From Hyphococcus flavus (GTDB taxonomy: Bacteria > Pseudomonadota > Alphaproteobacteria > Caulobacterales > Parvularculaceae), in the NCBI RefSeq assembly GCF_028748065.1, contig NZ_CP118166.1:2681501-2745500 (forward strand): DNA of 64,000 nucleotides. The letters are read 5' to 3'. The first letter of the stretch is position 1, and every line of letters starts with the position of its first letter. This document shows positions 1 through 64,000 of the stretch, one piece after another. The position numbers were made by a program, and so were the translations under genes. The notes beneath the pieces are model-generated. The model saw only the letters and a list, made by a program, of their open reading frames with translations, was not told where the DNA came from and searched no databases.

Positions 1-257
1 TTACGGTGTCAGACGTTAAGGGGTTCGGCCGTCAAAAGGGGCACAGCGAAGTCTATCGAGGCGCGGAGTACCAGGTTGATTTTGTGCCGAAGGTAAAACT
101 CGAAATTGCGATCGCCGCTAGTGAAGTGACGAAAGTCATTGAGGCTATTTGCGGTGCTGCAAAGACGGATCGCATCGGTGATGGAAAAATCTTTGTACTG
201 GACCTTGAAGACGCCGTGCGCGTGAGGACTGGTGAAACCGGTGCAGCAGCAATTTAA
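1..257 (+). CDS. glnK: Nitrogen regulatory protein PII (5' end outside window)
   Basis: C-terminal part of a PII signal-transduction protein, a trimer that senses 2-oxoglutarate, ATP/ADP and nitrogen status. The window starts inside the gene: the reading frame runs back to base 3 and the visible part begins at the conserved KGFGRQKGH segment. The T-loop YRGAEY is present, including the tyrosine that family members uridylylate (Tyr51 in E. coli GlnB), then the B-loop (KIGDGKIF-like, here RIGDGKIF) and the C-loop RTGE. About 30 N-terminal residues are missing. The stop lies 13 bases before amtB, the classical glnK-amtB pair, so I call it GlnK; sequence alone does not exclude GlnB. Confidence 0.93.
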   Translation, partial: TVSDVKGFGRQKGHSEVYRGAEYQVDFVPKVKLEIAIAASEVTKVIEAICGAAKTDRIGDGKIFVLDLEDAVRVRTGETGAAAI

Positions 258-270
258 GACTGGACGGGGC

Positions 271-1599
271 ATGAATATCGTGAAAATCAAAATAAAATTT
301 CTCGTCGTATTTACGGCAGCCTATTTTGCGTGCGTGTCTGGCGTCGGCGCTCAGGAAGCAGCAGATGCTGCGTTGGCTGTACCGGCGCCGTCTGACGGAT
401 CTGCGTTTGTATTCAACACGCTGTTGTTTCTCGTGTCCGGCATGGTTGTCATGTTTATGGCGGCTGGATTTTGCATGCTGGAAGCTGGTCTGGTTCGCTC
501 AAAGAACGCCGCCACTATATGTGTAAAGAACATTGCGCTTTTTTCCGTCGCAGGCCTGATGGTGTATTTTATCGGCTATGATCTCATCTATGGCGTCGCC
601 GAAGGCGGGGTCATCGCGCCGCTGAATATTTTCTGGGGCGGGGATGAAAGCGAGGCGCTCAGCAATGGTTACTCGGCGCATTCGGACTGGTTTTTTCAGA
701 TGGTGTTTGTTGCGACGGCGGCGTCTATTGTTTCCGGCACGCTGGCGGAACGCATAAAGCTTTTTCCGTTCCTGGTTTTCGTCGCGGTCTTGACTGGCAT
801 TATCTATCCGATCCAGGCGAGTTGGGTCTGGGGCGAGGGCTGGCTTGACGCCCGGTTTGATGATTTCGCCGGTTCAACGCTGGTTCATTCGACCGGCGGC
901 TGGGCGGCGCTGGCTGGCGCTTTGGTGCTCGGCGCGCGTAACGGTAAATATGTCAGTGGAAGGGTCGCTCCTATCCCAGGCTCTTCATTGCCTCTGGCGA
1001 CGCTGGGCACGTTTATTCTCTGGCTCGGCTGGTTTGGATTTAATGGCGGTTCTCAACTCGCGCTCGGAACGATCCCGCATGCGACAGATGTGTCAAAGAT
1101 ATTCGTTAACACCAACATGGGGGCGTGCGGCGGCGTTGTCGCGGCGCTGCTTTTAACGCAAGCGTTGTACAAGAAAGTGGATCTAACGATTGTCTTGAAT
1201 GGCGCCATCGGCGGGCTTGTCTCAATCACGGCGGAACCATTGCAACCAGCGGTCTGGGTTGCGGTTTTGATCGGCGCTGTCGGCGGTGTTATAGTGACGC
1301 TGGCTGTGCCGGTTCTGGATAAGTTAAAGATCGATGATGTTGTCGGCGCGATCCCTGCGCACTTATTTTGCGGCATATGGGGTACGCTCATCGTCCCGCT
1401 CAGCAACAGCGAGGTGACATTCTTCGGCCAATTGACGGGCGTGGTCGTGATAGGCGTCTTTGTATTTACACTCAGCTTGTTGTTCTGGCTGGCGCTTAAA
1501 TATACCCTTGGCGTCAGGGCAAGCGATGAACATGAGCGAATGGGCCTTGATAAGGCGGAGCTGGGCCTTGAGGCCTATCCGGAATTTGCGAAGGGTTAA
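271..1599 (+). CDS. amtB: Ammonium transporter AmtB
   Basis: Inner-membrane ammonium channel of the Amt/MEP/Rh family, 442 aa. The ATG at 271 is chosen because a GGACGGGG ribosome site precedes it and it opens a signal-like hydrophobic segment (residues 8-27) ending GVGAQ; the longer GTG-started frame would lie inside glnK. The family mark MLEAGLVRSKN is at 69-79. The conserved pore twin histidines are visible as H206 (LVHSTGG) and H364 (IPAHLFCGIWG). Many hydrophobic segments follow the usual eleven-helix pattern. Its neighbour GlnK is known to plug this channel when nitrogen is plentiful. The gene is probably co-transcribed with glnK. Confidence 0.96.
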   Translation: MNIVKIKIKFLVVFTAAYFACVSGVGAQEAADAALAVPAPSDGSAFVFNTLLFLVSGMVVMFMAAGFCMLEAGLVRSKNAATICVKNIALFSVAGLMVYFIGYDLIYGVAEGGVIAPLNIFWGGDESEALSNGYSAHSDWFFQMVFVATAASIVSGTLAERIKLFPFLVFVAVLTGIIYPIQASWVWGEGWLDARFDDFAGSTLVHSTGGWAALAGALVLGARNGKYVSGRVAPIPGSSLPLATLGTFILWLGWFGFNGGSQLALGTIPHATDVSKIFVNTNMGACGGVVAALLLTQALYKKVDLTIVLNGAIGGLVSITAEPLQPAVWVAVLIGAVGGVIVTLAVPVLDKLKIDDVVGAIPAHLFCGIWGTLIVPLSNSEVTFFGQLTGVVVIGVFVFTLSLLFWLALKYTLGVRASDEHERMGLDKAELGLEAYPEFAKG

Positions 1600-1632
1600 A
1601 CCAAATCGGCGGAGGCTCACATTAAAGAGCAT

Positions 1633-3063
1633 ATGTTGAAATTCGTTTCGCGGGAACGTGAAACGCCAATGAAGCGAAATTCCGGCGAGCGTCGCCGGGA
1701 TTTTGACGAAATATATGCGCGTTTTGCTGATGATCATGCGAGTACGCAGGCGTCGCGATGCAGTCAGTGCGGCGTGCCGTTCTGTTCTGATCACTGTCCG
1801 CTTGGCAATGACATTCCCGACTGGCTGAAGGCGGTTGCTGAAGGACGGTTGGAAGACGCCTATGCGTTGTCATCGGCGACTAACAACATGCCTGAAGTCT
1901 GCGGGCGTATTTGCCCGCAGGACCGGTTGTGTGAAGGCTCATGCGTCATCGAACAGTCCGGTCATGGAACGGTGACGATCGGTTCCGTCGAGCAATACAT
2001 CACTGAAACGGCGTGGGATAAAGGCTGGATCAAACCGGTGAAGCCAGCCGAGGAACGGCCACAGTCCGTAGGCGTGATCGGCGCAGGGCCAGCCGGGCTC
2101 GCCGCAGCGGAAGAGCTTCGTAAGGAAGGGTTTCAGGTAAAAGTTTACGACCGTTATGACCGCACAGGCGGACTGCTGGTTTACGGCATTCCCAATTTCA
2201 AACTGGAAAAGCATGTTGTCTCCCGGCGCACGGAGCATCTTGAAAAAAGTGGCGTTCAGTTTATACGCAATTTTGAGGTCGGGCGCGACGCAACCCTTGC
2301 AGAATTACGCGCTGACCACGATGCGATTTTGATCGCCACGGGCGTTTACAAGGCGCGTGATCTTGTCTGTCCCGGTTCCGGCAATAACGGCGTTATCGCG
2401 GCGCTTGATTATTTGACGGCGTCAAACCGCAAAGGACTAGGCGATGATGTCGCCGCGTTTAATACAGGCGATCTTGATGCGAGCGGCAAAAGCGTCGTTG
2501 TCATTGGCGGCGGCGACACGGCAATGGATTGCGTGCGTACGGCCGTCCGACAGAGCGCGACATCCGTTATATGTCTTTACCGCCGTGACCGCAAAAACAT
2601 GCCCGGCTCGCTGCGTGAAGTGGCGAATGCCGAAGAAGAAGGCGTCATATTCGAATGGCTTGCCGCGCCTAAAGGCGTAAAGGGTGATGCAGCCAAAGCA
2701 AACGGCATTCGCGTTTCAAAAATGGAGCTTGGCGAGCCTGACGAAAGCGGGCGCCGTGCGCCTGTGGAGATTGACGGCGCCGAATTCGACATTGACGCCG
2801 ATATGGTGATCAAGGCGCTCGGGTTTGAAGCGGAAGACCTGCCAGCGCTTTTCAATGAACCGGACTTGAAAGTGACGCCCCGCGGGACATTACGCGTTGA
2901 TGGCGCGACGCTCGAAACAAATATTCCGGGCGTTTATGCGGCGGGCGATATCGTGCGCGGCGCGTCGCTTGTGGTTTGGGCAATCGTCGATGGGCGCAAG
3001 GCCGCCGCAGCCATCACGATGCAACTCAATTCCGCGAACATTACGCCAATCGCTGCCGAATAA
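1633..3063 (+). CDS. gltD: Glutamate synthase (NADPH) small subunit
   Basis: Beta subunit of NADPH-GOGAT, 476 aa, the usual length. It takes electrons from NADPH through FAD and 4Fe-4S clusters to the large subunit. The N-terminal cysteine clusters are visible (CSQCGVPFCSDHC and CGRICPQDRLCEGSC), followed by a dinucleotide-binding GAGPAGLAAAEEL for FAD and a second GGGDTAMDCVRTA for NADPH; the C-terminal GVYAAGDIVRGASLVV closes the FAD domain. It lies 33 bases after amtB and 14 bases before gltB, so it is probably in an operon with gltB. The order gltD-gltB reverses the common gltB-gltD. Confidence 0.96.
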   Translation: MLKFVSRERETPMKRNSGERRRDFDEIYARFADDHASTQASRCSQCGVPFCSDHCPLGNDIPDWLKAVAEGRLEDAYALSSATNNMPEVCGRICPQDRLCEGSCVIEQSGHGTVTIGSVEQYITETAWDKGWIKPVKPAEERPQSVGVIGAGPAGLAAAEELRKEGFQVKVYDRYDRTGGLLVYGIPNFKLEKHVVSRRTEHLEKSGVQFIRNFEVGRDATLAELRADHDAILIATGVYKARDLVCPGSGNNGVIAALDYLTASNRKGLGDDVAAFNTGDLDASGKSVVVIGGGDTAMDCVRTAVRQSATSVICLYRRDRKNMPGSLREVANAEEEGVIFEWLAAPKGVKGDAAKANGIRVSKMELGEPDESGRRAPVEIDGAEFDIDADMVIKALGFEAEDLPALFNEPDLKVTPRGTLRVDGATLETNIPGVYAAGDIVRGASLVVWAIVDGRKAAAAITMQLNSANITPIAAE

Positions 3064-3077
3064 AAAAGAAGAAGACC

Positions 3078-6000
3078 ATGACTGATTGCGTATCGACATA
3101 TTTGCGCCGGCGTGACCTGCTGACAGCAGCGAACGCTTATGATCCTGCGTCAGAACATGACGCCTGCGGCGTCGGGCTGGTGGCGGCGCTTGACGCAAAA
3201 CCGCGCCGCGAGATTGTCGATATGGCGATCGCGGCGCTCAAAGCCGTCTGGCATCGCGGCGCCGTTGATGCGGACGGAAAGACCGGCGACGGCGCAGGCA
3301 TTCGGCTAAATGTACCACAGGAGTTGTTCCGTGCGTTTGTTGAACGCACGGGCCATAAAGCCGGCAAGCAAGATATCTGCGTCGGTATGCTGTTTTTGCC
3401 GCGCACCAGCCTCGCCGCGCAGGATGCTGCGCGGGCGATTGTCGAGTCTGAAATTCTTCATCGCGGGTTTTATATTTATGGCTGGCGCCAGGTGCCGGTG
3501 CAGGCGCGCGTTTTAGGCTCGAAAGCCAATGCGACCCGGCCGGATATTGAGCAAATCCTGTTCTGTGACCCCAAGGGACGAAGCCAGGACGAGCTTGACC
3601 GTATTCTTTATATCGTCAGGCGGCGTATCGAAAAGCGTGCGCGGGAACAGGGGCTGCATGAGCTTTATGTCTGCTCACTGTCGTCACAGGACATCATTTA
3701 TAAAGGCATGTTTCTGGCGCAGGAGATTGACAACTTTTATCCTGACTTGCAGGACGAGCGGTTCATCTCGCGCGTTGCTATTTTCCATCAACGCTATTCG
3801 ACGAACACATTTCCCGAATGGCGCCTGGCGCAGCCGTTCCGCATGCTTGCCCATAATGGCGAGATCAATACGCTTAAAGGCAACGTAAACTGGATGAAAA
3901 GCCATGAGATTCCCATGGCGGCCGAAGTATTCGGTGAAGATGGGGAATCGATCAAACCGGTCATCCAGCCTGGTTCGTCAGACTCAGCAACGCTTGATCA
4001 GGTTTTTGAGCTTCTCGTGCGCGCCGGGCGTTCGGCGCCCATGGCGAAAGCGCTCTTGATCCCGGAAGCGTGGTCAAAACGCGCATCCGTCATGCCAGAA
4101 AAATGGCGCGCGCTTTATGAATACTGCAACGCTGTGATGGAGCCTTGGGATGGACCCGCCGCCATCGCCGCATTTGATGGGCAATGGGCGATTGCCGGTC
4201 TTGACCGCAATGGCCTGCGGCCTCTGCGTTACGCCATAACTGAAGACGGGATTCTGGCGGTTGGGTCTGAGACAGGCATGTGTCCGCTTGAAGGACGCCA
4301 GGTAAAAGAGCGTGGCTCCATCGCGCCGGGACGAATGATCGCCGTCGACATGAAAAGCGCCAAATTTTATTCTTCGGCGGAAATTCTCGACGAACTGTCG
4401 GAAAAGCATCCCTATACGGAATGGCTTGAAAGCATTGTCGAGCTTGAACCGAAAATCGGTCCCGGACCGGAAGAACGCCTCTATGATGGCGTGGAATTGT
4501 TGCGCCGTCAGGGATCTGCCGGATACGATCTCGAATCGCTCGATCTGATCCTCCGGCCCATGGTTGAGGATGGCAAGGAAGCTGTCGGTTCCATGGGCGA
4601 TGACACGCCGATCGCTGTGCTTTCGGATAATTACCGGCCCTTGTCGCACTTTTTCAGGCAGAATTTTTCGCAAGTGACAAACCCGCCGATTGATCCGTTG
4701 CGCGAAGACGGGGTCATGAGCCTCAAGACGCGGTTTAAAAACCTTGGCAACATTCTTGTCACTGACGAGACGCAGACAGACGTTTTCGTGCTTGAAAGCC
4801 CGATCCTTACCAACGGAATGTTCGAGCGGTTGCGCGAACTGCTTGATCAAAAAGTGGTTGAGATAGACTGTACCTATAATGTGAAAGATGTGCGGGATGA
4901 TGGCGTCGCCCTGCATGCAGCGTTGACGCGCATTCGCAGAGAGGCTGCGGCGGCGGTGAAAGATGGCGCCGGTCATATTGTGCTGACTGATGAGCATCAG
5001 GGCAAGGCTCGCGTCGCCGTTCCGATGATCCTTGCAGCCGGCGGCGTACACGCGCATCTTACGAAAGTTGGCGTCAGAAGCTATTGTTCTCTGATCGTGC
5101 GTTCCGCCGAATGTGTCGACGCCCATTACGCTGCTGTGTTGGTAGGGGTCGGCGCGACCGTAGTGAATCCCTATTTGGCTTTTGACTCTCTTGCACAGGC
5201 GCAGGCGAACGGACGATATGGCGATATTACGCTCGGACAGGCAGCGCTCAATTACAAAACCGCGCTCGAAGCCGGGTTGATGAAGATCATCTCAAAAATG
5301 GGCGTATCGGTTATTTCCGCCTATCGCGGCGGCTGCAGTTTCGAAGCGCTCGGACTATCGCGCACGCTTGTCGAAGAGTTCTTTCCAGGTATGACAAGCC
5401 GTATTTCCGGCATCGGTCTTGCCGGTCTTGAAAAGAAAACGGCTGAACTGCATGCGCAATCATGGGAAAGCGACGCGGCGCGATTGCCCGTCGGAGGGTT
5501 TTACCGTCACCGCCGCAGCGGCGAGCATCATATTGTCGAGGCGGATCTGGTTCACGATCTGCAATTGGCGGTTCGAAATGACGATGCAGCGGCCTTTGCC
5601 CGGTATTCTGCGGCGCTCAAAAGTCAGCATCCGTCGCAAATTCGCGACTTGTTGCGCGCACGTCCCATGGGAGAGGCCGTTGGCGTCGATAAGGTTGAGA
5701 ACGCGAACGATATCCGCCGCCGGTTCGTAACCCCCGGCATGTCGCTTGGTGCCTTGTCGCCAGAGGCCCATGGCGCGCTCAACGTTGCTATGAACCGCAT
5801 TGGCGCGAAGTCGGTCTCGGGCGAGGGCGGCGAAGTGCCGGAACGCTATGAGCCGCTCCCCAACGGCGATAATGCGAACTCTGCGATCAAGCAGGTCGCT
5901 TCAGGCCGTTTCGGAGTTACGGCGGAATATCTCAATCAATGCAGAGAGATAGAGATCAAAGTTGCGCAAGGAGCGAAGCCGGGCGAGGGCGGTCAATTGC

Positions 6001-7592
6001 CAGGTTTCAAGGTCACTGAATTCATTGCGCGCATGCGTCATTCAACGCCCGGCGTCATGCTGATCTCGCCGCCGCCGCATCATGACATTTATTCAATCGA
6101 GGATTTGGCGCAGCTCATCTACGATCTGAAACAAATCAATCCGGATGCGCGGGTATGCGTCAAGCTCGTGTCCGCGTCAGGCATCGGCGCCATCGCGGCG
6201 GGCGTCGCGAAAGCAAAGGCTGATGTCATTTTGATTTCCGGTAATGTCGGCGGCACGGGCGCCAGCGCACAGTCGTCGATCAAATATGCAGGCGCGCCGT
6301 GGGAACTCGGCCTCGCTGAGGCGCATCAGGTTTTGACCCTTAACAATTTGCGCGAGCAAGTGACCTTGAGAACCGACGGCGGCATTCGCACGGGCCGCGA
6401 TGTCGTGATCGCCGCCATGCTCGGCGCAGAAGAATACGGCATCGGCACCGTGTCATTGCTGGCGCTCGGCTGTCTGATGGTGCGACAGTGCCATTCGAAC
6501 ACATGTCCCGTCGGCGTATGCACGCAGGATGAGTCATTGCGCGAACGGTTCACCGGTTTGCCGGAACATGTGGTTCACCTGATGACGTTTATCGCTGAGG
6601 AAACACGCCAGATTCTCGCCGATCTTGGCGCAACGTCACTCGAAGACATTATCGGACGGGCGGATTTGCTCGATCAGGTTTCGCGCGGCGCGCAGCATCT
6701 TGACGATCTTGACCTCAATCCGATCCTGACTCTTGTTGATGCTGGCGAACGCCCGAAACGCTCGAAACGGACAGGACGGCAGGACGTTGTCGATACGCTT
6801 GACCAGCGCCTCGCGCCGGAGCTGAAACCGTTTTACGAGCGCCGGGAAAAAGTGCAGCTTTCATTTCCAATCAAGAACACGGACCGGGCTGTCGGCGCCC
6901 GCATATCTTCACAGATTGTTCGGACCTTCAAACGCAAGGACCTGACCGAAGATCATGTGACGCTAAGGCTGAAAGGTTCAGCCGGTCAGTCGCTTGGTGC
7001 TTTTTCAGCGTTCGGCTTGAAAGTAATCGTCGATGGCGACGCCAACGATTATGTGGGCAAGGGACTTTCGGGCACCGCTTTGGTGGTTCGTCCGGCTGAT
7101 ACCGTAGCGGGCGAGAATGACGCGATCATCGGCAATACTTGTCTTTATGGCGCGACGTCAGGCGTGCTGTTTGCCGCTGGCCGCGCGGGCGGCCGGTTCG
7201 CCGTCAGGAACTCCGGCGCAACCGCTGTCATCGAAGGCTGCTCGTCCAATGGCTGCGAATACATGACCGGCGGAGTTGCGGTCATTCTCGGAACGGTCGG
7301 TAACAACTTTGCGGCGGGCATGACCGGCGGGCGCGCTTATGTGTTTGATGAGGACGGGAGCTTCGAAGACAAAGTAAACCCTGAAAGCGTCGCGTTGCGC
7401 GGCTTTATGGATGGCGAAGACGATTTTGAATGCCACGCCTTGATCGAACGTCACTGGAGCGAGACCAAGTCAGCGAAAGCCCGCCGTCTTCTTGACGACT
7501 GGCGTAACGCCCGGGCCAAATTCTGGGTTGTTGAGCCGCTGGAGCTTATCGCCCGGCAACAAAAGATGGACGCCGCCGCCAAATCAGCGTGA
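3078..7592 (+). CDS. gltB: Glutamate synthase (NADPH) large subunit
   Basis: Alpha subunit of GOGAT, 1504 aa: glutamine + 2-oxoglutarate + reductant to two glutamates. The ATG at 3078 follows AAGAAGAAG just after the gltD stop. A class II glutamine amidotransferase domain comes first; its catalytic cysteine is Cys30 (EHDACGVG), so about 29 residues should be removed as a propeptide. The central domain and FMN-barrel follow, including GEGGQLPGFKV and the 3Fe-4S cysteines in CLMVRQCHSNTCPVGVC. The C-terminal GXGXG beta-helix repeats are seen near GCSSNGCEYMTGG. Complete, no frameshift. Together with amtB and the PII protein it forms a nitrogen assimilation block. Confidence 0.97.
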   Translation: MTDCVSTYLRRRDLLTAANAYDPASEHDACGVGLVAALDAKPRREIVDMAIAALKAVWHRGAVDADGKTGDGAGIRLNVPQELFRAFVERTGHKAGKQDICVGMLFLPRTSLAAQDAARAIVESEILHRGFYIYGWRQVPVQARVLGSKANATRPDIEQILFCDPKGRSQDELDRILYIVRRRIEKRAREQGLHELYVCSLSSQDIIYKGMFLAQEIDNFYPDLQDERFISRVAIFHQRYSTNTFPEWRLAQPFRMLAHNGEINTLKGNVNWMKSHEIPMAAEVFGEDGESIKPVIQPGSSDSATLDQVFELLVRAGRSAPMAKALLIPEAWSKRASVMPEKWRALYEYCNAVMEPWDGPAAIAAFDGQWAIAGLDRNGLRPLRYAITEDGILAVGSETGMCPLEGRQVKERGSIAPGRMIAVDMKSAKFYSSAEILDELSEKHPYTEWLESIVELEPKIGPGPEERLYDGVELLRRQGSAGYDLESLDLILRPMVEDGKEAVGSMGDDTPIAVLSDNYRPLSHFFRQNFSQVTNPPIDPLREDGVMSLKTRFKNLGNILVTDETQTDVFVLESPILTNGMFERLRELLDQKVVEIDCTYNVKDVRDDGVALHAALTRIRREAAAAVKDGAGHIVLTDEHQGKARVAVPMILAAGGVHAHLTKVGVRSYCSLIVRSAECVDAHYAAVLVGVGATVVNPYLAFDSLAQAQANGRYGDITLGQAALNYKTALEAGLMKIISKMGVSVISAYRGGCSFEALGLSRTLVEEFFPGMTSRISGIGLAGLEKKTAELHAQSWESDAARLPVGGFYRHRRSGEHHIVEADLVHDLQLAVRNDDAAAFARYSAALKSQHPSQIRDLLRARPMGEAVGVDKVENANDIRRRFVTPGMSLGALSPEAHGALNVAMNRIGAKSVSGEGGEVPERYEPLPNGDNANSAIKQVASGRFGVTAEYLNQCREIEIKVAQGAKPGEGGQLPGFKVTEFIARMRHSTPGVMLISPPPHHDIYSIEDLAQLIYDLKQINPDARVCVKLVSASGIGAIAAGVAKAKADVILISGNVGGTGASAQSSIKYAGAPWELGLAEAHQVLTLNNLREQVTLRTDGGIRTGRDVVIAAMLGAEEYGIGTVSLLALGCLMVRQCHSNTCPVGVCTQDESLRERFTGLPEHVVHLMTFIAEETRQILADLGATSLEDIIGRADLLDQVSRGAQHLDDLDLNPILTLVDAGERPKRSKRTGRQDVVDTLDQRLAPELKPFYERREKVQLSFPIKNTDRAVGARISSQIVRTFKRKDLTEDHVTLRLKGSAGQSLGAFSAFGLKVIVDGDANDYVGKGLSGTALVVRPADTVAGENDAIIGNTCLYGATSGVLFAAGRAGGRFAVRNSGATAVIEGCSSNGCEYMTGGVAVILGTVGNNFAAGMTGGRAYVFDEDGSFEDKVNPESVALRGFMDGEDDFECHALIERHWSETKSAKARRLLDDWRNARAKFWVVEPLELIARQQKMDAAAKSA

Positions 7593-7620
7593 CTTCGCCT
7601 CACTTTCGCTAAGGAAAATT

Positions 7621-7696
7621 GTCATTGCCGGACTTGTTCCGGCAATCCAGAAATTCCGGTAAGGGCCCTGGATCACCGGGACAAGCCCGTGATGAC
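7621..7696. repeat. Extragenic palindromic element, copy 1
   Basis: Two inverted arms flank a short spacer. The left arm begins GTCATTGCCGGAC and ends CAATCCAG; the right arm begins CTGGATCACCGGG and ends GTGATGAC, so the ends are the inverted pair GTCAT...ATGAC. Each arm is itself a small hairpin. Three related copies occur at 9779, 22071 and 26985. It lies between gltB and the transaminase gene. Elements of this look are common between genes in alphaproteobacteria; whether it acts as an mRNA-stabilising stem or is only a non-autonomous mobile repeat cannot be told here. Confidence 0.8.
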
Positions 7697-7710
7697 AGCA
7701 GTGGTTATAA

Positions 7711-8895
7711 ATGGCCGAGCAAGAAGAATTCTACCGCATTCAAAAACTGCCGCCTTACGTGTTCGAGGAAGTGAACACGCTGAAGGCGAAGCTGCGCGCC
7801 GGCGGGCGCGATATCATTGATCTCGGCATGGGCAACCCGGATATGCCGACGCCAGCCCACATCGTCGAAAAACTGGTTGAAACAGCGCGTAACCCGAAAG
7901 CGCATCGTTATTCGGTTTCACGCGGCATTATAGGTCTGCGCCGCGCCATGGCGCGTTATTACAAGCGACGGTTCGATGTTGAACTTTCGCCGGAAACGGA
8001 AATTGTTGCGACTATCGGGTCGAAGGAAGGGTTTGCGAATCTCGCGCAGGCGATTACCGGTCCGGGCGATGTGATCCTCGCGCCGAATCCGGCTTATCCC
8101 ATTCACGCCTTTGGCTTCATCATCGCTGGCGGCGTGATTGCCGCCGTGCCTGCGCCGTCGCCCGAGGCGTATTTGAAAGGCGTCGCCGACGCCATTCAGG
8201 TCTCGCACATGAAACCGCGGGCGATAGTGTTGAATTATCCGTCGAACCCGACCGCGCAGGTCGTCGACCTTTGTTTCTATAAGGAAGCCGTGGCGCTCGC
8301 GAAAAAGCATGACATCTACATTCTTTCTGACCTTGCCTATGGCGAAATTTTCTTCGGCGAAAACCCGCCGCCATCGATTTTGCAGGTGGATGGCGCGCGC
8401 GACATCGCCGTTGAAATCAACTCCTTGTCGAAAACCTTCGCTATGGCGGGATGGCGTATGGGCATGGCGGTCGGGAATGAACGGCTGATCAACGCGCTGG
8501 CGCGGGTCAAATCCTATCTAGATTATGGCGCCTTCACGCCGATCCAGGTTGCGGCGGTGGCCGCCCTTGACGGACCATGGGATTGTGTCGAGGAAATCCG
8601 CAGTATCTATAAAGCACGCCGGGATACGCTGATCGAACATTTCAGCATGGCGGGCTGGGATATTCCGTCCCCGGAGGCTTCGATGTTCGCCTGGGCGCCG
8701 ATCCCGGAAAAATTCCGCGAGATGGGTTCGGTCGAATTTGCAAAATTGCTGATAGAACGCGCCGATGTCGCCGTGGCGCCAGGCCTCGGCTTCGGCGAGG
8801 AAGGGGACGGCCATGTGCGCATCGGCCTCGTTGAAAACCAACAACGCATACGGCAAGCTGCGAGAAACCTGAAAAAGGTGTTGAAAGAAAGTTAG
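7711..8895 (+). CDS. alaC: AlaC-type alanine/PLP-dependent aminotransferase
   Basis: Class I/II fold-type I aminotransferase, 394 aa. It resembles E. coli AlaC closely along its whole length as I recall that sequence: N-terminal RIQKLPPYVF, DLGMGNPD, YSVSRGI, GSKEG, NPAYPIH, YPSNPTAQ and the PLP lysine in SLSKTFAMAGWRMG (Lys241). AlaC makes alanine from pyruvate and glutamate; the same subfamily is often labelled LL-diaminopimelate aminotransferase, and that or aspartate/glutamate use remains possible. It sits after GOGAT, the producer of its amino donor, and 15 bases before an AraC regulator with which it is probably co-transcribed. Confidence 0.85.
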   Translation: MAEQEEFYRIQKLPPYVFEEVNTLKAKLRAGGRDIIDLGMGNPDMPTPAHIVEKLVETARNPKAHRYSVSRGIIGLRRAMARYYKRRFDVELSPETEIVATIGSKEGFANLAQAITGPGDVILAPNPAYPIHAFGFIIAGGVIAAVPAPSPEAYLKGVADAIQVSHMKPRAIVLNYPSNPTAQVVDLCFYKEAVALAKKHDIYILSDLAYGEIFFGENPPPSILQVDGARDIAVEINSLSKTFAMAGWRMGMAVGNERLINALARVKSYLDYGAFTPIQVAAVAALDGPWDCVEEIRSIYKARRDTLIEHFSMAGWDIPSPEASMFAWAPIPEKFREMGSVEFAKLLIERADVAVAPGLGFGEEGDGHVRIGLVENQQRIRQAARNLKKVLKES

Positions 8896-8910
8896 GGAGT
8901 TTCAAGGGGA

Positions 8911-9753
8911 GTGGAGTTCTCATATTTTGAACCGGCGCCGGAACTGCGTCAGTTCGTGAGCAGCTATTATTTCGTATCGCTGCCGTTCGAGATTGCCGAC
9001 ATTATGCGTGCGGAAATCGCCAACGCCCGTTTCATCCTTGAGGGAACGGTGTGGTCGGACTTGTCCGGCGAGTATGAGGCGTTTCCCGCAGGCGCGTCGG
9101 TGTTATGCGGGCCAACCTATCGCTGGAGCCGTATCAAATTCGCGGAGCATACAAGGGTTTTCGGCGCGGCGATTACGCCGCTCGGCTGGCGGCGCATGTT
9201 CGCTATGAGCGCGGAAGAGGCCGCCGATCTGCACTTACCGTTTGCTGAAGCGGTTCCGGCAGAGAACAGGTCATTGATCGATGGCGTCTTCACAGCGGCG
9301 GACAACCAGCAAGTCGTTGCCGCAGCCGATAAACTTTTCTTATCGCTCGTCACTGACGAACGCAGCGTCCATGAAGATTTCATCAAACAGGCGACGGACT
9401 GGATCGTCGACCCGGAGCCGAACGAGATTGAACATCTGCTTGACAATGTTGATTTTTCACATCGGCAAGTGGAACGTCTGTGTAAGGCCTATTTTGGATC
9501 AGGGCCAAAGAAACTGCACCGTAAATTTCGCGCATTACATGCGGCGAACCGCCTGACCTGGCAAAATCTCGATGACTGGCGCGATGTTGCGCGTACCGCG
9601 TATTACGATCAGGCGCACTTCATCCGCGAGTTCAAACAGTTCAACGGCCGCACGCCGAAGGAATTTATGGACGGCCCGCACATCCTTGTGCGGATGACGC
9701 TGGAAGAACGGTTGAAGATCAACCATGCATCGCCGTTCAGTCTGGTGGGGTAG
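8911..9753 (+). CDS. AraC-family transcriptional regulator
   Basis: 280 aa, GTG start at 8911 after a GGAG-type ribosome site (AAGGGGAGTG). The N-terminal two thirds has the look of an AraC sensor domain without a motif I can assign. The C-terminal 90 residues carry the double helix-turn-helix: first helix set around SHRQVERLCKAYFG, then GPKKLHRKFRALHAANRL, and the signature AYYDQAHFIREFKQFNGRTPKEF. Ligand and targets are unknown; the 15-base spacing after alaC makes that gene or its pathway a candidate target. A palindromic element follows its stop. Confidence 0.88.
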   Translation: MEFSYFEPAPELRQFVSSYYFVSLPFEIADIMRAEIANARFILEGTVWSDLSGEYEAFPAGASVLCGPTYRWSRIKFAEHTRVFGAAITPLGWRRMFAMSAEEAADLHLPFAEAVPAENRSLIDGVFTAADNQQVVAAADKLFLSLVTDERSVHEDFIKQATDWIVDPEPNEIEHLLDNVDFSHRQVERLCKAYFGSGPKKLHRKFRALHAANRLTWQNLDDWRDVARTAYYDQAHFIREFKQFNGRTPKEFMDGPHILVRMTLEERLKINHASPFSLVG

Positions 9754-9778
9754 ATATTAACACCGGTCTACCGTCAGC

Positions 9779-9880
9779 GTCATCCCGGACTTGATCCGGG
9801 ATCCAGAGATTTTCTTTTCGTAAAGTTTTTATACGAATAATTTTGCACCTTATGGATCCCGGCTCGGGGGCCGGGATGAC
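9779..9880. repeat. Extragenic palindromic element, copy 2
   Basis: Left arm GTCATCCCGGACTTGATCC with its own hairpin (CCCGGACTTGATCCGGG), an AT-rich spacer, and right arm ending GGCCGGGATGAC. The outer ends are perfect inverted repeats (GTCATCCCGG / CCGGGATGAC). It lies 25 bases after the AraC regulator stop. A same-strand pseudo-ORF over it (minus strand, roughly 9737-10066) gives the familiar translation VVVIPAPEPGS, which marks this repeat and not a gene. Confidence 0.82.
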
Positions 9881-10123
9881 GACTACGGTAGGTTTACGCA
9901 ATCCATCTACTCGTCTTTGCAGACTCGACCTGCAACCCAAAAGCCCCTCGGCGCGCCGAAGCGGGTGAAACCGGGAAGTGGGAAGAGGTGCGAACAAGGG
10001 TGCCCAAAGCCGCATAATTCCCTGTGTATTAGGCCTGGTCATTGCCTTTTCACCGATAGCCGACAATTGTGTGATACTGCCCGACAGTAATTCGGCGACC
10101 CGAGACCAATCGTGGAGCTAGTA

Positions 10124-10399
10124 ATGTTTATTATTGAGGACGAGGCACACGCCGAACTCCAAAATGGAGAATTTGAAACTCGACAAGACGCAATGACCGA
10201 ATTGATGCGCCGCGCAAGAATTCGTTGGGATAAGGAGCCCAATCTCGCGCCATGCACGAGTTTGAGAACATGTGGTCGTCGTTACGAATTGGTGGAGTAC
10301 GACAAGTCAGCGACGCCTTGGAAAGAGCTATCCAGAAGACTGATTCTAGAAATCAGCGCCAAGGGCGTACACTGGCATGCCGCGGCGAACGAGGAATGA
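10124..10399 (+). CDS. Conserved small protein of unknown function
   Basis: 91 aa starting MFIIEDEAHAELQNGEF. The ATG at 10124 is preferred over the GTG at 10112 because GGAGCT at 10114 is then a well-spaced ribosome site. The composition is that of a real soluble protein: EPNLAPCTS, TCGRRYELVEYD, then an SRRLILEISAKGVHW C-terminus. I recall similar short proteins across alphaproteobacteria with no assigned role. No membrane segment or signal peptide. It lies alone between a palindromic element and the riboswitch-led methionine operon, with about 230 bases of featureless DNA after it. Confidence 0.75.
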   Translation: MFIIEDEAHAELQNGEFETRQDAMTELMRRARIRWDKEPNLAPCTSLRTCGRRYELVEYDKSATPWKELSRRLILEISAKGVHWHAAANEE

Positions 10400-10631
10400 C
10401 CTGTCTGGGCCGATAGCAGACATCAGACCCAAAGCGGTTCTTGGCTGACTGAATGGTGATCGAAATAGCTGTAGGAAATCAACAAACTAAAAAGTTGGCG
10501 CACTCGTTCGGATTTGAACTATAGGCTTTCAGACAAAAAAACCGGCTGGAAGTACAGTATTATCAAAGGGCGATAAACCATCACGGGCATAGCCATTCCT
10601 GCCAATTTCCGGCTCCCCATAAAATATCCTG

Positions 10632-10660
10632 TTGACGGCTTCGCAGTTGCGAAGTAAACG
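10632..10660 (+). promoter_or_regulatory. Putative sigma-70-type promoter of the methionine operon
   Basis: TTGACG at 10632-10637 and TAAACG at 10655-10660 are separated by exactly 17 bases. A transcript would start near 10667, immediately before the first base of riboswitch helix P1 at 10669. The -10 hexamer is only a fair match, but the placement relative to the aptamer supports the call. Confidence 0.5.
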
Positions 10661-10668
10661 TCTCGTCA

Positions 10669-10792
10669 ACTCATCAAGACCAGCCGAGGGATAGGCCCGT
10701 TGACGCTGGGGCAACCGTCAGGAAATCAGACCGGTTTTCTGGAAAGGTGCCAATTCCTACGAGACAAGGGTTTCTTTTCTCGAGAGATGGGT
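10669..10792 (+). ncRNA. SAM-I (S-box) riboswitch aptamer
   Basis: Matches the S-box consensus in order. P1 5' strand ACTCATC (10669-10675) pairs with GATGGGT (10786-10792). Then CAAGA; a P2 helix from CCAGC (10680) to GCTGG (10705); the inner GAGGGATAGGCCC; the hallmark GGGGCAACC; a P3 stem-loop (TCAGGAAA pairing with TTTTCTGGA); AAGGTGCCAATTCCTAC; and a P4 stem (GAGACAAGG...CTCGAGAG region). It precedes metX by about 110 bases. SAM-I aptamers bind S-adenosylmethionine and repress methionine genes. I judged this by eye; a covariance-model search against RF00162 would be decisive. Confidence 0.88.
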
Positions 10793-10824
10793 CGGACGAA
10801 GAACGAGGCTATGCTCGTCCGATG
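10792..10824 (+). promoter_or_regulatory. Expression-platform hairpin of the SAM-I riboswitch
   Basis: TCGGACGA (10792-10799) can pair with TCGTCCGA (10817-10824). Its first base is shared with P1. A competing inner hairpin ACGAG/CTCGT exists in the loop. No U-run follows, so this is not a standard intrinsic terminator; control by Rho or at translation is more likely, though the metX start is about 80 bases further on. Confidence 0.4.
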
Positions 10825-10903
10825 AGGTCTCAAGCGAATTTCTGAAATGAGTGTGCGCCGCTTTTGCGGTGTTCGGTTTTGGAAATGACGCGAGAGACGA
10901 GCC

Positions 10904-11899
10904 ATGGCAAGCGCGCAAATCGAGACGGAAGAAACGGTTCTTCGCAAAACGGTGCTCTATAGCGAAGTCAGCATTTTTCTGCCCGGCGATATTGAACTCG
11001 ACAGCGGCGAAACGTTGTCGAAACCGGAGCTCAGCGTACGCATTTACGGTGACCTTACTCAGCCTGTCGTTGCGGCGGCGGGCGGCGTTTCCTCTGGGCG
11101 GATCATTGCCGATACCAGTGAAGACCGCGGCTGGTGGCAGGAGTTTGTGTCGGCTGGCGGCGCCATCAATCTCGATGAATATTGCGTCATCGGTTTTGAT
11201 TTTCTGCCCAATCCCGGCGAGGCGGCGCGCACCATTTCAACTGCGGATCAGGCGCGTGCATTCGCCCATGCCCTCGACATCATCGGCGTTGAAAAGCTTT
11301 ACGCCTTTGCCGGCGCTTCCTATGGCGGCATGGTCGGGCTGAAATTTGCCGAATTGTTCCCCGAACGGATTGAAAAGCTCATCGCCATATCGGCACCTGA
11401 CCGTCCGCACCCGGCGGCAACGGCGCAGCGGGGAGTGCAGCGCCGGATCATCCAGTTCGCCAATGACTGCGGCAGGCCGGAGGAGGGCGTGTCGCTCGCC
11501 CGCCAGCTCGCCATGGTGTCTTACCGCACGCCGGAAGAGTTCGAACAACGTTTCGCGAGCAACGCATACGGCGAGGCCGCGGGCGCGCCTTACGATATTT
11601 GCGAATATCTGATCGCGCGGGGCGAGGCGTATGACGTGAGTGCCGAGCGATACCTGACGCTTTCCGATTCCATCGACCGTCATCGCGCCGATCCGGCAAA
11701 AATTAAGGCCGACACGCTTGTCATTGCGGCAACCAGTGACCGTCTGTCGCCGCCTGCGGATTTGAAACGATTAGCCGGTGTGATCGACGCGGCGCGGTTT
11801 GTCGAAATTCCATCCCTTTTTGGTCATGACGCCTTTTTGAAAGAGCCCGGCGCCATTGGCCCCCACATCAAAGAATTCCTAAAAGGAGCCAAGTCATGA
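10904..11899 (+). CDS. metX: Homoserine O-acyltransferase (MetX-like)
   Basis: Alpha/beta-hydrolase enzyme, 331 aa, activating homoserine by O-acetylation or O-succinylation, the first dedicated step to methionine. Catalytic triad visible: nucleophile Ser139 in GASYGGM, Asp279 in ATSDRLSPP, His308 in FGHDAF. It is shorter than the common 370-residue MetX and resembles the compact type I recall from Xanthomonas-like bacteria; the acyl donor cannot be decided from sequence. It is the first gene behind the SAM-I riboswitch, and its stop overlaps the metB start (ATGA). The surrounding metB and hom genes confirm the pathway. Confidence 0.88.
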   Translation: MASAQIETEETVLRKTVLYSEVSIFLPGDIELDSGETLSKPELSVRIYGDLTQPVVAAAGGVSSGRIIADTSEDRGWWQEFVSAGGAINLDEYCVIGFDFLPNPGEAARTISTADQARAFAHALDIIGVEKLYAFAGASYGGMVGLKFAELFPERIEKLIAISAPDRPHPAATAQRGVQRRIIQFANDCGRPEEGVSLARQLAMVSYRTPEEFEQRFASNAYGEAAGAPYDICEYLIARGEAYDVSAERYLTLSDSIDRHRADPAKIKADTLVIAATSDRLSPPADLKRLAGVIDAARFVEIPSLFGHDAFLKEPGAIGPHIKEFLKGAKS

Positions 11900-13107
11900 G
11901 TGAGTCATTCCGTCCGGAAACCATTATCGCGGGCGCAGGCGTCGCCGACGATCCGGCGTTCAACTCCGTTGCGCCGCCGTTGCATTTGTCTGCAACATAC
12001 GGCTGGAACGATCCGCTTGAAAAGCCGCAATATGATTATGCGCGTTCGGGCAACCCGACACGCACGCAACTGGAAAACGCGTTGGCCCAGCTTGAGGGCG
12101 GCGCGCGCGGCGTTGTGGTTTCTTCCGGTATGGCGGCGCTTGATCTTGCGCTGAACCTCGTCAATCCGGGCGAGCTCGTGCTGGCGCCGCATGATTGTTA
12201 CGGCGGCACGCACCGCCTGCTAACGGCGCGCGCCAAACGCGGGCATTTCGAGCTGGCCTTTGCGAACCAGACCAGTGCTGTTGAGCTGAAAAACGCGTTT
12301 GCGATGAAGCCTAAGCTGGTGTTGATCGAAACGCCGTCAAACCCGCTTTTGCGAATTACCGATATTCGCGGCATTGTCGCGCTCGCAAGGGAATGCGGTG
12401 CCATCACTGTCGCTGACAACACATTCCTGTCGCCGGCCTTGCAACAACCGCTGGCGCTTGGCTGTGACGTGGTTGTTCATTCGACAACGAAATTCATTAA
12501 CGGCCATTCGGATGTGGTTGGCGGTGCAGTCATCGCCAGGGAACAGGCGCTCGGTGATGAGCTTGCCTGGTGGGCCAACTGTACGGGCGTCACCGGGGCG
12601 CCGTTCGATTCCTTTTTGACCTTGCGCGGGCTTCGCACGCTGTTCCCCAGGCTGGAGCGGCAACAGAAAACAGCAAACGACGTCGTATCGGCGCTTGCTG
12701 CTGATGAAAGAGTATCGCGCGTTTACTATCCCGGGCTCGAAAGCCATCCCGGGCATGAAGTCGCCAAAGCGCAACAGGCCGGGTTCGGGGCCATGTTCAG
12801 CGTGGAATTCGCTGAGGGCGTCGATGTGATCAAGCTTTTACGGCATCTGAACATTTTCACGATAGCAGAGTCCCTTGGCGGGTTTGAAAGCCTGGTGTGT
12901 ACGCCGGCGACAATGACCCATGCATCGATGACGCCGGAAGCGCAAAAGATCGCCGGCATTTCCGAACGGTTGGTCCGGTTTTCCATCGGGCTTGAGCATG
13001 GCGATGACTTGGTGCGAGATATACTGGCGGCGCTGGACAAGGCTGCTGGTACGGAAGAAGACAATGTGGCGTATCTGCCGGAAGGGGCGGCGAGCAAATG
13101 TGCTTAG
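11896..13107 (+). CDS. metB: Cystathionine gamma-synthase / O-acylhomoserine lyase
   Basis: PLP enzyme of the Cys/Met metabolism family, 403 aa. It joins the acyl-homoserine made by MetX to cysteine (or sulfide). Visible marks are YARSGNPTR, the SSGMAALDLAL segment, ETPSNP, VADNTFLSP and the PLP lysine Lys199 in HSTTKFINGHSDVVGG; the C-terminal SLGGFESLVCTPATMTHA is typical. Whether it works as MetB with cysteine or as a MetZ/MetY-type sulfhydrylase is not settled by motif. Start overlaps the metX stop by four bases, and hom starts inside its last codons, so the three are translationally coupled. Confidence 0.9.
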   Translation: MSESFRPETIIAGAGVADDPAFNSVAPPLHLSATYGWNDPLEKPQYDYARSGNPTRTQLENALAQLEGGARGVVVSSGMAALDLALNLVNPGELVLAPHDCYGGTHRLLTARAKRGHFELAFANQTSAVELKNAFAMKPKLVLIETPSNPLLRITDIRGIVALARECGAITVADNTFLSPALQQPLALGCDVVVHSTTKFINGHSDVVGGAVIAREQALGDELAWWANCTGVTGAPFDSFLTLRGLRTLFPRLERQQKTANDVVSALAADERVSRVYYPGLESHPGHEVAKAQQAGFGAMFSVEFAEGVDVIKLLRHLNIFTIAESLGGFESLVCTPATMTHASMTPEAQKIAGISERLVRFSIGLEHGDDLVRDILAALDKAAGTEEDNVAYLPEGAASKCA

Positions 13108-14141
13108 ATGTTGATGACAAGGACGTATCTGTGAGCAATAGCGGCGAGTTTTCTCCAAGGCGATTGCGCGTGGCGGTTGCCGGGCTTGGCGTGATCGGCG
13201 AGGGCGCCGCGCTTGAGCTGGCGAAACAAACGAAGCCTTATGGCCTTTGCGCGGCGCTTGTGCGCGATCCGGGTAAGGCTCGCGCGCAAGAACTTGAAAA
13301 CCTGCGAACCTATTCCGATCCGGCGGTGATGCTGGTTGAGCATCCGGACGTAATTGTGGATGCGTTGCCTTCTGGCGAGGTTGGCCGTTGGCTGATTGAG
13401 GCCGCGCTGAGCAAGGGTGTGAGTATCGTCACGGCGAATAAACAGGCGATCGCCGGTTCATTGGCGTTGCTGCACAAATACGCGCACGACCATGGCGCCG
13501 TTCTTTCCTATTCACCATCCGTCGGCGGCGGGGCGCCTATGGTTGAGACGGTGCGTAAAGCGCGGGAAGAAGGATCGCCGCGCGAGATCAGGGCGATCCT
13601 GAACGGGACGGTGAACTATATCCTCTCAGCGATGAAAAATGGTGCGAGTTTCACCAACGCGGTCATCAGCGCACAGGAAGCCGGCTTTGCCGAACCCGAT
13701 CCGACAGCCGATTTATCAGGCGAAGACGCAAGAGCGAAAATTTCGATCCTCACTTACGAGGCTTTTGGTCATGAGATTGACCTCGATGCTATCGAGGTAG
13801 AACCATTGTCAGCCGAAAAGGCCGGCCAGTTCGTAAAAAGCGGCGGCGTGTGGAAGCAGATCGCGCATGTGGTTAAAAGCCAGGACGGACAAACAAAGGC
13901 AAAAGTTTCGTTCGAACGAGTCGATGAAGACCCACTCTTTTCCAAGACAGAAAAAGAAGGCAACGCTTTGCGCGTGACCTGTACTGACGGCCGAGCGCTG
14001 ACATGCTCGGGCAAGGGCGCAGGACGAGCGCCGACGGTGAGCAGTATTTTCGCCGATCTTGAGCGAGTGGCGGTGAAATTAACAGCGCTGGAAGCTGAGC
14101 ACGCCAAAAACGCTTTGCGTCGCGGCAGAACCTTCAGCTAA
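13098..14141 (+). CDS. hom: Homoserine dehydrogenase (short form, no ACT domain)
   Basis: NAD(P)H-dependent reduction of aspartate semialdehyde to homoserine, 347 aa. Rossmann start RVAVAGLGVIGEG at 24-36, TANKQAIAG, SVGGGAPMVE, the family motif ILNGTVNYILSAM and the catalytic GFAEPDPTADLSGEDARAK. The regulatory ACT domain of standard 430-residue enzymes is absent, so threonine feedback by that route is unlikely; control by the upstream SAM riboswitch would fit instead. The ATG at 13098 overlaps metB by 10 bases behind GGAAGGGG; a GTG at 13131 is a possible shorter start. A second, standard hom for threonine may exist elsewhere. Confidence 0.92.
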   Translation: MCLDVDDKDVSVSNSGEFSPRRLRVAVAGLGVIGEGAALELAKQTKPYGLCAALVRDPGKARAQELENLRTYSDPAVMLVEHPDVIVDALPSGEVGRWLIEAALSKGVSIVTANKQAIAGSLALLHKYAHDHGAVLSYSPSVGGGAPMVETVRKAREEGSPREIRAILNGTVNYILSAMKNGASFTNAVISAQEAGFAEPDPTADLSGEDARAKISILTYEAFGHEIDLDAIEVEPLSAEKAGQFVKSGGVWKQIAHVVKSQDGQTKAKVSFERVDEDPLFSKTEKEGNALRVTCTDGRALTCSGKGAGRAPTVSSIFADLERVAVKLTALEAEHAKNALRRGRTFS

Positions 14142-14150
14142 AAAACGCCA

Positions 14151-15308
14151 ATGTCATCGTTGGAAAATGCGAGTGCTGCGTCTGACGCCGCAATGTCGGC
14201 GCGCGCCGCGAAACGCCTTGTGATCAAGGTGGGGTCGGCGATTTTGTGCGGCGATGGCGGCGCGGTGAGAGAACGCTGGCTGTCAACTCTTGCGAACGAT
14301 ATTACTGACTTGCGCCGCCGCGGCGTTGAAGTCGCGGTGGTGACGTCCGGCGCTATCGCTCTCGGGCGAAAAAAACTTAGGTTGTCAGGCGGATTGCGGC
14401 TTGATGAAAAACAGGCGGCGTCAGCAGCGGGTCAAACGGCGCTGGCGCAAGCGTGGCAGGCGGCGTTCGCAGCGCATGACATCAACATCGCGCAGATTTT
14501 GTTGACGCTCGATGATACAGAAGAGCGGCGCCGCTACCTTAATGCGCGCGCAACCATGCGTACGGTTCTTGACCTTGGCGCGATACCGCTCATCAATGAG
14601 AATGATACGATCGCCACGAGCGAAATAAGATATGGCGACAACGACCGCCTTGCCGCGCATGCAGCGCAACTTATAGATGCGGATGTATTGGTGATCCTTT
14701 CCGATGTGGATGGTCTTTATACGGCTGATCCGAGACGGGATGCGGCGGCGGCGCACATACCCGTCATCGACGCTATCACGCCTGAGATCGAAGCGGCGGC
14801 AAAAGGACCGAACACAGATGCTGGCGTCGGCTCTGGCGGCATGGCGTCAAAAGTAGCGGCAGCGAAAATCGCGTGTCGCGCCGGGTGTGCCGCAATTTTA
14901 GCACCGGGTGTTATCGATAATCCCTTAAAGACTGTTCTTGATGGCGGTAAGGCGACCCTGTTCAAGGCCGCCACCTCTAAAGAGCGCGCGCGCCGCCAGT
15001 GGATCGCCGGGCGGCTAAAGGCGGCAGGTAGCGTCACGGTTGATGCCGGCGCCGCAAAGGCGTTGACCACCGGCGCAAGCTTGTTGCCGGCGGGCGTGAC
15101 GTCGGTTTCCGGTGACTTCTCACGCGGTGACGCGATAAATATCGCGGGCCCAGACGGTGTTGTTATCGGCAAAGGACTTTCTGCATTCGATGCGGAAGAG
15201 GTCAAAAACATCGCCGGCAAAAAATCGGATGAGATTGAAAATATCCTCGGATATCGACGCCGCCCGGCGGTGATTGAAAAAGACGATCTTGTAATGAAAG
15301 CAGAGTAG
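14151..15308 (+). CDS. proB: Glutamate 5-kinase
   Basis: First enzyme of proline synthesis: glutamate + ATP to gamma-glutamyl phosphate. 385 aa, with an amino-acid kinase domain (VIKVGSAIL near residues 24-32, VVTSGAIALG, NENDTIAT, ILSDVDGLYTADPR, GSGGMASKVAAAK) followed by a C-terminal PUA domain (VDAGAAKALTTGASLLPAGV, then FSRGDAINI). The start lies nine bases after the hom stop and the stop touches the proA start, so it probably belongs to the riboswitch-led transcript, an unusual position for proB. Confidence 0.95.
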   Translation: MSSLENASAASDAAMSARAAKRLVIKVGSAILCGDGGAVRERWLSTLANDITDLRRRGVEVAVVTSGAIALGRKKLRLSGGLRLDEKQAASAAGQTALAQAWQAAFAAHDINIAQILLTLDDTEERRRYLNARATMRTVLDLGAIPLINENDTIATSEIRYGDNDRLAAHAAQLIDADVLVILSDVDGLYTADPRRDAAAAHIPVIDAITPEIEAAAKGPNTDAGVGSGGMASKVAAAKIACRAGCAAILAPGVIDNPLKTVLDGGKATLFKAATSKERARRQWIAGRLKAAGSVTVDAGAAKALTTGASLLPAGVTSVSGDFSRGDAINIAGPDGVVIGKGLSAFDAEEVKNIAGKKSDEIENILGYRRRPAVIEKDDLVMKAE

Positions 15309-16592
15309 ATGACCGAGGCGTTTTCTGCATATAGCTCTTTGACGGCATACATGAACGCGATTGGCGTGCGGGCGAAAGGCGCCGCGCGGGCGATGGCGTC
15401 TGCTCCGGGAAGTAAAAAAAACGAAGCGCTAAAATTAGCTGCTGCAAGTATTCGCGATCGCTCAGATCAAATCCTAGACATCAATGCGAATGAACTTGCT
15501 GTCGCGAAAGAAAAAAACGTAACTGACGCCTTTCTTGATCGTATGATGCTTAATGGCGATCGGATTGAGGGGATTGCTAACACTCTCGAAGACGTCGCCG
15601 CGCTTGATGACCCGGTCGGCAAAGTCATTTCAAAATGGACGCGCCCCAATGGCCTGGAAATCGAACGAGTCAGAACGCCTATAGGCGTCATGGCCGTAAT
15701 CTATGAAAGCCGGCCCAATGTAACGGTGGACGCTGCGGCGATTGCCGTAAAAGGTGGCAATGCCGTCATCCTGCGCGGCGGCTCGGAATGTATTGAAACC
15801 AACAAGGCTTTGTTCGGATGTTTCTCCGGCGCACTCGTGAAAGCCGGTTTATCTGAAAACGCTGTTCAGTTTGTAGAAACGCCTGACCGTGACGCGGTGG
15901 GCGCACTGCTTTCGGGGATCGACGGGAACGTCGATCTTGTTATTCCGCGCGGCGGCAAGTCGCTGGTGGCGCGGGTGCAGTCGGATGCGCGCGTGCCGGT
16001 GCTCTCTCATCTTGACGGCATCTGTCATGTCTATGTTGATCGCGATACCGATCCGCGAAAAGCTGTCGACATCGTCGTTAATTCCAAGATGCGGCGGACG
16101 GGCGTTTGCGGCGCAGCGGAAACGCTGCTGATCGACGCGGCGATCGCAAACGAAATTTGGCCCGCTATCGCGCAAGCCTTGCGAGATAAGGGATGCGAAA
16201 TACGCGGCGATGCGAATATCCGGAAACTGGATGCGTCTGTTGCCGCCGCGTCAGAAGAAGATTGGCGAACGGAGTATCTGGCGCCGATCCTTTCCGTCGC
16301 CGTCGTGGACGGCGTGACAGGGGCCATCGGACATATCGCCAATTATTCTTCAGGGCATACGGAATCCATTGTCACGGAAAACTTTGTTACGGCTGAAACG
16401 TTCATCAACGGCGTCGACAGCGCCATCGTGCTGCATAACGCTTCCACTCAGTTCGCGGACGGCGGGGAGTTTGGGCTCGGCGCTGAAATCGGCATCGCCA
16501 CGGGACGTCTTCACGCGCGCGGACCGGTAGGCGTTGAAGAACTGACTACATACAAGAATGTTGTGCGTGGCACAGGGCAGATCAGGCCTTAG
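15309..16592 (+). CDS. proA: Gamma-glutamyl phosphate reductase
   Basis: Second proline enzyme: NADPH reduction of gamma-glutamyl phosphate to glutamate semialdehyde. 427 aa, full length. Aldehyde-dehydrogenase-like motifs are clear: RTPIGVMAVIYESRPNVTVDAA, KGGNAVILRGGSE, the catalytic cysteine in RRTGVCGAAETLLID, and the C-terminal FGLGAEIGIATGRLHARGPVG. Its ATG follows the proB TAG directly with no spacer. No intrinsic terminator is visible in the 140 bases after its stop, before the ilv leader. Confidence 0.96.
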   Translation: MTEAFSAYSSLTAYMNAIGVRAKGAARAMASAPGSKKNEALKLAAASIRDRSDQILDINANELAVAKEKNVTDAFLDRMMLNGDRIEGIANTLEDVAALDDPVGKVISKWTRPNGLEIERVRTPIGVMAVIYESRPNVTVDAAAIAVKGGNAVILRGGSECIETNKALFGCFSGALVKAGLSENAVQFVETPDRDAVGALLSGIDGNVDLVIPRGGKSLVARVQSDARVPVLSHLDGICHVYVDRDTDPRKAVDIVVNSKMRRTGVCGAAETLLIDAAIANEIWPAIAQALRDKGCEIRGDANIRKLDASVAAASEEDWRTEYLAPILSVAVVDGVTGAIGHIANYSSGHTESIVTENFVTAETFINGVDSAIVLHNASTQFADGGEFGLGAEIGIATGRLHARGPVGVEELTTYKNVVRGTGQIRP

Positions 16593-16733
16593 CATAATCT
16601 GCTACTCAAATGTGCGCGGCGTGCGCTTCAAAAGAAAATTTCGACAAAACGGGCATTTTTTGCTTGTTTGTTAACGACTTCCTGTTGTAAGCGGTTTTCT
16701 GCGCTGCAACACAAGGCGCGTTTGGGGAAAACA

Positions 16734-16877
16734 ATGAGCGGGTTCATGGGAACGGTAACCACGGGAGAAGGCGCGAGTTTGGTCGCGAACCCTGTGGTGC
16801 TGTTTATGAGCCTGATTGTGGTGGTGGTACTCCTTATTAGCCCCTTCCGGGGAGCGGCCATGGAGCCCGCGCGCTAA
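16734..16877 (+). CDS. ilvL: ilv operon leader peptide (attenuation)
   Basis: Short frame before ilvD. From the ATG at 16734, behind TTTGGGGAAAA, it encodes 47 aa; an internal ATG at 16806 would give a 23-residue peptide. Codons 16812-16838 are nine branched-chain residues in a row, LIVVVVLLI, followed by SPFRGAAMEPAR. The ending is strikingly like E. coli IlvL as I recall it (VVVIII, PP, CGAAL). It is followed by a rho-independent terminator and then ilvD. Shortage of charged Leu/Ile/Val tRNA should stall ribosomes on this run. A small membrane protein is the alternative reading, but position and RNA pairings argue for a leader. Confidence 0.8.
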   Translation: MSGFMGTVTTGEGASLVANPVVLFMSLIVVVVLLISPFRGAAMEPAR

Positions 16878-16903
16878 AGCAACAGCAGCACGGACCTTCA
16901 GAC

Positions 16904-16932
16904 ACCCGCTCCCGAAAGGAAGCGGGTTTTTT
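16904..16932 (+). terminator. ilv attenuator (terminator with competing antiterminator)
   Basis: ACCCGCTCC (16904-16912), loop, GGAAGCGGGT (16918-16927), then a run of six T. It is 26 bases past the leader stop and 33 bases before the ilvD start. The terminator's 5' arm can instead pair with GGGAGCGG (16850-16857) through CCGCTCCC (16906-16913), an eight-pair antiterminator. That segment is itself part of a CCCC-TTCC-GGGG hairpin (16841-16852), which a ribosome stalled on the Leu/Ile/Val codons just upstream would open. All three classical attenuation states are therefore present. Confidence 0.85.
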
Positions 16933-16964
16933 CATGTCTGATGGTCCGTTCAAGGATAGAACGG

Positions 16965-18653
16965 ATGACGGAAGAAAAGCAAAAACGATCAGATGCGATC
17001 ACCAAGGGGCCGGCGCGCGCCCCGGCGCGGGCTATGCTGCGCGCAACGGGGCTTGGTGATGAAGATCTGGCGAAGCCGATGATTGCGGTGGTCAACACCT
17101 GGTCGACGGTGACGCCATGCAACATGCATCTCGATAAACTGGCGGCGCCAGTGCGCGAAGGCGTCAGAAAAGGCGGCGGCACGCCGGTTGATTTCAATAC
17201 TATCGTTGTTTCCGACGGCATCACTATGGGCGGCGAGGGAATGCGCGCCTCCCTGATCTCGCGTGAGGTGATTGCTGACTCTATTGAACTCGCCGTGCGC
17301 GGACATTCGCTCGATGCGGCTGTAATTCTCGTTGGTTGCGACAAGACATTACCGGCAGCGGCGATGGCGCTGGCGCGCATGGATATTCCCGGCGTTATTT
17401 TCTACGGCGGCACCATCATGCCGGGACACTGTAAATTTCGCGGCGAGGAAAAAGACCTTTCCATCCAGGATGTGTTCGAAGCGGTCGGCGCGCATGCCAA
17501 GGGCGATTATTCCGACGCGGAGCTGGACCAGATCGAGCGCGCGGCCTGCCCAGGCGCCGGCGCTTGCGGCGGTCAGTTTACGGCGAACACCATGGCCATG
17601 GCGCTGGCGTTTTTAGGGCTTGCGCCCATGGGCGCCGGCGATCCGCCAGCGACGGATGAAGCGAAAGCAGCCGAAGGCGCGCGCTGTGGCGAGTTAGCGG
17701 CGAAGCTCGCCCATGAAGGCAAAACCGCACGAACATTCGTCACCGAAGCGAGTTTGAAAAACGCAGCGACATCGGTCGTCGCCAGCGGCGGATCGACCAA
17801 CGCAGTGCTGCATCTCGCTGCAATAGCAGCGGAAGCTGGCGTTCCGTTCTCCATCGACCTGTTTGATGAATTATCAAGGTCAACGCCAGTCATTCTTGAT
17901 ATCAAACCGGGCGGGAAGTTTCTTGCTAAAGATTTGTACGAAGCGGGCGGCGTTCGCCTGTTTGGCAAGCGACTGATGGAAGGCGGCGCTCTGTTTGAAA
18001 CGCCAACGGTTAGTGGCGCGACAATGTTTGAGGAATTGGCGAAGGCGGACGAAACGCCCGGCCAACAGGTGGTTCGCTCCGTAGACGATCCAATAAAGAA
18101 AACCGGCGGGTTGCGCATTCTCTATGGCGATGTGGCGCCGGAAGGCAGCGTTCTCAAAACCGCGGGTTACGCTGACGCCGCATTCGAAGGGCCGGCGCGG
18201 GTTTTCGAAAGCGAGGAGGAGGCGTTTGCTGCGGTTTCTGATCGCAACATCAAGGAAGGCGACGTCGTCGTTATCCGTTATGAAGGACCGAAAGGCGGTC
18301 CGGGCATGCGTGAAATGCTTGCCGTCACCGCCGCACTCGCCGGTCAGGGATTAGCCGGCAAAGTCGCGCTGATGACGGATGGCCGGTTTTCCGGCGCATC
18401 GCACGGTTTCGTTATCGGCCATGTGGCGCCCGAAGCCGCCGCCGCCGGCCCAATCGCGCTTATCGAAGAAGGCGACATCATTCGTATTGACGCAGAAGCA
18501 CGCCGGATTGACGCCGACATCAATTGGGCGGCGCGCAAGGCTGCATTCAAGCCAAAGGCGCCAAACCGCATGGGCGGCGCATTCGACAAATTCGCAAAAC
18601 TCGTTTCATCGGCGTCGAAAGGCGCCGTCACCATTCAACCGCTGAACGACTGA
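16965..18653 (+). CDS. ilvD: Dihydroxy-acid dehydratase
   Basis: Third common step of valine/isoleucine synthesis; an iron-sulfur dehydratase of the IlvD/Edd family, 562 aa. The start is set at 16965 because AAGGA at 16952-16956 stands eight bases before it; an in-frame ATG at 16941 lies almost on the attenuator U-run. Visible motifs are [34 protein letters not shown] (cluster cysteine), [17 protein letters not shown] (another cluster cysteine) and [11 protein letters not shown]. Followed after 11 bases by ilvC. Confidence 0.95.
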
Positions 18654-18664
18654 AGGAAGTTAAA

Positions 18665-19675
18665 ATGAGAGTCTATACGGAAGATGATGCACGCCCGGAA
18701 CTGGTCAAGTCCGAACCGGTCGCCGTAATCGGTTACGGCAGTCAGGGCCGCGCCCATGCGCTGAACCTGAAAAACTCCGGCTGTGACGTGGTCGTCGGCG
18801 TGCGCGAGGGCGGGCCGGGCGCAATGCGTGCTGCTGAAGACGGTCTTGAAGTCGCTTCCGTCGCCAAGGCGTGCGAGGGCGCGAAACTGATCGCGATCCT
18901 GACGCCGGACATGACTCACGAAAAAATATTTAATGAGGAAGTCGCGCCGCATCTGAAAGCCGGTGACGCCTTGTTGTTCGCCCATGGCTTTACGGTGCTC
19001 TATGGCCGGGTGCAGCCACCAAAAGATGTTGACGTCATTATGGTTGCGCCAAAGGGGCCGGGTGACCTTGTTCGGCGTGAATATGAACGTGGTCGCGGCG
19101 TGCCGTGTCTTTTTGCTGTGCATCAGGACGCTACCGGCAACGCCAAAGACAGAGCGCTTGCCTATGCGAGCCTCATTGGCGGCGCTACCGCCGGGGCTAT
19201 CGAAACGACGTTCAAGGAAGAAACCGAAACGGATTTGTTCGGTGAACAGGCGGTTTTGTGCGGCGGCGCATCGGAACTGGTCGTCGCCGGTTTCGAAACG
19301 CTGGTTGAGGCCGGCTATCAGCCAGAAATCGCTTACTACGAATGCATGCATGAGCTGAAGCTCATCGTCGATCTCTTTTACGAGGGCGGCCTTGAAGGCA
19401 TGCACAAATTTATTTCCGAAACGGCGAAATATGGCGACTTCGTTTCCGGTCCGCGTGTAATCAATGCGGAAACCAAACAGCGCATGCGCGAAGTGCTGAC
19501 GGATATTCAGAACGGCAATTTCGCCCATGACTGGATCATGGAAAATCAGGCCGGCAAGGTTCGTTATAACCAGATGCTGGAAGCCGATCTTAATCATCCA
19601 ATCGAAAAAACGGGCAAGGAATTGCGCGCCCGAATGCCGTGGCTGAAGCACGGCGCCAATACGAAAGAGGAGTAA
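18665..19675 (+). CDS. ilvC: Ketol-acid reductoisomerase
   Basis: Class I KARI, 336 aa, converting acetolactate to 2,3-dihydroxy-isovalerate with NADPH and Mg2+. The ATG at 18665 follows GAAGGAAG with good spacing; longer frames would lie inside ilvD. The Rossmann part begins [20 protein letters not shown], then PDMTHEKIF and FAHGF. The knotted C-terminal domain is seen in the metal-ligand segments [26 protein letters not shown] and the [12 protein letters not shown] stretch. Usual length. Same operon as ilvD and ilvB. Confidence 0.96.
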
Positions 19676-19684
19676 GGAGTTCTC

Positions 19685-21481
19685 ATGTCTTCTCTGGCGG
19701 CTAAACAAACTGCGAAACCGGCTCCGGCGCTCTCAAAGCCCGGCGCCGAACTTCTGCTCGATGCGCTGGAGGAGCAGGGCGTTGAGGTGATTTTCGGCTA
19801 TCCGGGCGGTGCCGTGTTGCCGATCTATGATGCGCTTCACGCGCGTGACTCGATCCGCCATGTGCTGATGCGTCATGAACAGGGCGCCCTGCATGCGGCG
19901 GAAGGATACGCGCGCTCAACCGGCAAGGTGGGGGTGGCATTGGTTACGTCGGGTCCCGGCGCCACCAATGCGGTGACAGGCCTTGCCGATGCCCTGCTGG
20001 ATTCAATTCCGCTGGTTTGCATCACCGGTCAGGTGGCAAGGCCCTTGATCGGCACGGATGCGTTTCAGGAATGCGACACCACAGGCATCACAAGGTCATG
20101 CACGAAACATAATTATCTGGTGCAATCAGCCCAGACATTATCGAACACCGTACATGAAGCATTTCATGTTGCGCGGCGCGGCCGTCCGGGACCGGTGCTG
20201 ATCGATATTCCAAAAGACACGCAATTTGAAACGGCGCTTTATACCAGCCGCGAGAATGCAAAAAATCGCAATTGCATCGTCCTGCCAGAGCTTGACCGCA
20301 ACAAGATCGACCAGACAGTCGATCTGATGCGTCATGCACGCCGCCCTGTCTTTTACACCGGCGGCGGCGTCATCAATGCAGGTCCCGAAGCCAGTGAAAC
20401 ATTGCGGAAGCTGGCGGCCGCCACGGGGTTTCCCGTGACATCGACCCTGATGGGGCTTGGCGCGTTTCCGGCGTCAAACCCGCAATGGCTCGGCATGCTT
20501 GGCATGCATGGAAGTTTCGAGGCGAATAACGCCATGCATGACTGCGACCTGATGATCGCCATAGGCGCGCGGTTTGACGACCGCGTCACTGGCCGTATCG
20601 ACGCCTTTTCACCGAACTCACGCAAGGTCCACATCGATGTGGACCCATCATCCATAAACAAGAATGTAAACGTGGATATCGGCATTGTAGGCGATGCCGG
20701 CGAAGTCATGGAGGCGTTGCTTGCTGAATGGAACGCGCGTGAGAAACAGGAAAATTATAAAACGGCGCGCACCAACGCGTGGCGAGAGCAGATTGATGCA
20801 TGGCGCAAGCGAAAGTCGTTTCATTACGAACCTTCCAAAGAAGCGATCAAACCGCAATACGCTATCGAGCGTCTGTATCAATTGACTCGCGGGAAGGACG
20901 TCTACGTGACGACCGAAGTCGGCCAGCATCAGATGTGGGCCGCCCAGCATTTTCACTTTGATGAACCGAACCGCTGGATGACGTCAGGCGGGCTTGGCAC
21001 AATGGGCTATGGCCTTCCCGCCGCGCTCGGCGTGCAGGCGGCGTATCCGGACGCTCTCGTCATTGATATTGCTGGCGATGCTTCGGTACAGATGACCATG
21101 CAGGAAATGTCGGCGGCGGTTCAGCATGGCCTGCCTATCAAAATTTTCATTCTGAATAACGCTTATCTCGGCATGGTGCGCCAGTGGCAGGAATTGTTAC
21201 ATGGCGGTCGGTATTCCCATTCATACTCTGACAGTCTTCCTGATTTCGTGAAACTTGCTGAAGCCTATGGCGGGCAGGGTATTCGGGCTGAAACCCCCGA
21301 TGAGCTCGACGACAAAATCAGGGAAATGATTGATACGCCAAAACCGGTGTTGTTCGATTGCGTGGTGACGCAAGAAGAAAACGTATTTCCAATGATCCCA
21401 TCGGGTGCGGCGCATAACGAAATGCTATTTGGCGACGTCAAGGGCGGCGAAGTGAGCGACGCCGGAAAGGTGCTGGTATGA
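19685..21481 (+). CDS. ilvB: Acetolactate synthase, large (catalytic) subunit
   Basis: Thiamine-diphosphate enzyme, 598 aa, making acetolactate and acetohydroxybutyrate. The catalytic glutamate is in MRHEQGALHAAEGYAR, with FGYPGGAVLP upstream; FAD/regulatory contacts in the middle domain (IGARFDDRVTG), and the ThDP motif DIAGDASVQMTMQEMSA near the C-terminus. Full length. An AAGGAG ribosome site spans the gap after ilvC. Its stop overlaps the start of the small subunit by four bases, the usual arrangement for matched synthesis of both subunits. The symbol ilvI would be equally acceptable. Confidence 0.96.
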   Translation: MSSLAAKQTAKPAPALSKPGAELLLDALEEQGVEVIFGYPGGAVLPIYDALHARDSIRHVLMRHEQGALHAAEGYARSTGKVGVALVTSGPGATNAVTGLADALLDSIPLVCITGQVARPLIGTDAFQECDTTGITRSCTKHNYLVQSAQTLSNTVHEAFHVARRGRPGPVLIDIPKDTQFETALYTSRENAKNRNCIVLPELDRNKIDQTVDLMRHARRPVFYTGGGVINAGPEASETLRKLAAATGFPVTSTLMGLGAFPASNPQWLGMLGMHGSFEANNAMHDCDLMIAIGARFDDRVTGRIDAFSPNSRKVHIDVDPSSINKNVNVDIGIVGDAGEVMEALLAEWNAREKQENYKTARTNAWREQIDAWRKRKSFHYEPSKEAIKPQYAIERLYQLTRGKDVYVTTEVGQHQMWAAQHFHFDEPNRWMTSGGLGTMGYGLPAALGVQAAYPDALVIDIAGDASVQMTMQEMSAAVQHGLPIKIFILNNAYLGMVRQWQELLHGGRYSHSYSDSLPDFVKLAEAYGGQGIRAETPDELDDKIREMIDTPKPVLFDCVVTQEENVFPMIPSGAAHNEMLFGDVKGGEVSDAGKVLV

Positions 21482-22044
21482 CTGCGTCTAATGTTACAAC
21501 GCCTGCGCCGTCGCAATCCGTTTATCCGGTCACGCCGGATCAGGGTGACGTGAGAGAAGCAGTGCTTGCTGTCATCGTTGATAATGAGCCGGGCGTTTTG
21601 TCTCGTGTTGTCGGACTGATTTCGGCGCGCGGATACAATATCGAAAGTCTGACGGTGGCGGAAACAGATGTCGAAAAGCATACCTCGCGCATCACAATTG
21701 TGACGCAAGGCACGCCCGCCAAAATCGAACAAATCAAGGCCCAACTTGGCCGTCTCGTGCCGGTGCGCCGCGTGATTGACGTAAGCGCAGAAAAGGACGC
21801 TCTCGAACGTGAGCTGGCGCTGATCAAAGTCGTCAGTGTTGGTGATCAACGATTGGAAGCCATGCGCGTCGCCGATATTTTTCGCGCTCGAGCTCTCGAT
21901 ACCACTCCGACATCCTTTGTGTTCGAAGTCACTGGCGCGCGAGAAAAAATCAACGCGTTTATCGATTTGATGCGGCCATTAGGTCTTTCCGAAATTTCCC
22001 GGACCGGCGTGTTGTCGATCCGTCGCGGCGTGACGGGTGATTAA
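21478..22044 (+). CDS. ilvN: Acetolactate synthase, small (regulatory) subunit
   Basis: 188 aa. An N-terminal ACT domain starts near residue 24 (EAVLAVIVDNEPGVLSRVVGLISARGYNIESL), which in this family binds valine for feedback inhibition, followed by the IlvH-type C-terminal domain (RELALIKV, then FVFEVTG and GLSEISRTGVLSIRRG). About 25 extra N-terminal residues precede the ACT domain compared with E. coli IlvH. Start overlaps the ilvB stop. A palindromic element follows 26 bases after its stop, and the leu genes come next. Confidence 0.95.
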   Translation: MTASNVTTPAPSQSVYPVTPDQGDVREAVLAVIVDNEPGVLSRVVGLISARGYNIESLTVAETDVEKHTSRITIVTQGTPAKIEQIKAQLGRLVPVRRVIDVSAEKDALERELALIKVVSVGDQRLEAMRVADIFRARALDTTPTSFVFEVTGAREKINAFIDLMRPLGLSEISRTGVLSIRRGVTGD

Positions 22045-22070
22045 TTGTGACGAATTACAGTTTTTACCCG

Positions 22071-22165
22071 CTCATCCCGGCGAAAGCCGGGATCCAGTTT
22101 AAAGAAAAAGCCGGGCTAGGCCCGTCGTTAATTGTTAGCTGGGCCCCGGCTTTTGCCGGGGTGAA
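22071..22165. repeat. Extragenic palindromic element, copy 3 (three-stem type)
   Basis: Left arm CATCCCGGCGAAAGCCGGGAT plus CCAG, a middle hairpin (GCCGGGCTAGGCCCGTC region), and right arm CTGGGCCCCGGC with GCCGGGGTGAA. The outer arms are inverted relatives of each other. Against copy 4 at 26985 the arms are swapped left for right, so the two copies lie in opposite orientation. It fills the ilvN-leuA gap. Confidence 0.82.
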
Positions 22166-22217
22166 CGGAAGAAAGTTTATTCCTGAAAACCTGCTCCTTA
22201 GCCCCGCGCGGCGTTAA
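22161..22217 (+). CDS. Possible leu leader peptide
   Basis: A GTG-started frame of 18 codons with three adjacent leucine codons (CTG CTC CTT at 22191-22199), ending SPARR and a stop. It begins on the last bases of the palindromic element, about 50 bases before leuA. The position and Leu run suggest attenuation of leuA, but the start codon is weak and the following hairpin has no U-run. Low confidence; it may be chance. Confidence 0.25.
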   Translation: MNGRKFIPENLLLSPARR

Positions 22218-22227
22218 TCGCCGCGCG
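22205..22227 (+). promoter_or_regulatory. Strong GC hairpin before leuA
   Basis: CGCGCGGCG, loop TTAAT, CGCCGCGCG: a perfect nine-pair stem whose loop holds the stop codon of the possible leader frame. It ends 40 bases before the leuA start. No T-run follows (TAACAAATG), so it is not a standard intrinsic terminator. It could be an RNA stability or attenuation stem. Confidence 0.6.
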
Positions 22228-22267
22228 TAACAAATGCGCTTTGGAACAGAGTTTAAGGAACAGAAAA

Positions 22268-23863
22268 ATGACTACCCAACACATAAAAACGGATGACGTG
22301 AAACCCGTCAGCGAAAACCACGTCAAGATTTTTGACACCACCTTGCGCGACGGCGAACAAGCGCCGGGCTTTTCCATGTCCACCGATGCGAAACTGATTG
22401 TCGCGAGGACCCTCAGTGACTTGAACGTCGACATCATTGAAGCCGGATTTGCTGCGGCTTCTCCGGGTGATGCGGCTGCAATCCGTACAATTGCAAGCGA
22501 AATCGAAGGGCCGACGATTGGTTCATTGGCGCGACTGAACAAGAACGATATCGATGCTGCGGCGCATGCTATCGAGCCAGCACAACAGAAACGTATTCAC
22601 ACATTCATCGGCACTAGCCCATTGCACCGCGACGCTAAGCTGAAGATGTCGAAGGAAGAAATCTTGAAAGTGATTTCGGAAATTGTCGCCTATGCATCGT
22701 CCGCATGTGATGACATTGAATTTTCGCCAGAAGATGCGATCCGCACGGAGCGGGAGTTTTTGCTTGAGGCTGTGGAGGCAGCGATCGAAGCCGGCGCCAC
22801 GACCATCAACATTCCTGATACGGTCGGTTATACAACGCCGGAAGAAATCACGGATCTCTTCCGATTCTTGAAAGAAAATGCCAAAGGCGCTGATCGGGCG
22901 ATATTCTCTGTTCATTGCCATGACGATCTCGGCATGGCGGTCGCGAACTCGCTGGCGGCGGTGCGCGGTGGCGCGCGTCAAATTGAATGCGCCATAAACG
23001 GCATCGGCGAGCGTGCCGGAAACTGTTCCATGGAAGAAGCGGTGATGGCGCTGGCGACACGCCGGGATTTCTTCAACGTCTCGACCCAGATTGATACGAC
23101 GAAGATTTTCGCAGCATCGACTACGCTTGCGCGCGTAACGCATAACCCGATCCCGCGCAACAAGGCGATTGTCGGTAAAAATGCATTCGCGCATGAAGCC
23201 GGCATTCATCAGCATGGCGTTCTGGCGAATAAGCGCACTTATGAAATCATGGATGCGGAAGCTGTCGGCATGCCGTCAAACTCTATTGTTCTGGGAAAAC
23301 ACTCCGGCAAGCATGCCGTTGCGGCGCGCGTCAAAGCGCTGGGCTTTAATGTTTCAAAACAGAAAATCGAGGATATTTTCCCGGCGTTCAAACGGCTGGC
23401 GGACACCTGCCGCGAAGTGACTGACGCTGATCTCGTGCGCATTGTTACCGGCAACGCCGAAACAGACGGGCGCATCGGTCCGTGGCGCATGCGCAAGACT
23501 GAGCTTCATGTAAACTTTGAGGACGAAACGCGCCCGCATGCGCGCATCACCATGGAACATGACAATGGTGAGCGCCAATCGGTAACCCACGAAGGAGAGG
23601 GGCCCATTGATGCGGCGTTCGCCGCTGTGTGCGCCATTGCTGACGTGCCGGGGCATATCCATACGCTGGATCTTAATCATGTCGCTGCCGAGGGTATTGT
23701 TCGCGCCGAAGCCGTTATTGAAGTTGAGGGAAAATTTTATTCCGGAAAATCCGAAGAGGTTGATATCGCCGACGCCGCGGTTGCCTCGTTTGTCGCTGCA
23801 GTCAATCAGGCGGCGGCGATCCGCGCGGGCGTTAGCGCAGAGCAGGAAAGGGCGGCGTCATGA
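22268..23863 (+). CDS. leuA: 2-isopropylmalate synthase
   Basis: First leucine enzyme: acetyl-CoA + 2-oxoisovalerate to 2-isopropylmalate. 531 aa. The ATG at 22268 follows AAGGAA (22255-22260). The DRE-TIM barrel is evident from [30 protein letters not shown] and metal-binding histidines in [31 protein letters not shown] follows. The C-terminal LeuA dimer/regulatory domain (allosteric leucine site) runs from about residue 400. Stop overlaps the leuC start (ATGA). Confidence 0.96.
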
Positions 23864-25293
23864 CCCGTAATAATTCCAGCCCGCAATCCTTATTCGACAA
23901 ACTATGGGAACAGCATGTCGCAGTGCCTGAAACGGCGGACGCGCCTGCGGTTCTCTACATCGACCTGCATCTGGTGCATGAAGTAACCTCGCCGCAAGCA
24001 TTTTCAGTGCTGGACGAGCAGGGACTGAAAGTGCGTCGTCCGGACCGGACGATTGCAACGCTTGATCACTCAACGCCGACTTTGCCGGCGAACGAAAATG
24101 GCGATCTTCCGTACGCCACGCCAGACGCGAAAGCGCAGGTGGAGACGCTGATCGCCAATTGTGAAAAGCATGGCATTCAACTCTTGAATTTGGGTGATCC
24201 ACGACGCGGGATCGTCCATGTCATTGGACCCGAGCTTGGTTTGACGCAGCCTGGCAAGACTATTGTCTGCGGAGACAGCCATACCTCCACCCATGGCGCT
24301 TTTGGCGCACTGGCGTTCGGTATCGGCACGACGGAAGTCGGGCATGTGCTGGCGACCCAAAGCGTTCTACAAAGAAAACCCAAATCCATGCGCGTTATTT
24401 TTGACGGCGCTTTACAAGAGGGTGTCAGCGCCAAGGATATGGCGCTCGCTATGATTGCTGAGATCGGCGCCGATGGCGGACAGGGGTACGCCATCGAGTT
24501 TGCTGGCGAGGCAGTGAAAGCGCTTTCCATGGAAGGCCGCATGACCCTATGCAATATGTCGATAGAGGCCGGCGCCCGTTTCGGCATGGTCGCTCCGGAT
24601 GAATTGACATTCGAGTGGGTGAAGGACCGTGAGTTCGCGCCAAAGGGCGATAGTTGGCATGAGGCGCTAATGCGCTGGCGTACGCTGCCGACCGAGGATG
24701 GCGCAGCGTTCGACAAACAGGTCAGGATTAACGCCGGCGCAATTCGCCCGATGATTACGTATGGCGTTTCACCAGACGCCGCTGCACCCGTTACCGCCCA
24801 TGCGCCAAAGCCGCGCACGAGCGCAGAGCAACACGCTGTCGACTACATGCAGTTCGAACCAGATCAGCCCTTTACAAAGGCTGAGGTCAATCGTGTTTTC
24901 ATTGGCAGTTGCACAAACTCACGGCTTTCGGACCTGCGTGACGCAGCGGCGATTATGCGCGGCCGCCGGGTGAAAGAAGGTGTTGTCACGCTTGTCGTCC
25001 CCGGATCGGAAGCGGTGAAACGCGCGGCGGAGGCGGAAGGCCTGCATGATGTCTTCCGTGCGGCCGGCGCCGAATGGCGCGAACCAGGCTGTTCCATGTG
25101 CATCGCCATGAACGGCGACGCTGGCGCGCCGGGCGAACTGGTCGTTTCAACATCCAATCGCAACTTTATCGGCCGTCAGGGCAAAGGCGTCCGAACCGTA
25201 CTCGCCAGTCCGGCGACAGCGGCGGCCTCAGCCATCGAGGGGCGCATCGCCGACCCGCGTCCATATGTCAACGAGATGAAGGAGAGTGCGTAA
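23860..25293 (+). CDS. leuC: 3-isopropylmalate dehydratase, large subunit
   Basis: Aconitase-family 4Fe-4S enzyme, 477 aa, that isomerises 2- to 3-isopropylmalate together with LeuD. Motifs: [10 protein letters not shown] at the N-terminus, [31 protein letters not shown], the cluster cysteines in [14 protein letters not shown] and [11 protein letters not shown], and [12 protein letters not shown]. Complete. Start overlaps leuA and its TAA shares a base with the leuD ATG, so translation is coupled. Confidence 0.96.
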
Positions 25294-25874
25294 TGTCATT
25301 CGAACCTTTTAACGCGCTAACTTCACGCACTGTCGTACTCCGGCAAGAAAATATCGATACGGATCAGATCATTCCCGCCCGCTTTTTAACGACGACTTCG
25401 AAAGAGGGGCTTGGCGAGTCCGTGTTTTTTGATTGGCGTTACGAAGACGATGGCAAGCCCAGAAATTCTTCCATCTTCAACGGCTACAACCCAGACACGC
25501 ATAAAATTCTGGTGGCGGGATCGAATTTCGGTTGCGGGTCTTCTCGCGAGCATGCGCCATGGGCGCTTTACGGGTTTGGGTTTAGAGCGGTCATCAGCTC
25601 TGACATTGCTGATATTTTCAAAAGCAACGCCCTTAAAAACGGCCTTCTGGCGATTGAGGTTGATCCGAAAACCCATGCCAGTCTGCTTAATAATCCGGGC
25701 GCTGAGATTGAGATTGATCTCGAACGGCAAGTGGTGGCGTTAAGCGTCTGGGAGAAAGCGCATTTTGATATCGAGCCTTTTGCCCGCCAGTGCCTGATGA
25801 ACGGTGTTGACCAGTTGGGGCACCTTCAAAACAAGCTTGCGGAAATCGAAGCCTATGAGGCGGCGTGCGCATGA
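25293..25874 (+). CDS. leuD: 3-isopropylmalate dehydratase, small subunit
   Basis: Swivel domain of isopropylmalate isomerase, 193 aa. Motifs: NIDTDQIIPARFL, AGSNFGCGSSREHAPWAL and KNGLLAIEV, with the SSREH loop that contacts substrate. The ATG at 25293 shares one base with the leuC stop behind a GGAG site inside leuC; a much longer upstream frame is an artefact inside leuC. Its own stop overlaps the leuB start. Confidence 0.96.
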   Translation: MSFEPFNALTSRTVVLRQENIDTDQIIPARFLTTTSKEGLGESVFFDWRYEDDGKPRNSSIFNGYNPDTHKILVAGSNFGCGSSREHAPWALYGFGFRAVISSDIADIFKSNALKNGLLAIEVDPKTHASLLNNPGAEIEIDLERQVVALSVWEKAHFDIEPFARQCLMNGVDQLGHLQNKLAEIEAYEAACA

Positions 25875-26914
25875 CAAGGAAAATTGCGTTTCTTCCCGGC
25901 GATGGCGTCGGGCCGGAGGTGAGCGCCGCCGCCCGGCGAGTGTTGGATGCTGTCGCGGAAACACATTCGCTGTCACTGAAGTATAATGAGTACCTGTTTG
26001 GCGGGGCCGCCATCGATACTGCTGGAGACCCGCTTCCGTCAGAAACGAAAACGGGCTGCCTCGAAGCGGATGCTGTCTTTCTTGGCGCGGTCGGCGGACC
26101 GAAATGGGATGGCGGGGCCTTGAGGCCGGAAAAAGGATTGCTGGATCTGAGAAAAGCGCTTGGCGTCTACGCCAATTTGCGACCAACATCGATCGCTGCC
26201 GGCATGGAGCATCTGTCGCCGTTAAAAATTGAACGCGCAAAAGATGTTGACTTTTTGATCGTCCGGGAGCTGACGGGAGGCATGTATTTCGGTGATCGTA
26301 CCGAAGGGAACGATACTGCTCGCGATGAATGCCTCTATACGCGGGAAGAAGTGAGCCGCGTTGCGCGCATCGCCTTCGAGGCGGCAAGAAAGCGCAAGGG
26401 CAAAGTCGCCTCAGTCGATAAAGCCAATGTGCTTGCCACAAGCCGATTGTGGCGAAACGCCGTTAACGATCTTCATCAGGCGGAGTTTCAAGACGTGGAG
26501 TTTTCCCACGTTCTGGTGGACGCCATGGCTATGAAACTGATCCAGGCACCGGCGGATTTTGACGTGATCCTGACTGAAAATCTCTTCGGCGATATTTTAA
26601 GCGACGAGGCGTCGGTGCTATCGGGCTCCATTGGCCTTGCGCCGTCCGCATCACTGGGCGATGGCGCGCGTGGACTTTTCGAACCGATCCATGGTTCAGC
26701 GCCGGACATCGCCGGACACGGGAAAGCCAATCCGGTCGGGGCGATTTTGAGCGCCGCCATGATGCTGCGTTACAGTTTGGATGCAGGCGAGGCGGCTGAC
26801 GCGATTGAAAACGCCGTTGCGGGCGCGCTGGAACAAGGCCGTGGAACGAGCGATATTGGCGGGGAAGATACGACAGCGAGTTTTACCGAAGCGATAATGG
26901 CGTTAATTGAATGA
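25871..26914 (+). CDS. leuB: 3-isopropylmalate dehydrogenase
   Basis: NAD+-dependent oxidative decarboxylation of 3-isopropylmalate, 347 aa. Start at the ATGA overlap with leuD. Motifs of the isocitrate/isopropylmalate dehydrogenase family: FLPGDGVGPEV, GAVGGPKWD, LRPTSIAAG (family: LRPA), VRELTGGMYFG, DKANVLATSRLWR, LTENLFGDILSDEASVLSGSIGLAPSASLG and EPIHGSAPDIAGHGKANPVGAILSAAMMLRYS. Last gene of the leu group; the fourth palindromic element lies about 70 bases after the stop. Confidence 0.96.
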   Translation: MTRKIAFLPGDGVGPEVSAAARRVLDAVAETHSLSLKYNEYLFGGAAIDTAGDPLPSETKTGCLEADAVFLGAVGGPKWDGGALRPEKGLLDLRKALGVYANLRPTSIAAGMEHLSPLKIERAKDVDFLIVRELTGGMYFGDRTEGNDTARDECLYTREEVSRVARIAFEAARKRKGKVASVDKANVLATSRLWRNAVNDLHQAEFQDVEFSHVLVDAMAMKLIQAPADFDVILTENLFGDILSDEASVLSGSIGLAPSASLGDGARGLFEPIHGSAPDIAGHGKANPVGAILSAAMMLRYSLDAGEAADAIENAVAGALEQGRGTSDIGGEDTTASFTEAIMALIE

Positions 26915-26984
26915 ACGGCGTTTATCTTTTCCCTGCGCAATGCCAGGTACACAATTCCAAATCGTGCACATGCTTTTCCATCCG

Positions 26985-27080
26985 CTCACCCCGACGCAAG
27001 TCGGGGCCCAGTAAATGAAAAATGTCGGGCGAAGCCCGTCTTCTGTGAATGACTGGATCCCGGCTTTCGCCGGGATGACC
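26985..27080. repeat. Extragenic palindromic element, copy 4 (three-stem type)
   Basis: Left arm CTCACCCCGACGCAAGTCGGG, middle hairpin with TCGGGCGAAGCCCG, right arm CTGGATCCCGGC with GCCGGGATGACC. The right arm, read in reverse complement, equals the left arm of copy 3 over about 25 bases. It separates leuB from the convergent cytosine deaminase gene and may serve as a bidirectional 3' end. Confidence 0.82.
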
Positions 27081-27130
27081 GAGAATTTTTGTTCTTTTAG
27101 AAATGCTATCTCAAGGGGGTGGAAGTTCAC

Positions 27131-27577
27131 TCACTCCATGATATCCTCGTTCCACAACTCCGGCTTTTCCTTGATGAAGCGCGCCATCAATTCCAGAGAG
27201 GCCGGGTGAGCAACGTCGATCACTTCAACGCCGCGCTCGCGCAGGAAAGTTTCATTGCCGCCAAAGTTCTTTGTATCGTTGATGACAACGCGCGGAATTT
27301 TGAACTGAACGATAGTGCCTGAACACATCATGCAGGGGGAAAGCGATGTATAAAGCGTCAGGCCGCGATAACTCTTTTGCCGTCCCGCCTTGCGAAGGCA
27401 ATCCATCTCGCCATGGGCGATGGGGTCGCCTGCCTGAACGCGCTTATTATGCCCAGCCGCGATCATCTCATGTCCTCTTGCGAGCACAGAACCGATGGGC
27501 AGTCCGCCCTCGTCGTAGCTTTTCTTCGCCTCAGCGAAAGCGCGTTCGATGAATTGATGATCAAAGTCATTGAGCAT
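27131..27577 (-). CDS. Cytosine deaminase, fungal Fcy1-like type
   Basis: Zinc nucleoside/base deaminase fold, 148 aa. Zinc site: His55 and catalytic Glu57 in AHGEMDCL, Cys82 and Cys85 in SPCMMCSG. As I recall yeast Fcy1, the match is unusually detailed: GGLPIG, the hydrophobic [12 protein letters not shown] block, and the C-terminal tail [15 protein letters not shown] against the yeast FIDERPQDWFEDIGE, which closes the active site there. This differs from bacterial CodA, an amidohydrolase. It reads divergently from upp, 81 bases apart, which fits cytosine to uracil to UMP salvage. A GAGGAA site precedes the start. A guanine or tRNA deaminase is less likely. Confidence 0.82.
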
Positions 27578-27658
27578 TGGGTGTTCCTCTCAATAGACAA
27601 GCCGTGCAAGATGACTGATAAAGCCGTGAACGCCCCGGCACAAGAAAAGGCGAAACTC

Positions 27659-28294
27659 ATGGCTGATACGCTGACTATCGTCGATCACCCGCTGATCCAG
27701 CACAAACTCACCATTCTACGGAACAAGGAAACGCCGACGGCGCATTTTCGTCAGGTCTTGCGGGAGGTTGCGTTCGTTCTTGGCTGCGAAGCGACCAAAG
27801 ATCTTGCGCTGGGAGAGGTTACAATTGAAACGCCCCTGGAAAAAGTCAACGCGCCGTACCTTGAAGGGAAGAAACTGTGTTTTGTGTCGATCTTGCGCGC
27901 CGGAAACGGGCTGATTGAAGGCTTGCTTGACCTTATCCCGTCTGCACGTGTCGGGCATGTGGGGCTTTACCGCGATCATGAAACGCTTGAAGCGATCGAA
28001 TATTATTTCAAGACGCCGGATAAGCTGAATGAACGTCTTGTGATCATGGTCGATCCGATGCTGGCGACAGGAAACACTGCGATTGCAGCAGCGAATAAGC
28101 TGAAGGACGCAGGCGCGCGTGACATAAAATTTCTCTGTTTGGTTGCTGCGCCGGAGGGGGTTGAAAAGTTCTCAAAAGCCCATCCGGATATCCCAATCAT
28201 AACAGCGGCGCTTGATCGCGAGCTGAACGAAATAGGATATATCCTCCCGGGGCTCGGCGATGCGGGCGACAGGATCTATGGAACAAAAGGTTAA
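27659..28294 (+). CDS. upp: Uracil phosphoribosyltransferase
   Basis: Uracil + PRPP to UMP, pyrimidine salvage, 211 aa, the family length. The N-terminal [29 protein letters not shown], the flexible [13 protein letters not shown] loop, the PRPP-binding [11 protein letters not shown] and the C-terminal uracil site [17 protein letters not shown] are all present. The ATG at 27659 gives the normal N-terminus; an in-frame ATG at 27611 would add 16 residues. It is divergent from the cytosine deaminase and its stop overlaps the convergent ccmE stop. Confidence 0.95.
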
Positions 28295-28743
28295 TCCGTA
28301 GGCGGTGTATAAGTGCTGCTGCCGGCGTCATGCGAAATGCCTTGCAGTTCTTTTGGGATGTAGTTCTCGTCATGTTTAGCGAGAATTGTCTCGGCGACGA
28401 AGACGCCATCGGCGTTGAATGAGCCTTGTGCGATCATGCCCTGACCTTCTCGAAACAGGTCCGGCACAATCCCGGCATAAGTGACAGGCAGGGTCGCCTC
28501 GCCGTCGGTCACGCGAAACGTGATCTCGAGGCCCTCGCCATGTGCAAGGCTTCCTTCGACGACCATGCCGCCAAGACGGATGCGCGCGCCTGGTTCGATG
28601 CTTTCCGCTTGCGCTTTGCTGGGTGTATAGAAATAGGAAATATTCTGTTCGAGCGCTGCGAACACAAGCCAGGCGGCCCCGCCCAGAATGACGGCGGCGG
28701 CGGCAATGAGGCCCAGACGGCGGCTACGATGGAGCGGTTTCAT
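28291..28743 (-). CDS. ccmE: Cytochrome c maturation heme chaperone CcmE
   Basis: Periplasm-facing heme chaperone anchored by one N-terminal membrane segment (about residues 10-30), 150 aa. The heme-binding His124 and Tyr128 are seen in AKHDENY (HxxxY); the OB-fold core includes [12 protein letters not shown] and [16 protein letters not shown]. It accepts heme from CcmC and passes it on to the lyase. Here it is transcribed away from ccmABCD, starting about 130 bases from ccmA; in many genomes it follows ccmD. Confidence 0.94.
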
Positions 28744-28871
28744 GGCGTTAATCTATGCGTTCTTTCGTCTCTTCACAAACAGGCATTTCCTGCGCGCATT
28801 GTCGCGCGGCGGTTGCGTGCTGGGCGAAACCCGTTCTAATGCTTGAAGTTTTGTGCAGCCTAGGGACGTTG

Positions 28872-29495
28872 ATGGAGCCATACGCGCAGCAGATCGGATT
28901 TGAGGCGGAAAACGCCGGGTGCGACCGCGCCGGTGAGCCTGTTGTGCGCGGCGTATCGTTTTCATTCTCGCCTGGTGATGCGCTGCAGTTATTCGGGCCG
29001 AACGGCTCCGGCAAGTCCAGCCTGTTGTCGATGTTCGCGGGGCTCATTCCGCTGGCGGAAGGCGCGCTTCGCTGGCATCTCGGCGATGAACAATCAGCAA
29101 CGCCGTTTGAGCAGTCTGTTTTTTTTCTCGGTCATGACGCAAGCGTGAAACCATCGTTGACGGCGAGGGAAAACCTTTCTTTCTGGGCGGCGTGTTATGG
29201 CGCCGGGAAAGAGCGGATTGACGCGGCGATTGATTCGGTGAAGGCAATGACGTTTGCTGACTTGCGCGCGAGCCGTTTATCGGCGGGGCAGCGCAGGCGC
29301 ATCGATCTTGCGCGCGCGGTTCTGGCGGACCGTCCCGTATGGCTGCTCGACGAACCGGCGGCCGCCATTGATAGCGATGGCGTAGAAGTTATCCGCAACA
29401 TGATCGCCGAACATCGCGCGCGCGGCGGGCTTGCGATTATTGCAACGCATGATCATCTGGGTTCAGGCTATCAGCGGCTGGAGCTTGGGCGATGA
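28872..29495 (+). CDS. ccmA: Heme exporter ATP-binding protein CcmA
   Basis: ABC ATPase of cytochrome c maturation, 207 aa from the ATG at 28872 (behind TAGGGAC). Walker A FGPNGSGKSS, signature SAGQRRRIDLARAVL, Walker B VWLLDEPAAAID, and the H-loop ATHDH. Works with CcmB to release heme-loaded CcmE from CcmC. Earlier in-frame starts would give an atypical Cys-rich N-terminus. Its stop overlaps the ccmB start (ATGA). Confidence 0.93.
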   Translation: MEPYAQQIGFEAENAGCDRAGEPVVRGVSFSFSPGDALQLFGPNGSGKSSLLSMFAGLIPLAEGALRWHLGDEQSATPFEQSVFFLGHDASVKPSLTARENLSFWAACYGAGKERIDAAIDSVKAMTFADLRASRLSAGQRRRIDLARAVLADRPVWLLDEPAAAIDSDGVEVIRNMIAEHRARGGLAIIATHDHLGSGYQRLELGR

Positions 29496-30154
29496 CCGGC
29501 GCGATACTCTCACGTGATTTGAAAGTTGCGTTCCGTTCCGGTGGCGGATGGTTTTACGCACTGTTCTTTTTCGCTGTATTTACTGTGCTTGCGGCGATTG
29601 CGTTTGGACCGCAACTGTCGGCGTTGGCTTCTGCGGCGCCAGCGGCGTTGTGGCTGGCGGTCGCGCTTTCCATTCAGTTTTCTGCAGCGGATATTTTTGA
29701 ACATGATCTTCGCGACGGGTCGTTACGTGCCTTTGCGGCGGAGCAGGGCGGGCTCATGCCCTACTGGCTTGCGAAGGCGCTGGCGCTGGCGCTGACCTCC
29801 GCCTTGCCGATGATTATTGCGGCGCCGTTTTTCATGACCATGCTTGGCGTTCCGTTCGCACATGGGTTAGGCGCAGCGGTACTGCTTGTCATTGGGGCGC
29901 CGGGTTTGCTTTTTGTTTCGCTCTTAACAGCAGCTTTGGCTGGGGGGCTCCGGGCAGGCGGACTATTGGCGACGATTATCGCCGCCCCCTTCGCTGCGCC
30001 ATTACTGATCTTTGGCGTCAGCGCAACGAAAATCGTTTTTGCTGGAAACGGTATTGGCTCGCCCGAAACCTTGATTTTAGGCGCCTTGAGCCTCTTTATG
30101 GCGGCGGTAACACCGTGGTTCGCGATTACTGCTTTGCGCGTCAGTTTGGAATAG
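29492..30154 (+). CDS. ccmB: Heme exporter membrane protein CcmB
   Basis: Integral membrane partner of CcmA, 220 aa, with about six hydrophobic segments. The N-terminal SRDLKVAFRSGGGWFYALFFFAVFTVL and the ADIFEHDLRDGSLRAF segment are family marks. Overlaps ccmA by four bases; ccmC begins 13 bases later. Confidence 0.92.
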   Translation: MTGAILSRDLKVAFRSGGGWFYALFFFAVFTVLAAIAFGPQLSALASAAPAALWLAVALSIQFSAADIFEHDLRDGSLRAFAAEQGGLMPYWLAKALALALTSALPMIIAAPFFMTMLGVPFAHGLGAAVLLVIGAPGLLFVSLLTAALAGGLRAGGLLATIIAAPFAAPLLIFGVSATKIVFAGNGIGSPETLILGALSLFMAAVTPWFAITALRVSLE

Positions 30155-30167
30155 AGGGTGACGACAC

Positions 30168-30914
30168 ATGTGGAGCCGTTTTTCCAATCCGGCGAAGTTT
30201 GAAGAATTCGCTCGCGTCGCGGGGCCAATCGCATTCTGGATTTTCGCTCTCTGCGCCGCTTTCGGCGTTATCGTCGGTTTGTTCATCGCGCCGGCGGAAC
30301 AGTATCAGGGTGAGTCGGCGCGGATCATGTATGTGCACGTCCCGGCGGCGTGGATGGCGATGGCGTCCTATTCGTTTATTGCGTTCATGAGCCTTGTCGC
30401 ATTTGTCTGGCGGCATAGTCTTGCTGATGTGGCGGCGCGTAGTGCTGCAGCGCCGGGGGCTGTGTTTACCGCGCTTGCGCTTTTCACAGGCGCCGTGTGG
30501 GGCAAACCGACCTGGGGCGCGTTCTGGGTTTGGGACGCGCGATTGACCTCAATGCTTCTCTTGCTGTTCATCTATTTCGGATACATGGCGGTCTGGCAAG
30601 CAGTGCCGGAACGGGCGCGCGCGGCACGTTTCGCGCGAATTCTGGCGCTCGTCGGATTTATCAATATTCCGATTATCAAATTTTCCGTCGACTGGTGGAA
30701 TTCATTGCATCAGCCGGCGAGCATCATCAGGGCTGATGGCCCGACTATTGATCCCAGCATGTTATGGCCGCTTTTTGCGATGATCATCGCCTATACGGCG
30801 TTGTTCACATGGCTGGTGTTTCTTGGCATGCGAGCTGAGCTTGCAGTATTGCGAATGGAAAAGCGCGGGTCGCGAGCGCCAAGCAGGCCTGTCGGCTCAG
30901 TGACGGAAAGTTAG
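30168..30914 (+). CDS. ccmC: Heme-handling membrane protein CcmC
   Basis: 248 aa with about six transmembrane segments. It carries the tryptophan-rich WWD-type region GAVWGKPTWGAFWVWDARLTSML and the histidines expected to hold heme: MYVHVPAAWMA and WWNSLHQPASI. It presents heme for covalent attachment to CcmE. Followed four bases later by ccmD. Confidence 0.95.
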   Translation: MWSRFSNPAKFEEFARVAGPIAFWIFALCAAFGVIVGLFIAPAEQYQGESARIMYVHVPAAWMAMASYSFIAFMSLVAFVWRHSLADVAARSAAAPGAVFTALALFTGAVWGKPTWGAFWVWDARLTSMLLLLFIYFGYMAVWQAVPERARAARFARILALVGFINIPIIKFSVDWWNSLHQPASIIRADGPTIDPSMLWPLFAMIIAYTALFTWLVFLGMRAELAVLRMEKRGSRAPSRPVGSVTES

Positions 30915-30918
30915 TACA

Positions 30919-31050
30919 ATGGATTTCGGTTCGCACACGCCATACATTCTCGCGGCTTATGGAGCGTCAATCCTGGTGCTTGGCGGATTGATCACCCTGC
31001 GCGTACGCTGGTTTCGCAACGTGATGAAGAAAGAAAAAAACAGCCGCTAG
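30919..31050 (+). CDS. ccmD: Small membrane protein CcmD
   Basis: 43 aa, one transmembrane segment (AAYGASILVLGGLITLRVRW) after an N-terminal MDFGSHTPYI, then a basic tail MKKEKNSR. This is the classical CcmD pattern, and it sits directly after ccmC, where ccmD normally is. In family members it helps release holo-CcmE. Its stop overlaps the convergent thiol-disulfide gene by four bases. Confidence 0.88.
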   Translation: MDFGSHTPYILAAYGASILVLGGLITLRVRWFRNVMKKEKNSR

Positions 31051-31892
31051 CCCGCTGCTTCTTTCGCTTGTTTGATTTTTTCTTTCACCAGATCCTCGTC
31101 AAAGCCGGGAACAAAGTCCACAAATTCGCCGTTTAACGAAGCGATGATGAACGCAGGCGTATAATCAATGCCCAACGCGCCGGCGAGCTGATGGTTCTCG
31201 GTGATAATGCTGACAATCTCGCCTTTTTCGATCTCCGCTTCCATTTTCGCCACATCGAGCCCGTTATCGCGCGCGATTTTCTGCACGCGTTCCTTTGTGA
31301 GCACGCCGGATGAATTCAGCATGGCAAAGTGAAATTCTAGAAACTTGCCCTGTTCGCGGGCGGCGAGCGCCATCTCGGCTGCATATTCGGACTCTTTACG
31401 CAACAATGGAAGTTCGCGGAAAACGACCTTCACGTCGCTGTCGGTTTTTGTGATCTCTTGCACCAGACCTGCGGCGCGTTTGCAGTATCCGCAGTGATAA
31501 TCAAAGAGTTCGATGACGGCGACTTTTGCCTGTTGCGGGTTTTTGCCGGCAACATAACCAAAGGCCGGGTCGGTCAGCAGGTTAAGGTTTTCAGATACGA
31601 GCTGGCGAGTTCGCGCCTCATCGGCGGCGCGTTCACGGGTGCTGTAGACGTTGACGGCTTCGATGATGACTTCAGGGTTGTCCAGCAAATACGCCCGGAC
31701 CAAATCGCGAATTTCATCTTCTTGTAAATCCGAGAACGATGTTTCAAGTTTTTCGGACTCTCGAGGCGCGTGAGAGGCAGCTTCATCTCGTGGCGTATTG
31801 TCAGTCTGTGCGGAAGAAAATCCGACAACGATCGCTCCCAAAACGAATGCACCGGCCAGCGCCGCGCCAATTGCTGTTTTAACCTTCAACAT
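31047..31892 (-). CDS. DsbA/DsbG-like thiol-disulfide protein
   Basis: Exported thioredoxin-fold protein, 281 aa. N-terminal hydrophobic segment at about 7-27, an alpha-helical leader rich in charged residues (50-110), then the thioredoxin domain with CGYC at 134-137 (VIELFDYHCGYCKRA) and the cis-proline region YTPAFII. It resembles the COG1651 group, not CcmG. Neighbourhood: convergent with ccmD and downstream of the M48 protease on the same strand, an arrangement I recall in other alphaproteobacteria. A disulfide isomerase/oxidase role in the periplasm is likely; partner unknown. Confidence 0.85.
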   Translation of the reverse strand: MLKVKTAIGAALAGAFVLGAIVVGFSSAQTDNTPRDEAASHAPRESEKLETSFSDLQEDEIRDLVRAYLLDNPEVIIEAVNVYSTRERAADEARTRQLVSENLNLLTDPAFGYVAGKNPQQAKVAVIELFDYHCGYCKRAAGLVQEITKTDSDVKVVFRELPLLRKESEYAAEMALAAREQGKFLEFHFAMLNSSGVLTKERVQKIARDNGLDVAKMEAEIEKGEIVSIITENHQLAGALGIDYTPAFIIASLNGEFVDFVPGFDEDLVKEKIKQAKEAAG

Positions 31893-31953
31893 AAATACCC
31901 CTCGAGATGTTCATCATATTTCTTATTCGTGTGAAGCAGATGCCGTTTGCGCC

Positions 31954-33429
31954 TCAGCGACCGCCCTCATTGATCACAATGGGGTCGGGAACGTCGGGCC
32001 GGTCAGATTTTTCTTCAGGCGCGGGAAGAGGTTTGGGTGCGTCTTCTTCGACACCGGTGGGCAAGGGCTGACCGCCGCCTTCAGGCTGCGTCGCCATGAT
32101 GATATCGGCTGCTTGCCGCCATTCCGGTGTGCCGCGCCTGATGCCGCGCATGGCGCGCCGTGCGAACCGGTTTGCATCCGCCTTCGCGCCCAAATGGAAT
32201 CGTGACTCCGCCGTTGCAAGGTCCGCAAGCGGTTCTTTTCCTTGCGCGCCATAGACGCGGGCCAGTTCAAACCACGCATAACTGTTGTCCCGTTCAAGAA
32301 TAGTCGCCCGTTTCAACTCCTGCTCAGCTTCTTGCAACTGCTCGGGCCCGCCAGCGCCAAGGAGGGCGCGTCCGAGGTTAATCCGAAACAGCGCGTTGTC
32401 GGGCACGAGTTCAATGGTCCTACGGTGCGGCTCAATTGATTCCAGCGTCCGTCCGTATTCAAACAGTATTTGCCCCTCAAGTTCCCGATAATAAGGATTA
32501 TCGGGGTGCGCCTCAGTTAAGGTCCGAACTTCTTTCAAGGCATTTTCGATGTCTGAGTATTTGTAATGCGCAATAGACCTTGCGTAATGCGCGGGCTCTG
32601 ACTGATCCGACAACGGATATTCGCGAAGGGTCTGATTTGGTTCCTGGAGAAAGCCCTTGATTTTCGCCTGAATAAGACGAAGACGGTGGATTTCCTCCGG
32701 GCTGTCTTCTTTTTCAAAATAGGGAGACTCTTGCGCACGCTCTTTCAACGCACTCAATCGCGTATTCGCCATCGGGTGAGTTTGAAAATAAGGGTTGATC
32801 CTGTTGCCCGTTATGATCTGAGAATTTCTCATCCGGCCCCATAGATCCAGCGCGCCTTGGCTGGAATGACCCACGCGGTCGAGAAACGTTATAGATAGTT
32901 GGTCAGCGGTCGATTCCTGACCACGGCTATATTTCAGAAAATTCGCCGTGCCGACTGTTTGGCCGAGGCTGAACAATCCAAGCCCCGCGTCAGGCGCTCC
33001 GGCGGCGACGGCGCCTGCAGCCAGGACAAGCCCGACCAGCATGGGCACGCCGGCATTTGATGCAGCGTCTTGAGTACGCGTTGAATGGTTTGCCTTCAGG
33101 TGCCCGGCTTCGTGAGCGATGACGGCTTCGAGTTCGTTCGGTGTTTCGACAAACGTGATCATGCCGCTGTTCATGCCCATGTACCGCCCGCCGGCGAAGG
33201 CGTTGATCGACTGATCGTTGACGATAAGAATTTCGATCGAGCTGGGAGGAAGACCGGCAGCCTCGAAAATCGGCCACGAATAATCTTCGAGATATTTTTC
33301 GATCTCGGCATCCCGCAACAGCGATATGCCCTGCGCCTGCGCGGCGGGGCCGGCGACCGCCGTGGCCGCCGCCATCGCCGCTATCACCATCCGCCGGAAA
33401 AAGTTTCGTTGGGACCGGGATCGAGACAT
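31954..33429 (-). CDS. Periplasmic M48 metalloprotease with TPR domain (BepA-like)
   Basis: 491 aa from the ATG at 33429, which has AGGAA eight bases before it; an ATG at 33447 is also in frame. Signal peptide MSRSRSQRNFFRR then a hydrophobic stretch ending AQAQG. Zinc protease motif HEAGH at residues 106-110 with downstream ESTADQLS (third ligand region). The C-terminal half is helical TPR-like repeats (ALKEVRTLTEAHPDNPYYRELEGQIL and others). BepA proteins act in outer-membrane protein quality control. The proline-rich C-terminal tail is probably unstructured. Confidence 0.88.
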   Translation of the reverse strand: MSRSRSQRNFFRRMVIAAMAAATAVAGPAAQAQGISLLRDAEIEKYLEDYSWPIFEAAGLPPSSIEILIVNDQSINAFAGGRYMGMNSGMITFVETPNELEAVIAHEAGHLKANHSTRTQDAASNAGVPMLVGLVLAAGAVAAGAPDAGLGLFSLGQTVGTANFLKYSRGQESTADQLSITFLDRVGHSSQGALDLWGRMRNSQIITGNRINPYFQTHPMANTRLSALKERAQESPYFEKEDSPEEIHRLRLIQAKIKGFLQEPNQTLREYPLSDQSEPAHYARSIAHYKYSDIENALKEVRTLTEAHPDNPYYRELEGQILFEYGRTLESIEPHRRTIELVPDNALFRINLGRALLGAGGPEQLQEAEQELKRATILERDNSYAWFELARVYGAQGKEPLADLATAESRFHLGAKADANRFARRAMRGIRRGTPEWRQAADIIMATQPEGGGQPLPTGVEEDAPKPLPAPEEKSDRPDVPDPIVINEGGR

Positions 33430-33572
33430 AGTCAATTTCCTACTCATACGCCTTATTTTATGCGGACTTTACGCCGATTTCGAGGCGCCGGGACACCGGC
33501 GCCGAAATTGTGAAAACCTAAAAATGGCTGGAGCGCCAGCTATACAACGTTTGAGCAGGGAAAATCAGTCGC

Positions 33573-36401
33573 TTAAGCGTTGCTGTTGCGGCTCCACCAG
33601 CCCCTTTTTTTAGGTTTCGGCGGCGAGGGTTGAGGCGCCTCCGCCAGATCAACAGGTTGTTTCGCCTCAGGCGCTTGTTCCGGCTGTGGCTCGGGCGCTT
33701 TTGCGTCGTCCGGGGATTCAGCGGCGTGTTCGTGCGACGACCCATTGGTCTTGACGGGTTTAGCCGCCTCTGTAGCGTCTGAATTGCTCTTGATTTCTGT
33801 TGTCGGTTCATCGGATGCAGTCGAAGTGTCGCCAGCGTCAGAAGGCGCGGTGGCATCCGGTTCATCATCAGACTTTTTGCCGTCATCACTCGAAGATTCT
33901 TTAGCGGCCTCACTCTCGGTATTCGTTTCTTCGCTCCGGTTGCGGCGATTGCGGCGCCCGCCGCGACGCCCGCGCCGGCGGCGCTTGCGTGCGCCGTCGT
34001 CATCATCACCTTCGCTGGTGCGAGACTCTTTTTTGTCTTCGTTGTTGTCGCTGTCCTGATCTTCGCTGTCTGCTTCGGATCGGTCATCGCGCGGGGAAGC
34101 GTCTTTTCTGCGGCGCCGGCGGCGGCGTTTCTTACGGTCGCCGCCTTGTTCGTCAGACTCGTTATCTACATCCGGTTCGGAAATGTCTTCTGCGTCGATC
34201 ATTTCTTTTTGGTCGGCGGTGACAACGGCGCTCGCTTCTGGACGTGGTTTCGGCGTGCCGCTTTTTTCGAGCGTGTAGTCGTCACCAGCTTTTTCACGGT
34301 CAGGAACGATCTCAATCGTTACGCCATGTTCTTGCTCAATCCGCCGCAGCCATTCTCGGTGCTGGTTGAGAATGTAAACTGCAACATCAATTGACGCGTG
34401 CGTCGCGATTATTCCCGCTTTGCCCGAAACAGCGTCGCCTTCGATAGCGCGTAGAATTCTGAGAGCAGCCATCTCCGCTGAACGGATAACGCCAGCGCCA
34501 ACGCATGTGGGGCAGCTTTGCGTCGTACCGTCAACGATACCCGAACGGCGGCGCTGACGAGACATCTCAAGCAGACCGAAATTTGAGATTCGGCCAAGTT
34601 GAATGCGGGCCCGGTCTGACTTGATCGCGTCTTTCAGCGCCTTTTCGACTTTACGATTGTTGCGCGGCTCTTCCATGTCGATGAAATCAAGGACGATAAG
34701 ACCGGCAAGGTCGCGCAGGCGGAACTGTCGCGCTGCTTCATAGGCGGCTTCGATGTTCGTCTTAAGGGCGGTCTGTTCAATGTTGCGTTCGCGTGTCGCC
34801 CGGCCGGAGTTGACGTCAATCGCCACCAGCGCTTCGGTCTGGTGGATGACGATATAGCCGCCGGATTTGAGTCGCACCGTCGGCTGATACATGCCGTCAA
34901 GCTGTTGCTCAACGCCGTGTTTAAGGAAAATCGGCGCTTGATCCTTGTACGGCTGAACGAACTTCGCGTGAGACGGCATCAGCATTTTCATGAAGTCTTT
35001 GGCTTCACGATAACCGTTCTCGCCTTCCACCTGAACTTCGGAAATATCCTTGTCGTACAAATCGCGAATGGCGCGTTTGATCAGGCTTGCTTCTTCGTAG
35101 ATGAGGCAGGGCGCAATCGATTTCAGCGTCAGTGTGCGGATGGTCTCCCATAGCCGCAGGAGATAATCATAATCGCGCTTGATTTCCGTCTTAGTGCGCT
35201 TGGCGCCGGCGGTGCGGATGATCAGTCCCATACCCTGCGGCACGTCCAGGCTATCGACTGCGCGGCGTAATCGCCGGCGGTCCGCCGAATGCGGAATTTT
35301 TCGGGAAATGCCGCCGCCGCGCGCGGTGTTGGGCATAAGCACGCAATAACGGCCAGCCAGCGACATGTATGTTGTCAGCGCTGCGCCTTTGTTGCCGCGT
35401 TCTTCTTTAACGACCTGAATAAGCAGAATTTGCCGGCGCTTGATAACTTCCTGAATTTTATAGTTGCGCAGTAACTGGGAACGACGGCGTTTGGCGTCTT
35501 TATACCGTTCAAACAGCGCCTGACGTTTCTTTGCAGCTGACTTTGCTTTCTTTTCTTCAGCGCTATCGTTTTCTTGCTCGTCGCCGGCCTCCTGTTCGGA
35601 CGCCTCTGCTTCGCTGCTGTCAGAATCAGCCTCGGCGGTCAACATCTCTGCTTCATCGTCTTCAGAAATGTCTTCTGCAAAATCGCTTTCCGACGTTCCA
35701 TCGGCGTCGCCGTCATTTTCTTCGGCGGCTTTGAAAGGTTCAGCAGGGGCGTCTTCAGCGTCTTGCGAATCGCCGACGGTTTTTTTGGCGGGCTTCGTAT
35801 CGGCGTCAGCGTCTTCTTCGCCGTCTTGTTCTTCTTCTTCCTCTTCTTCGGAAGAGGCGTCTTCCACATCGCTGTCGATGTCGTCGTCTTCGTCGGTTAT
35901 CTCGGCTTTAGCGGAAACGCGTTTGCCGTCTTCATCGGAAAGGTCATCGCCAGCATCGCCGTCCTCGTTAGCAGCGGTTTCTTTACGGCTGCTTCGTTTG
36001 GCTTTTTTGCGAGGCGGTGCGTCATCGTCCTCATCGTGGTGATGGTCGTCGTGATGATCGTCCTCATCTTCGTCGCCGCGCTGTGCGAGTTCCAGCTCGG
36101 CGGCCAGTTCGGCGACTTCGGCCTCAGCATCCTGCAAGGCGCGACGGTCCGAAACGGGGATCTGGTAGTAGTCCGGGTGAATTTCACTGAAGGCGAGAAA
36201 GCCGTGGCGATTGCCGCCATAATCGACGAAGGCCGCCTGTAGTGAAGGTTCAACGCGGGTGACCCGCGCCAGGTAAATATTGCCTCTAAGCGGCTTTCGC
36301 GCCGCCGATTCGAAGTCGAAATCCTCGACTTTCCCATTGTCGAGCACCGCGACGCGCACCTCTTCGGGGTGGGCCGCGTCGATCAGCATCTTTTTTGTCA
36401 T
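33573..36401 (-). CDS. rne: Ribonuclease E
   Basis: Endoribonuclease core of the RNA degradosome, 942 aa. The ATG at 36401 follows CGGAG; the longer frame lacks a site. The S1 domain starts at about residue 38 and is interrupted at about 84-317 by a 230-residue Asp/Glu/His-rich insertion, then resumes (VIKRRQILLIQVVKEERGNKGAALT). Catalytic Asp529 (VAIDVNSGRAT) and Asp572 (IVLDFIDMEEPRN); Zn-link Cys630 and Cys633 (CPTC). The C-terminal third is low-complexity, with arginine-rich blocks for RNA binding alternating with acidic stretches, ending GWWSRNSNA. Large S1 insertions are known in alphaproteobacterial RNase E. Confidence 0.95.
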   Translation of the reverse strand: MTKKMLIDAAHPEEVRVAVLDNGKVEDFDFESAARKPLRGNIYLARVTRVEPSLQAAFVDYGGNRHGFLAFSEIHPDYYQIPVSDRRALQDAEAEVAELAAELELAQRGDEDEDDHHDDHHHDEDDDAPPRKKAKRSSRKETAANEDGDAGDDLSDEDGKRVSAKAEITDEDDDIDSDVEDASSEEEEEEEQDGEEDADADTKPAKKTVGDSQDAEDAPAEPFKAAEENDGDADGTSESDFAEDISEDDEAEMLTAEADSDSSEAEASEQEAGDEQENDSAEEKKAKSAAKKRQALFERYKDAKRRRSQLLRNYKIQEVIKRRQILLIQVVKEERGNKGAALTTYMSLAGRYCVLMPNTARGGGISRKIPHSADRRRLRRAVDSLDVPQGMGLIIRTAGAKRTKTEIKRDYDYLLRLWETIRTLTLKSIAPCLIYEEASLIKRAIRDLYDKDISEVQVEGENGYREAKDFMKMLMPSHAKFVQPYKDQAPIFLKHGVEQQLDGMYQPTVRLKSGGYIVIHQTEALVAIDVNSGRATRERNIEQTALKTNIEAAYEAARQFRLRDLAGLIVLDFIDMEEPRNNRKVEKALKDAIKSDRARIQLGRISNFGLLEMSRQRRRSGIVDGTTQSCPTCVGAGVIRSAEMAALRILRAIEGDAVSGKAGIIATHASIDVAVYILNQHREWLRRIEQEHGVTIEIVPDREKAGDDYTLEKSGTPKPRPEASAVVTADQKEMIDAEDISEPDVDNESDEQGGDRKKRRRRRRRKDASPRDDRSEADSEDQDSDNNEDKKESRTSEGDDDDGARKRRRRGRRGGRRNRRNRSEETNTESEAAKESSSDDGKKSDDEPDATAPSDAGDTSTASDEPTTEIKSNSDATEAAKPVKTNGSSHEHAAESPDDAKAPEPQPEQAPEAKQPVDLAEAPQPSPPKPKKRGWWSRNSNA

Positions 36402-37050
36402 TTTTATAGGCTCCGCAATGCGGGGCTGGGCCGCGCGCATTGCTTATGTTTGGTCGCCGGGGAGTACACGCGCGCCGTCGTTCGCGCGCCAGATTGGCGG
36501 CGTTCCGGGGCATATGGGCGTTTTGTCTCATCAGCGAAGCTGTATCCTATGCATGGTCCGGACGGGCGCCTCGGGCCAGCGGTTCAAAAATTTGGCGCTT
36601 TGAGCGCCGATTTGCTCCTCGCGCTTCCGACTGTTTTCGTCCTAGGACAAGAGCCGGTTCCGCGGGCCGGCGTCAGGAGCAGCCGGCGGTTAAGTTTCTG
36701 GAAAAGCTTGCTTTTTTTGGGCGCTTTCCCGGAAAAATTCTTCATGATGACCTTACCCAACCCAAGGTAGAATAAAGGTCTTTAACTCTCTTTTCGACAG
36801 TATGCGATGTGGCCGATAGGGTCCAATTTCGCAAGTCTTTTTTGACCATGCATGAGTGCGGGGAAAAAGAAAACCCGCCCGACCGGTCCGACTCAGTGTT
36901 CCATGCAAAAGTCGATGAAAGATTAAGGCGTCGTTAACGCTAGCGAAATCAATATGTCGTTTTAAATAAGGGCTGTGCTGCGGCCAAAAAATCAGATCCG
37001 TCAGCAGCGGGGCGGCGGACGTCTTGATAGGTTGTCGCAGGTGCGTATGG
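36402..37050. other. Long divergent intergenic region, probable rne 5' leader
   Basis: About 650 bases without a convincing gene between the rne start and the amidase start. It holds several stems: GGCGCT/AGCGCC at 36594-36608, GCCGGC/GCCGGC near 36668-36689, and GCGGG/CCCGC around an A-rich loop at 36858-36878. RNase E genes elsewhere have long structured 5' leaders used for autoregulation, so part of this is likely the rne leader. Plus-strand frames across it are atypical and lack starts. Promoters for both genes must be here, but I cannot place them firmly. Confidence 0.5.
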
Positions 37051-38397
37051 ATGGGCGGAATGTCCGAGTTATGTAGCAGAACTGTTCGCTGTGCAGTGAC
37101 CATTGTCGCTGTCGTCTCTGCGTGCCTGGGCCTGGCGCATGCCGCGCCAGATTTGATGGAGGTCCGTTTCGGGCCCGCCAAGGACGCAACCCGCATCGTC
37201 TTCGACCTGAATGGCGCGCCTGAATATGCGGTTTCCGGTGACCAATCAGGAGCGGGGCGGCTTTATGTGGATTTCGCCGGTCTTACGCTGAAACCCGCGG
37301 ATAAAACGTACAAATCCGGCAAGGGCCATATCGCCCGTTATGGATTTGCCGACCGCGGGCGCGATGGCGTCCGCGCCGTCCTCGAATTCGAAAAAACTGC
37401 GAAGATCAAGGAAGTCTTCTTGCTGGAGCCGAAAGGCGACATCACGAAACACAGGCTCGTGGTGGATCTTGTCACTGCTGACAAGTCAGCTTTCATGGCC
37501 AGTTTGCCAGACTCGTATGGCGATCTGACGCTTGTGATCGAACAGGCGACAGCGGAATCCGAAGACCGGGCGGTTGTTGCGTCGACGCCCCAGCAAACCG
37601 TTATACCGCCGACGCCGACACGGAAAGCGACGGTCGACGTCGCAAAAACGCCCGCCAACGTTAAAAGGGTTGTGGTGGTTGACGCCGGCCATGGGGGACG
37701 CGATCCGGGCTCTCAAGGGCAGAGCGGGACTCTTGAAAAAACAGTCACGCTTTCGGCTGCGCTCGAACTTGCGGAAATTCTCAAAAAAACCGGCCGGTAT
37801 GAAGTCGTTCTGACACGTGAATCCGATAAGGATTCCAGAATGCTTCGCGATCAGCGGGATGAACTTGCACGGCGCGAATCGCTCGCCCGTGAAGCGGGCG
37901 CAGAATTGTTTATCTCACTTCATGCAGACGCCATTTCACAAAACGCCGTGCGCGGCGCGTCGGTATACACGCTCTCCGACGAAGGGACGGCGCGATCAAC
38001 CAGGCTCGCTAAATCAGCGGGAAATTATCATGTCTATGACATCGATCTCGAAGAATATGACAGTGTGGTGGGCGGTATTTTGCTGGATAAAGCGCAGGAA
38101 TCCACTTTGACGAACTCGTCGAAATTCGCCGAATTGCTGATCGAAAATCTGACCGGCAAGACACCCATGCTGAACCGGTCTCACCGTAAAGGGGACTTAC
38201 GGGTTCTTCTTGCGGCTGATGTTCCGGCGGTCCTTCTGGAATTGGCGTTTATTTCCAACGCTAAGGATGAGGCGAACCTTAATTCTCCGGTCTGGCGAAC
38301 GCGCGTCATGACAGCGGTGGCGGCGTCGATCGACCGGTATTTTGAAGATAAAGAGCCCCGGCAGCACGCGGCTGCCCGCGCCGGAGGCGCACGATAG
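37051..38397 (+). CDS. amiC: N-acetylmuramoyl-L-alanine amidase (AmiC-like)
   Basis: Periplasmic cell-wall amidase, about 448 aa. A signal peptide (TVRCAVTIVAVVSACLGLAHA) is followed by an AMIN domain (about 25-130) and, after a linker, a zinc amidase_3 domain starting VVVDAGHGGRDPGSQG with the zinc glutamate in the RESLAREAGAELFISLHADA region and the C-terminal VLLELAFISNAKDE catalytic glutamate. The start is uncertain between the ATGs at 37051 and 37060. In this family it splits septal peptidoglycan during division. Upstream of the PBP1A gene on the same strand. Confidence 0.92.
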   Translation: MGGMSELCSRTVRCAVTIVAVVSACLGLAHAAPDLMEVRFGPAKDATRIVFDLNGAPEYAVSGDQSGAGRLYVDFAGLTLKPADKTYKSGKGHIARYGFADRGRDGVRAVLEFEKTAKIKEVFLLEPKGDITKHRLVVDLVTADKSAFMASLPDSYGDLTLVIEQATAESEDRAVVASTPQQTVIPPTPTRKATVDVAKTPANVKRVVVVDAGHGGRDPGSQGQSGTLEKTVTLSAALELAEILKKTGRYEVVLTRESDKDSRMLRDQRDELARRESLAREAGAELFISLHADAISQNAVRGASVYTLSDEGTARSTRLAKSAGNYHVYDIDLEEYDSVVGGILLDKAQESTLTNSSKFAELLIENLTGKTPMLNRSHRKGDLRVLLAADVPAVLLELAFISNAKDEANLNSPVWRTRVMTAVAASIDRYFEDKEPRQHAAARAGGAR

Positions 38398-38558
38398 GCA
38401 AATCTTACGAAAATGAGGGATTTTGCGCCGCTCTTGCGCCTCGCTGTCGTCCAATTTATGCGGTAAAACACCTTATGAGCTTTCGCGGGAATAGGGGGCG
38501 AGCCGCAGGAATTCGTCGGGGCTAAGGGCCGGAGCGACTACTGTAAGCGTATAATCCA

Positions 38559-41480
38559 ATGAACGATCACAACGACGACAAGCCAGAAAAGAAGGCCCCC
38601 ACGAGTTTGGGCAGACTTTCGTTTACCGATGAGCCGGAAGAAGAAAGCTCAGTGCATTCTGGTGAACCGAACGATGAGGCGGTTCAACGCGACGCTGCCG
38701 AAGAACATCAGGACGGTGACGAGGCGATTGAAAGTGATATGTTCTCGCGCCGCGATACGTCTGAGCAAACTGATGACACAGAATATGCTGAAGACGATGT
38801 GGCGAATCCCGCATCTTCCGAAGTTGAAATTGAAGTTACGTCCGATGATGAAGACATGGTCCTTGAAGAAGACGATGTTGTTGGCGCGGAGCCGCTTGTC
38901 GCCCCGGTGCGTGCGCCCGCCAAAGAACCAAAAAAAGAACCCAAAGCCGCAAAGCCGTCACGCGCGGGTTCGTTGGGGTTTTTCATGCTGAGACTTGTGG
39001 GATTGGGATTTGCTGTCGGCGCGCTTGGTATTATCGGGGCCGCCGGATTTTCCGCCTGGTATCTGAACCAGCTTAATCAGGATCTGCCGGATTACCAGCA
39101 GCTTGCGGAATATGCGCCGCCGGTTACGACGCGGGTTTATGCCGGGGACGGATCATTGGTTGCTGAATTCGCGCGTGAGCGGCGTTTGTTCGTGCCAATT
39201 GAATCGATGCCCGATTATGTGAAGCACGCGTTTGTCTCTGCTGAAGACAAAGGCTTTTATGAACATAGCGGTATCGATCTCCGCGGTATTGTTCGCGCTC
39301 AGCTTTCGAATATCGGCAATATTCTCAACGGACGCCGGCTTGAGGGCGGTTCGACCATTACCCAGCAGGTAGCGAAGAACTTTCTCTTAAGCAGCGAACA
39401 GCGCGTTGAGCGTAAACTCCGCGAAATGCTGATCGCCCGGAAGATGGAGCGGACGTTTACCAAGGACCATATCCTTGAGCTTTATCTGAACGAGATTTAT
39501 CTCGGTAATCGTTCCTATGGTGTTGCGGCGGCAGCGCTCAACTATTTCGATAAGTCGCTAAATGATCTGACGATCGCGGAAGCGTCTTACCTTGCCGCAA
39601 TCACGAAGGGGCCGAGCAACTATCACCCGGTTGATCACGAAGCACGCGCTGTCGAGCGACGGAATTACGTGATCAACAGGTTGCGTGAAGACCAGCAGAT
39701 CACGGACGAAGAGGCGGAAGAAGCGCTGGCGCAGCCTCTTGGCGCGAAAATCGCGCCGCCGCTGGGCGCGCGCGACTGGACCATGGAGTATTTCGCAGAA
39801 GAGGTCCGCAAACAGATTGTCGAGCTTTATGGCGTCGAGGCGCTCTATGACGGGGGCCTTGCCGTTCGTACGTCTGTCGATCCGCATATGCAGAAGGAAG
39901 CTGGCGAGGCGCTAAGGCGGTGGCTGGTCGAATATGATCAGCGTCATGGCTGGCGCGGACCGCTTTCGCAGATTGAACTTGGCGATACGTGGACTGAAAC
40001 GCTGGAAGAGGAAGTCGATCAGCTTCGTAATGCGCGCAAAGTATCAGATGACATGGCGCCATGGCGTCCTGCCGTTGTGCTGTCCGTCTCGGACGCAAGT
40101 GCGCAGATTGGATTCCCTGATGGGGAGGAAGCCAGCGTGCCGGTTGAACTTCTCTGGTGGGCGCGGGACTATATTTCCGCCAATGATATCGGCGAAGAAG
40201 TGGCCGCGGCGTCAGATGTATTGAACACGGGCGACGTTATCTATGTTGAAAAGTACAACGCTGAGACGCTCCCGAAAAATGATCCCGAGTCCGAGGAAGA
40301 AGAAGCCAAACCGACGCCTGAAAACGCCTACGCCTTGCGTCAGGCGCCATCGGTCAATGGCGGCCTTATCGCCATGGATCCGCATACTGGCCGCGTGCTC
40401 GCCATGGTCGGCGGCTTTTCATTCCAGATGTCGGAGTTCAACCGCGCGGTCCAGGCCGAGCGCCAGCCGGGCTCGACATTCAAGCCGTTCGTTTATTCCG
40501 TTGCGCTCGACAGCGGCTACAACCCGTCGTCGATTGTTCTCGACGCACCGTTTGTCGCGCCCAGCCTGGACAGTTGGTATAAGCCCGGAAACTATATTGA
40601 AGGGCGTCATTACGGTCCGTCTACACTACGCTTGGGTATCGAACAGTCGCGCAACACGATGACGGCGCGTCTGGCGCAGGATCTCGGCATTGGCCGCATT
40701 CTCGATTACGTCAATCGATTCAACCTTTCCGATGATTTGCCGCGAGAACTGGCGATTTCTCTCGGCGCGGGTGAGACCACGCTCATGCGCATCACTGCCG
40801 GGTATTCGGTCTTTGTGAATGGCGGCAAAGGTGTTGAGCCGGTGCTTATTGATCGAATTCAAGATCGTAGCGGCAAAACAATCTACAAACGCGATCAGCG
40901 CGAATGCGACGCCTGCAATGCGGAGTTCTGGTCAGAACAAACGCAGCCGCAACTCGCTGATACGCGCCGCCAGGTCATGGACCCGCGCACCGCCTATCAG
41001 ATTACGTCTATTCTGGAGGGGGTTGTCATTCGCGGCACTGGTTCCGCCGTCCGCCGTGCATCGAACAAGCCTCTTGCCGGAAAAACGGGTACGACCAACG
41101 ATTACAAGGATGCGTGGTTTGTCGGGTTCTCGCCTGATCTTGCCGCAGGTGTTTATGTTGGGTTCGACATGCCGCAAACGCTTGGCCAGGGTGAAGCAGG
41201 CGGCACGGTTGCCGCGCCGATTTTCGCAGATTTCATGGTTGACGCCCTCAAGGACGAAGCGGGCATACCGTTCCGCGTGCCCTCGGGCATCAGACTGGTC
41301 CGCGTCAACGCCCGCACGGGCAAACCGGCAGGACCGGGAGACGGGAACGTCATCCTTGAGGCGTTCAAACCAAATGACGAGCCCGGCGCCGACCGCGTTG
41401 ACGACTATGCGCTCGATCCCTTAAGCGCTGCGCCGCGTGCCAACGGGGAAGAGGAAGAGGACCTGAACGGTCTTTACTAA
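38559..41480 (+). CDS. mrcA: Bifunctional penicillin-binding protein 1A
   Basis: Peptidoglycan glycosyltransferase/transpeptidase, 973 aa. An unusually long acidic cytoplasmic N-terminus (1-135) precedes one membrane anchor (about 139-168). Glycosyltransferase: catalytic Glu229 in FVSAEDKGFYEHSGID and EGGSTITQQVAKN. Transpeptidase: Ser639 in STFK, SRNTMTARL, and KTGT at 842-845 followed by DAWFVGFSPD. A loop of about 100 residues between these domains resembles the PBP1A OB/ODD insertion. Longer than E. coli PBP1A mainly through the N-terminal extension. Next to the amidase and prfB, a common alphaproteobacterial order. Confidence 0.95.
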   Translation: MNDHNDDKPEKKAPTSLGRLSFTDEPEEESSVHSGEPNDEAVQRDAAEEHQDGDEAIESDMFSRRDTSEQTDDTEYAEDDVANPASSEVEIEVTSDDEDMVLEEDDVVGAEPLVAPVRAPAKEPKKEPKAAKPSRAGSLGFFMLRLVGLGFAVGALGIIGAAGFSAWYLNQLNQDLPDYQQLAEYAPPVTTRVYAGDGSLVAEFARERRLFVPIESMPDYVKHAFVSAEDKGFYEHSGIDLRGIVRAQLSNIGNILNGRRLEGGSTITQQVAKNFLLSSEQRVERKLREMLIARKMERTFTKDHILELYLNEIYLGNRSYGVAAAALNYFDKSLNDLTIAEASYLAAITKGPSNYHPVDHEARAVERRNYVINRLREDQQITDEEAEEALAQPLGAKIAPPLGARDWTMEYFAEEVRKQIVELYGVEALYDGGLAVRTSVDPHMQKEAGEALRRWLVEYDQRHGWRGPLSQIELGDTWTETLEEEVDQLRNARKVSDDMAPWRPAVVLSVSDASAQIGFPDGEEASVPVELLWWARDYISANDIGEEVAAASDVLNTGDVIYVEKYNAETLPKNDPESEEEEAKPTPENAYALRQAPSVNGGLIAMDPHTGRVLAMVGGFSFQMSEFNRAVQAERQPGSTFKPFVYSVALDSGYNPSSIVLDAPFVAPSLDSWYKPGNYIEGRHYGPSTLRLGIEQSRNTMTARLAQDLGIGRILDYVNRFNLSDDLPRELAISLGAGETTLMRITAGYSVFVNGGKGVEPVLIDRIQDRSGKTIYKRDQRECDACNAEFWSEQTQPQLADTRRQVMDPRTAYQITSILEGVVIRGTGSAVRRASNKPLAGKTGTTNDYKDAWFVGFSPDLAAGVYVGFDMPQTLGQGEAGGTVAAPIFADFMVDALKDEAGIPFRVPSGIRLVRVNARTGKPAGPGDGNVILEAFKPNDEPGADRVDDYALDPLSAAPRANGEEEEDLNGLY

Positions 41481-41557
41481 CGCCTCGGCCCGACTCATAT
41501 ATTTGTGAAATTGCGCAAGGAAGTTGTGCGCGATCATATCTTAAGGAGGCGCCGCTT

Positions 41558-42665
41558 ATGCGCGCGGAAATGCAAACGCTCGCAGACGAAATCAAGCAGT
41601 CGGTGGAACTGCTGAGGAGGCGTCTTTGACTGGGATAAATCCAAAAAAGAACTGGACGAGCTAAACGCGAAGGCGGAAGACCCGAACCTTTGGGACAACC
41701 CGGAAGAAGCCCAAAGCCTGATGCAAAAGCGTACGGCGCTCGAAACGCAGATGAACGCCGTCGGCGAAATTCAATCTGAACTCGACGACCTGACCGAACT
41801 TGCGGAACTGGCCGCCGACGAAGGCGATGATGCGAGTCTGGATGAAAGCCAGGAATTGATGGCGGCGCTGCATAAACGTGCGGCTCAGGCAGAAATCGAA
41901 GCGCTGCTGTCGGGCGAAGCCGATGCAAATGACTGTTTCGTTGAAATCCATCCGGGCGCCGGCGGCACGGAATCTAACGATTGGGCAGCCATGCTCTTAC
42001 GCATGTATGTGCGCTGGGCGAAGACGCGCGGCTTCAAGGTCAATGTCATTGAAGAGCAGCCTGGCGAGGAAGCGGGTATTAAATCAGCCACCATCGAGGT
42101 CAAAGGCCACAACGCCTATGGGTGGCTGAAAACGGAATCAGGCGTTCACAGGCTAGTGCGCATATCGCCTTTCGATTCCAATGCGCGCCGTCATACGTCA
42201 TTCGCTTCTGTTTGGGTCTATCCCGTGGTCGACGACAATATAAATATCGAGATCAACGAAAGCGAATGTCGCGTCGATACGTTTCGCGCGTCCGGCGCTG
42301 GCGGCCAGCATGTCAACACAACCGACTCCGCAGTGCGCATAACGCACGAGCCGACGGGGATTGTTGTTCAATGTCAGAATGAGCGCTCTCAACATAAAAA
42401 CCGCGCCACGTGCTGGAACATGCTGAAAGCACGTCTTTACGAGATGGAGCTGCAAAAGCGGGAAGAGGCTGCCCAGGCGCAGGCGGAGTCAAAAACCGAT
42501 ATCGGGTGGGGACATCAGATCCGTTCTTATGTCCTGCAGCCCTATCAGATGGTGAAGGACTTGCGCACGCAGGTTGAAAAGCCGGACCCTGACGCTGTTC
42601 TGGGCGGGGCGCTAGATGATTTTATGAATGCCGCGCTGGCGCAGCGTGTTGGCGGAGACGGCTGA
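41558..42665 (+). CDS. prfB: Peptide chain release factor 2 (programmed +1 frameshift)
   Basis: RF2 reads UAA and UGA stops. The start ATG 41558 follows AAGGAGG. Frame 0 runs 23 codons ([14 protein letters not shown]...LLRRRL) to TGA at 41627-41629, then continues in the +1 frame from GAC at 41628, total 368 aa. Domain marks in the main frame: the stop-recognition SPF in [14 protein letters not shown] and GGQ at 248-250 ([16 protein letters not shown]), which triggers peptide release. A frame started only at the downstream ATG 41721 would lack the first helical domain, so the frameshift form is the true gene. Confidence 0.96.
41615..41630 (+). promoter_or_regulatory. RF2 frameshift signal
   Basis: AGGAGG (41615-41620), three bases, CTT, TGA, C: the same layout as in E. 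coli prfB (Shine-Dalgarno-like stimulator, slippery CUU, UGA stop with poor context C). Low RF2 lets the ribosome slip forward one base, so RF2 regulates its own level. Confidence 0.95.
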
Positions 42666-42832
42666 TTTCGCGCACGCAGCAAGCAGAGATTTCCACGTCA
42701 GTAGCATGACTTGCTATGGTCGGTAGTTGATTCTTAACGATTGTTACCAAAAGCTTAAATTGTGAATATGGTTAACGCTGGTTTCCGTTGACGCCGGAAC
42801 GGTTCTGTTATTCGATAATCCTTGTAGGTACT

Positions 42833-43026
42833 AATCCCCTCTATGTACCAAGCAGTGTGACCCTCGAATAGAAAACGGAGACAATATTCGAAACACAGCC
42901 TGACTTAACGGAACACATATCCCGGACCACGCAACAGTACACACTTTTGAAATGCGAAGGCTTGTTAGCTGGCTAGGGATAAGTGGAAAACGCGCGGAAC
43001 GCAGCACAGCGCTCCGCGCGTTTTTT
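42833..43026 (+). ncRNA. Possible structured RNA after prfB
   Basis: Between prfB and the terminator lie about 320 bases without a gene. Long-range pairings can be drawn by eye: ATCCC (about 42834) with GGGAT (about 42976), CAAGC with GCTTG, and a local hairpin TCGAATA/TATTCGA flanked by GTGT/ACAC. A TTGACG occurs at 42788, though without a clean -10. Ends in the strong terminator. Could be a small RNA or only a long prfB 3' end. No known family recognised. Confidence 0.3.
42987..43026 (+). terminator. Strong intrinsic terminator, probably bidirectional
   Basis: AAAACGCGCGGA (42987-42998), loop, TCCGCGCG (43013-43020) and then TTTTTT. On the plus strand it has a six-T run; on the minus strand four T follow the stem, and the convergent M20 hydrolase stops at 43028, right beside it. 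Confidence 0.9.
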
Positions 43027-43027
43027 A

Positions 43028-44455
43028 TTATTTCCGATAATCAAGCGGTGGTTCGCGGTCGCCAAGAAGCGAAGAATATTCGTAGTCTTCACCGCGCGCT
43101 TCATCGAACTCTTTACGCGCTGCTTCACGCAACTCCGGGTTGGTGTAAAGTTCAATCGCCCCGAGTGTCATGGCCTTTGCCGCGACTTGCGCGCCTTTAT
43201 AGCCGATAGACATCCCGCTCGCTGCGACAGCCTGCCATGAGTGAGAAGATGTGCCAGGCGCCCATGTTGCGGCTCTGACGCCGACTGTCGGTGTGGCGAA
43301 GGAGACATCGCCAACATCCGTGGAGCCATATCCAAGTGAGCGGCTGTAGGGTTGTATTTCAGCGGCGTCGTCAATTTCACCCCATGGATCATCCATGGAT
43401 TTCCGAATGTTTTCAGCGAATTTGCGTTCTTCTTTGGTGTACTGAACGCCGCCGACCTGACGGAGTTTCTGGTCCATCATTTTTGCGAGTGACTCGTTGA
43501 CGAGAAGCGGGTTGTTGCCGTGAATAACCTCCCATTCAACTTCCGTTCCTGTGCCAAGCGCTGCGCCGCGCGCGGCTTCTTCGACACGCTCCCAGATGGC
43601 GTCGACGCCGGACGCCTCAGGGTGGCGGACATAATAAAACACTTCAGCAAAATCAGGCACGACATTCGGCGCCAGACCGCCAGCGGTAATCACATAGTGA
43701 ATGCGCGATTCTTGCGGCACATGTTCGCGCATCATATTGACCATCATATTGAAAGCTTCAACGCCGTCCAGCGCCGACCGGGCGCGATGCGGCGCGCCAG
43801 CAGCGTGAGCGGAAAGTCCTTTGAACCGGAATTTTGCTGAACGGTTGGCGAGCGTTGTACGAGCCGCAGCGGAGTTTTCATCGTCCGCATGCCAATGAAG
43901 CGTGAAGTCGACGTCGTCGAAAAGGCCGGCGCGGACCATATAGACCTTGCCGCTGCCGCCTTCTTCAGCCGGGGTGCCGTAAAGGCGAACGCGTCCTGGC
44001 GTTCCCGTCTCTTCGAGCCATTCTTTGACAGAGATGGCGGCGGTCAACGACCCGGCGCCAAAAAGATTGTGTCCGCACGCATGACCGGCGGCTTTGCCTG
44101 TAATCGGCGAGCGCTCCGGGCTATCGTCCTGGTTGATGCCGGGCAGGGCGTCAAATTCTGCAAGGATCGCGATAACCGGTCCGCCTTCGCCATATTCCGC
44201 CATGAAAGCGGTAGGGATGTCAGCGACGCCTTTTTCGATTGTGAAGCCTTCGGCGGCTAGCTTGCTCTGCAAGAGATTGCTGGACTTTTCTTCCTGATAG
44301 CCGACTTCGGCCCACTCCCAGAGTTGCCGGGCGACGCTGGCGGTTTCGTCATAGCGTGCATCGACGGCGGCGATCACGTCGTCGCTTGCAGCGGCGGTTT
44401 GAGACATGAAGGCAGGCAGGGCTGCCAGGGCGCAGGATAAGAGCAGTCGTTTCAT
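43028..44455 (-). CDS. abgB: AbgB-like M20 amidohydrolase, exported
   Basis: Zinc-dependent amidohydrolase of the M20D group, 475 aa. Resembles the B subunit of p-aminobenzoyl-glutamate hydrolase: YQEEKSS near the N-terminus, AEFDALPGINQ, metal-binding GHACGHNLFG, GTPAEEGGSGK, and the family ending YGSTDVGDVSF then WAPGTSSHSWQAVAASGMS. Unlike cytoplasmic E. coli AbgB it begins with a clear signal peptide (MKRLLLSCALAALPAFMSQTAAA), so it should act in the periplasm. No AbgA partner is nearby. Divergent from the AbgT-type transporter, which supports a shared aminoacyl-amide substrate. True substrate unknown. Confidence 0.85.
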   Translation of the reverse strand: MKRLLLSCALAALPAFMSQTAAASDDVIAAVDARYDETASVARQLWEWAEVGYQEEKSSNLLQSKLAAEGFTIEKGVADIPTAFMAEYGEGGPVIAILAEFDALPGINQDDSPERSPITGKAAGHACGHNLFGAGSLTAAISVKEWLEETGTPGRVRLYGTPAEEGGSGKVYMVRAGLFDDVDFTLHWHADDENSAAARTTLANRSAKFRFKGLSAHAAGAPHRARSALDGVEAFNMMVNMMREHVPQESRIHYVITAGGLAPNVVPDFAEVFYYVRHPEASGVDAIWERVEEAARGAALGTGTEVEWEVIHGNNPLLVNESLAKMMDQKLRQVGGVQYTKEERKFAENIRKSMDDPWGEIDDAAEIQPYSRSLGYGSTDVGDVSFATPTVGVRAATWAPGTSSHSWQAVAASGMSIGYKGAQVAAKAMTLGAIELYTNPELREAARKEFDEARGEDYEYSSLLGDREPPLDYRK

Positions 44456-44598
44456 TCAAAATCCCCAATCAGTGGACAAAAGAGGTAAATGCCACGGATT
44501 GGGCATCGAATCCTAGCCTTTCAGGCGGTTCGGTACGCGATATTTGATCTCTCCACCGAAATTAGCCAAAGTCGCTGAAAAATCAGGGAGATGCGCTC

Positions 44599-46221
44599 AT
44601 GGCGGCAGTGGCGACGCAAAAGGGGTTTCTGGGTTTGGTCGAAAGGGCGGGCAACCGGTTGCCCGATCCGGCCTTCATATTTTTCTATCTTATCATTGTC
44701 ATGGCGGTTGTATCGAGCATCGCTGCGTTCTCAGGATGGTCTGTACCGCACCCAACGCAGACGAACGAGAATGGCGAGCCGTTGGTGGTCGCGGCGATCA
44801 GCGCGCTTGCGCCGCAGAGTATTGAACATCTGCTTACTGAAATGCCGGAGATTTTCACCGGCTTCCACCCCTTAGGGTATGTGCTTGTTGTGATGTTGGG
44901 CGCGGGCGTTGCCGAGCGCGCCGGCTTGTTCGGTACCGCTATGCGCGCGGCCGTGCGCAAGGCGCCGCGGTTTTTGATGACCCCTGCAGTCGCATTGGCG
45001 GCGATGATGGGCAATCTCGCTGCTGACGCCGCCTATGTCGTGCTGATACCTTTGGCGGCTGTGATCTTCGCCGCGGCGGGCCGGCATCCTATTGCTGGCA
45101 TAACCGCAGCATTCGCCGGCGTGTCAGGCGGTTTTTCGGCCAACCTTTTGCCGGGACAACTCGACGCCTTGTTGTTCGGTATTACCGAAGCTGCGGTGCT
45201 GCCGCTTGATCCGAACTGGGTCATGAATATCACCGGCAACTGGTATTTTATTGCGGCAATGACGTTCATCTATATGCCGGTGATCTGGTTTGTAACAGAT
45301 GTCATCGTGGAGAAACGATTGGGGCCGTGGACTGGCGGCGCCGTTGCGGGATCGGACGACGCGGACGACGATCCGAATGCGCCGCTGACCGACGGTCAAA
45401 GAAAGGGTTTGAGGCATGCCGGATATGCAACGCTTGTTGTAGCGCTGATCTGGCTGGTTATGGCGGTGGATCTCGTCGCGCTTATACCGTTTACGGATAT
45501 TTCCATGTATGGCGGCGACGTCCCGCTCTATGATGAAACGCCGGGTCTATTACCCGCACAGGCCATGGTGCCGTTTTTCCAGTCGCTTGTCGCAGGTTTC
45601 ATGATCTTGTTCATTTTCACGGGCCTCGCCTATGGCAAGGCGGCCGGAACGATCAACAATCACCGCGATATGGTTGAGATGATGGCGGCCGCCATGCGCG
45701 ATATGGGTTACTATCTCGTACTGGCGTTCTTCGCCGCCTATTTCGTTGAGATGTTCAACATCTCCAATCTCGGGTTGATCTCGGCTGTAAACGGCGCTGA
45801 CGCCATTCGCGAGTCCGGGTTGCCGCTTCCTGCAGTGCTTTGCTTGATCGTACTCTTTGCGGGACTGCTAAATCTGTTCGTTGGTTCGGCGAGTGCGAAA
45901 TGGGCGCTGATGGCGCCGGTGCTGGTGCCGATGCTGATGCTGCTCAATGTCAGTCCGGAAATGGCGACAGCGGCCTATCGCGTCGGCGACAGCGCCACCA
46001 ATATCATTACGCCACTGATGGTGTATTTCCCGCTGGTGTTGGTATTCGCGCAACGCTGGGTTCCAGGTTTCGGTCTTGGCTCGCTGACGGCGTCGATGAT
46101 CCCTTACTCGATCTGGTTGTTGATCAGCGGCCTGACGTTGACGTTCATATGGGTTCTGCTGGGGCTGCCATTGGGTCCAGGCGCAGAGGTTGGTTATACG
46201 TTAACGGGCGTAACGCAATAA
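44599..46221 (+). CDS. abgT: AbgT-family transporter
   Basis: Inner-membrane transporter, 540 aa, a dozen or so hydrophobic segments. Family features: N-terminal GFLGLVERAGNRLPDPAFIFFYL, AGVAERAGLFGTAMRAA, GVSGGFSANLLPGQLDALLFGITE, and the C-terminal GSASAKWALMAPVLVPML with YRVGDSATNIITPLM. E. coli AbgT imports p-aminobenzoyl-glutamate; relatives in Neisseria and Alcanivorax were described as sulfonamide exporters, so direction cannot be read here. Divergent from the AbgB-like hydrolase; the 140-base gap must hold both promoters. Confidence 0.92.
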   Translation: MAAVATQKGFLGLVERAGNRLPDPAFIFFYLIIVMAVVSSIAAFSGWSVPHPTQTNENGEPLVVAAISALAPQSIEHLLTEMPEIFTGFHPLGYVLVVMLGAGVAERAGLFGTAMRAAVRKAPRFLMTPAVALAAMMGNLAADAAYVVLIPLAAVIFAAAGRHPIAGITAAFAGVSGGFSANLLPGQLDALLFGITEAAVLPLDPNWVMNITGNWYFIAAMTFIYMPVIWFVTDVIVEKRLGPWTGGAVAGSDDADDDPNAPLTDGQRKGLRHAGYATLVVALIWLVMAVDLVALIPFTDISMYGGDVPLYDETPGLLPAQAMVPFFQSLVAGFMILFIFTGLAYGKAAGTINNHRDMVEMMAAAMRDMGYYLVLAFFAAYFVEMFNISNLGLISAVNGADAIRESGLPLPAVLCLIVLFAGLLNLFVGSASAKWALMAPVLVPMLMLLNVSPEMATAAYRVGDSATNIITPLMVYFPLVLVFAQRWVPGFGLGSLTASMIPYSIWLLISGLTLTFIWVLLGLPLGPGAEVGYTLTGVTQ

Positions 46222-46231
46222 CTGATCAGCC

Positions 46232-47452
46232 TCACGATTGAAGAAGCCGGTCGACGGTTCGCGAAAGAACCTCAAGACCGGCTTCCAGGTCTTCTTTGGC
46301 GGTCGCCTCTTTTGGGTTATGGCTGACGCCGTTGATTGACGGAACAAAGATCATCGCGGTCGGACAGATGCGCGCCATCATCTGTGCGTCATGACCGGCG
46401 CCGGAGGTCATGCGTCTGTATTTAAGCTTGGATTCCTTTGTAATCTCTTCAATCGTCTGGACGATGGCGGGATCGAACGCAACTGGATCAAACCTGACCA
46501 GTTCCTCAGCAGTAAATGTGACGCCTTCAGCTTCCGCGATGTCAGTTACAATCGCTTCCAGTTTATTCTGCGCTATCTGTAACCTGTCCGCGTCCGCATT
46601 ACGCAAGTCCACCGTCACATAGGCCGATCCGGCGACGACATTGATAAGGTTCGGTTTCAGGTCGATCTGGCCGATCGTAGCGACCTGGCCCTCAATCTCG
46701 TTTGCTATGCGCCGCGCCTCGACAGCGATACGTGACGCTGTAAAGCCTGCGTCACGACGCAGATGCATCGGTGTCGTGCCCGCATGATTAGCCTGTCCGG
46801 AGATCGTAAAGCCGGTCCAGAAAATCCCCTGGACGCCTTCGACAACGCCGATAGATTTTTTTTCAGCCTCTAATATCGGCCCTTGTTCAATATGAAGCTC
46901 AAGAAATGCATGGGGGGTGACTGCGCCGCACGCCATTTCGCCGGCGTAACCAGTATTCACAAGAGCTTCTGCCAGGGTGACGCCGTCTCTGTCGTGTGAC
47001 GTCAACGCTGTTTCGAGATCAAGGCCGCCAGCATGAACGAGCGAACCCATCATGTCAGGTTGGAAGCGGACGCCTTCTTCGTTGGTGAAAATGGCGACGG
47101 TGAGGGGGCGGGATGGTGTTTCCTTCGCATCCCTGAACGAGGCGGCGATTTCCAGTCCTGCAAGAACGCCATAAGGGCCGTCGAGCTTGCCGCCATTGCC
47201 GACTGTATCGATATGCGAACCGATCATGATGGGAGCTGCACCGGTTTCGCCCGCGAGCGTTCCGAAAATATTCCCGATACGGTCTATTTCAACTTGAAGA
47301 CCAATGTCGCGCATCCATGAGACGACTTTGTCCCGACCATGTTTATCAGCCTCAGTGCCAGCGATTCTGCGGACACCGCCCTCGGGCGTGGCGCCGATCC
47401 CGCCTACCTCTTCTATCCAGCCATGCAGTCTTTGGTAGTTCAGTTTTCGCAT
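46232..47452 (-). CDS. M20 zinc hydrolase, N-carbamoyl-amino acid / allantoate type
   Basis: 406 aa from the ATG at 47452; the longer frame would run into the neighbouring gene. Metal and catalytic motifs GSHIDTVGNGGKLDGPYGVLAG and FTNEEGVRFQP, the ELHIEQGPILE box, the dimerisation domain with NHAGTTPM, and TSGAGHDAQMMARICPTAMIFVPSINGVSHNPKE. This places it in the HyuC/AllC group (N-carbamoyl-L-amino acid hydrolase, allantoate or ureidoglycolate amidohydrolase). Substrate open. It starts 16 bases after the diaminopropionate ammonia-lyase-like gene on the same strand, so they form an operon. Confidence 0.87.
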   Translation of the reverse strand: MRKLNYQRLHGWIEEVGGIGATPEGGVRRIAGTEADKHGRDKVVSWMRDIGLQVEIDRIGNIFGTLAGETGAAPIMIGSHIDTVGNGGKLDGPYGVLAGLEIAASFRDAKETPSRPLTVAIFTNEEGVRFQPDMMGSLVHAGGLDLETALTSHDRDGVTLAEALVNTGYAGEMACGAVTPHAFLELHIEQGPILEAEKKSIGVVEGVQGIFWTGFTISGQANHAGTTPMHLRRDAGFTASRIAVEARRIANEIEGQVATIGQIDLKPNLINVVAGSAYVTVDLRNADADRLQIAQNKLEAIVTDIAEAEGVTFTAEELVRFDPVAFDPAIVQTIEEITKESKLKYRRMTSGAGHDAQMMARICPTAMIFVPSINGVSHNPKEATAKEDLEAGLEVLSRTVDRLLQS

Positions 47453-47468
47453 CTTATTGATTTCTATT

Positions 47469-48572
47469 CTAAATGGCGCCTTCCGAAACAATGCACAGGC
47501 ACCGGGCGTTATGATCAAGACCGAGCGTTTTGCGAAGTTCCGGGGCTCTTGTGACAGCCGCAAGTCCGGCGTAGCCGGCCGCACCGGACGGCGTCGTTTC
47601 TAAATCATCTTGTGCTAGCGCTGACACTGCTGCGTCCGCTTCTTGGTCCGTTATGGTGATAAACGCGTCCGCCGTGCTTTTCAGGACTTCGAACGCCAGC
47701 ATCGACGGTTCCGCACAATCGAGGCGGCCCATATTGGTTCCTGGCGCGTGAATTGTCGTCAGCTTGTTCGCTTCAACACTCGCCAGAATGCATGCAGCTT
47801 TTTCAGGCTCAACGACGATGATGGATGGTTGCTCCGGCCATGTCAGGCGAATGTGGTTGGCAAGACCGGCGGCGAGACCGCCGACGCCCGCCTGCAGAAA
47901 CACATGGGTGGGCCATTTCCCTTTTTTTGAGCAACAGGCCGCGATCTCTTCTGTGAGGATGGCGTAGCCATTCATGATCAATAGAGGAATATCCTTATAT
48001 CCCGGCCATGAACTGTCAGAAATCAAGTCCCAGCCATTTGCCTCACATGCATCTCGCGCAGCGCGCATGCTTGCGTCATAGTCTTTGCCTTCGCGAATTA
48101 CTTCCGCGCCTTTTGTCCGCAAGCGTTCTGCAAATTCTTCAGGAACGGCATCGGCCAGAAAAATGACGGCGCGTGCGCCGACAAGGTTCGCACCCGCCAG
48201 CACGGAAAGTCCATGATTGCCGGCGCTCGCACAACAATATGTTTTATTCTTTCCAAGAACGCTAAGTTGTTCAAACGATGCTGGATCAGTCAGCGCGATC
48301 GCAGATTGCAGCAATGAGCGGATGATGGCGTAAGAACCGCCGAGCGCTTTGAAGCTGCCGAGCCCCATGCGACCGGTTTCGTCCTTTAGGGCCAACTCAG
48401 CAATATGAAGCGCACCTGCAAGCCTTGGCGATTTCAAAATGGGCGAGGGCGCATATACAGGGCAGCTCCGAAGACAAGCCGCCACCTCCTTAATTGAGCC
48501 CATGCTCCGGAATTTTTCCGGTGCATGCTGCTGCCAATATTCGTGCGAAATAGTGTTCTTGAGGAAGCGCAA
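47469..48572 (-). CDS. Diaminopropionate ammonia-lyase-like PLP enzyme
   Basis: Fold-type II PLP enzyme, 367 aa, similar to DpaL/YgeX, which splits 2,3-diaminopropionate to pyruvate and two ammonia. PLP lysine in GLGSFKALGGSYA, with LKDETGRMGLG before it; substrate loop CASAGNHGLSVL; glycine loop LQAGVGGLAAGLANH; a typical C-terminal CIVSEGAI. The N-terminal part is that of the YgeX group (NTISHEYWQQHAPEKFRSM). Threonine dehydratase activity is the alternative. Paired with an M20 hydrolase, as in the E. coli ygeX-ygeY region, suggesting an amino-acid catabolic route. Confidence 0.85.
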   Translation of the reverse strand: MRFLKNTISHEYWQQHAPEKFRSMGSIKEVAACLRSCPVYAPSPILKSPRLAGALHIAELALKDETGRMGLGSFKALGGSYAIIRSLLQSAIALTDPASFEQLSVLGKNKTYCCASAGNHGLSVLAGANLVGARAVIFLADAVPEEFAERLRTKGAEVIREGKDYDASMRAARDACEANGWDLISDSSWPGYKDIPLLIMNGYAILTEEIAACCSKKGKWPTHVFLQAGVGGLAAGLANHIRLTWPEQPSIIVVEPEKAACILASVEANKLTTIHAPGTNMGRLDCAEPSMLAFEVLKSTADAFITITDQEADAAVSALAQDDLETTPSGAAGYAGLAAVTRAPELRKTLGLDHNARCLCIVSEGAI

Positions 48573-48693
48573 ATCTATCTTCGAAGCTATTTAGCGGACT
48601 TGTTTCAACTGTTTCGTGCTTAGCCGAAATATATGCTTTTACCAAGCAACTGTATTACCAATGGATATGTCACAGCAATGTGACCAGGCATTA

Positions 48694-48725
48694 AAAAGCC
48701 CGCCGTTTGACATGGCGGGCTTTTG
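48694..48725. terminator. Bidirectional intrinsic terminator
   Basis: AAAAGCCCGCC (48694-48704), loop, GGCGGGCTTTTG (48714-48725), T-rich on both strands. It lies downstream of the minus-strand S8 gene; no plus-strand gene reads into it. A second hairpin, GACGCCAGCC/GGCTGGCGTC at 48729-48753, stands between it and the S8 stop. Confidence 0.85.
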
Positions 48726-48788
48726 TTTGACGCCAGCCTGCAAGGCTGGCGTCTTGGTGGTTAGCTCATCTCAAAAGATCATTATCGA

Positions 48789-51101
48789 TTATTCCTGACT
48801 TGCAGCCCACAAGTCATCTTTTTTGCCATGATCTTTTTTGCCGTGGATGCGTGCGCCACGGCCGCGATCGAATTTTTCAAGCGCTTTCTTGGCGTCGATA
48901 AATCCGAAACCGGAGTCGAAGTCGAAACCATGTCTATTGACTTCGTCGAAGACCTGAATCGTTGCACCAGTCGCGTTGCTGGCTCTGACGCTCATGTCCT
49001 GAGCGGTAAGACGTTTGATCCAGTAAACATCTTCCGGTTCGGTGCGATCGCATGGCCCGAGCAGCACGCCTTCCTCAACGAGTTCAAGAACCTCGTCTGG
49101 AGAGACACGCATATCGCGACCGCGGATGCGTTCCGTTTGCGGATGCTTCTTGCGGAACAGGCCGCGTCCTCTTGGATTGATCTGACGTGGCTTGCACATG
49201 CGATAGCTTACCTGGCCATTGCTTGAAGTCCGCACGATCTGCGACTTTTCTGATTGCAGCATTAATGCGGCGACAGAAGCGACATGCGGCGCGGAAGCGG
49301 AAGTGCCGAAGAAGTTCGGAAACTCTCCCGGTTCGCCAGTCTGAAACACACCATCGCCATCATCATCGTCACGGCTTGTGTCATTGGTGAAGAACGTGGT
49401 GTTCGTGCCGTCCGGTCCGGTAATGCCTGGCTTGTACCGAACTTCCGGTCTGCTCAGGCGATTGCCGTCCGTGTCAAAGAAGATCGGTGTGCCGCCTGCA
49501 GACGAAAAGTCGTTGAGGCAGGCTGGAACACATTCCGGCTCACCGGCCATAGACCGTAGTTGCAGTGTTGACGGATCGCCAATGAACTCCTCGGTGAAGT
49601 AAAAGGCTGAAGCGCCGACGCCTTCAGAGCCGGCAGCATTATTGTGTCCGAAACCGGATGGCGCATTAATTGGAAATTCCGACGCCACAATGCCGCCGCC
49701 AAAGATGACGAACTTGGTGAAACCAGGGGCATCACCGGACTGTGTTTCGAAACCGATCTGCACCTGCTGACCGCCGATGAAGTCAACGAGAGACACTAGC
49801 TCGATTGCATCCCCGCCATTGCCGCCATCTAGTGGAATACCGCCGCTTGTGAACTTGAACTGACAAAGGCCATTCGGCTGGCTCTGGCCGCCAGGTTCGA
49901 AGCAGTCAAAAACGCGATTCCCTTGCATGTCGAACATGATCACATCGACATCGTTCTGAGCGCCAGGCGCGCCGGAAACGGAAAAGTTCGGACTATCCCA
50001 CTGGAAAGTAAGGTTGGTTTGCAAGGCGCCGTTGAGCTGAACCGTCATGAGCGGTTCGACACCCGGACCCGGATCAAAGTCATGGAACGTCGAGTTATCG
50101 AACGCAACCGGCCGGTATTCAGACTGATAGGCGTCACGAGCGCGGTTTCCGTTTGAAGAGTAGTAAGGCACGCCCAGACGAGCAACTTCGTCAGCCGCTT
50201 GTGCGATAATGCCGTCCTGGAACATTGGCTCAGTGAAATAAATGATGTCATCGACGATGACGTCAGCACCAGCGAGCGCGAGTTCAACGATACCTTCTGC
50301 AAAATCCGCTTCACCATTGAATGCAGAGTGAAAGAGAAGTTTCGCGCCGGGAGCAACGTCATGAATCAATTGAGCCATACCACGGCCTTCGTCGATGCAA
50401 TCGCTCTGTAAGTAGTCAGAAAGAATGCCGACGTCTGGTGGAATATCGCCGTTTGCCGCATCTTCAGCAGGGGTTGTATAAACGCCTGCTGCGTTTAGTG
50501 GTCCTGGATTGCAAGCAAAGCTGTCGGATAAAATGCCGATCGTCATGTTCTCGCCATCATATCCGAGCTCTTCGCGGACGAAATCCGTACGCATGGAACG
50601 GTCGCCTTGCGATGTGACAAGCCCGACATTAGTTGCCGCGAGTGCAGGGCGCGCAAACGCTAGATAATTACTAGCTGCCAGATCGCCCAGCCTGTCTACC
50701 GGAAATTGGGCTGACACTGTTCTGCCGAGGCTTGAGATATTGCGGGCGCCCATAGCGTCCATGGTGGCTGACAGGTCGTCCGTTGAACCGGCGGCAATTG
50801 CATCAAGAACCACATACCCATCATCGCTAACGTCGGCGACCATCAGTTCTTGACCGCCGGCCTGAACCCGGCCGAGCGCGCCGCCTTCGCCGGACCAATC
50901 TGGCCGGTTGCGTGCGGCGGGTGCGGTACGCGTTGCGTTTCTCGCCGCCAGCGCGGATCGATTGTTGTCGTAAATGATCGTCAGCGCGCCTTCCATTTTC
51001 TTCATGTAGGCGTCGGACTCACCGCCCTTGGCTGACGCCAGCGATGGCGCAGCGCAAATGGCTGCCGCAAAGCCGGCGCTTAATAAGAGTTTTTTGAGCA
51101 T
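48789..51101 (-). CDS. Secreted S8-family (subtilisin-like) protein with atypical active site
   Basis: 770 aa with a signal peptide (MLKKLLLSAGFAAAICAAPSLASA). The subtilase core is split: Asp193 in MTIGILSDSF, then CIDEGRGMAQLIHDVAPGAKL where a canonical subtilisin has the HGTHVAG histidine; here Glu238 occupies the place. Asn319 (SSNGN) and the nucleophile Ser601 in FFGTSASAPHVASVAALML are kept. Between them lies a roughly 250-residue insert with acidic and Gly-rich stretches resembling a beta-sandwich or pre-peptidase domain. The C-terminus is basic and charged (GARIHGKKDHGKKDD). Could be an active protease with an altered triad or a non-catalytic homolog. Stands alone, followed by a terminator. 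Confidence 0.85.
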   Translation of the reverse strand: MLKKLLLSAGFAAAICAAPSLASAKGGESDAYMKKMEGALTIIYDNNRSALAARNATRTAPAARNRPDWSGEGGALGRVQAGGQELMVADVSDDGYVVLDAIAAGSTDDLSATMDAMGARNISSLGRTVSAQFPVDRLGDLAASNYLAFARPALAATNVGLVTSQGDRSMRTDFVREELGYDGENMTIGILSDSFACNPGPLNAAGVYTTPAEDAANGDIPPDVGILSDYLQSDCIDEGRGMAQLIHDVAPGAKLLFHSAFNGEADFAEGIVELALAGADVIVDDIIYFTEPMFQDGIIAQAADEVARLGVPYYSSNGNRARDAYQSEYRPVAFDNSTFHDFDPGPGVEPLMTVQLNGALQTNLTFQWDSPNFSVSGAPGAQNDVDVIMFDMQGNRVFDCFEPGGQSQPNGLCQFKFTSGGIPLDGGNGGDAIELVSLVDFIGGQQVQIGFETQSGDAPGFTKFVIFGGGIVASEFPINAPSGFGHNNAAGSEGVGASAFYFTEEFIGDPSTLQLRSMAGEPECVPACLNDFSSAGGTPIFFDTDGNRLSRPEVRYKPGITGPDGTNTTFFTNDTSRDDDDGDGVFQTGEPGEFPNFFGTSASAPHVASVAALMLQSEKSQIVRTSSNGQVSYRMCKPRQINPRGRGLFRKKHPQTERIRGRDMRVSPDEVLELVEEGVLLGPCDRTEPEDVYWIKRLTAQDMSVRASNATGATIQVFDEVNRHGFDFDSGFGFIDAKKALEKFDRGRGARIHGKKDHGKKDDLWAASQE

Positions 51102-51364
51102 AGTCGTCCCTTTCCGGTATGATCAGTACTCGCCTTTACGCCCTTCAGATAAAAGACGGCACAAGTGCATAGACGTGATGTGGAAAGCGCCTGATGATCA
51201 CAGGCAAATTCCCCCAACACTTAAAAACTATCACGAGCCTAATTTGTTGCGCAAGCAATTATGGCCGTGTAATGCAGTATGCGGTTACTATTTTTTGCCT
51301 GCGTTTTTCATCAAAAGATCAATAAAAACAAATAAAATGGAAAATATTAGACATTAATCAGCAT
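51102..51364. promoter_or_regulatory. AT-rich upstream region of the S8 gene
   Basis: About 260 bases with visibly lower GC than the neighbourhood, especially 51280-51360. No convincing gene: the plus-strand frame across it extends into the S8 coding region and looks like a shadow. It must hold the S8 promoter on the minus strand, but no clear -35/-10 pair can be picked. Confidence 0.4.
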
Positions 51365-51399
51365 ACAGAAAAGATGCTGCTGTGCAGCATTTTTTCTGT
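51365..51399. terminator. Bidirectional terminator with long stem
   Basis: ACAGAAAAGATGCTGC, TGT loop, GCAGCATTTTTTCTGT: a stem of 16 pairs including one G-T. T-rich on the plus strand; on the minus strand CTTTTCTG follows the GC part. It lies just after the minus-strand lipoprotein gene, which it most likely terminates. Confidence 0.85.
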
Positions 51400-51417
51400 G
51401 ATTGTTAGGCAGTGCGA

Positions 51418-51918
51418 TTATGACCGCCGGCATGCGCCAGCGAAAACGGAGACGCCGCCAGAACGCGCAGGCCCGTAAGCGAGATATGAGAGATCGCTTT
51501 CAAATTCGATCGTTATGCTGTCTTGATAAAAGACTTCCATATTGGACGTGCGTAACCGGTCTGCCGCGATTGCAAAAATATCCGGTGAAATGCTCGCGCT
51601 GAACTTACGCGGCGGCTCAGGTTCATAGCGGTTGGTTTCACCGCTGAGATCACGGTCTAGACTGCGATAGGGGCCGCCGTCGTTCAATTCCATGGGCGTG
51701 ACTGGTGATTCATAGAATGAAAAAGTGAAAGTGGAGGGTGTATTCTCAATTACGAAGTCTTCGCCACTAGGGGAGATGCCTTTGGCCTCGTCAATACTGC
51801 AGTCGTAGTCGCCAAATTCGAGCAAGCCTGAAGGTGCGACCTGGGACGACGCGCTGACGCATGACAGCGTGAATGCGAACACCGTACTTGCGGCGAGCGC
51901 GGGGAAGACACGCTTCAT
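51418..51918 (-). CDS. Putative lipoprotein of unknown function
   Basis: 166 aa. N-terminal MKRVFPALAASTVFAFTLSC is a lipoprotein signal with the lipobox cysteine at 20. The mature part begins VSASSQVAPSGLLEFGDYDCSIDEAKG and contains two further cysteines, one near the end (FAGACRRS), possibly a disulfide. Beta-rich look (FSASISPDIFAI, DSITIEFESDLSYLAYG). No family recognised. It stands where cobT usually follows cobS, but shows no CobT feature. Confidence 0.7.
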   Translation of the reverse strand: MKRVFPALAASTVFAFTLSCVSASSQVAPSGLLEFGDYDCSIDEAKGISPSGEDFVIENTPSTFTFSFYESPVTPMELNDGGPYRSLDRDLSGETNRYEPEPPRKFSASISPDIFAIAADRLRTSNMEVFYQDSITIEFESDLSYLAYGPARSGGVSVFAGACRRS

Positions 51919-52020
51919 GACGGGCCTCCTGTGCTATTTGCAGAACTGGGTCAGCGTACTCTCAATAGCCGCCAGTGGAAAGAGAAAACGCCTTGGCCAA
52001 ATTGGCTAAAAGATGTTGTA

Positions 52021-53010
52021 TTATGCAACGCTGACCTGCGGTGCCGCTTCAGGCAAATCCTCGCCAAATGCGCGCTGATAAAATTCAGCGACAGTGGGGC
52101 GTTCAAGCTCGTCACATTTGTTGAGGAAAGTGACGCGGAAAGCGTAACCGATATTCTTGAAAATTTCGGCGTTCTGCGCCCAGGTAATCACCGTACGCGG
52201 GCTCATTACTGTTGAGATATCTCCCGCGATGAAGGCGTTTCGTGTCATGTCGGCAACGCGCACCATGGCGTCGATGGCTTCTTTGCCTTCCTTGGAATCG
52301 TAAAGCGGCACCTTGGCGATGACGATCGCCGCCTCTTCATCATGTTCGAGATAGTTTAGGGTTGTCACAATCGACCAGCGGTCCATCTGGCCCTGGTTGA
52401 TCTGCTGCGTGCCGTGATAAAGACCTGTGGTGTCGCCAAGGCCGATGGTGTTGGTCGTCGAGAACAGGCGGAACCAAGGATTTGGCGTCAAAACCTTGTT
52501 CTGGTCGAGCAGCGTCAGGCGACCTTCCGCTTCAAGGATGCGCTGGATCACGAACATCACATCGGGCCGGCCGGCATCATATTCGTCAAAAACGAGGGCG
52601 ACCGGACGTTGAAACGCCCATGGCAGCATGCCTTCCTTGAACGCGGTGACCTGAACGCCATTTTCGACCACGATCGCATCCTTGCCGATCAGGTCGATGC
52701 GGCTCACATGGCTATCCAGATTGACCCGGATGCATGGCCAGTTGAGGCGCGCCGCGACTTGCTCGATATGGGTCGATTTACCGGTGCCGTGATAGCCCTG
52801 AACCATCACACGGCGATTGCGGGCGAACCCGGCGAGAATCGCCATGGTGGTTTCAGGGTTAAACCGATATGCCTCATCCACTGGCGGGACGTATTCATTG
52901 GGCGTATCAAAGGATGGAATGTCGATATCCATATCGACGCCGAAAACCTTTTTCGCGGAAACGGTTTTCGTTGGTTTTTCCAAAAACGTATCGCCGGCAA
53001 GTTCAGCCAT
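52021..53010 (-). CDS. cobS: Cobaltochelatase subunit CobS (AAA+ ATPase)
   Basis: 329 aa. AAA+ chaperone of the aerobic cobaltochelatase CobNST. N-terminal [15 protein letters not shown], Walker [10 protein letters not shown] at 72-80, Walker [13 protein letters not shown], sensor [30 protein letters not shown], and the C-terminal [30 protein letters not shown]. Almost unchanged from other alphaproteobacterial CobS. The usual neighbours J-domain protein and bolA are present upstream (with sugE inserted), while cobT, normally directly downstream, is missing from this window. Confidence 0.94.
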
Positions 53011-53136
53011 GTAGGATTACTCTTGTGGTTGGTATTCTCGATTGCGCGCCGGAACCTTGCCTGAAAGACGCTCAAAGACAAGGCCTTATGGCGCCCGGTA
53101 TTGTCACAGCACCCGGTTTGGAGGGTCAGTCAGCAT

Positions 53137-53460
53137 CTAACCGGGTTGAGAGGAAAATTTCATCAGAATGATCCCCGAAATAATAAGACCTGCCGCCAGC
53201 ATTCGGAGAAACGTAACTTGTTCGTTCAATACCAAAATGCCGACAAAGAGTGCGCCAACCGCGCCTATACCGGTCCAAACGGTATAGGCAGCGCCAAGTG
53301 GCAATGTCTTCATCGCTAAGGAGAGAAGCCCAAAACTGGCGAACATCGCCGCCAGCGTGACGACTGTTGGCATCAGGCGCGTGAAGCCCATCGATTGCTT
53401 CATGCTGAACGCCCAAAGGATTTCAAGCAATCCTGCAACGACCAAAAATATCCAAGCCAT
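53137..53460 (-). CDS. sugE: SugE/Gdx-type small multidrug resistance transporter
   Basis: 107 aa, four transmembrane segments, SMR family. MAWIFLVVAGLLEILWAFSMKQ carries the essential membrane glutamate (Glu13 region), and TLPLGAAYTVWTGIGAVGA is the SugE signature. SugE/Gdx proteins export guanidinium. The ATG at 53460 has AGGAGG seven bases upstream; the longer frame has a Cys-rich non-typical N-terminus. It interrupts the usual J-domain protein/cobS neighbourhood. A hairpin of guanidine-II-riboswitch shape lies in its leader. Confidence 0.92.
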   Translation of the reverse strand: MAWIFLVVAGLLEILWAFSMKQSMGFTRLMPTVVTLAAMFASFGLLSLAMKTLPLGAAYTVWTGIGAVGALFVGILVLNEQVTFLRMLAAGLIISGIILMKFSSQPG

Positions 53461-53483
53461 GATCCGGCCCTCCTGCCAAAGAG

Positions 53484-53532
53484 CCGGGCCGTCCCGGACA
53501 TTTCTCCCACAAGCGGGTGAGGACGTGGCCTC
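53484..53532 (-). promoter_or_regulatory. Possible guanidine-II (mini-ykkC)-like leader hairpins
   Basis: Minus strand. The gene-proximal hairpin CCGGG-ACGG-CCCGG (53497 down to 53484) is a textbook mini-ykkC hairpin with an ACGR tetraloop just before the sugE ribosome site. The distal hairpin GAGG-CCACGT-CCTC (53532-53519) also presents ACG in its loop but does not fit the ACGR tetraloop. The motif needs two good hairpins, so this is a half match. Confidence 0.3.
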
Positions 53533-53587
53533 GCAACAGAGCCATTTAATGCCGACGGGCGCTAACTTCAATTCTGAAAGATTATAC

Positions 53588-54226
53588 TTAAAGAAACTGC
53601 GCTTTTTTCAGAATTTGATGCGCTTTTACGACCTGGCTTAGCTGCTCTTCAGCGCTGCGGTCGCCGCCATTGGAATCAGGGTGAAAGCGCCGCAACAACT
53701 CTGCATAGCGGCGCCTGATATCAGACGACGACGCTGCATATGGCAGGGCGAGGGTGTCAAATGCGTTGACCTGTAGCTTCGTGAGGCGTTTGCCGCCCCG
53801 GTAATGGCCGCGCGTTTCGGTTTGCGTCTTGGTTTCCTTGCCGAAGATGCCGAACGCATCGTCCATATCGGCTGGGCCCCGGGCATTCGCTGCGGCGCGG
53901 GCGCGGTCGTTTTTGCCCATGGACCAGGTGGGCCGGTCGCCATATTGGCTGGCCTGGCGCACCTTCAAGGCCTCATCCTCTGAGAGGCCGTCGAAGTAAT
54001 TCCAGCTCTTATTGTGCTGACGTGCATGCTCCATGCACAGCCAGATGCGTTCCTTGGGCTCGCGCGGGGACTTCGGCAGGCTGCATGCCGCTTTTGTCTC
54101 GCAATCTGGCGCTGCGCAGGCCTGATCGCCGGGATCGGCCCATGCTGCTTTTGTCTTTTTTTCTCTGCCGGGCGGTTTGACCCTGATGTCGAAGCCGAGC
54201 CGGGGTTTGTAATTTTTCTCTACCAT
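53588..54226 (-). CDS. J-domain protein
   Basis: 212 aa from the ATG at 54226 (MVEKNYKPRLGFDIRV). The N-terminal half holds a cysteine set (CAAPDCETKAACSLP, then WLCMEHARQHNKSWNYF) that could bind zinc. The J domain is at the C-terminus, about 145-210: FDTLALPYAASSSDIRRRYAELLRRFHPDSNGGD with the HPD motif that stimulates Hsp70 ATPase. This DnaJ-like protein is a regular neighbour of cobS and bolA in alphaproteobacteria. The client is unknown. Confidence 0.88.
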   Translation of the reverse strand: MVEKNYKPRLGFDIRVKPPGREKKTKAAWADPGDQACAAPDCETKAACSLPKSPREPKERIWLCMEHARQHNKSWNYFDGLSEDEALKVRQASQYGDRPTWSMGKNDRARAAANARGPADMDDAFGIFGKETKTQTETRGHYRGGKRLTKLQVNAFDTLALPYAASSSDIRRRYAELLRRFHPDSNGGDRSAEEQLSQVVKAHQILKKAQFL

Positions 54227-54299
54227 GCGGTGCAATATGGGGTGGCTTGCGGCTTGACACAATCTTGACGAATGGGCTTGGTAGGGGTTGTCTGGCGGC

Positions 54300-54572
54300 A
54301 TGCAAGTCGCAGAAATCATCCGCAAAAAATTAACCGTCGCGCTAGAGCCGGATCAGCTCGATGTAATTGACGAATCTCACCTTCACGCTGGTCATGCCGG
54401 CGCGCGTGAAGGGGGGCAATCCCATTTCAGGCTGCTGGTTGTCTCAGGCGCCTTCGAAGGGCTGTCGAGGGTCGCCCGGCAACGCCTTGTCAACGACGTA
54501 TTGCGCGAGGAGCTTTCAGGGCCAATTCACGCGCTGGCCATGAAAACAATGACTCCTGAAGAGGCGGGCTGA
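54300..54572 (+). CDS. bolA: BolA-family protein
   Basis: 90 aa. Starts MQVAEIIRKKLTVALEPDQLDVIDESHLHAGHAGA and continues with the class II KH-like helix RLVNDVLREELSGPIHALAMKTMTPEE. The conserved His in the ESHLHAGH loop and the C-terminal HALAMKTMTPEE match BolA/IbaG. BolA proteins work with monothiol glutaredoxins in iron-sulfur handling. Divergent from the J-domain gene, 73 bases apart. Confidence 0.93.
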   Translation: MQVAEIIRKKLTVALEPDQLDVIDESHLHAGHAGAREGGQSHFRLLVVSGAFEGLSRVARQRLVNDVLREELSGPIHALAMKTMTPEEAG

Positions 54573-54670
54573 GCAACCGATCTGACGCGCATGGCGACCC
54601 GCTGGCCGATTTATACTGGACGGTAAGTGCGAGGCGTTTCAGGATTTCAGGAAAATAAGAGGGGTGCGGA

Positions 54671-55975
54671 ATGTTGCTCAGAGTTATCGCGCTGTGCGCT
54701 GCAATTGTTTTGACGTCAGGCACTGTCTCACAATCTGACGCGCAAGAACAGGAATCGCCTCAAGCCAAACTCATTCAGTTAGCGGAAGAAAACCGTTACC
54801 GGCTTGAGTATGATGGTGAAACTTTTTCCGGTTCAGCATGGAATAAATTGATTGCTGAAGGTGAGAAGGTCCAGTTCTTTCTGTTGGGGGAAGAGCACGG
54901 CATTGCGGAAAACCCAAAACTTGCCGGCGCTTTATTCAGCAAGTTGACAGATGCGGGATATTCAAAAGTTGCAATTGAAGTTTCGCCAATTGTTGCGCGC
55001 AATCTGGATGAGACGCTCCGTGATGAGGGGCTTGAGGGACTAAAGCGTCTTTATTCTCGTGTCGGGGGTGAGCCAGCCTTTTTTGGCATGAAGGAAGAGG
55101 CGGAATTCCTGCAGACGGTGAGATCCGCCGTAAAGGGAAAGGCTCCCGTTTTGTGGGGAGCTGACTATGAAGTAGGCAGCGACAGAGTCTTGCTTGACCT
55201 GCTGGAGGCGAAACGAAAACCCGAAGAAGCATCAGAAGTGCTGGCTAGTTTGCGCGCCGCATCAGATGAGAGCTGGGCGAAATATTATGAAACCCAGGGA
55301 CCCCAGTTTATTTTCAGTTTTTCCGGAGATCCTGCTCTTGTGCGCACCCTCAGAGATTCATGGCCTCGACGCGATGATGAAACAGACTGGATTCTCGATA
55401 CGCTTGAAGAAACACTTGAGATAAACAAGCATTGGGTGAATGGGGAAGGGTGGCGTTCGAACGAACGACGGGCCAATTTTTTGCGCGCCAACTTTTTACG
55501 CCACTGGGCGGCTGAAAAACGCAAGAATGGCTCGCCGAAAGTGTTTGCAAAATTCGGCGCCTCGCATCTGATGCGGGGGCTCAACGCCACGGAAACCTTC
55601 GACCTTGGCTCCTTGCTTCCGGAACTGGCGGAAATTGAGGGAGGGCACGCCTTCAGCATTATTGTTCTTCCAGGAGATGGATCTAATACAGCCGTTCTTG
55701 ACCCCAGAACATTTACCTATGTGTCCGCACCAGCGAAGGATGGCTATGCACGTGGTCTGGGTGCAGTCTCATCCGCAGCGTATGAAGATGCATTTACGCT
55801 GATCGATATGCGTCCATTGCGTTCGGAGCTTAGTTCCGGCGCGAATTGGGCGCCGAAAGAGCTGCGAAAGGTCGTCCACAGCTACGATATGATGCTGGTC
55901 ATGTCCGGATCCACACCCTCAAGCCCGTTCGCGCATGAACCGCCGGACCCGTCAGTTCTCCGGCCGGATCAATAA
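54671..55975 (+). CDS. Secreted EreA/ChaN-like protein of unknown function
   Basis: 434 aa. A signal peptide (MLLRVIALCAAIVLTSGTVSQSDAQ) is followed by a domain with FFLLGEEHGIAENPKLAGAL, the GExHG motif of the erythromycin-esterase/ChaN/TraB-like superfamily. Other motif-like stretches: KVAIEVSPIVARNLDE, VLWGADYEVGSDR and FAKFGASHLMRGLNA, the last giving a conserved-looking His. These suggest a metal-assisted hydrolase or heme-binding fold. True function unknown; macrolide resistance should not be assumed. GC slightly lower than neighbours. Confidence 0.7.
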   Translation: MLLRVIALCAAIVLTSGTVSQSDAQEQESPQAKLIQLAEENRYRLEYDGETFSGSAWNKLIAEGEKVQFFLLGEEHGIAENPKLAGALFSKLTDAGYSKVAIEVSPIVARNLDETLRDEGLEGLKRLYSRVGGEPAFFGMKEEAEFLQTVRSAVKGKAPVLWGADYEVGSDRVLLDLLEAKRKPEEASEVLASLRAASDESWAKYYETQGPQFIFSFSGDPALVRTLRDSWPRRDDETDWILDTLEETLEINKHWVNGEGWRSNERRANFLRANFLRHWAAEKRKNGSPKVFAKFGASHLMRGLNATETFDLGSLLPELAEIEGGHAFSIIVLPGDGSNTAVLDPRTFTYVSAPAKDGYARGLGAVSSAAYEDAFTLIDMRPLRSELSSGANWAPKELRKVVHSYDMMLVMSGSTPSSPFAHEPPDPSVLRPDQ

Positions 55976-56054
55976 ATCACTCTGAACAGTATTAAATGCG
56001 TGACCGCTAAGGCTTTTCTGAACTAGAAGGACGTTTTGCTCACTGGAGCCCGTC

Positions 56055-56654
56055 ATGGAACTCCCCGGCGCGCCGGCGACATACGCCCTGATCATCGCAA
56101 ACCTGATTGCGAGTGTTTATGCGTTGTCATTTGATCGCAAATTCGCTGACGACTTTGTGTTCAATGTGGGCGCTTTGATTCGGAAAAAACAGCACTATCG
56201 CATCTTTACGTCTTCATTCCTGCATGGTGATTATTTTCACCTGCTGTTCAACATGATGACGTTGTATTTTTTCGGTCCAGTAGTTGAGCAAATTCTGGGC
56301 ACGGACGGGTTCTTGATTGTCTATTTCGGCGCAATCATGACCAGCGGAATTGTCTCGTTCTACGCAAACAGAAAAAATCTGCTTTATTCATCGCTTGGCG
56401 CATCCGACGGGGTATCGGGCGTGATATTGTCTTTCTGCATGTTCTTTCCATTTGCGCCGATCTATTTCATGTTTGTGCCGGTTGGCATACCTGCAATCAT
56501 TTACGGCGTCCTGTTCATGGCGATTTCCGCCGGCATGATGGGCGGCGGCGGACGCATCGCACATGAAGGCCATCTTGGCGGCGCGTTAGCCGGCGTGGTT
56601 TTGACTATTCTTTTGCGGCCGGAAATTCTGGGTCAGATGTTCGGTCAAGGCTGA
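56055..56654 (+). CDS. Rhomboid-family intramembrane serine protease
   Basis: 199 aa, about six membrane segments. Oxyanion and scaffold residues His62 and Asn66 in FHLLFNMMTLYFFGPVVEQ; nucleophile Ser121 in GASDGVSGV (the GxSG motif, with two extra residues in the loop before it); catalytic His173 in HEGHLGGALAG. All the GlpG positions are present, so it is likely active. Substrate unknown. Confidence 0.9.
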   Translation: MELPGAPATYALIIANLIASVYALSFDRKFADDFVFNVGALIRKKQHYRIFTSSFLHGDYFHLLFNMMTLYFFGPVVEQILGTDGFLIVYFGAIMTSGIVSFYANRKNLLYSSLGASDGVSGVILSFCMFFPFAPIYFMFVPVGIPAIIYGVLFMAISAGMMGGGGRIAHEGHLGGALAGVVLTILLRPEILGQMFGQG

Positions 56655-56833
56655 TGCTCGCGTGACTGGGAACCTTCGTAATTGCCCGCTCGTACGCTCT
56701 GCGGCGGGCATGTTCCGCCGGATTGTCATGTTTGCTTGGAAAACATAATTTTTTCAGCAACTTGGCGCTCAGTCTTGCGTGGCGTTGGTGATCACATGCT
56801 ATACTTTCCGCGCGTGCGTATCAGGGGAGTTTC

Positions 56834-57232
56834 ATGAATCGCGTCTTGTTGCCGGATGGCGTTGCTCCGACAAACGACAAAACCGAATTAGGCGGTGAGG
56901 CTGATCTCGATCTGCCGGATACGGCTACTCCGGCATTCGCTTCTCCTCAAAAGGCAGACCCTGCTCCTCAGACGATGCCAATAGTTCAGCAGACGTTAAA
57001 GCGCGGCAAATTTGACCGTTTTGTTGAGGATGACGACGACGAAGATGATCGCAAGAAAGACGACGTCAATATCGTCAACGCGCCACATACTCCCGGACCG
57101 TTACTTTTACTGATTGCGATTGGTCTGGTTCTGGCTGCGCTGGCCGCGTTTGCCATGTCGAACAAGCAAGAGCCCTTGCCATTATGCGCCGATTTGCCGG
57201 AGTGGAACCAGTATAACTGCAGAGCCGGTTAG
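56834..57232 (+). CDS. Hypothetical single-pass membrane protein
   Basis: 132 aa behind a GGGGAG site. A disordered N-terminal part rich in Pro/Thr/Asp, an acidic run VEDDDDEDDRKKDD at about 64-77, a membrane segment LLLLIAIGLVLAALAAFAM (about 90-108) and a short tail with two cysteines (LPLCADLPEWNQYNCRAG). No family recognised. A TATACT hexamer at about 56801-56806 may be its -10. Convergent with a J-domain gene, stops two bases apart. Confidence 0.7.
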   Translation: MNRVLLPDGVAPTNDKTELGGEADLDLPDTATPAFASPQKADPAPQTMPIVQQTLKRGKFDRFVEDDDDEDDRKKDDVNIVNAPHTPGPLLLLIAIGLVLAALAAFAMSNKQEPLPLCADLPEWNQYNCRAG

Positions 57233-57234
57233 CG

Positions 57235-57774
57235 TTAAACAACCCGCTCGGTAGTTGAGCCGCGTTCACGCATGATTTTCTGGTAAGCGTAATTAACCTT
57301 CTGCGTCGCCAGGATTGCCGCTTTGGTGATGTCTTCATCAAGACCAAGCGCCGCGAGCGTGTCCGGGTGCACGGCTTTGATCCTTGCTTTATAAGCGGCG
57401 CGGATTTCTTCCGGGCTGGCGCCCGGCGCAATGCGCAACAAGGCGTAAGGGTCAAAGGATTTCTTGGAAATCGCTTCCTTGATCGACTCCTGATTGAATT
57501 CTTCTTCCAGGGCTTCGTTGTCAGCTTCGTCTTCCAGCTTTGAGGTTCTTTCCGTCAGCGCTTCGATTTGCGATTTAGCAATCAGGATCGTTTCCCCGGA
57601 CTGGCGGCGAATGGGGATGAACGTCCGGTCATCATTCAGGATATCCTGCGGACGCTCGCCGTTGCTGGCGAAAATAGTGACAGGCGCGCCGTCATCCGAT
57701 CCCTTGAGCCGCATGAATACCTCGATTTCATTGCGGTGGCGGAATGTGCGGTTCTTGCTGTCAAAAGCGCTCAT
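57235..57774 (-). CDS. J-domain protein
   Basis: 179 aa. The N-terminal 85 residues (EIEVFMRLKGSDDGAPVTIF, NDDRTFIPIRRQSGETILIAKSQI) form a small beta-rich domain, followed by an acidic linker and a C-terminal J domain: FDPYALLRIAPGASPEEIRAAYKARIKAVHPDTL, with HPD. Probably an Hsp70 co-chaperone with a specific client. Different from the J-domain protein by bolA. Confidence 0.85.
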   Translation of the reverse strand: MSAFDSKNRTFRHRNEIEVFMRLKGSDDGAPVTIFASNGERPQDILNDDRTFIPIRRQSGETILIAKSQIEALTERTSKLEDEADNEALEEEFNQESIKEAISKKSFDPYALLRIAPGASPEEIRAAYKARIKAVHPDTLAALGLDEDITKAAILATQKVNYAYQKIMRERGSTTERVV

Positions 57775-57837
57775 CTGATGCCTCGTTGCGCCGCGTTCCC
57801 TGCGGTTCGAAACAAGACTTGCAACGGCCTTGCCAGA

Positions 57838-58047
57838 TTAACCTTTGTTCTTCGGCTCAGCGTCCATCCATTGCATCAAATACTTTGCCGGCAGCGCCCA
57901 GGCGACGCCTGCTACAAGGAAATACGCGGCTTTTAGCAGTTGGAAGTCCGGAACGCGCTCGCCGAGTGCTGCAGCCGCGAAAAAGTAAAGGATAAGGCAC
58001 GGCAGAAACAAAAAGAACCCTAGTAATTTCTTAATTCGCGGGGACAT
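57838..58047 (-). CDS. DUF2842 small membrane protein
   Basis: 69 aa, two transmembrane segments separated by a short loop. The start MSPRIKKLLGFFLFLPCLILYF and end YFLVAGVAWALPAKYLMQWM match the alphaproteobacterial DUF2842 pattern as I recall it. Function unknown. Divergent from ctaA. Confidence 0.8.
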   Translation of the reverse strand: MSPRIKKLLGFFLFLPCLILYFFAAAALGERVPDFQLLKAAYFLVAGVAWALPAKYLMQWMDAEPKNKG

Positions 58048-58124
58048 GGATCATTCCGGACTATGGTTAAGGCGCGACGCGCGGTCGCGCGCGCGAGGCG
58101 GATAATTGTCCTAAAGGACGCGCT

Positions 58125-59174
58125 ATGACCATTAACACCACGGCAAGTACAGCGCAAAACGCGGGTTCTTCAACGCCACCCACGGGCCGGCCAATCGCAA
58201 TCTGGCTGTTGATCATGTGCGGTCTGGTCGCCGCCATGGTGATCGTCGGCGGCGCGACGCGGCTGACGGATTCAGGGTTGTCAATTACCGAATGGCGCCC
58301 CGTCACCGGCGCTATACCGCCGTTGAATGAAGAGCAGTGGCTTGAGGAGTTTGAAAAGTACAAAACCATCCCGGAATATGAGCAGGTCAATTACGGAATG
58401 AGCCTCGCCGAATTCAAAACGATCTATTGGTGGGAGTGGGGGCATAGACTGCTTGGCCGGGTAATTGGCGCCGCATTCTTTTTTCCGATGGTTTTCTTTA
58501 TCGCGACGGGCCGGGCGCGGGGGCGTCTGGCGCTCAAACTAATCGGTTTGTTTGTTCTTGGCGGGCTGCAAGGTGCGCTTGGCTGGTGGATGGTGACCTC
58601 AGGCCTTGCTGACCGGATTGATGTCAGCCAGTACCGGCTTGCGGCGCATCTGTCCCTTGCTGTCATTCTCTTCGGACTGATGTTTTGGCTGGCGCTTGAT
58701 CTCTGGCCGTCGAAAAAAGTTGAAACATCAAGGGGATTACGTCTAGGCGCGTTACTTCTGGCCGGAGGCGTCTTTGGCCAAATGCTGCTGGGCGCCTTTG
58801 TGGCGGGGCTGCGCGCCGGGCGCACTTTCAACACCTGGCCGTTGATGAACGGCAAGTTTTTTCCCGATGGTTATTTCGAGGGTGCGCCTGGCTTAAACGA
58901 TCTGTTCGAAACGATTGCCGCCGTGCAGTTTAATCATCGCATCGGCGCATATCTCCTGGCGCTCGGGGCGGCATGGTTCTTTTTTTCGGCGCGCAAGACC
59001 GCGTTGAAATCTCGGGCGCGTTTGGTGCTCGCCGCGATCGGCCTGCAAATTGTTTTGGGGATCTGGACGATCCTGGCGGCGACGCCAATCTCGCTTGGAT
59101 TGCTCCATCAGGCCGGTGCACTCGGCGTGTTTGCCGCCGCGCTCTATGCTGCTCATAATATTGAAGCTTCCTGA
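58125..59174 (+). CDS. ctaA: Heme A synthase
   Basis: Inner-membrane enzyme, 349 aa, oxidising heme O to heme A for cytochrome oxidase; about eight membrane segments. Marks of the alphaproteobacterial/mitochondrial COX15 type: GGATRLTDSGLSITEWRPVTGAIPPL, YWWEWGHRLLGR with a heme histidine, YRLAAHLSLAV, QFNHRIGAYLL and LLHQAGAL with the later histidines. No Cys pair is seen, as expected for this type. Confidence 0.94.
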   Translation: MTINTTASTAQNAGSSTPPTGRPIAIWLLIMCGLVAAMVIVGGATRLTDSGLSITEWRPVTGAIPPLNEEQWLEEFEKYKTIPEYEQVNYGMSLAEFKTIYWWEWGHRLLGRVIGAAFFFPMVFFIATGRARGRLALKLIGLFVLGGLQGALGWWMVTSGLADRIDVSQYRLAAHLSLAVILFGLMFWLALDLWPSKKVETSRGLRLGALLLAGGVFGQMLLGAFVAGLRAGRTFNTWPLMNGKFFPDGYFEGAPGLNDLFETIAAVQFNHRIGAYLLALGAAWFFFSARKTALKSRARLVLAAIGLQIVLGIWTILAATPISLGLLHQAGALGVFAAALYAAHNIEAS

Positions 59175-59200
59175 TTAACGAAGATGGTTGAAGAGAGACG

Positions 59201-59250
59201 TTGACAAGCTTCTCATATTATGCAATTAATTGCGCAATTAATTGTATAAT
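59201..59250 (+). promoter_or_regulatory. Palindromic operator/promoter before the MarR gene
   Basis: GCAATTAATTGC is followed directly by GCAATTAATTGT and ATAATT (59222-59251): two adjacent palindromes of the same sequence. TTGACA at 59201-59206 and TATAAT at 59245-59250 lie on either side but too far apart to be one promoter. MarR proteins bind AT-rich palindromes of this kind, so autorepression is likely. Confidence 0.6.
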
Positions 59251-59263
59251 TAAGCGGCGCACT

Positions 59264-59800
59264 ATGAAAACCTATGTTGATCAGCACGACCTATCGTCAT
59301 CTTTCCTCGGATTCAGGGTTTCCCGGCTGCTGGATATCATTATTGAGCAGGGTGATGACTATCTGGCTCAAGCGGGAATTGTATTTCCTGCGCGGATAAA
59401 CTCGACAATTTTGCTAATTGACGAATATTCAGAAGTCTCAACCAACGACATTGCGGGCAAACTTGGTCATCCCCATCAGCTCGTCGCGCAACGTGTTGAG
59501 TTGTTGCTTTCTCTTAAGCTGGTTACCCGGGTGCCCGATCCGTATGACAATCGCCGCAAAGTTTTGAAACTGACTTCTAAGGGTAAAGCACAAGTAAAAT
59601 TGTTGCGACGATGTTTGACAGACGCGAGTAGCGCATTTGACCGACTTTTCCAGGAGTTGGGAGTGGACCTCAACCAAACATTAGACAATGCATACGCGGC
59701 GTTTTTAAATCAATCACTGTTCGAGCGCGTACACAACCTTCATACAAACCAAAAGAAAGTTGCAGCAGCTAGAGTAGGGGCGGGTAGTGATGCGCGTTAA
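59264..59800 (+). CDS. MarR-family transcriptional regulator
   Basis: 178 aa from the ATG at 59264; the longer frame would translate the operator palindromes. Winged-helix region: TNDIAGKLGHPHQLVAQRVELLLSLKLVTRVPDPYDNRRKVLKLTSKGKAQV, with the wing DPYDNRRK. The N-terminal dimerisation helices are typical. Lower GC than neighbours. Overlaps the S41 protease gene by about 11 bases, so that gene is a probable regulatory target. Confidence 0.87.
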   Translation: MKTYVDQHDLSSSFLGFRVSRLLDIIIEQGDDYLAQAGIVFPARINSTILLIDEYSEVSTNDIAGKLGHPHQLVAQRVELLLSLKLVTRVPDPYDNRRKVLKLTSKGKAQVKLLRRCLTDASSAFDRLFQELGVDLNQTLDNAYAAFLNQSLFERVHNLHTNQKKVAAARVGAGSDAR

Positions 59801-61130
59801 AAATATTCTATCATGGGTGTTCCTTGTTCTTCTTTGCGCATCTTGTGTGTCATATACAACAGTGGCGGATAGCGACCCCAGTTATACACATAAGCAGATT
59901 AGTGAGGATTTTACTGCTTTCATGTCGTTTGTGCGCGAGACCCACCCGGATATTCAATATTCAGCAACCATTGAAGAGCTAACAAAGGCCGAGGAAACGG
60001 TTCTTGCAAGTCTGAAACAATCGATGACTGTGCGTGATGCATGGATGGCGATGGCTCTGATCAACCCTTATTTTAAAGATGCGCATGTGGGAGTGCGCCG
60101 CCCGGTAGCTGCGCTGGAAACGTATCAATCAGATGGCGGCCTCTTATACCCAGGCTCTGTTGTGGTCGGCGATGGCGGATCACTGTTGGTTGGGCCGGTT
60201 AATCCGAATACAGGCCTTTCTACTGGTGACAGGATTGTATCTATTAATGGTGTCCGTGCGGAAGACATTCTTGCGACAATAAAGCCCCGCATGCGCGGCG
60301 AGACGGAAAAACTCAGACAGCTATTGGTCGAACGTTACTTTCCGGAATACTTCTGGATCGCATACGGAGGGTTTGACGCGTATACCGTTCGTGTTGAGCG
60401 CAATGGCAGAGCCAGAACCGTAAAATTGAAAGATTCACAACAGGGGAAAACTATTGGCGAGGAAGATCTCTGGTCTTATTCAGTGATGCGCGGCAATGTC
60501 GGGTATTTGAATGTTACTACATTCGGCATTGAGCATCGCGACGCGTTCGAAGAATTTTTGTCTTCTGCGTTTTCGCAAATAAAGGCCGATAGTGTTGGCA
60601 AACTGATCATTGACCTGCGTGAGAATGGCGGTGGCGCAAGAGATTTGAGCGATCTGCTAATGGGCTACCTGACGGCGGAGCCTTATTCAGCGATTTCTAG
60701 CGTCAAAGCCAGAGTGACTGAGCAGAATATTGGACTCATTCCAGGCGCTACTTTAGGGTCTGTTGTTACCATGCCGTTCCAGCAGCTCGTGACGCCGGCG
60801 GACAACCCGCTTAGATTTGACGGAGAAATTTACGTGATCATCGGCGCACAGACATATTCGCAAGCAATCGTATTCGCTGCGACCCTGCAAGATTATTCTA
60901 TCGCTACCATTGCCGGCGAAGAAACCGAAGGACCTGCAAATCAAACGGGCCAGGTTCAGCTATTCACGATGCCGAACACGGGAATTGAAGGGCTTTCACC
61001 AATATATATTTTTACCCGTGCGAGCGGCGATACTTCACGCTCAGGAGTTATCCCCGACGTCCACATCAGAAATGAGCCGCTCGATCCGATGGGGAGCGTC
61101 GATGCACTAATAGAGGTGATCATCCGTTAA
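59790..61130 (+). CDS. S41-family protease, lipoprotein
   Basis: About 446 aa; GTG 59787 or ATG 59790, both after AGGGGCGGG. Lipoprotein signal MRVKNILSWVFLVLLCASC. A central PDZ-like region (GSLLVGPVNPNTGLSTGDRIVSINGVRAEDI) precedes the tail-specific-protease domain: GNVGYLNVTTFG, KLIIDLRENGGGARDLSDLLMGYL, and TYSQAIVFAATLQD with the likely nucleophile serine, then AGEETEGPANQTG. Resembles C-terminal processing peptidases (S41). Translationally coupled to the MarR gene; substrate unknown. Confidence 0.85.
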   Translation: MRVKNILSWVFLVLLCASCVSYTTVADSDPSYTHKQISEDFTAFMSFVRETHPDIQYSATIEELTKAEETVLASLKQSMTVRDAWMAMALINPYFKDAHVGVRRPVAALETYQSDGGLLYPGSVVVGDGGSLLVGPVNPNTGLSTGDRIVSINGVRAEDILATIKPRMRGETEKLRQLLVERYFPEYFWIAYGGFDAYTVRVERNGRARTVKLKDSQQGKTIGEEDLWSYSVMRGNVGYLNVTTFGIEHRDAFEEFLSSAFSQIKADSVGKLIIDLRENGGGARDLSDLLMGYLTAEPYSAISSVKARVTEQNIGLIPGATLGSVVTMPFQQLVTPADNPLRFDGEIYVIIGAQTYSQAIVFAATLQDYSIATIAGEETEGPANQTGQVQLFTMPNTGIEGLSPIYIFTRASGDTSRSGVIPDVHIRNEPLDPMGSVDALIEVIIR

Positions 61131-61144
61131 TCATTACCTCGGTG

Positions 61145-62311
61145 TCATTCACCCTCGTTGTTGATATCCGGAAGGGTGATGTTCAACTCGTTGTCTTTGA
61201 TCATGGCCATGCCGCGGGCTGTTACGGGGCCGCCTACAGGAAGAGACAGTGAATTGAGAACCGTGCTGACTGGAGCAATCCTGACGACCGGCCCTTCGTC
61301 ACCGGCGGCGCCAAACCCTAAAATGCCATCGCGGTAAAGCGCCCCAAGATTGGCGCTAGCGGAGCCCATCAGAACGGCTGGTTCCGCATCGGGCATTTGA
61401 TCTGTGCCTGAGAAATTAATAGCGCCAAGCGCCTCGCCATCATCGCGGTTGAATACATGCACCGCACCAGTCCTTTGGTCTAGAAGCAAAACCTGTTCAC
61501 TCACAGCGCCGTCATCGCCGCTCTGACTTTGTATTACGGCAACATCGGCCGGCGTTGCATCGTCAACAATAGCAAGCGGATTGAGAAAGGCGGCTTCATT
61601 GTCGAGGCGATAGATCTCGCCATTATCGGCGGCGAGCGTCAGGGCGCCTTTGATATCCACCGCGCAGGAGACGAGATTATCGGGCGTTTCCAGCGTTACG
61701 TCTTCTGCTATGGATACGCCGTCTGCGTTTGCTGCAAGGCTGAAATAACGCACACTCGTTTCCTGTACCGCAAAGATCATGGGTGAACTGCTGTTCGGCG
61801 CGCGCCCGGCGCAAATATCACGGACTTCGCCAGTGAGTTCCGGCGCGCCATCCAGAGGCAGAAACGTGCGCGAGCTGTTATCGATACCATAGAGCCGAAC
61901 GGCGTTAGCAGCCGCGTCATGTGTAGCCAGAAAGCCCGCCGCGCTGGCGCCAAATCCGAAATAGCTGACAGCCACGCCTTGTGCGTTCACGCCATCAACG
62001 CGGCCGACCTCGGTTCCGTCTTCCATGTTGTATGAGACAATGCCGTCAGCATTCGCAACAATCAGCAGGCTGTTGTAGGATTGCGAGGGATGCTCCCAGA
62101 ACGCGATGCCTGTCGCCGGACCCGACAGGCCGGGCAGTTCGTCGCTGAAGAACGCATCAACCGGGCCTTGTGGCGCTTCCTCGGTGACCGTTGGCGCATC
62201 GACAGGGGCGTCAGGGCCAGCGTCCGCCGATGGTTCTGAGGATTTCTTTTCGCAAGCGGCCAGGAGAGAGGCGCCGGCAAGCACGCTGGCGGCGAGTAGG
62301 TAGGAACGCAT
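61145..62311 (-). CDS. Putative lipoprotein with beta-propeller-like repeats
   Basis: 388 aa. Lipoprotein signal MRSYLLAASVLAGASLLAAC, then a Pro/Ala/Asp linker to about residue 50. The remainder reads as repeated four-strand blades (NSLLIVANADGIVSYNMEDG, GFLATHDAAANAVRLYGID, GALTLAADNGEIYRLDNE, EQVLLLDQRTGAVHVFNRDDG), suggesting a propeller fold; it recalls phytase-like or surface propellers but I do not see calcium-binding signature residues well enough to name it. Overlaps nothing; two bases separate it from the next minus-strand gene, so they form an operon. Confidence 0.7.
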   Translation of the reverse strand: MRSYLLAASVLAGASLLAACEKKSSEPSADAGPDAPVDAPTVTEEAPQGPVDAFFSDELPGLSGPATGIAFWEHPSQSYNSLLIVANADGIVSYNMEDGTEVGRVDGVNAQGVAVSYFGFGASAAGFLATHDAAANAVRLYGIDNSSRTFLPLDGAPELTGEVRDICAGRAPNSSSPMIFAVQETSVRYFSLAANADGVSIAEDVTLETPDNLVSCAVDIKGALTLAADNGEIYRLDNEAAFLNPLAIVDDATPADVAVIQSQSGDDGAVSEQVLLLDQRTGAVHVFNRDDGEALGAINFSGTDQMPDAEPAVLMGSASANLGALYRDGILGFGAAGDEGPVVRIAPVSTVLNSLSLPVGGPVTARGMAMIKDNELNITLPDINNEGE

Positions 62312-62313
62312 GA

Positions 62314-62940
62314 TTACTCCGTATCCGGTTTAGTTTCTTCTGAGGCTGTATCGCGCCGCCAGCGATATACACGGTTGGGGCGCCACTCGCCATCGGCGAT
62401 TGTATAACTTTCTGTGACATGGGTGTTGGCGTCAGGGTTATAGGCGATGTGGCCTTGCATGGCGGGCGCACTGGTTGCGCCATCGGGCGGGTAAAAGGTT
62501 TGAACGGTTTTCATTTTATCGTCTTCCCGCCAGATGACGCCAAGACCGATTGCGCCGCCAAACCCGAATTGTTCGAGAACGGCTTTGCCTTCTCCCGCAT
62601 GCCAATACTGGCGAAAGCGCCAGAAATCGCCGGTCTCTTCCCCGTCTGTCATGGCGAATAGACGGCCAGTCATGGAGTTGGCGTATCCTTTTTCCCAAAC
62701 GATAACGTAGGACTCCATGGGTTCGTTCTCGCTCATATAGTCCGCGTTCGATGTTACCCACCGTCCGCCATCCCGCGTCAGGAAGTCGATGTCATCGAGA
62801 TACCATTGGGGCGCCGGGATCGAGGCAGCGGGTGGGGCCTCGCGCTGCAGGGTGAGGGTGGCTGAAGCATTCGGACTGTCACCCGTCGCATAAGCGAAGG
62901 ATGAAGAGAATAACGTAATCAGCATAGAAAATAGGCGCAT
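62314..62940 (-). CDS. Hypothetical secreted protein
   Basis: 208 aa, signal peptide MRLFSMLITLFSSSFAYA. Mature part is rich in aromatic residues and looks like a beta-barrel (FWRFRQYWHAGEGKAVLEQFGFGGAIGLGVIW). No family recognised. First gene of a two-gene unit with the propeller lipoprotein. Confidence 0.7.
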   Translation of the reverse strand: MRLFSMLITLFSSSFAYATGDSPNASATLTLQREAPPAASIPAPQWYLDDIDFLTRDGGRWVTSNADYMSENEPMESYVIVWEKGYANSMTGRLFAMTDGEETGDFWRFRQYWHAGEGKAVLEQFGFGGAIGLGVIWREDDKMKTVQTFYPPDGATSAPAMQGHIAYNPDANTHVTESYTIADGEWRPNRVYRWRRDTASEETKPDTE

Positions 62941-63177
62941 AGTGATGATCCTTCCGTCCCGAAATTAAGTTTGCGCCCGTTTCCGAACTTCGAGCGATAT
63001 TCCGGCGTGGTCAAGGCGGCGTTGGAAGACCAGCCTAATCCGCATCCTTTTTGGGTTGTTGCAAACTTAATTATTACAATCATTGGTTGTAAGTCTTTGC
63101 CAATTCGGTTATAGCATCGCGCCATTCGCGTAGGCGCTCATCCGCGCCGTGACCAATTCAGTCAGCTTGGGGGACAT

Positions 63178-63564
63178 ATGCTGTTTCGGGAGAAGCCGCG
63201 GACTGACCGGCGTTGGGAACCGGTTGTCCCGGATTATGCGCACAGGGCGCGAAAGGATAATGCGGCGAACAAAGCGACCTCAACCATGTTCAATGCTTTG
63301 GCCATAGGATTTATCAGCGCCGCTGTTTTCGTGCCGAGCGGCAGAACTGCCGCGAACTATACCGGCAGCGCAGAATCCGTTGGCGGTGTAGATTCGCCGC
63401 TGACCACGTTGCGTCTCATCATACAGGGCGAAACGCAGGAATTGATGGGCGTGCCCTTCGGGCTCTCCGTCCTCGAACCTGTGGCGCCAATAATACCCTA
63501 TCTCTTCATCTTTATTGGCTTCCTGCTCCACCTCATGGCGAGAGCGGCAGCCAATCGCGCTTAA
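63178..63564 (+). CDS. Hypothetical small membrane protein
   Basis: 128 aa, ATG behind TTGGGGGAC. A charged N-terminus (MLFREKPRTDRRWEPVVPDY) is followed by a first membrane segment (about 38-55), a polar middle, and a second hydrophobic segment near the end (PVAPIIPYLFIFIGFLLHLMARAA). No family recognised. The next small gene starts 12 bases later with its own AAGGAGGA site, so the two form an operon. Confidence 0.65.
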   Translation: MLFREKPRTDRRWEPVVPDYAHRARKDNAANKATSTMFNALAIGFISAAVFVPSGRTAANYTGSAESVGGVDSPLTTLRLIIQGETQELMGVPFGLSVLEPVAPIIPYLFIFIGFLLHLMARAAANRA

Positions 63565-63576
63565 GGAGGATTGCAG

Positions 63577-63738
63577 ATGACCAACGATATAACGGTGCTT
63601 ATCGCAGCGCCGCTGATTGTGCTGGTGATGTCGTTTTTATTGTTGAGACTAACCCGTCAGCGCGGGGAGGGAGATCGTGGCGCAAGCCATCCGGCTAAGC
63701 AGTACCGGGAGTGGAATTTCCGGGAGCCAGGACAGTAA
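63577..63738 (+). CDS. Very small membrane protein
   Basis: 53 aa. A strong AAGGAGGA site (63563-63570) precedes the ATG. N-terminal transmembrane segment (TVLIAAPLIVLVMSFLLLRL), then a basic and polar tail (TRQRGEGDRG, ending WNFREPGQ). Co-directional with the preceding membrane protein and probably co-translated. Function unknown. Confidence 0.6.
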   Translation: MTNDITVLIAAPLIVLVMSFLLLRLTRQRGEGDRGASHPAKQYREWNFREPGQ

Positions 63739-63781
63739 CACTCAGTATCATTAGCTGACCGATTATTGACGCCGGCATGGC

Positions 63782-63925
63782 TCAGTCCGCGCGAATTACT
63801 TTCCGATTCGGCGAATATTGTTGGCATGTCTGCACCGAATCAAAACCGATGCTTTTCTGATTGGAAGCCTCAATTCGGATGTCAAACAGGTAAGCAGGGT
63901 TCTCGAATGAATTCAGCTTAGCCAT
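63782..63925 (-). CDS. Possible small protein
   Basis: A 47-residue frame MAKLNSFENPAYLFDIRIEA... ending RKVIRAD. Its composition looks protein-like, but the ribosome site is poor and no family is recognised. The rest of 63739-64000 shows nothing else I can support. Confidence 0.25.
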   Translation of the reverse strand: MAKLNSFENPAYLFDIRIEASNQKSIGFDSVQTCQQYSPNRKVIRAD

Positions 63926-64000
63926 CAAACGAATTCATTTTCCCCAACCGCGAATCGCAAGATATTCCCAATGCTTTGCTGCAATGGGCTTTCGTGGCTC

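Follow-up and report, generated by a model that had tools for sequence, protein, structure and literature searches.

Attenuation of ilv operons is a classic mechanism of gene regulation. In E. coli, the leader ilvL encodes a 32-residue peptide and precedes ilvX-ilvG. Attenuation has also been described for the Caulobacter ilvBN operon (Tarleton 1994, as cited in a passage of PMC4117421); according to that passage the pathway and the mechanism are the same as for the leader reported here, but the element precedes ilvB. An alphaproteobacterial ilvB leader and an ilvIH element (Vitreschak 2004, as cited by PMC1273637 and PMC2573895) belong to this pathway within the same bacterial class, but the first gene differs from that of our leader. 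In the relevant extracts of the Firmicutes literature, Staphylococcus aureus has an ilv attenuator, with mutations placed in the ilvD 5'UTR (PMC5794164), and Listeria has another, Rli60 (PMC5864092); these too are cis-acting, but they are combined with CodY, and we liken them to our leader by description only. The Veillonella ilvD motif, a weak riboswitch candidate in the section of PMC8632094 that covers it, is likewise a structured RNA before ilvD in a member of the Firmicutes, and is also likened by description only. Our literature search returned no recognised ilvD leader for Parvularculaceae or their kin; key older papers lie outside its coverage, and we do not claim that the leader is unpublished. 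The mechanism we propose is a known one, and for this lineage (Parvularculaceae and related families) and this position before ilvD we found no earlier description.

The window, by which we mean the whole 64-kb stretch of DNA that was analysed, has its closest named relatives in Parvularcula, Aquisalinus and Marinicaulis records. The ilv operon lies on the + strand and its genes were identified with NCBIfam profiles: ilvD, the first structural gene (dihydroxy-acid dehydratase, 16965-18653, above the cut-offs of TIGR00110 and NF002068), ilvC (ketol-acid reductoisomerase, 18665-19675), ilvB (acetolactate synthase large subunit, 19685-21481) and ilvN (acetolactate synthase small subunit, 21478-22044), followed by leuA and leuC. 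The mechanical open reading frame of ilvD opens at 16941, and we infer that translation starts at 16965. The 223-nt gap between ilvN and leuA (22045-22267) contains repeat-like hairpins, CCCGGCGAAAGCCGGG and CCCCGGCTTTTGCCGGGG, and inspection of it for a leader found no obvious one, so leuA may be transcribed separately from ilvDCBN.

Between proA and ilvD is a leader open reading frame of 47 codons plus stop (MSGFMGTVTTGEGASLVANPVVLFMSLIVVVVLLISPFRGAAMEPAR; 16734-16877, +), with its ATG at 16734 and TAA at 16875-16877. An initial sequence-only reading had proposed that this leader carries the unbroken run LIVVVVLLI, an intrinsic terminator and an alternative eight-pair antiterminator, and we found each of them in place. 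Read base by base, the run (16812-16838, +) is CTG ATT GTG GTG GTG GTA CTC CTT ATT. It is longer than expected by chance and is the only one of its length in the window: the window has one Leu/Ile/Val run of nine codons and two of seven, and in 200 first-order Markov copies of the window, counting both strands, runs of at least nine codons occurred at a mean of 0.005 per copy. The terminator (16904-16932, +) has a stem at 16904-16927 and T's up to 16932, and none of 200 shuffled sequences equalled the folding energy of 16900-16933 (-15.6 kcal/mol). A simple terminator scan with a loop limit of 8 did not list 16904-16927, because the stem has an internal mismatch, and without the mismatch the loop is longer than 8. 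The 5' arm of the terminator (segment 3, CCGCTCCC, 16906-16913; the 3' arm is segment 4) can instead form eight pairs with segment 2 (GGGAGCGG, 16850-16857, +), the 5' arm of the antiterminator, and the fold predicts an inner extension of this helix (UGGAG:CUUCA and CCG:CGG, 16861-16900, +). The region 16850-16914 folds at -31.8 kcal/mol (z -4.4), again with 0/200 shuffles equal. No Rfam family (leaders, riboswitches, T-box) reached its gathering score at the leader; the best sub-threshold match was Trp_leader, at 15.5 bits against 41.

We propose that this leader controls transcription by ribosome-mediated attenuation, in the manner of E. coli ilvL, and senses the charging of Leu-, Ile- and Val-tRNA, a reading to which we give a probability of about 0.93. 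RNA polymerase would transcribe the 47-codon leader with a ribosome translating behind it. When all three charged tRNAs are plentiful, the ribosome would clear the nine-codon run and cover segment 2, leaving segment 3 to pair with segment 4, so that the terminator forms and transcription ends before ilvD. If the supply of any one of them runs low, the ribosome would stall in the run and segment 2 would stay free to pair with segment 3 before segment 4 exists; no terminator would form, and ilvD-ilvC-ilvB-ilvN would be transcribed. Leader translation, termination and the starvation response are what we infer; the elements are those just described, and we observe their conservation, the covariation of both helices and a computed switch as set out below.

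In both this leader and E. coli ilvL, 12 residues separate the end of the branched-chain run from the stop codon, segment 2 pairs with the 5' arm of the terminator before segment 4 is made, and the terminator contains CCGAAAGG. They differ in the length of the peptide (32 residues in E. coli, 47 in the window) and in the genes that follow, ilvX-ilvG in one and ilvD-ilvC-ilvB-ilvN in the other. They differ also in the upstream hairpin, which folds in E. coli ilvL but is doubtful here. The sequence-only reading had included such a hairpin at 16841-16852 (+, segments 1:2), and its four CCCC/GGGG pairs are indeed able to form (-5.7 kcal/mol). It is not prominent in folding (z +1.0 for 16836-16880), however, and although 79.8% of its alignment cells are paired, this shows no excess over shuffles, so we dropped it as a conserved element.

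To examine conservation we gathered 110 ilvD loci, 80 of them named and 30 from relatives. Usable upstream DNA was available for 107 (lacking for 3), and removal of 7 duplicates left 100 distinct loci. A leader open reading frame dense in Ile, Leu and Val, ending 40-160 nt before ilvD, is present in 87 of the 100, compared to 22/1000 in shuffled upstream DNA and 18/100 on the reverse strand, so the codon run is kept in relatives, as the sequence-only reading would have it. The 13 loci that are leaderless comprise seven from Rhodanobacteraceae, which have the gene order ilvD-ilvC-ilvB, and six with a diverged type of ilvD. Terminators were scanned in 85 of the 87 leader-bearing loci, with a few placed wrongly, and taken locus by locus the antiterminator is matched by at most 5/100 shuffles in only 45 of the 85.

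The composition of the runs is distinctive. In the densest 12-residue windows of the leaders, Phe and Met make up only 12 of 837 Phe/Met/Ile/Leu/Val residues (1.4%), compared to 8.3% in 22 Ile/Leu/Val-dense windows of the window's long open reading frames and 22.8% in 39 long open reading frames. Conservation within the run falls on the second codon position (alignment A1, described below), and both features are as expected under selection for branched-chain codons. Codon choice is skewed too: in 22 Parvularculaceae-type leaders, CTG accounts for 4/102 Leu codons, compared to 32% in eight window genes, and ATT for 24/28 Ile codons, compared to 33%. Since Leu makes up 454 of the 825 Ile/Leu/Val residues in the runs taken together and is the most frequent of them, a true attenuator that mainly senses one amino acid, leucine, instead of three has to be considered. 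In the window itself the run has Val four times, Leu three times and Ile twice, and we regard sensing mainly of leucine as unlikely, though it is the strongest of the alternatives.

Two alignments were used to analyse covariation: A1, with 26 alphaproteobacterial leaders, and A2, with 31 leaders from Alpha- and Gammaproteobacteria. In A1, 97.1% of cells are paired in the antiterminator core, 70.7% in its inner extension and 92.7% in the terminator. In A2 the antiterminator is 92.3% paired with a covariation score of 0.217 (shuffled, 0.098) and the terminator 85.7% paired with a score of 0.149 (shuffled, 0.065), and for both helices 0/500 shuffles had an equal score, although these counts are not probabilities because related sequences can beat shuffles without any structure. 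Two of the five measures showed no excess for the antiterminator (pairs and pair types with changes, equalled in 455/500 and 152/500 shuffles); for the terminator, 18/500 and 10/500 shuffles respectively reached the observed values. The clearest case is one position that changes jointly in segments 2, 3 and 4: alphaproteobacterial leaders mostly have A, U, A there, those of the Lysobacter type C, G, C, and Arenimonas L074 U, A, U, with a mismatch on the terminator side in L076. In these alignments the antiterminator and the terminator covary via their shared arm. The mutually exclusive stems proposed in the sequence-only reading are thus retained in relatives and, together with the conserved run, they support its interpretation of the locus as ribosome-mediated attenuation ahead of ilvDCBN.

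Folding calculations also indicate that the position of the stalled ribosome decides which helix forms, in keeping with that reading. We assumed a ribosome footprint in the window of 16 nt beyond the first base of the P-site codon, leaving the RNA free from 17 nt. With the P site at 16812-16833 the probability of the antiterminator is 0.87-0.99, and from 16836 onward that of the terminator is 0.98, so the boundary is the last codon of the run. When folding was computed before segment 4 is made, all 77 leaders, as well as E. coli ilvL, switched, in the sense that segment 3 pairs upstream during a stall in the run and less so at the stop codon (threshold 0.5, best of nine stalls); the difference between the two states exceeds 0.3 in 73 of the 77. 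Eight of the 85 loci (L003, L012, L032, L033, L037, L042, L046 and L089), for which the scan had picked a wrong or doubtful feature, were omitted. Because the shorter RNA of the stop state favours switching by construction, we ran a shuffle control: the observed median is 0.84 compared to 0.53 for shuffles, 75 of 77 leaders are above their own shuffled mean, and 108 of 1540 shuffles were as high as the observed switching. At full-length equilibrium 21 of the 77 leaders switch (17/20 in Parvularculaceae), and since E. coli ilvL itself fails this test, we rejected it and relied instead on folding before segment 4 is made. The fold of the ribosome-free leader varies with the assumed RNA start (antiterminator 0.98 from 16734, terminator 0.88 from a later start), and we dropped the idea that an untranslated leader defaults to antitermination because the outcome reverses with that assumption.

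From these leaders we built two covariance models: R1, from 31 sequences including E. coli, and R2, from the 26 alphaproteobacterial leaders of A1 only. R2 found E. coli ilvL, although weakly (27.2 bits, E = 0.0029 in 232,623 bases). Of the 49 further loci searched it matched 42 at the leader, and the matches beyond ilvL are 41 leaders from outside the class (12 Lysobacteraceae and 29 other genomes of the phylum); 29 of the 49 loci had been chosen using R1. At 12 ilvB loci of relatives, R2 had no match (0/12). These loci presumably correspond to the ilvBN element studied in Caulobacter, and the existence of that element (Tarleton 1994, in the part of PMC4117421 that cites it) raises the alternative that our leader is an ilvBN-type attenuator relocated to a position before ilvD. 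We consider relocation improbable: besides being missed by R2, the leaders at the 12 loci look different and are short (about 12-17 codons by eye). Seven of the 12 satisfy a loose Ile/Leu/Val criterion, and by eye the short leader-like frames before ilvB (L230-L241; for example MRNVALVIVSPPRTGEG in L230) are followed by terminator-like hairpins, so that judged in this way they look like a second, unrelated-looking type of attenuator in the same order.

At 19 of 21 Parvularculaceae-type loci there is an ATG or GTG 45-49 codons before the leader's stop; our script chose the start nearest to 47 codons, which favours that outcome. Of the other two, L010 has no start within 44-57 codons and L083 has one at 53. 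ATG is the start in 15 of 20 leaders of this type. An ATG exactly 23 codons before the stop is present in 2 of 19 loci (7 of 19 at 23-28 codons), and so of the two starts left open by the sequence-only reading the comparison favours the 47-codon one over the inner ATG. A frame of 47 codons, whose run has the length and hydrophobicity to pass for part of a membrane segment, could instead encode a small hydrophobic membrane peptide with a function of its own, with the terminator ending its message and the second pairing arising by chance. The near-absence of Phe and Met from the runs, the wide variation (by eye) of the N-terminal halves of the leaders between relatives, and the covariation of both alternative helices make this very improbable.

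Visual comparison of 20 aligned upstream regions shows a promoter-like block (TTGTT...TTAAC...TTGTAAG) ahead of the leader in most of them. The window's copy (16664-16691, +) is 43-70 nt upstream of the ATG at 16734, with TTGTTT at 16664-16669, a 16-nt spacer and TGTAAG at 16686-16691; the match to consensus is weak, and a consensus promoter scan listed nothing at the leader. proB and proA (NCBIfam) lie upstream, and since proA is on the same strand and ends at 16592, the hairpin might be the ordinary proB-proA terminator with ilvD expressed from its own constitutive promoter behind it, but this is the least probable of the alternatives: proA turned up upstream in Parvularculaceae-type loci only (several loci have little upstream DNA), proA-less loci of other families retain both leader and terminator, the promoter-like block recurs ahead of the leader, and only 32 nt separate the last T of the terminator from the start we assign to ilvD. 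A possible stem-loop (16690-16730, GCGYTGCA...TGCRGCGC), clear in several relatives, lies between this block and the start of the leader. We rejected this small hairpin as a conserved element: the window's version folds weakly (z +1.45), and covariation is slight (analysis excluding L002).

Leaders of the same design precede other operons. Among 32 hand-picked loci around R1 matches, the gene behind the leader is ilvD in 15, ilvA in 2, a ThrA-type gene (homoserine dehydrogenase with an aspartokinase-like part) in 2 and another gene in 7, with ilvC first in the fetched stretch in 6. The ilvA leaders L129 and L131 have an Ile-rich run, and the ThrA-type leaders L130, L132 and L134 have Thr and Ile codons (by eye), all with the same architecture and in the same order as the window; the Thr/Ile leader of L134 is 4.4 kb before that locus's ilvD leader. 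That the sensing residues track the pathway, Ile for ilvA and Thr/Ile for the ThrA-type gene, gives independent support to the attenuation mechanism. We found no such leader at the window's own ilvA, and R1's next match in the window's genome, behind the ilvD leader, has an E-value of 0.23. In genomes of family f3, R1 matches precede small unnamed proteins (L135, L136 and L142, with L140 and L141 similar); in the first three a second small open reading frame follows with a weak ACT-domain match, below cut-off, and in L136 a MATE transporter comes after it. Judging from this layout, loci of this kind could possibly be an unrecognised attenuated operon.

R1 matched 54 of 150 genomes of the window's order, which we take to be GTDB Caulobacterales and whose sample takes in families beyond Parvularculaceae. 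It matched 2 of 289 genomes sampled from the class, namely the window's own genome and one MAG (8% contamination) with a leader equal to that of L043, and 41 of 397 sampled from the phylum, the window's genome among them. All of these counts are lower bounds, as stricter filters lose weak matches. At the seven leaderless Rhodanobacteraceae loci R2 found nothing (0/7), nor did it at the diverged ilvD loci (0/35: 29 of the class, 6 of the order), and 8 of the 29 diverged class loci have an Ile/Leu/Val-dense upstream open reading frame by a looser criterion. The analysis adds a well-supported attenuator for Parvularculaceae and related families. It is absent from the diverged ilvD loci that were sampled in the rest of the class, and it differs from the short leaders that relatives have before ilvB.

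The leader accompanies an ilvD-ilvC-ilvB-type operon that Lysobacteraceae also have. IlvD of the window shares 58-62% identity with proteins from Lysobacteraceae and Rhodanobacteraceae, and at most 53% with others among the matches listed from the class sample. In a tree of 84 chosen IlvD proteins (quick method, one short row dropped), 44 leader-bearing proteins and the 7 from Rhodanobacteraceae fall on one side of a long branch and all 33 diverged proteins on the other; the tree is midpoint-rooted, so its root decides nothing. The IlvD proteins of two Sphingomonadales, L008 (a Citromicrobium MAG) and L012 (Novosphingopyxis baekryungensis), are nested within Parvularculaceae (enclosing supports 92 and 87), and both loci have Ile/Leu/Val-dense open reading frames upstream of ilvD, which together suggest that in these two the operon was transferred together with its leader.

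Tentatively, and at somewhat less than even odds, we suggest that an ilvL-class leader and an ilvD-ilvC-ilvB-type operon passed together between Gammaproteobacteria (Lysobacteraceae and their relatives) and the ancestor of the order to which the window belongs, with a later move into the two Sphingomonadales. Other Alphaproteobacteria would have kept a diverged, leaderless ilvD, some with a different attenuator at ilvB, and re-coding within the order for ilvA (Ile) and thrA (Thr/Ile) would have made a small regulon from one RNA design. Another reading is ancient duplication and loss. If the transfer is real, a regulatory RNA that needs transcription-translation coupling works in two classes, and the re-coded ilvA and thrA leaders are natural experiments on the codons that set the signal.

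Elsewhere in the window, a SAM-I (S-box) riboswitch lies at 10668-10793 (+; 75.6 bits against a gathering score of 44.4), with a cystathionine gamma-synthase-like gene downstream at 11896-13107. SAM-I riboswitches are unusual in Alphaproteobacteria.
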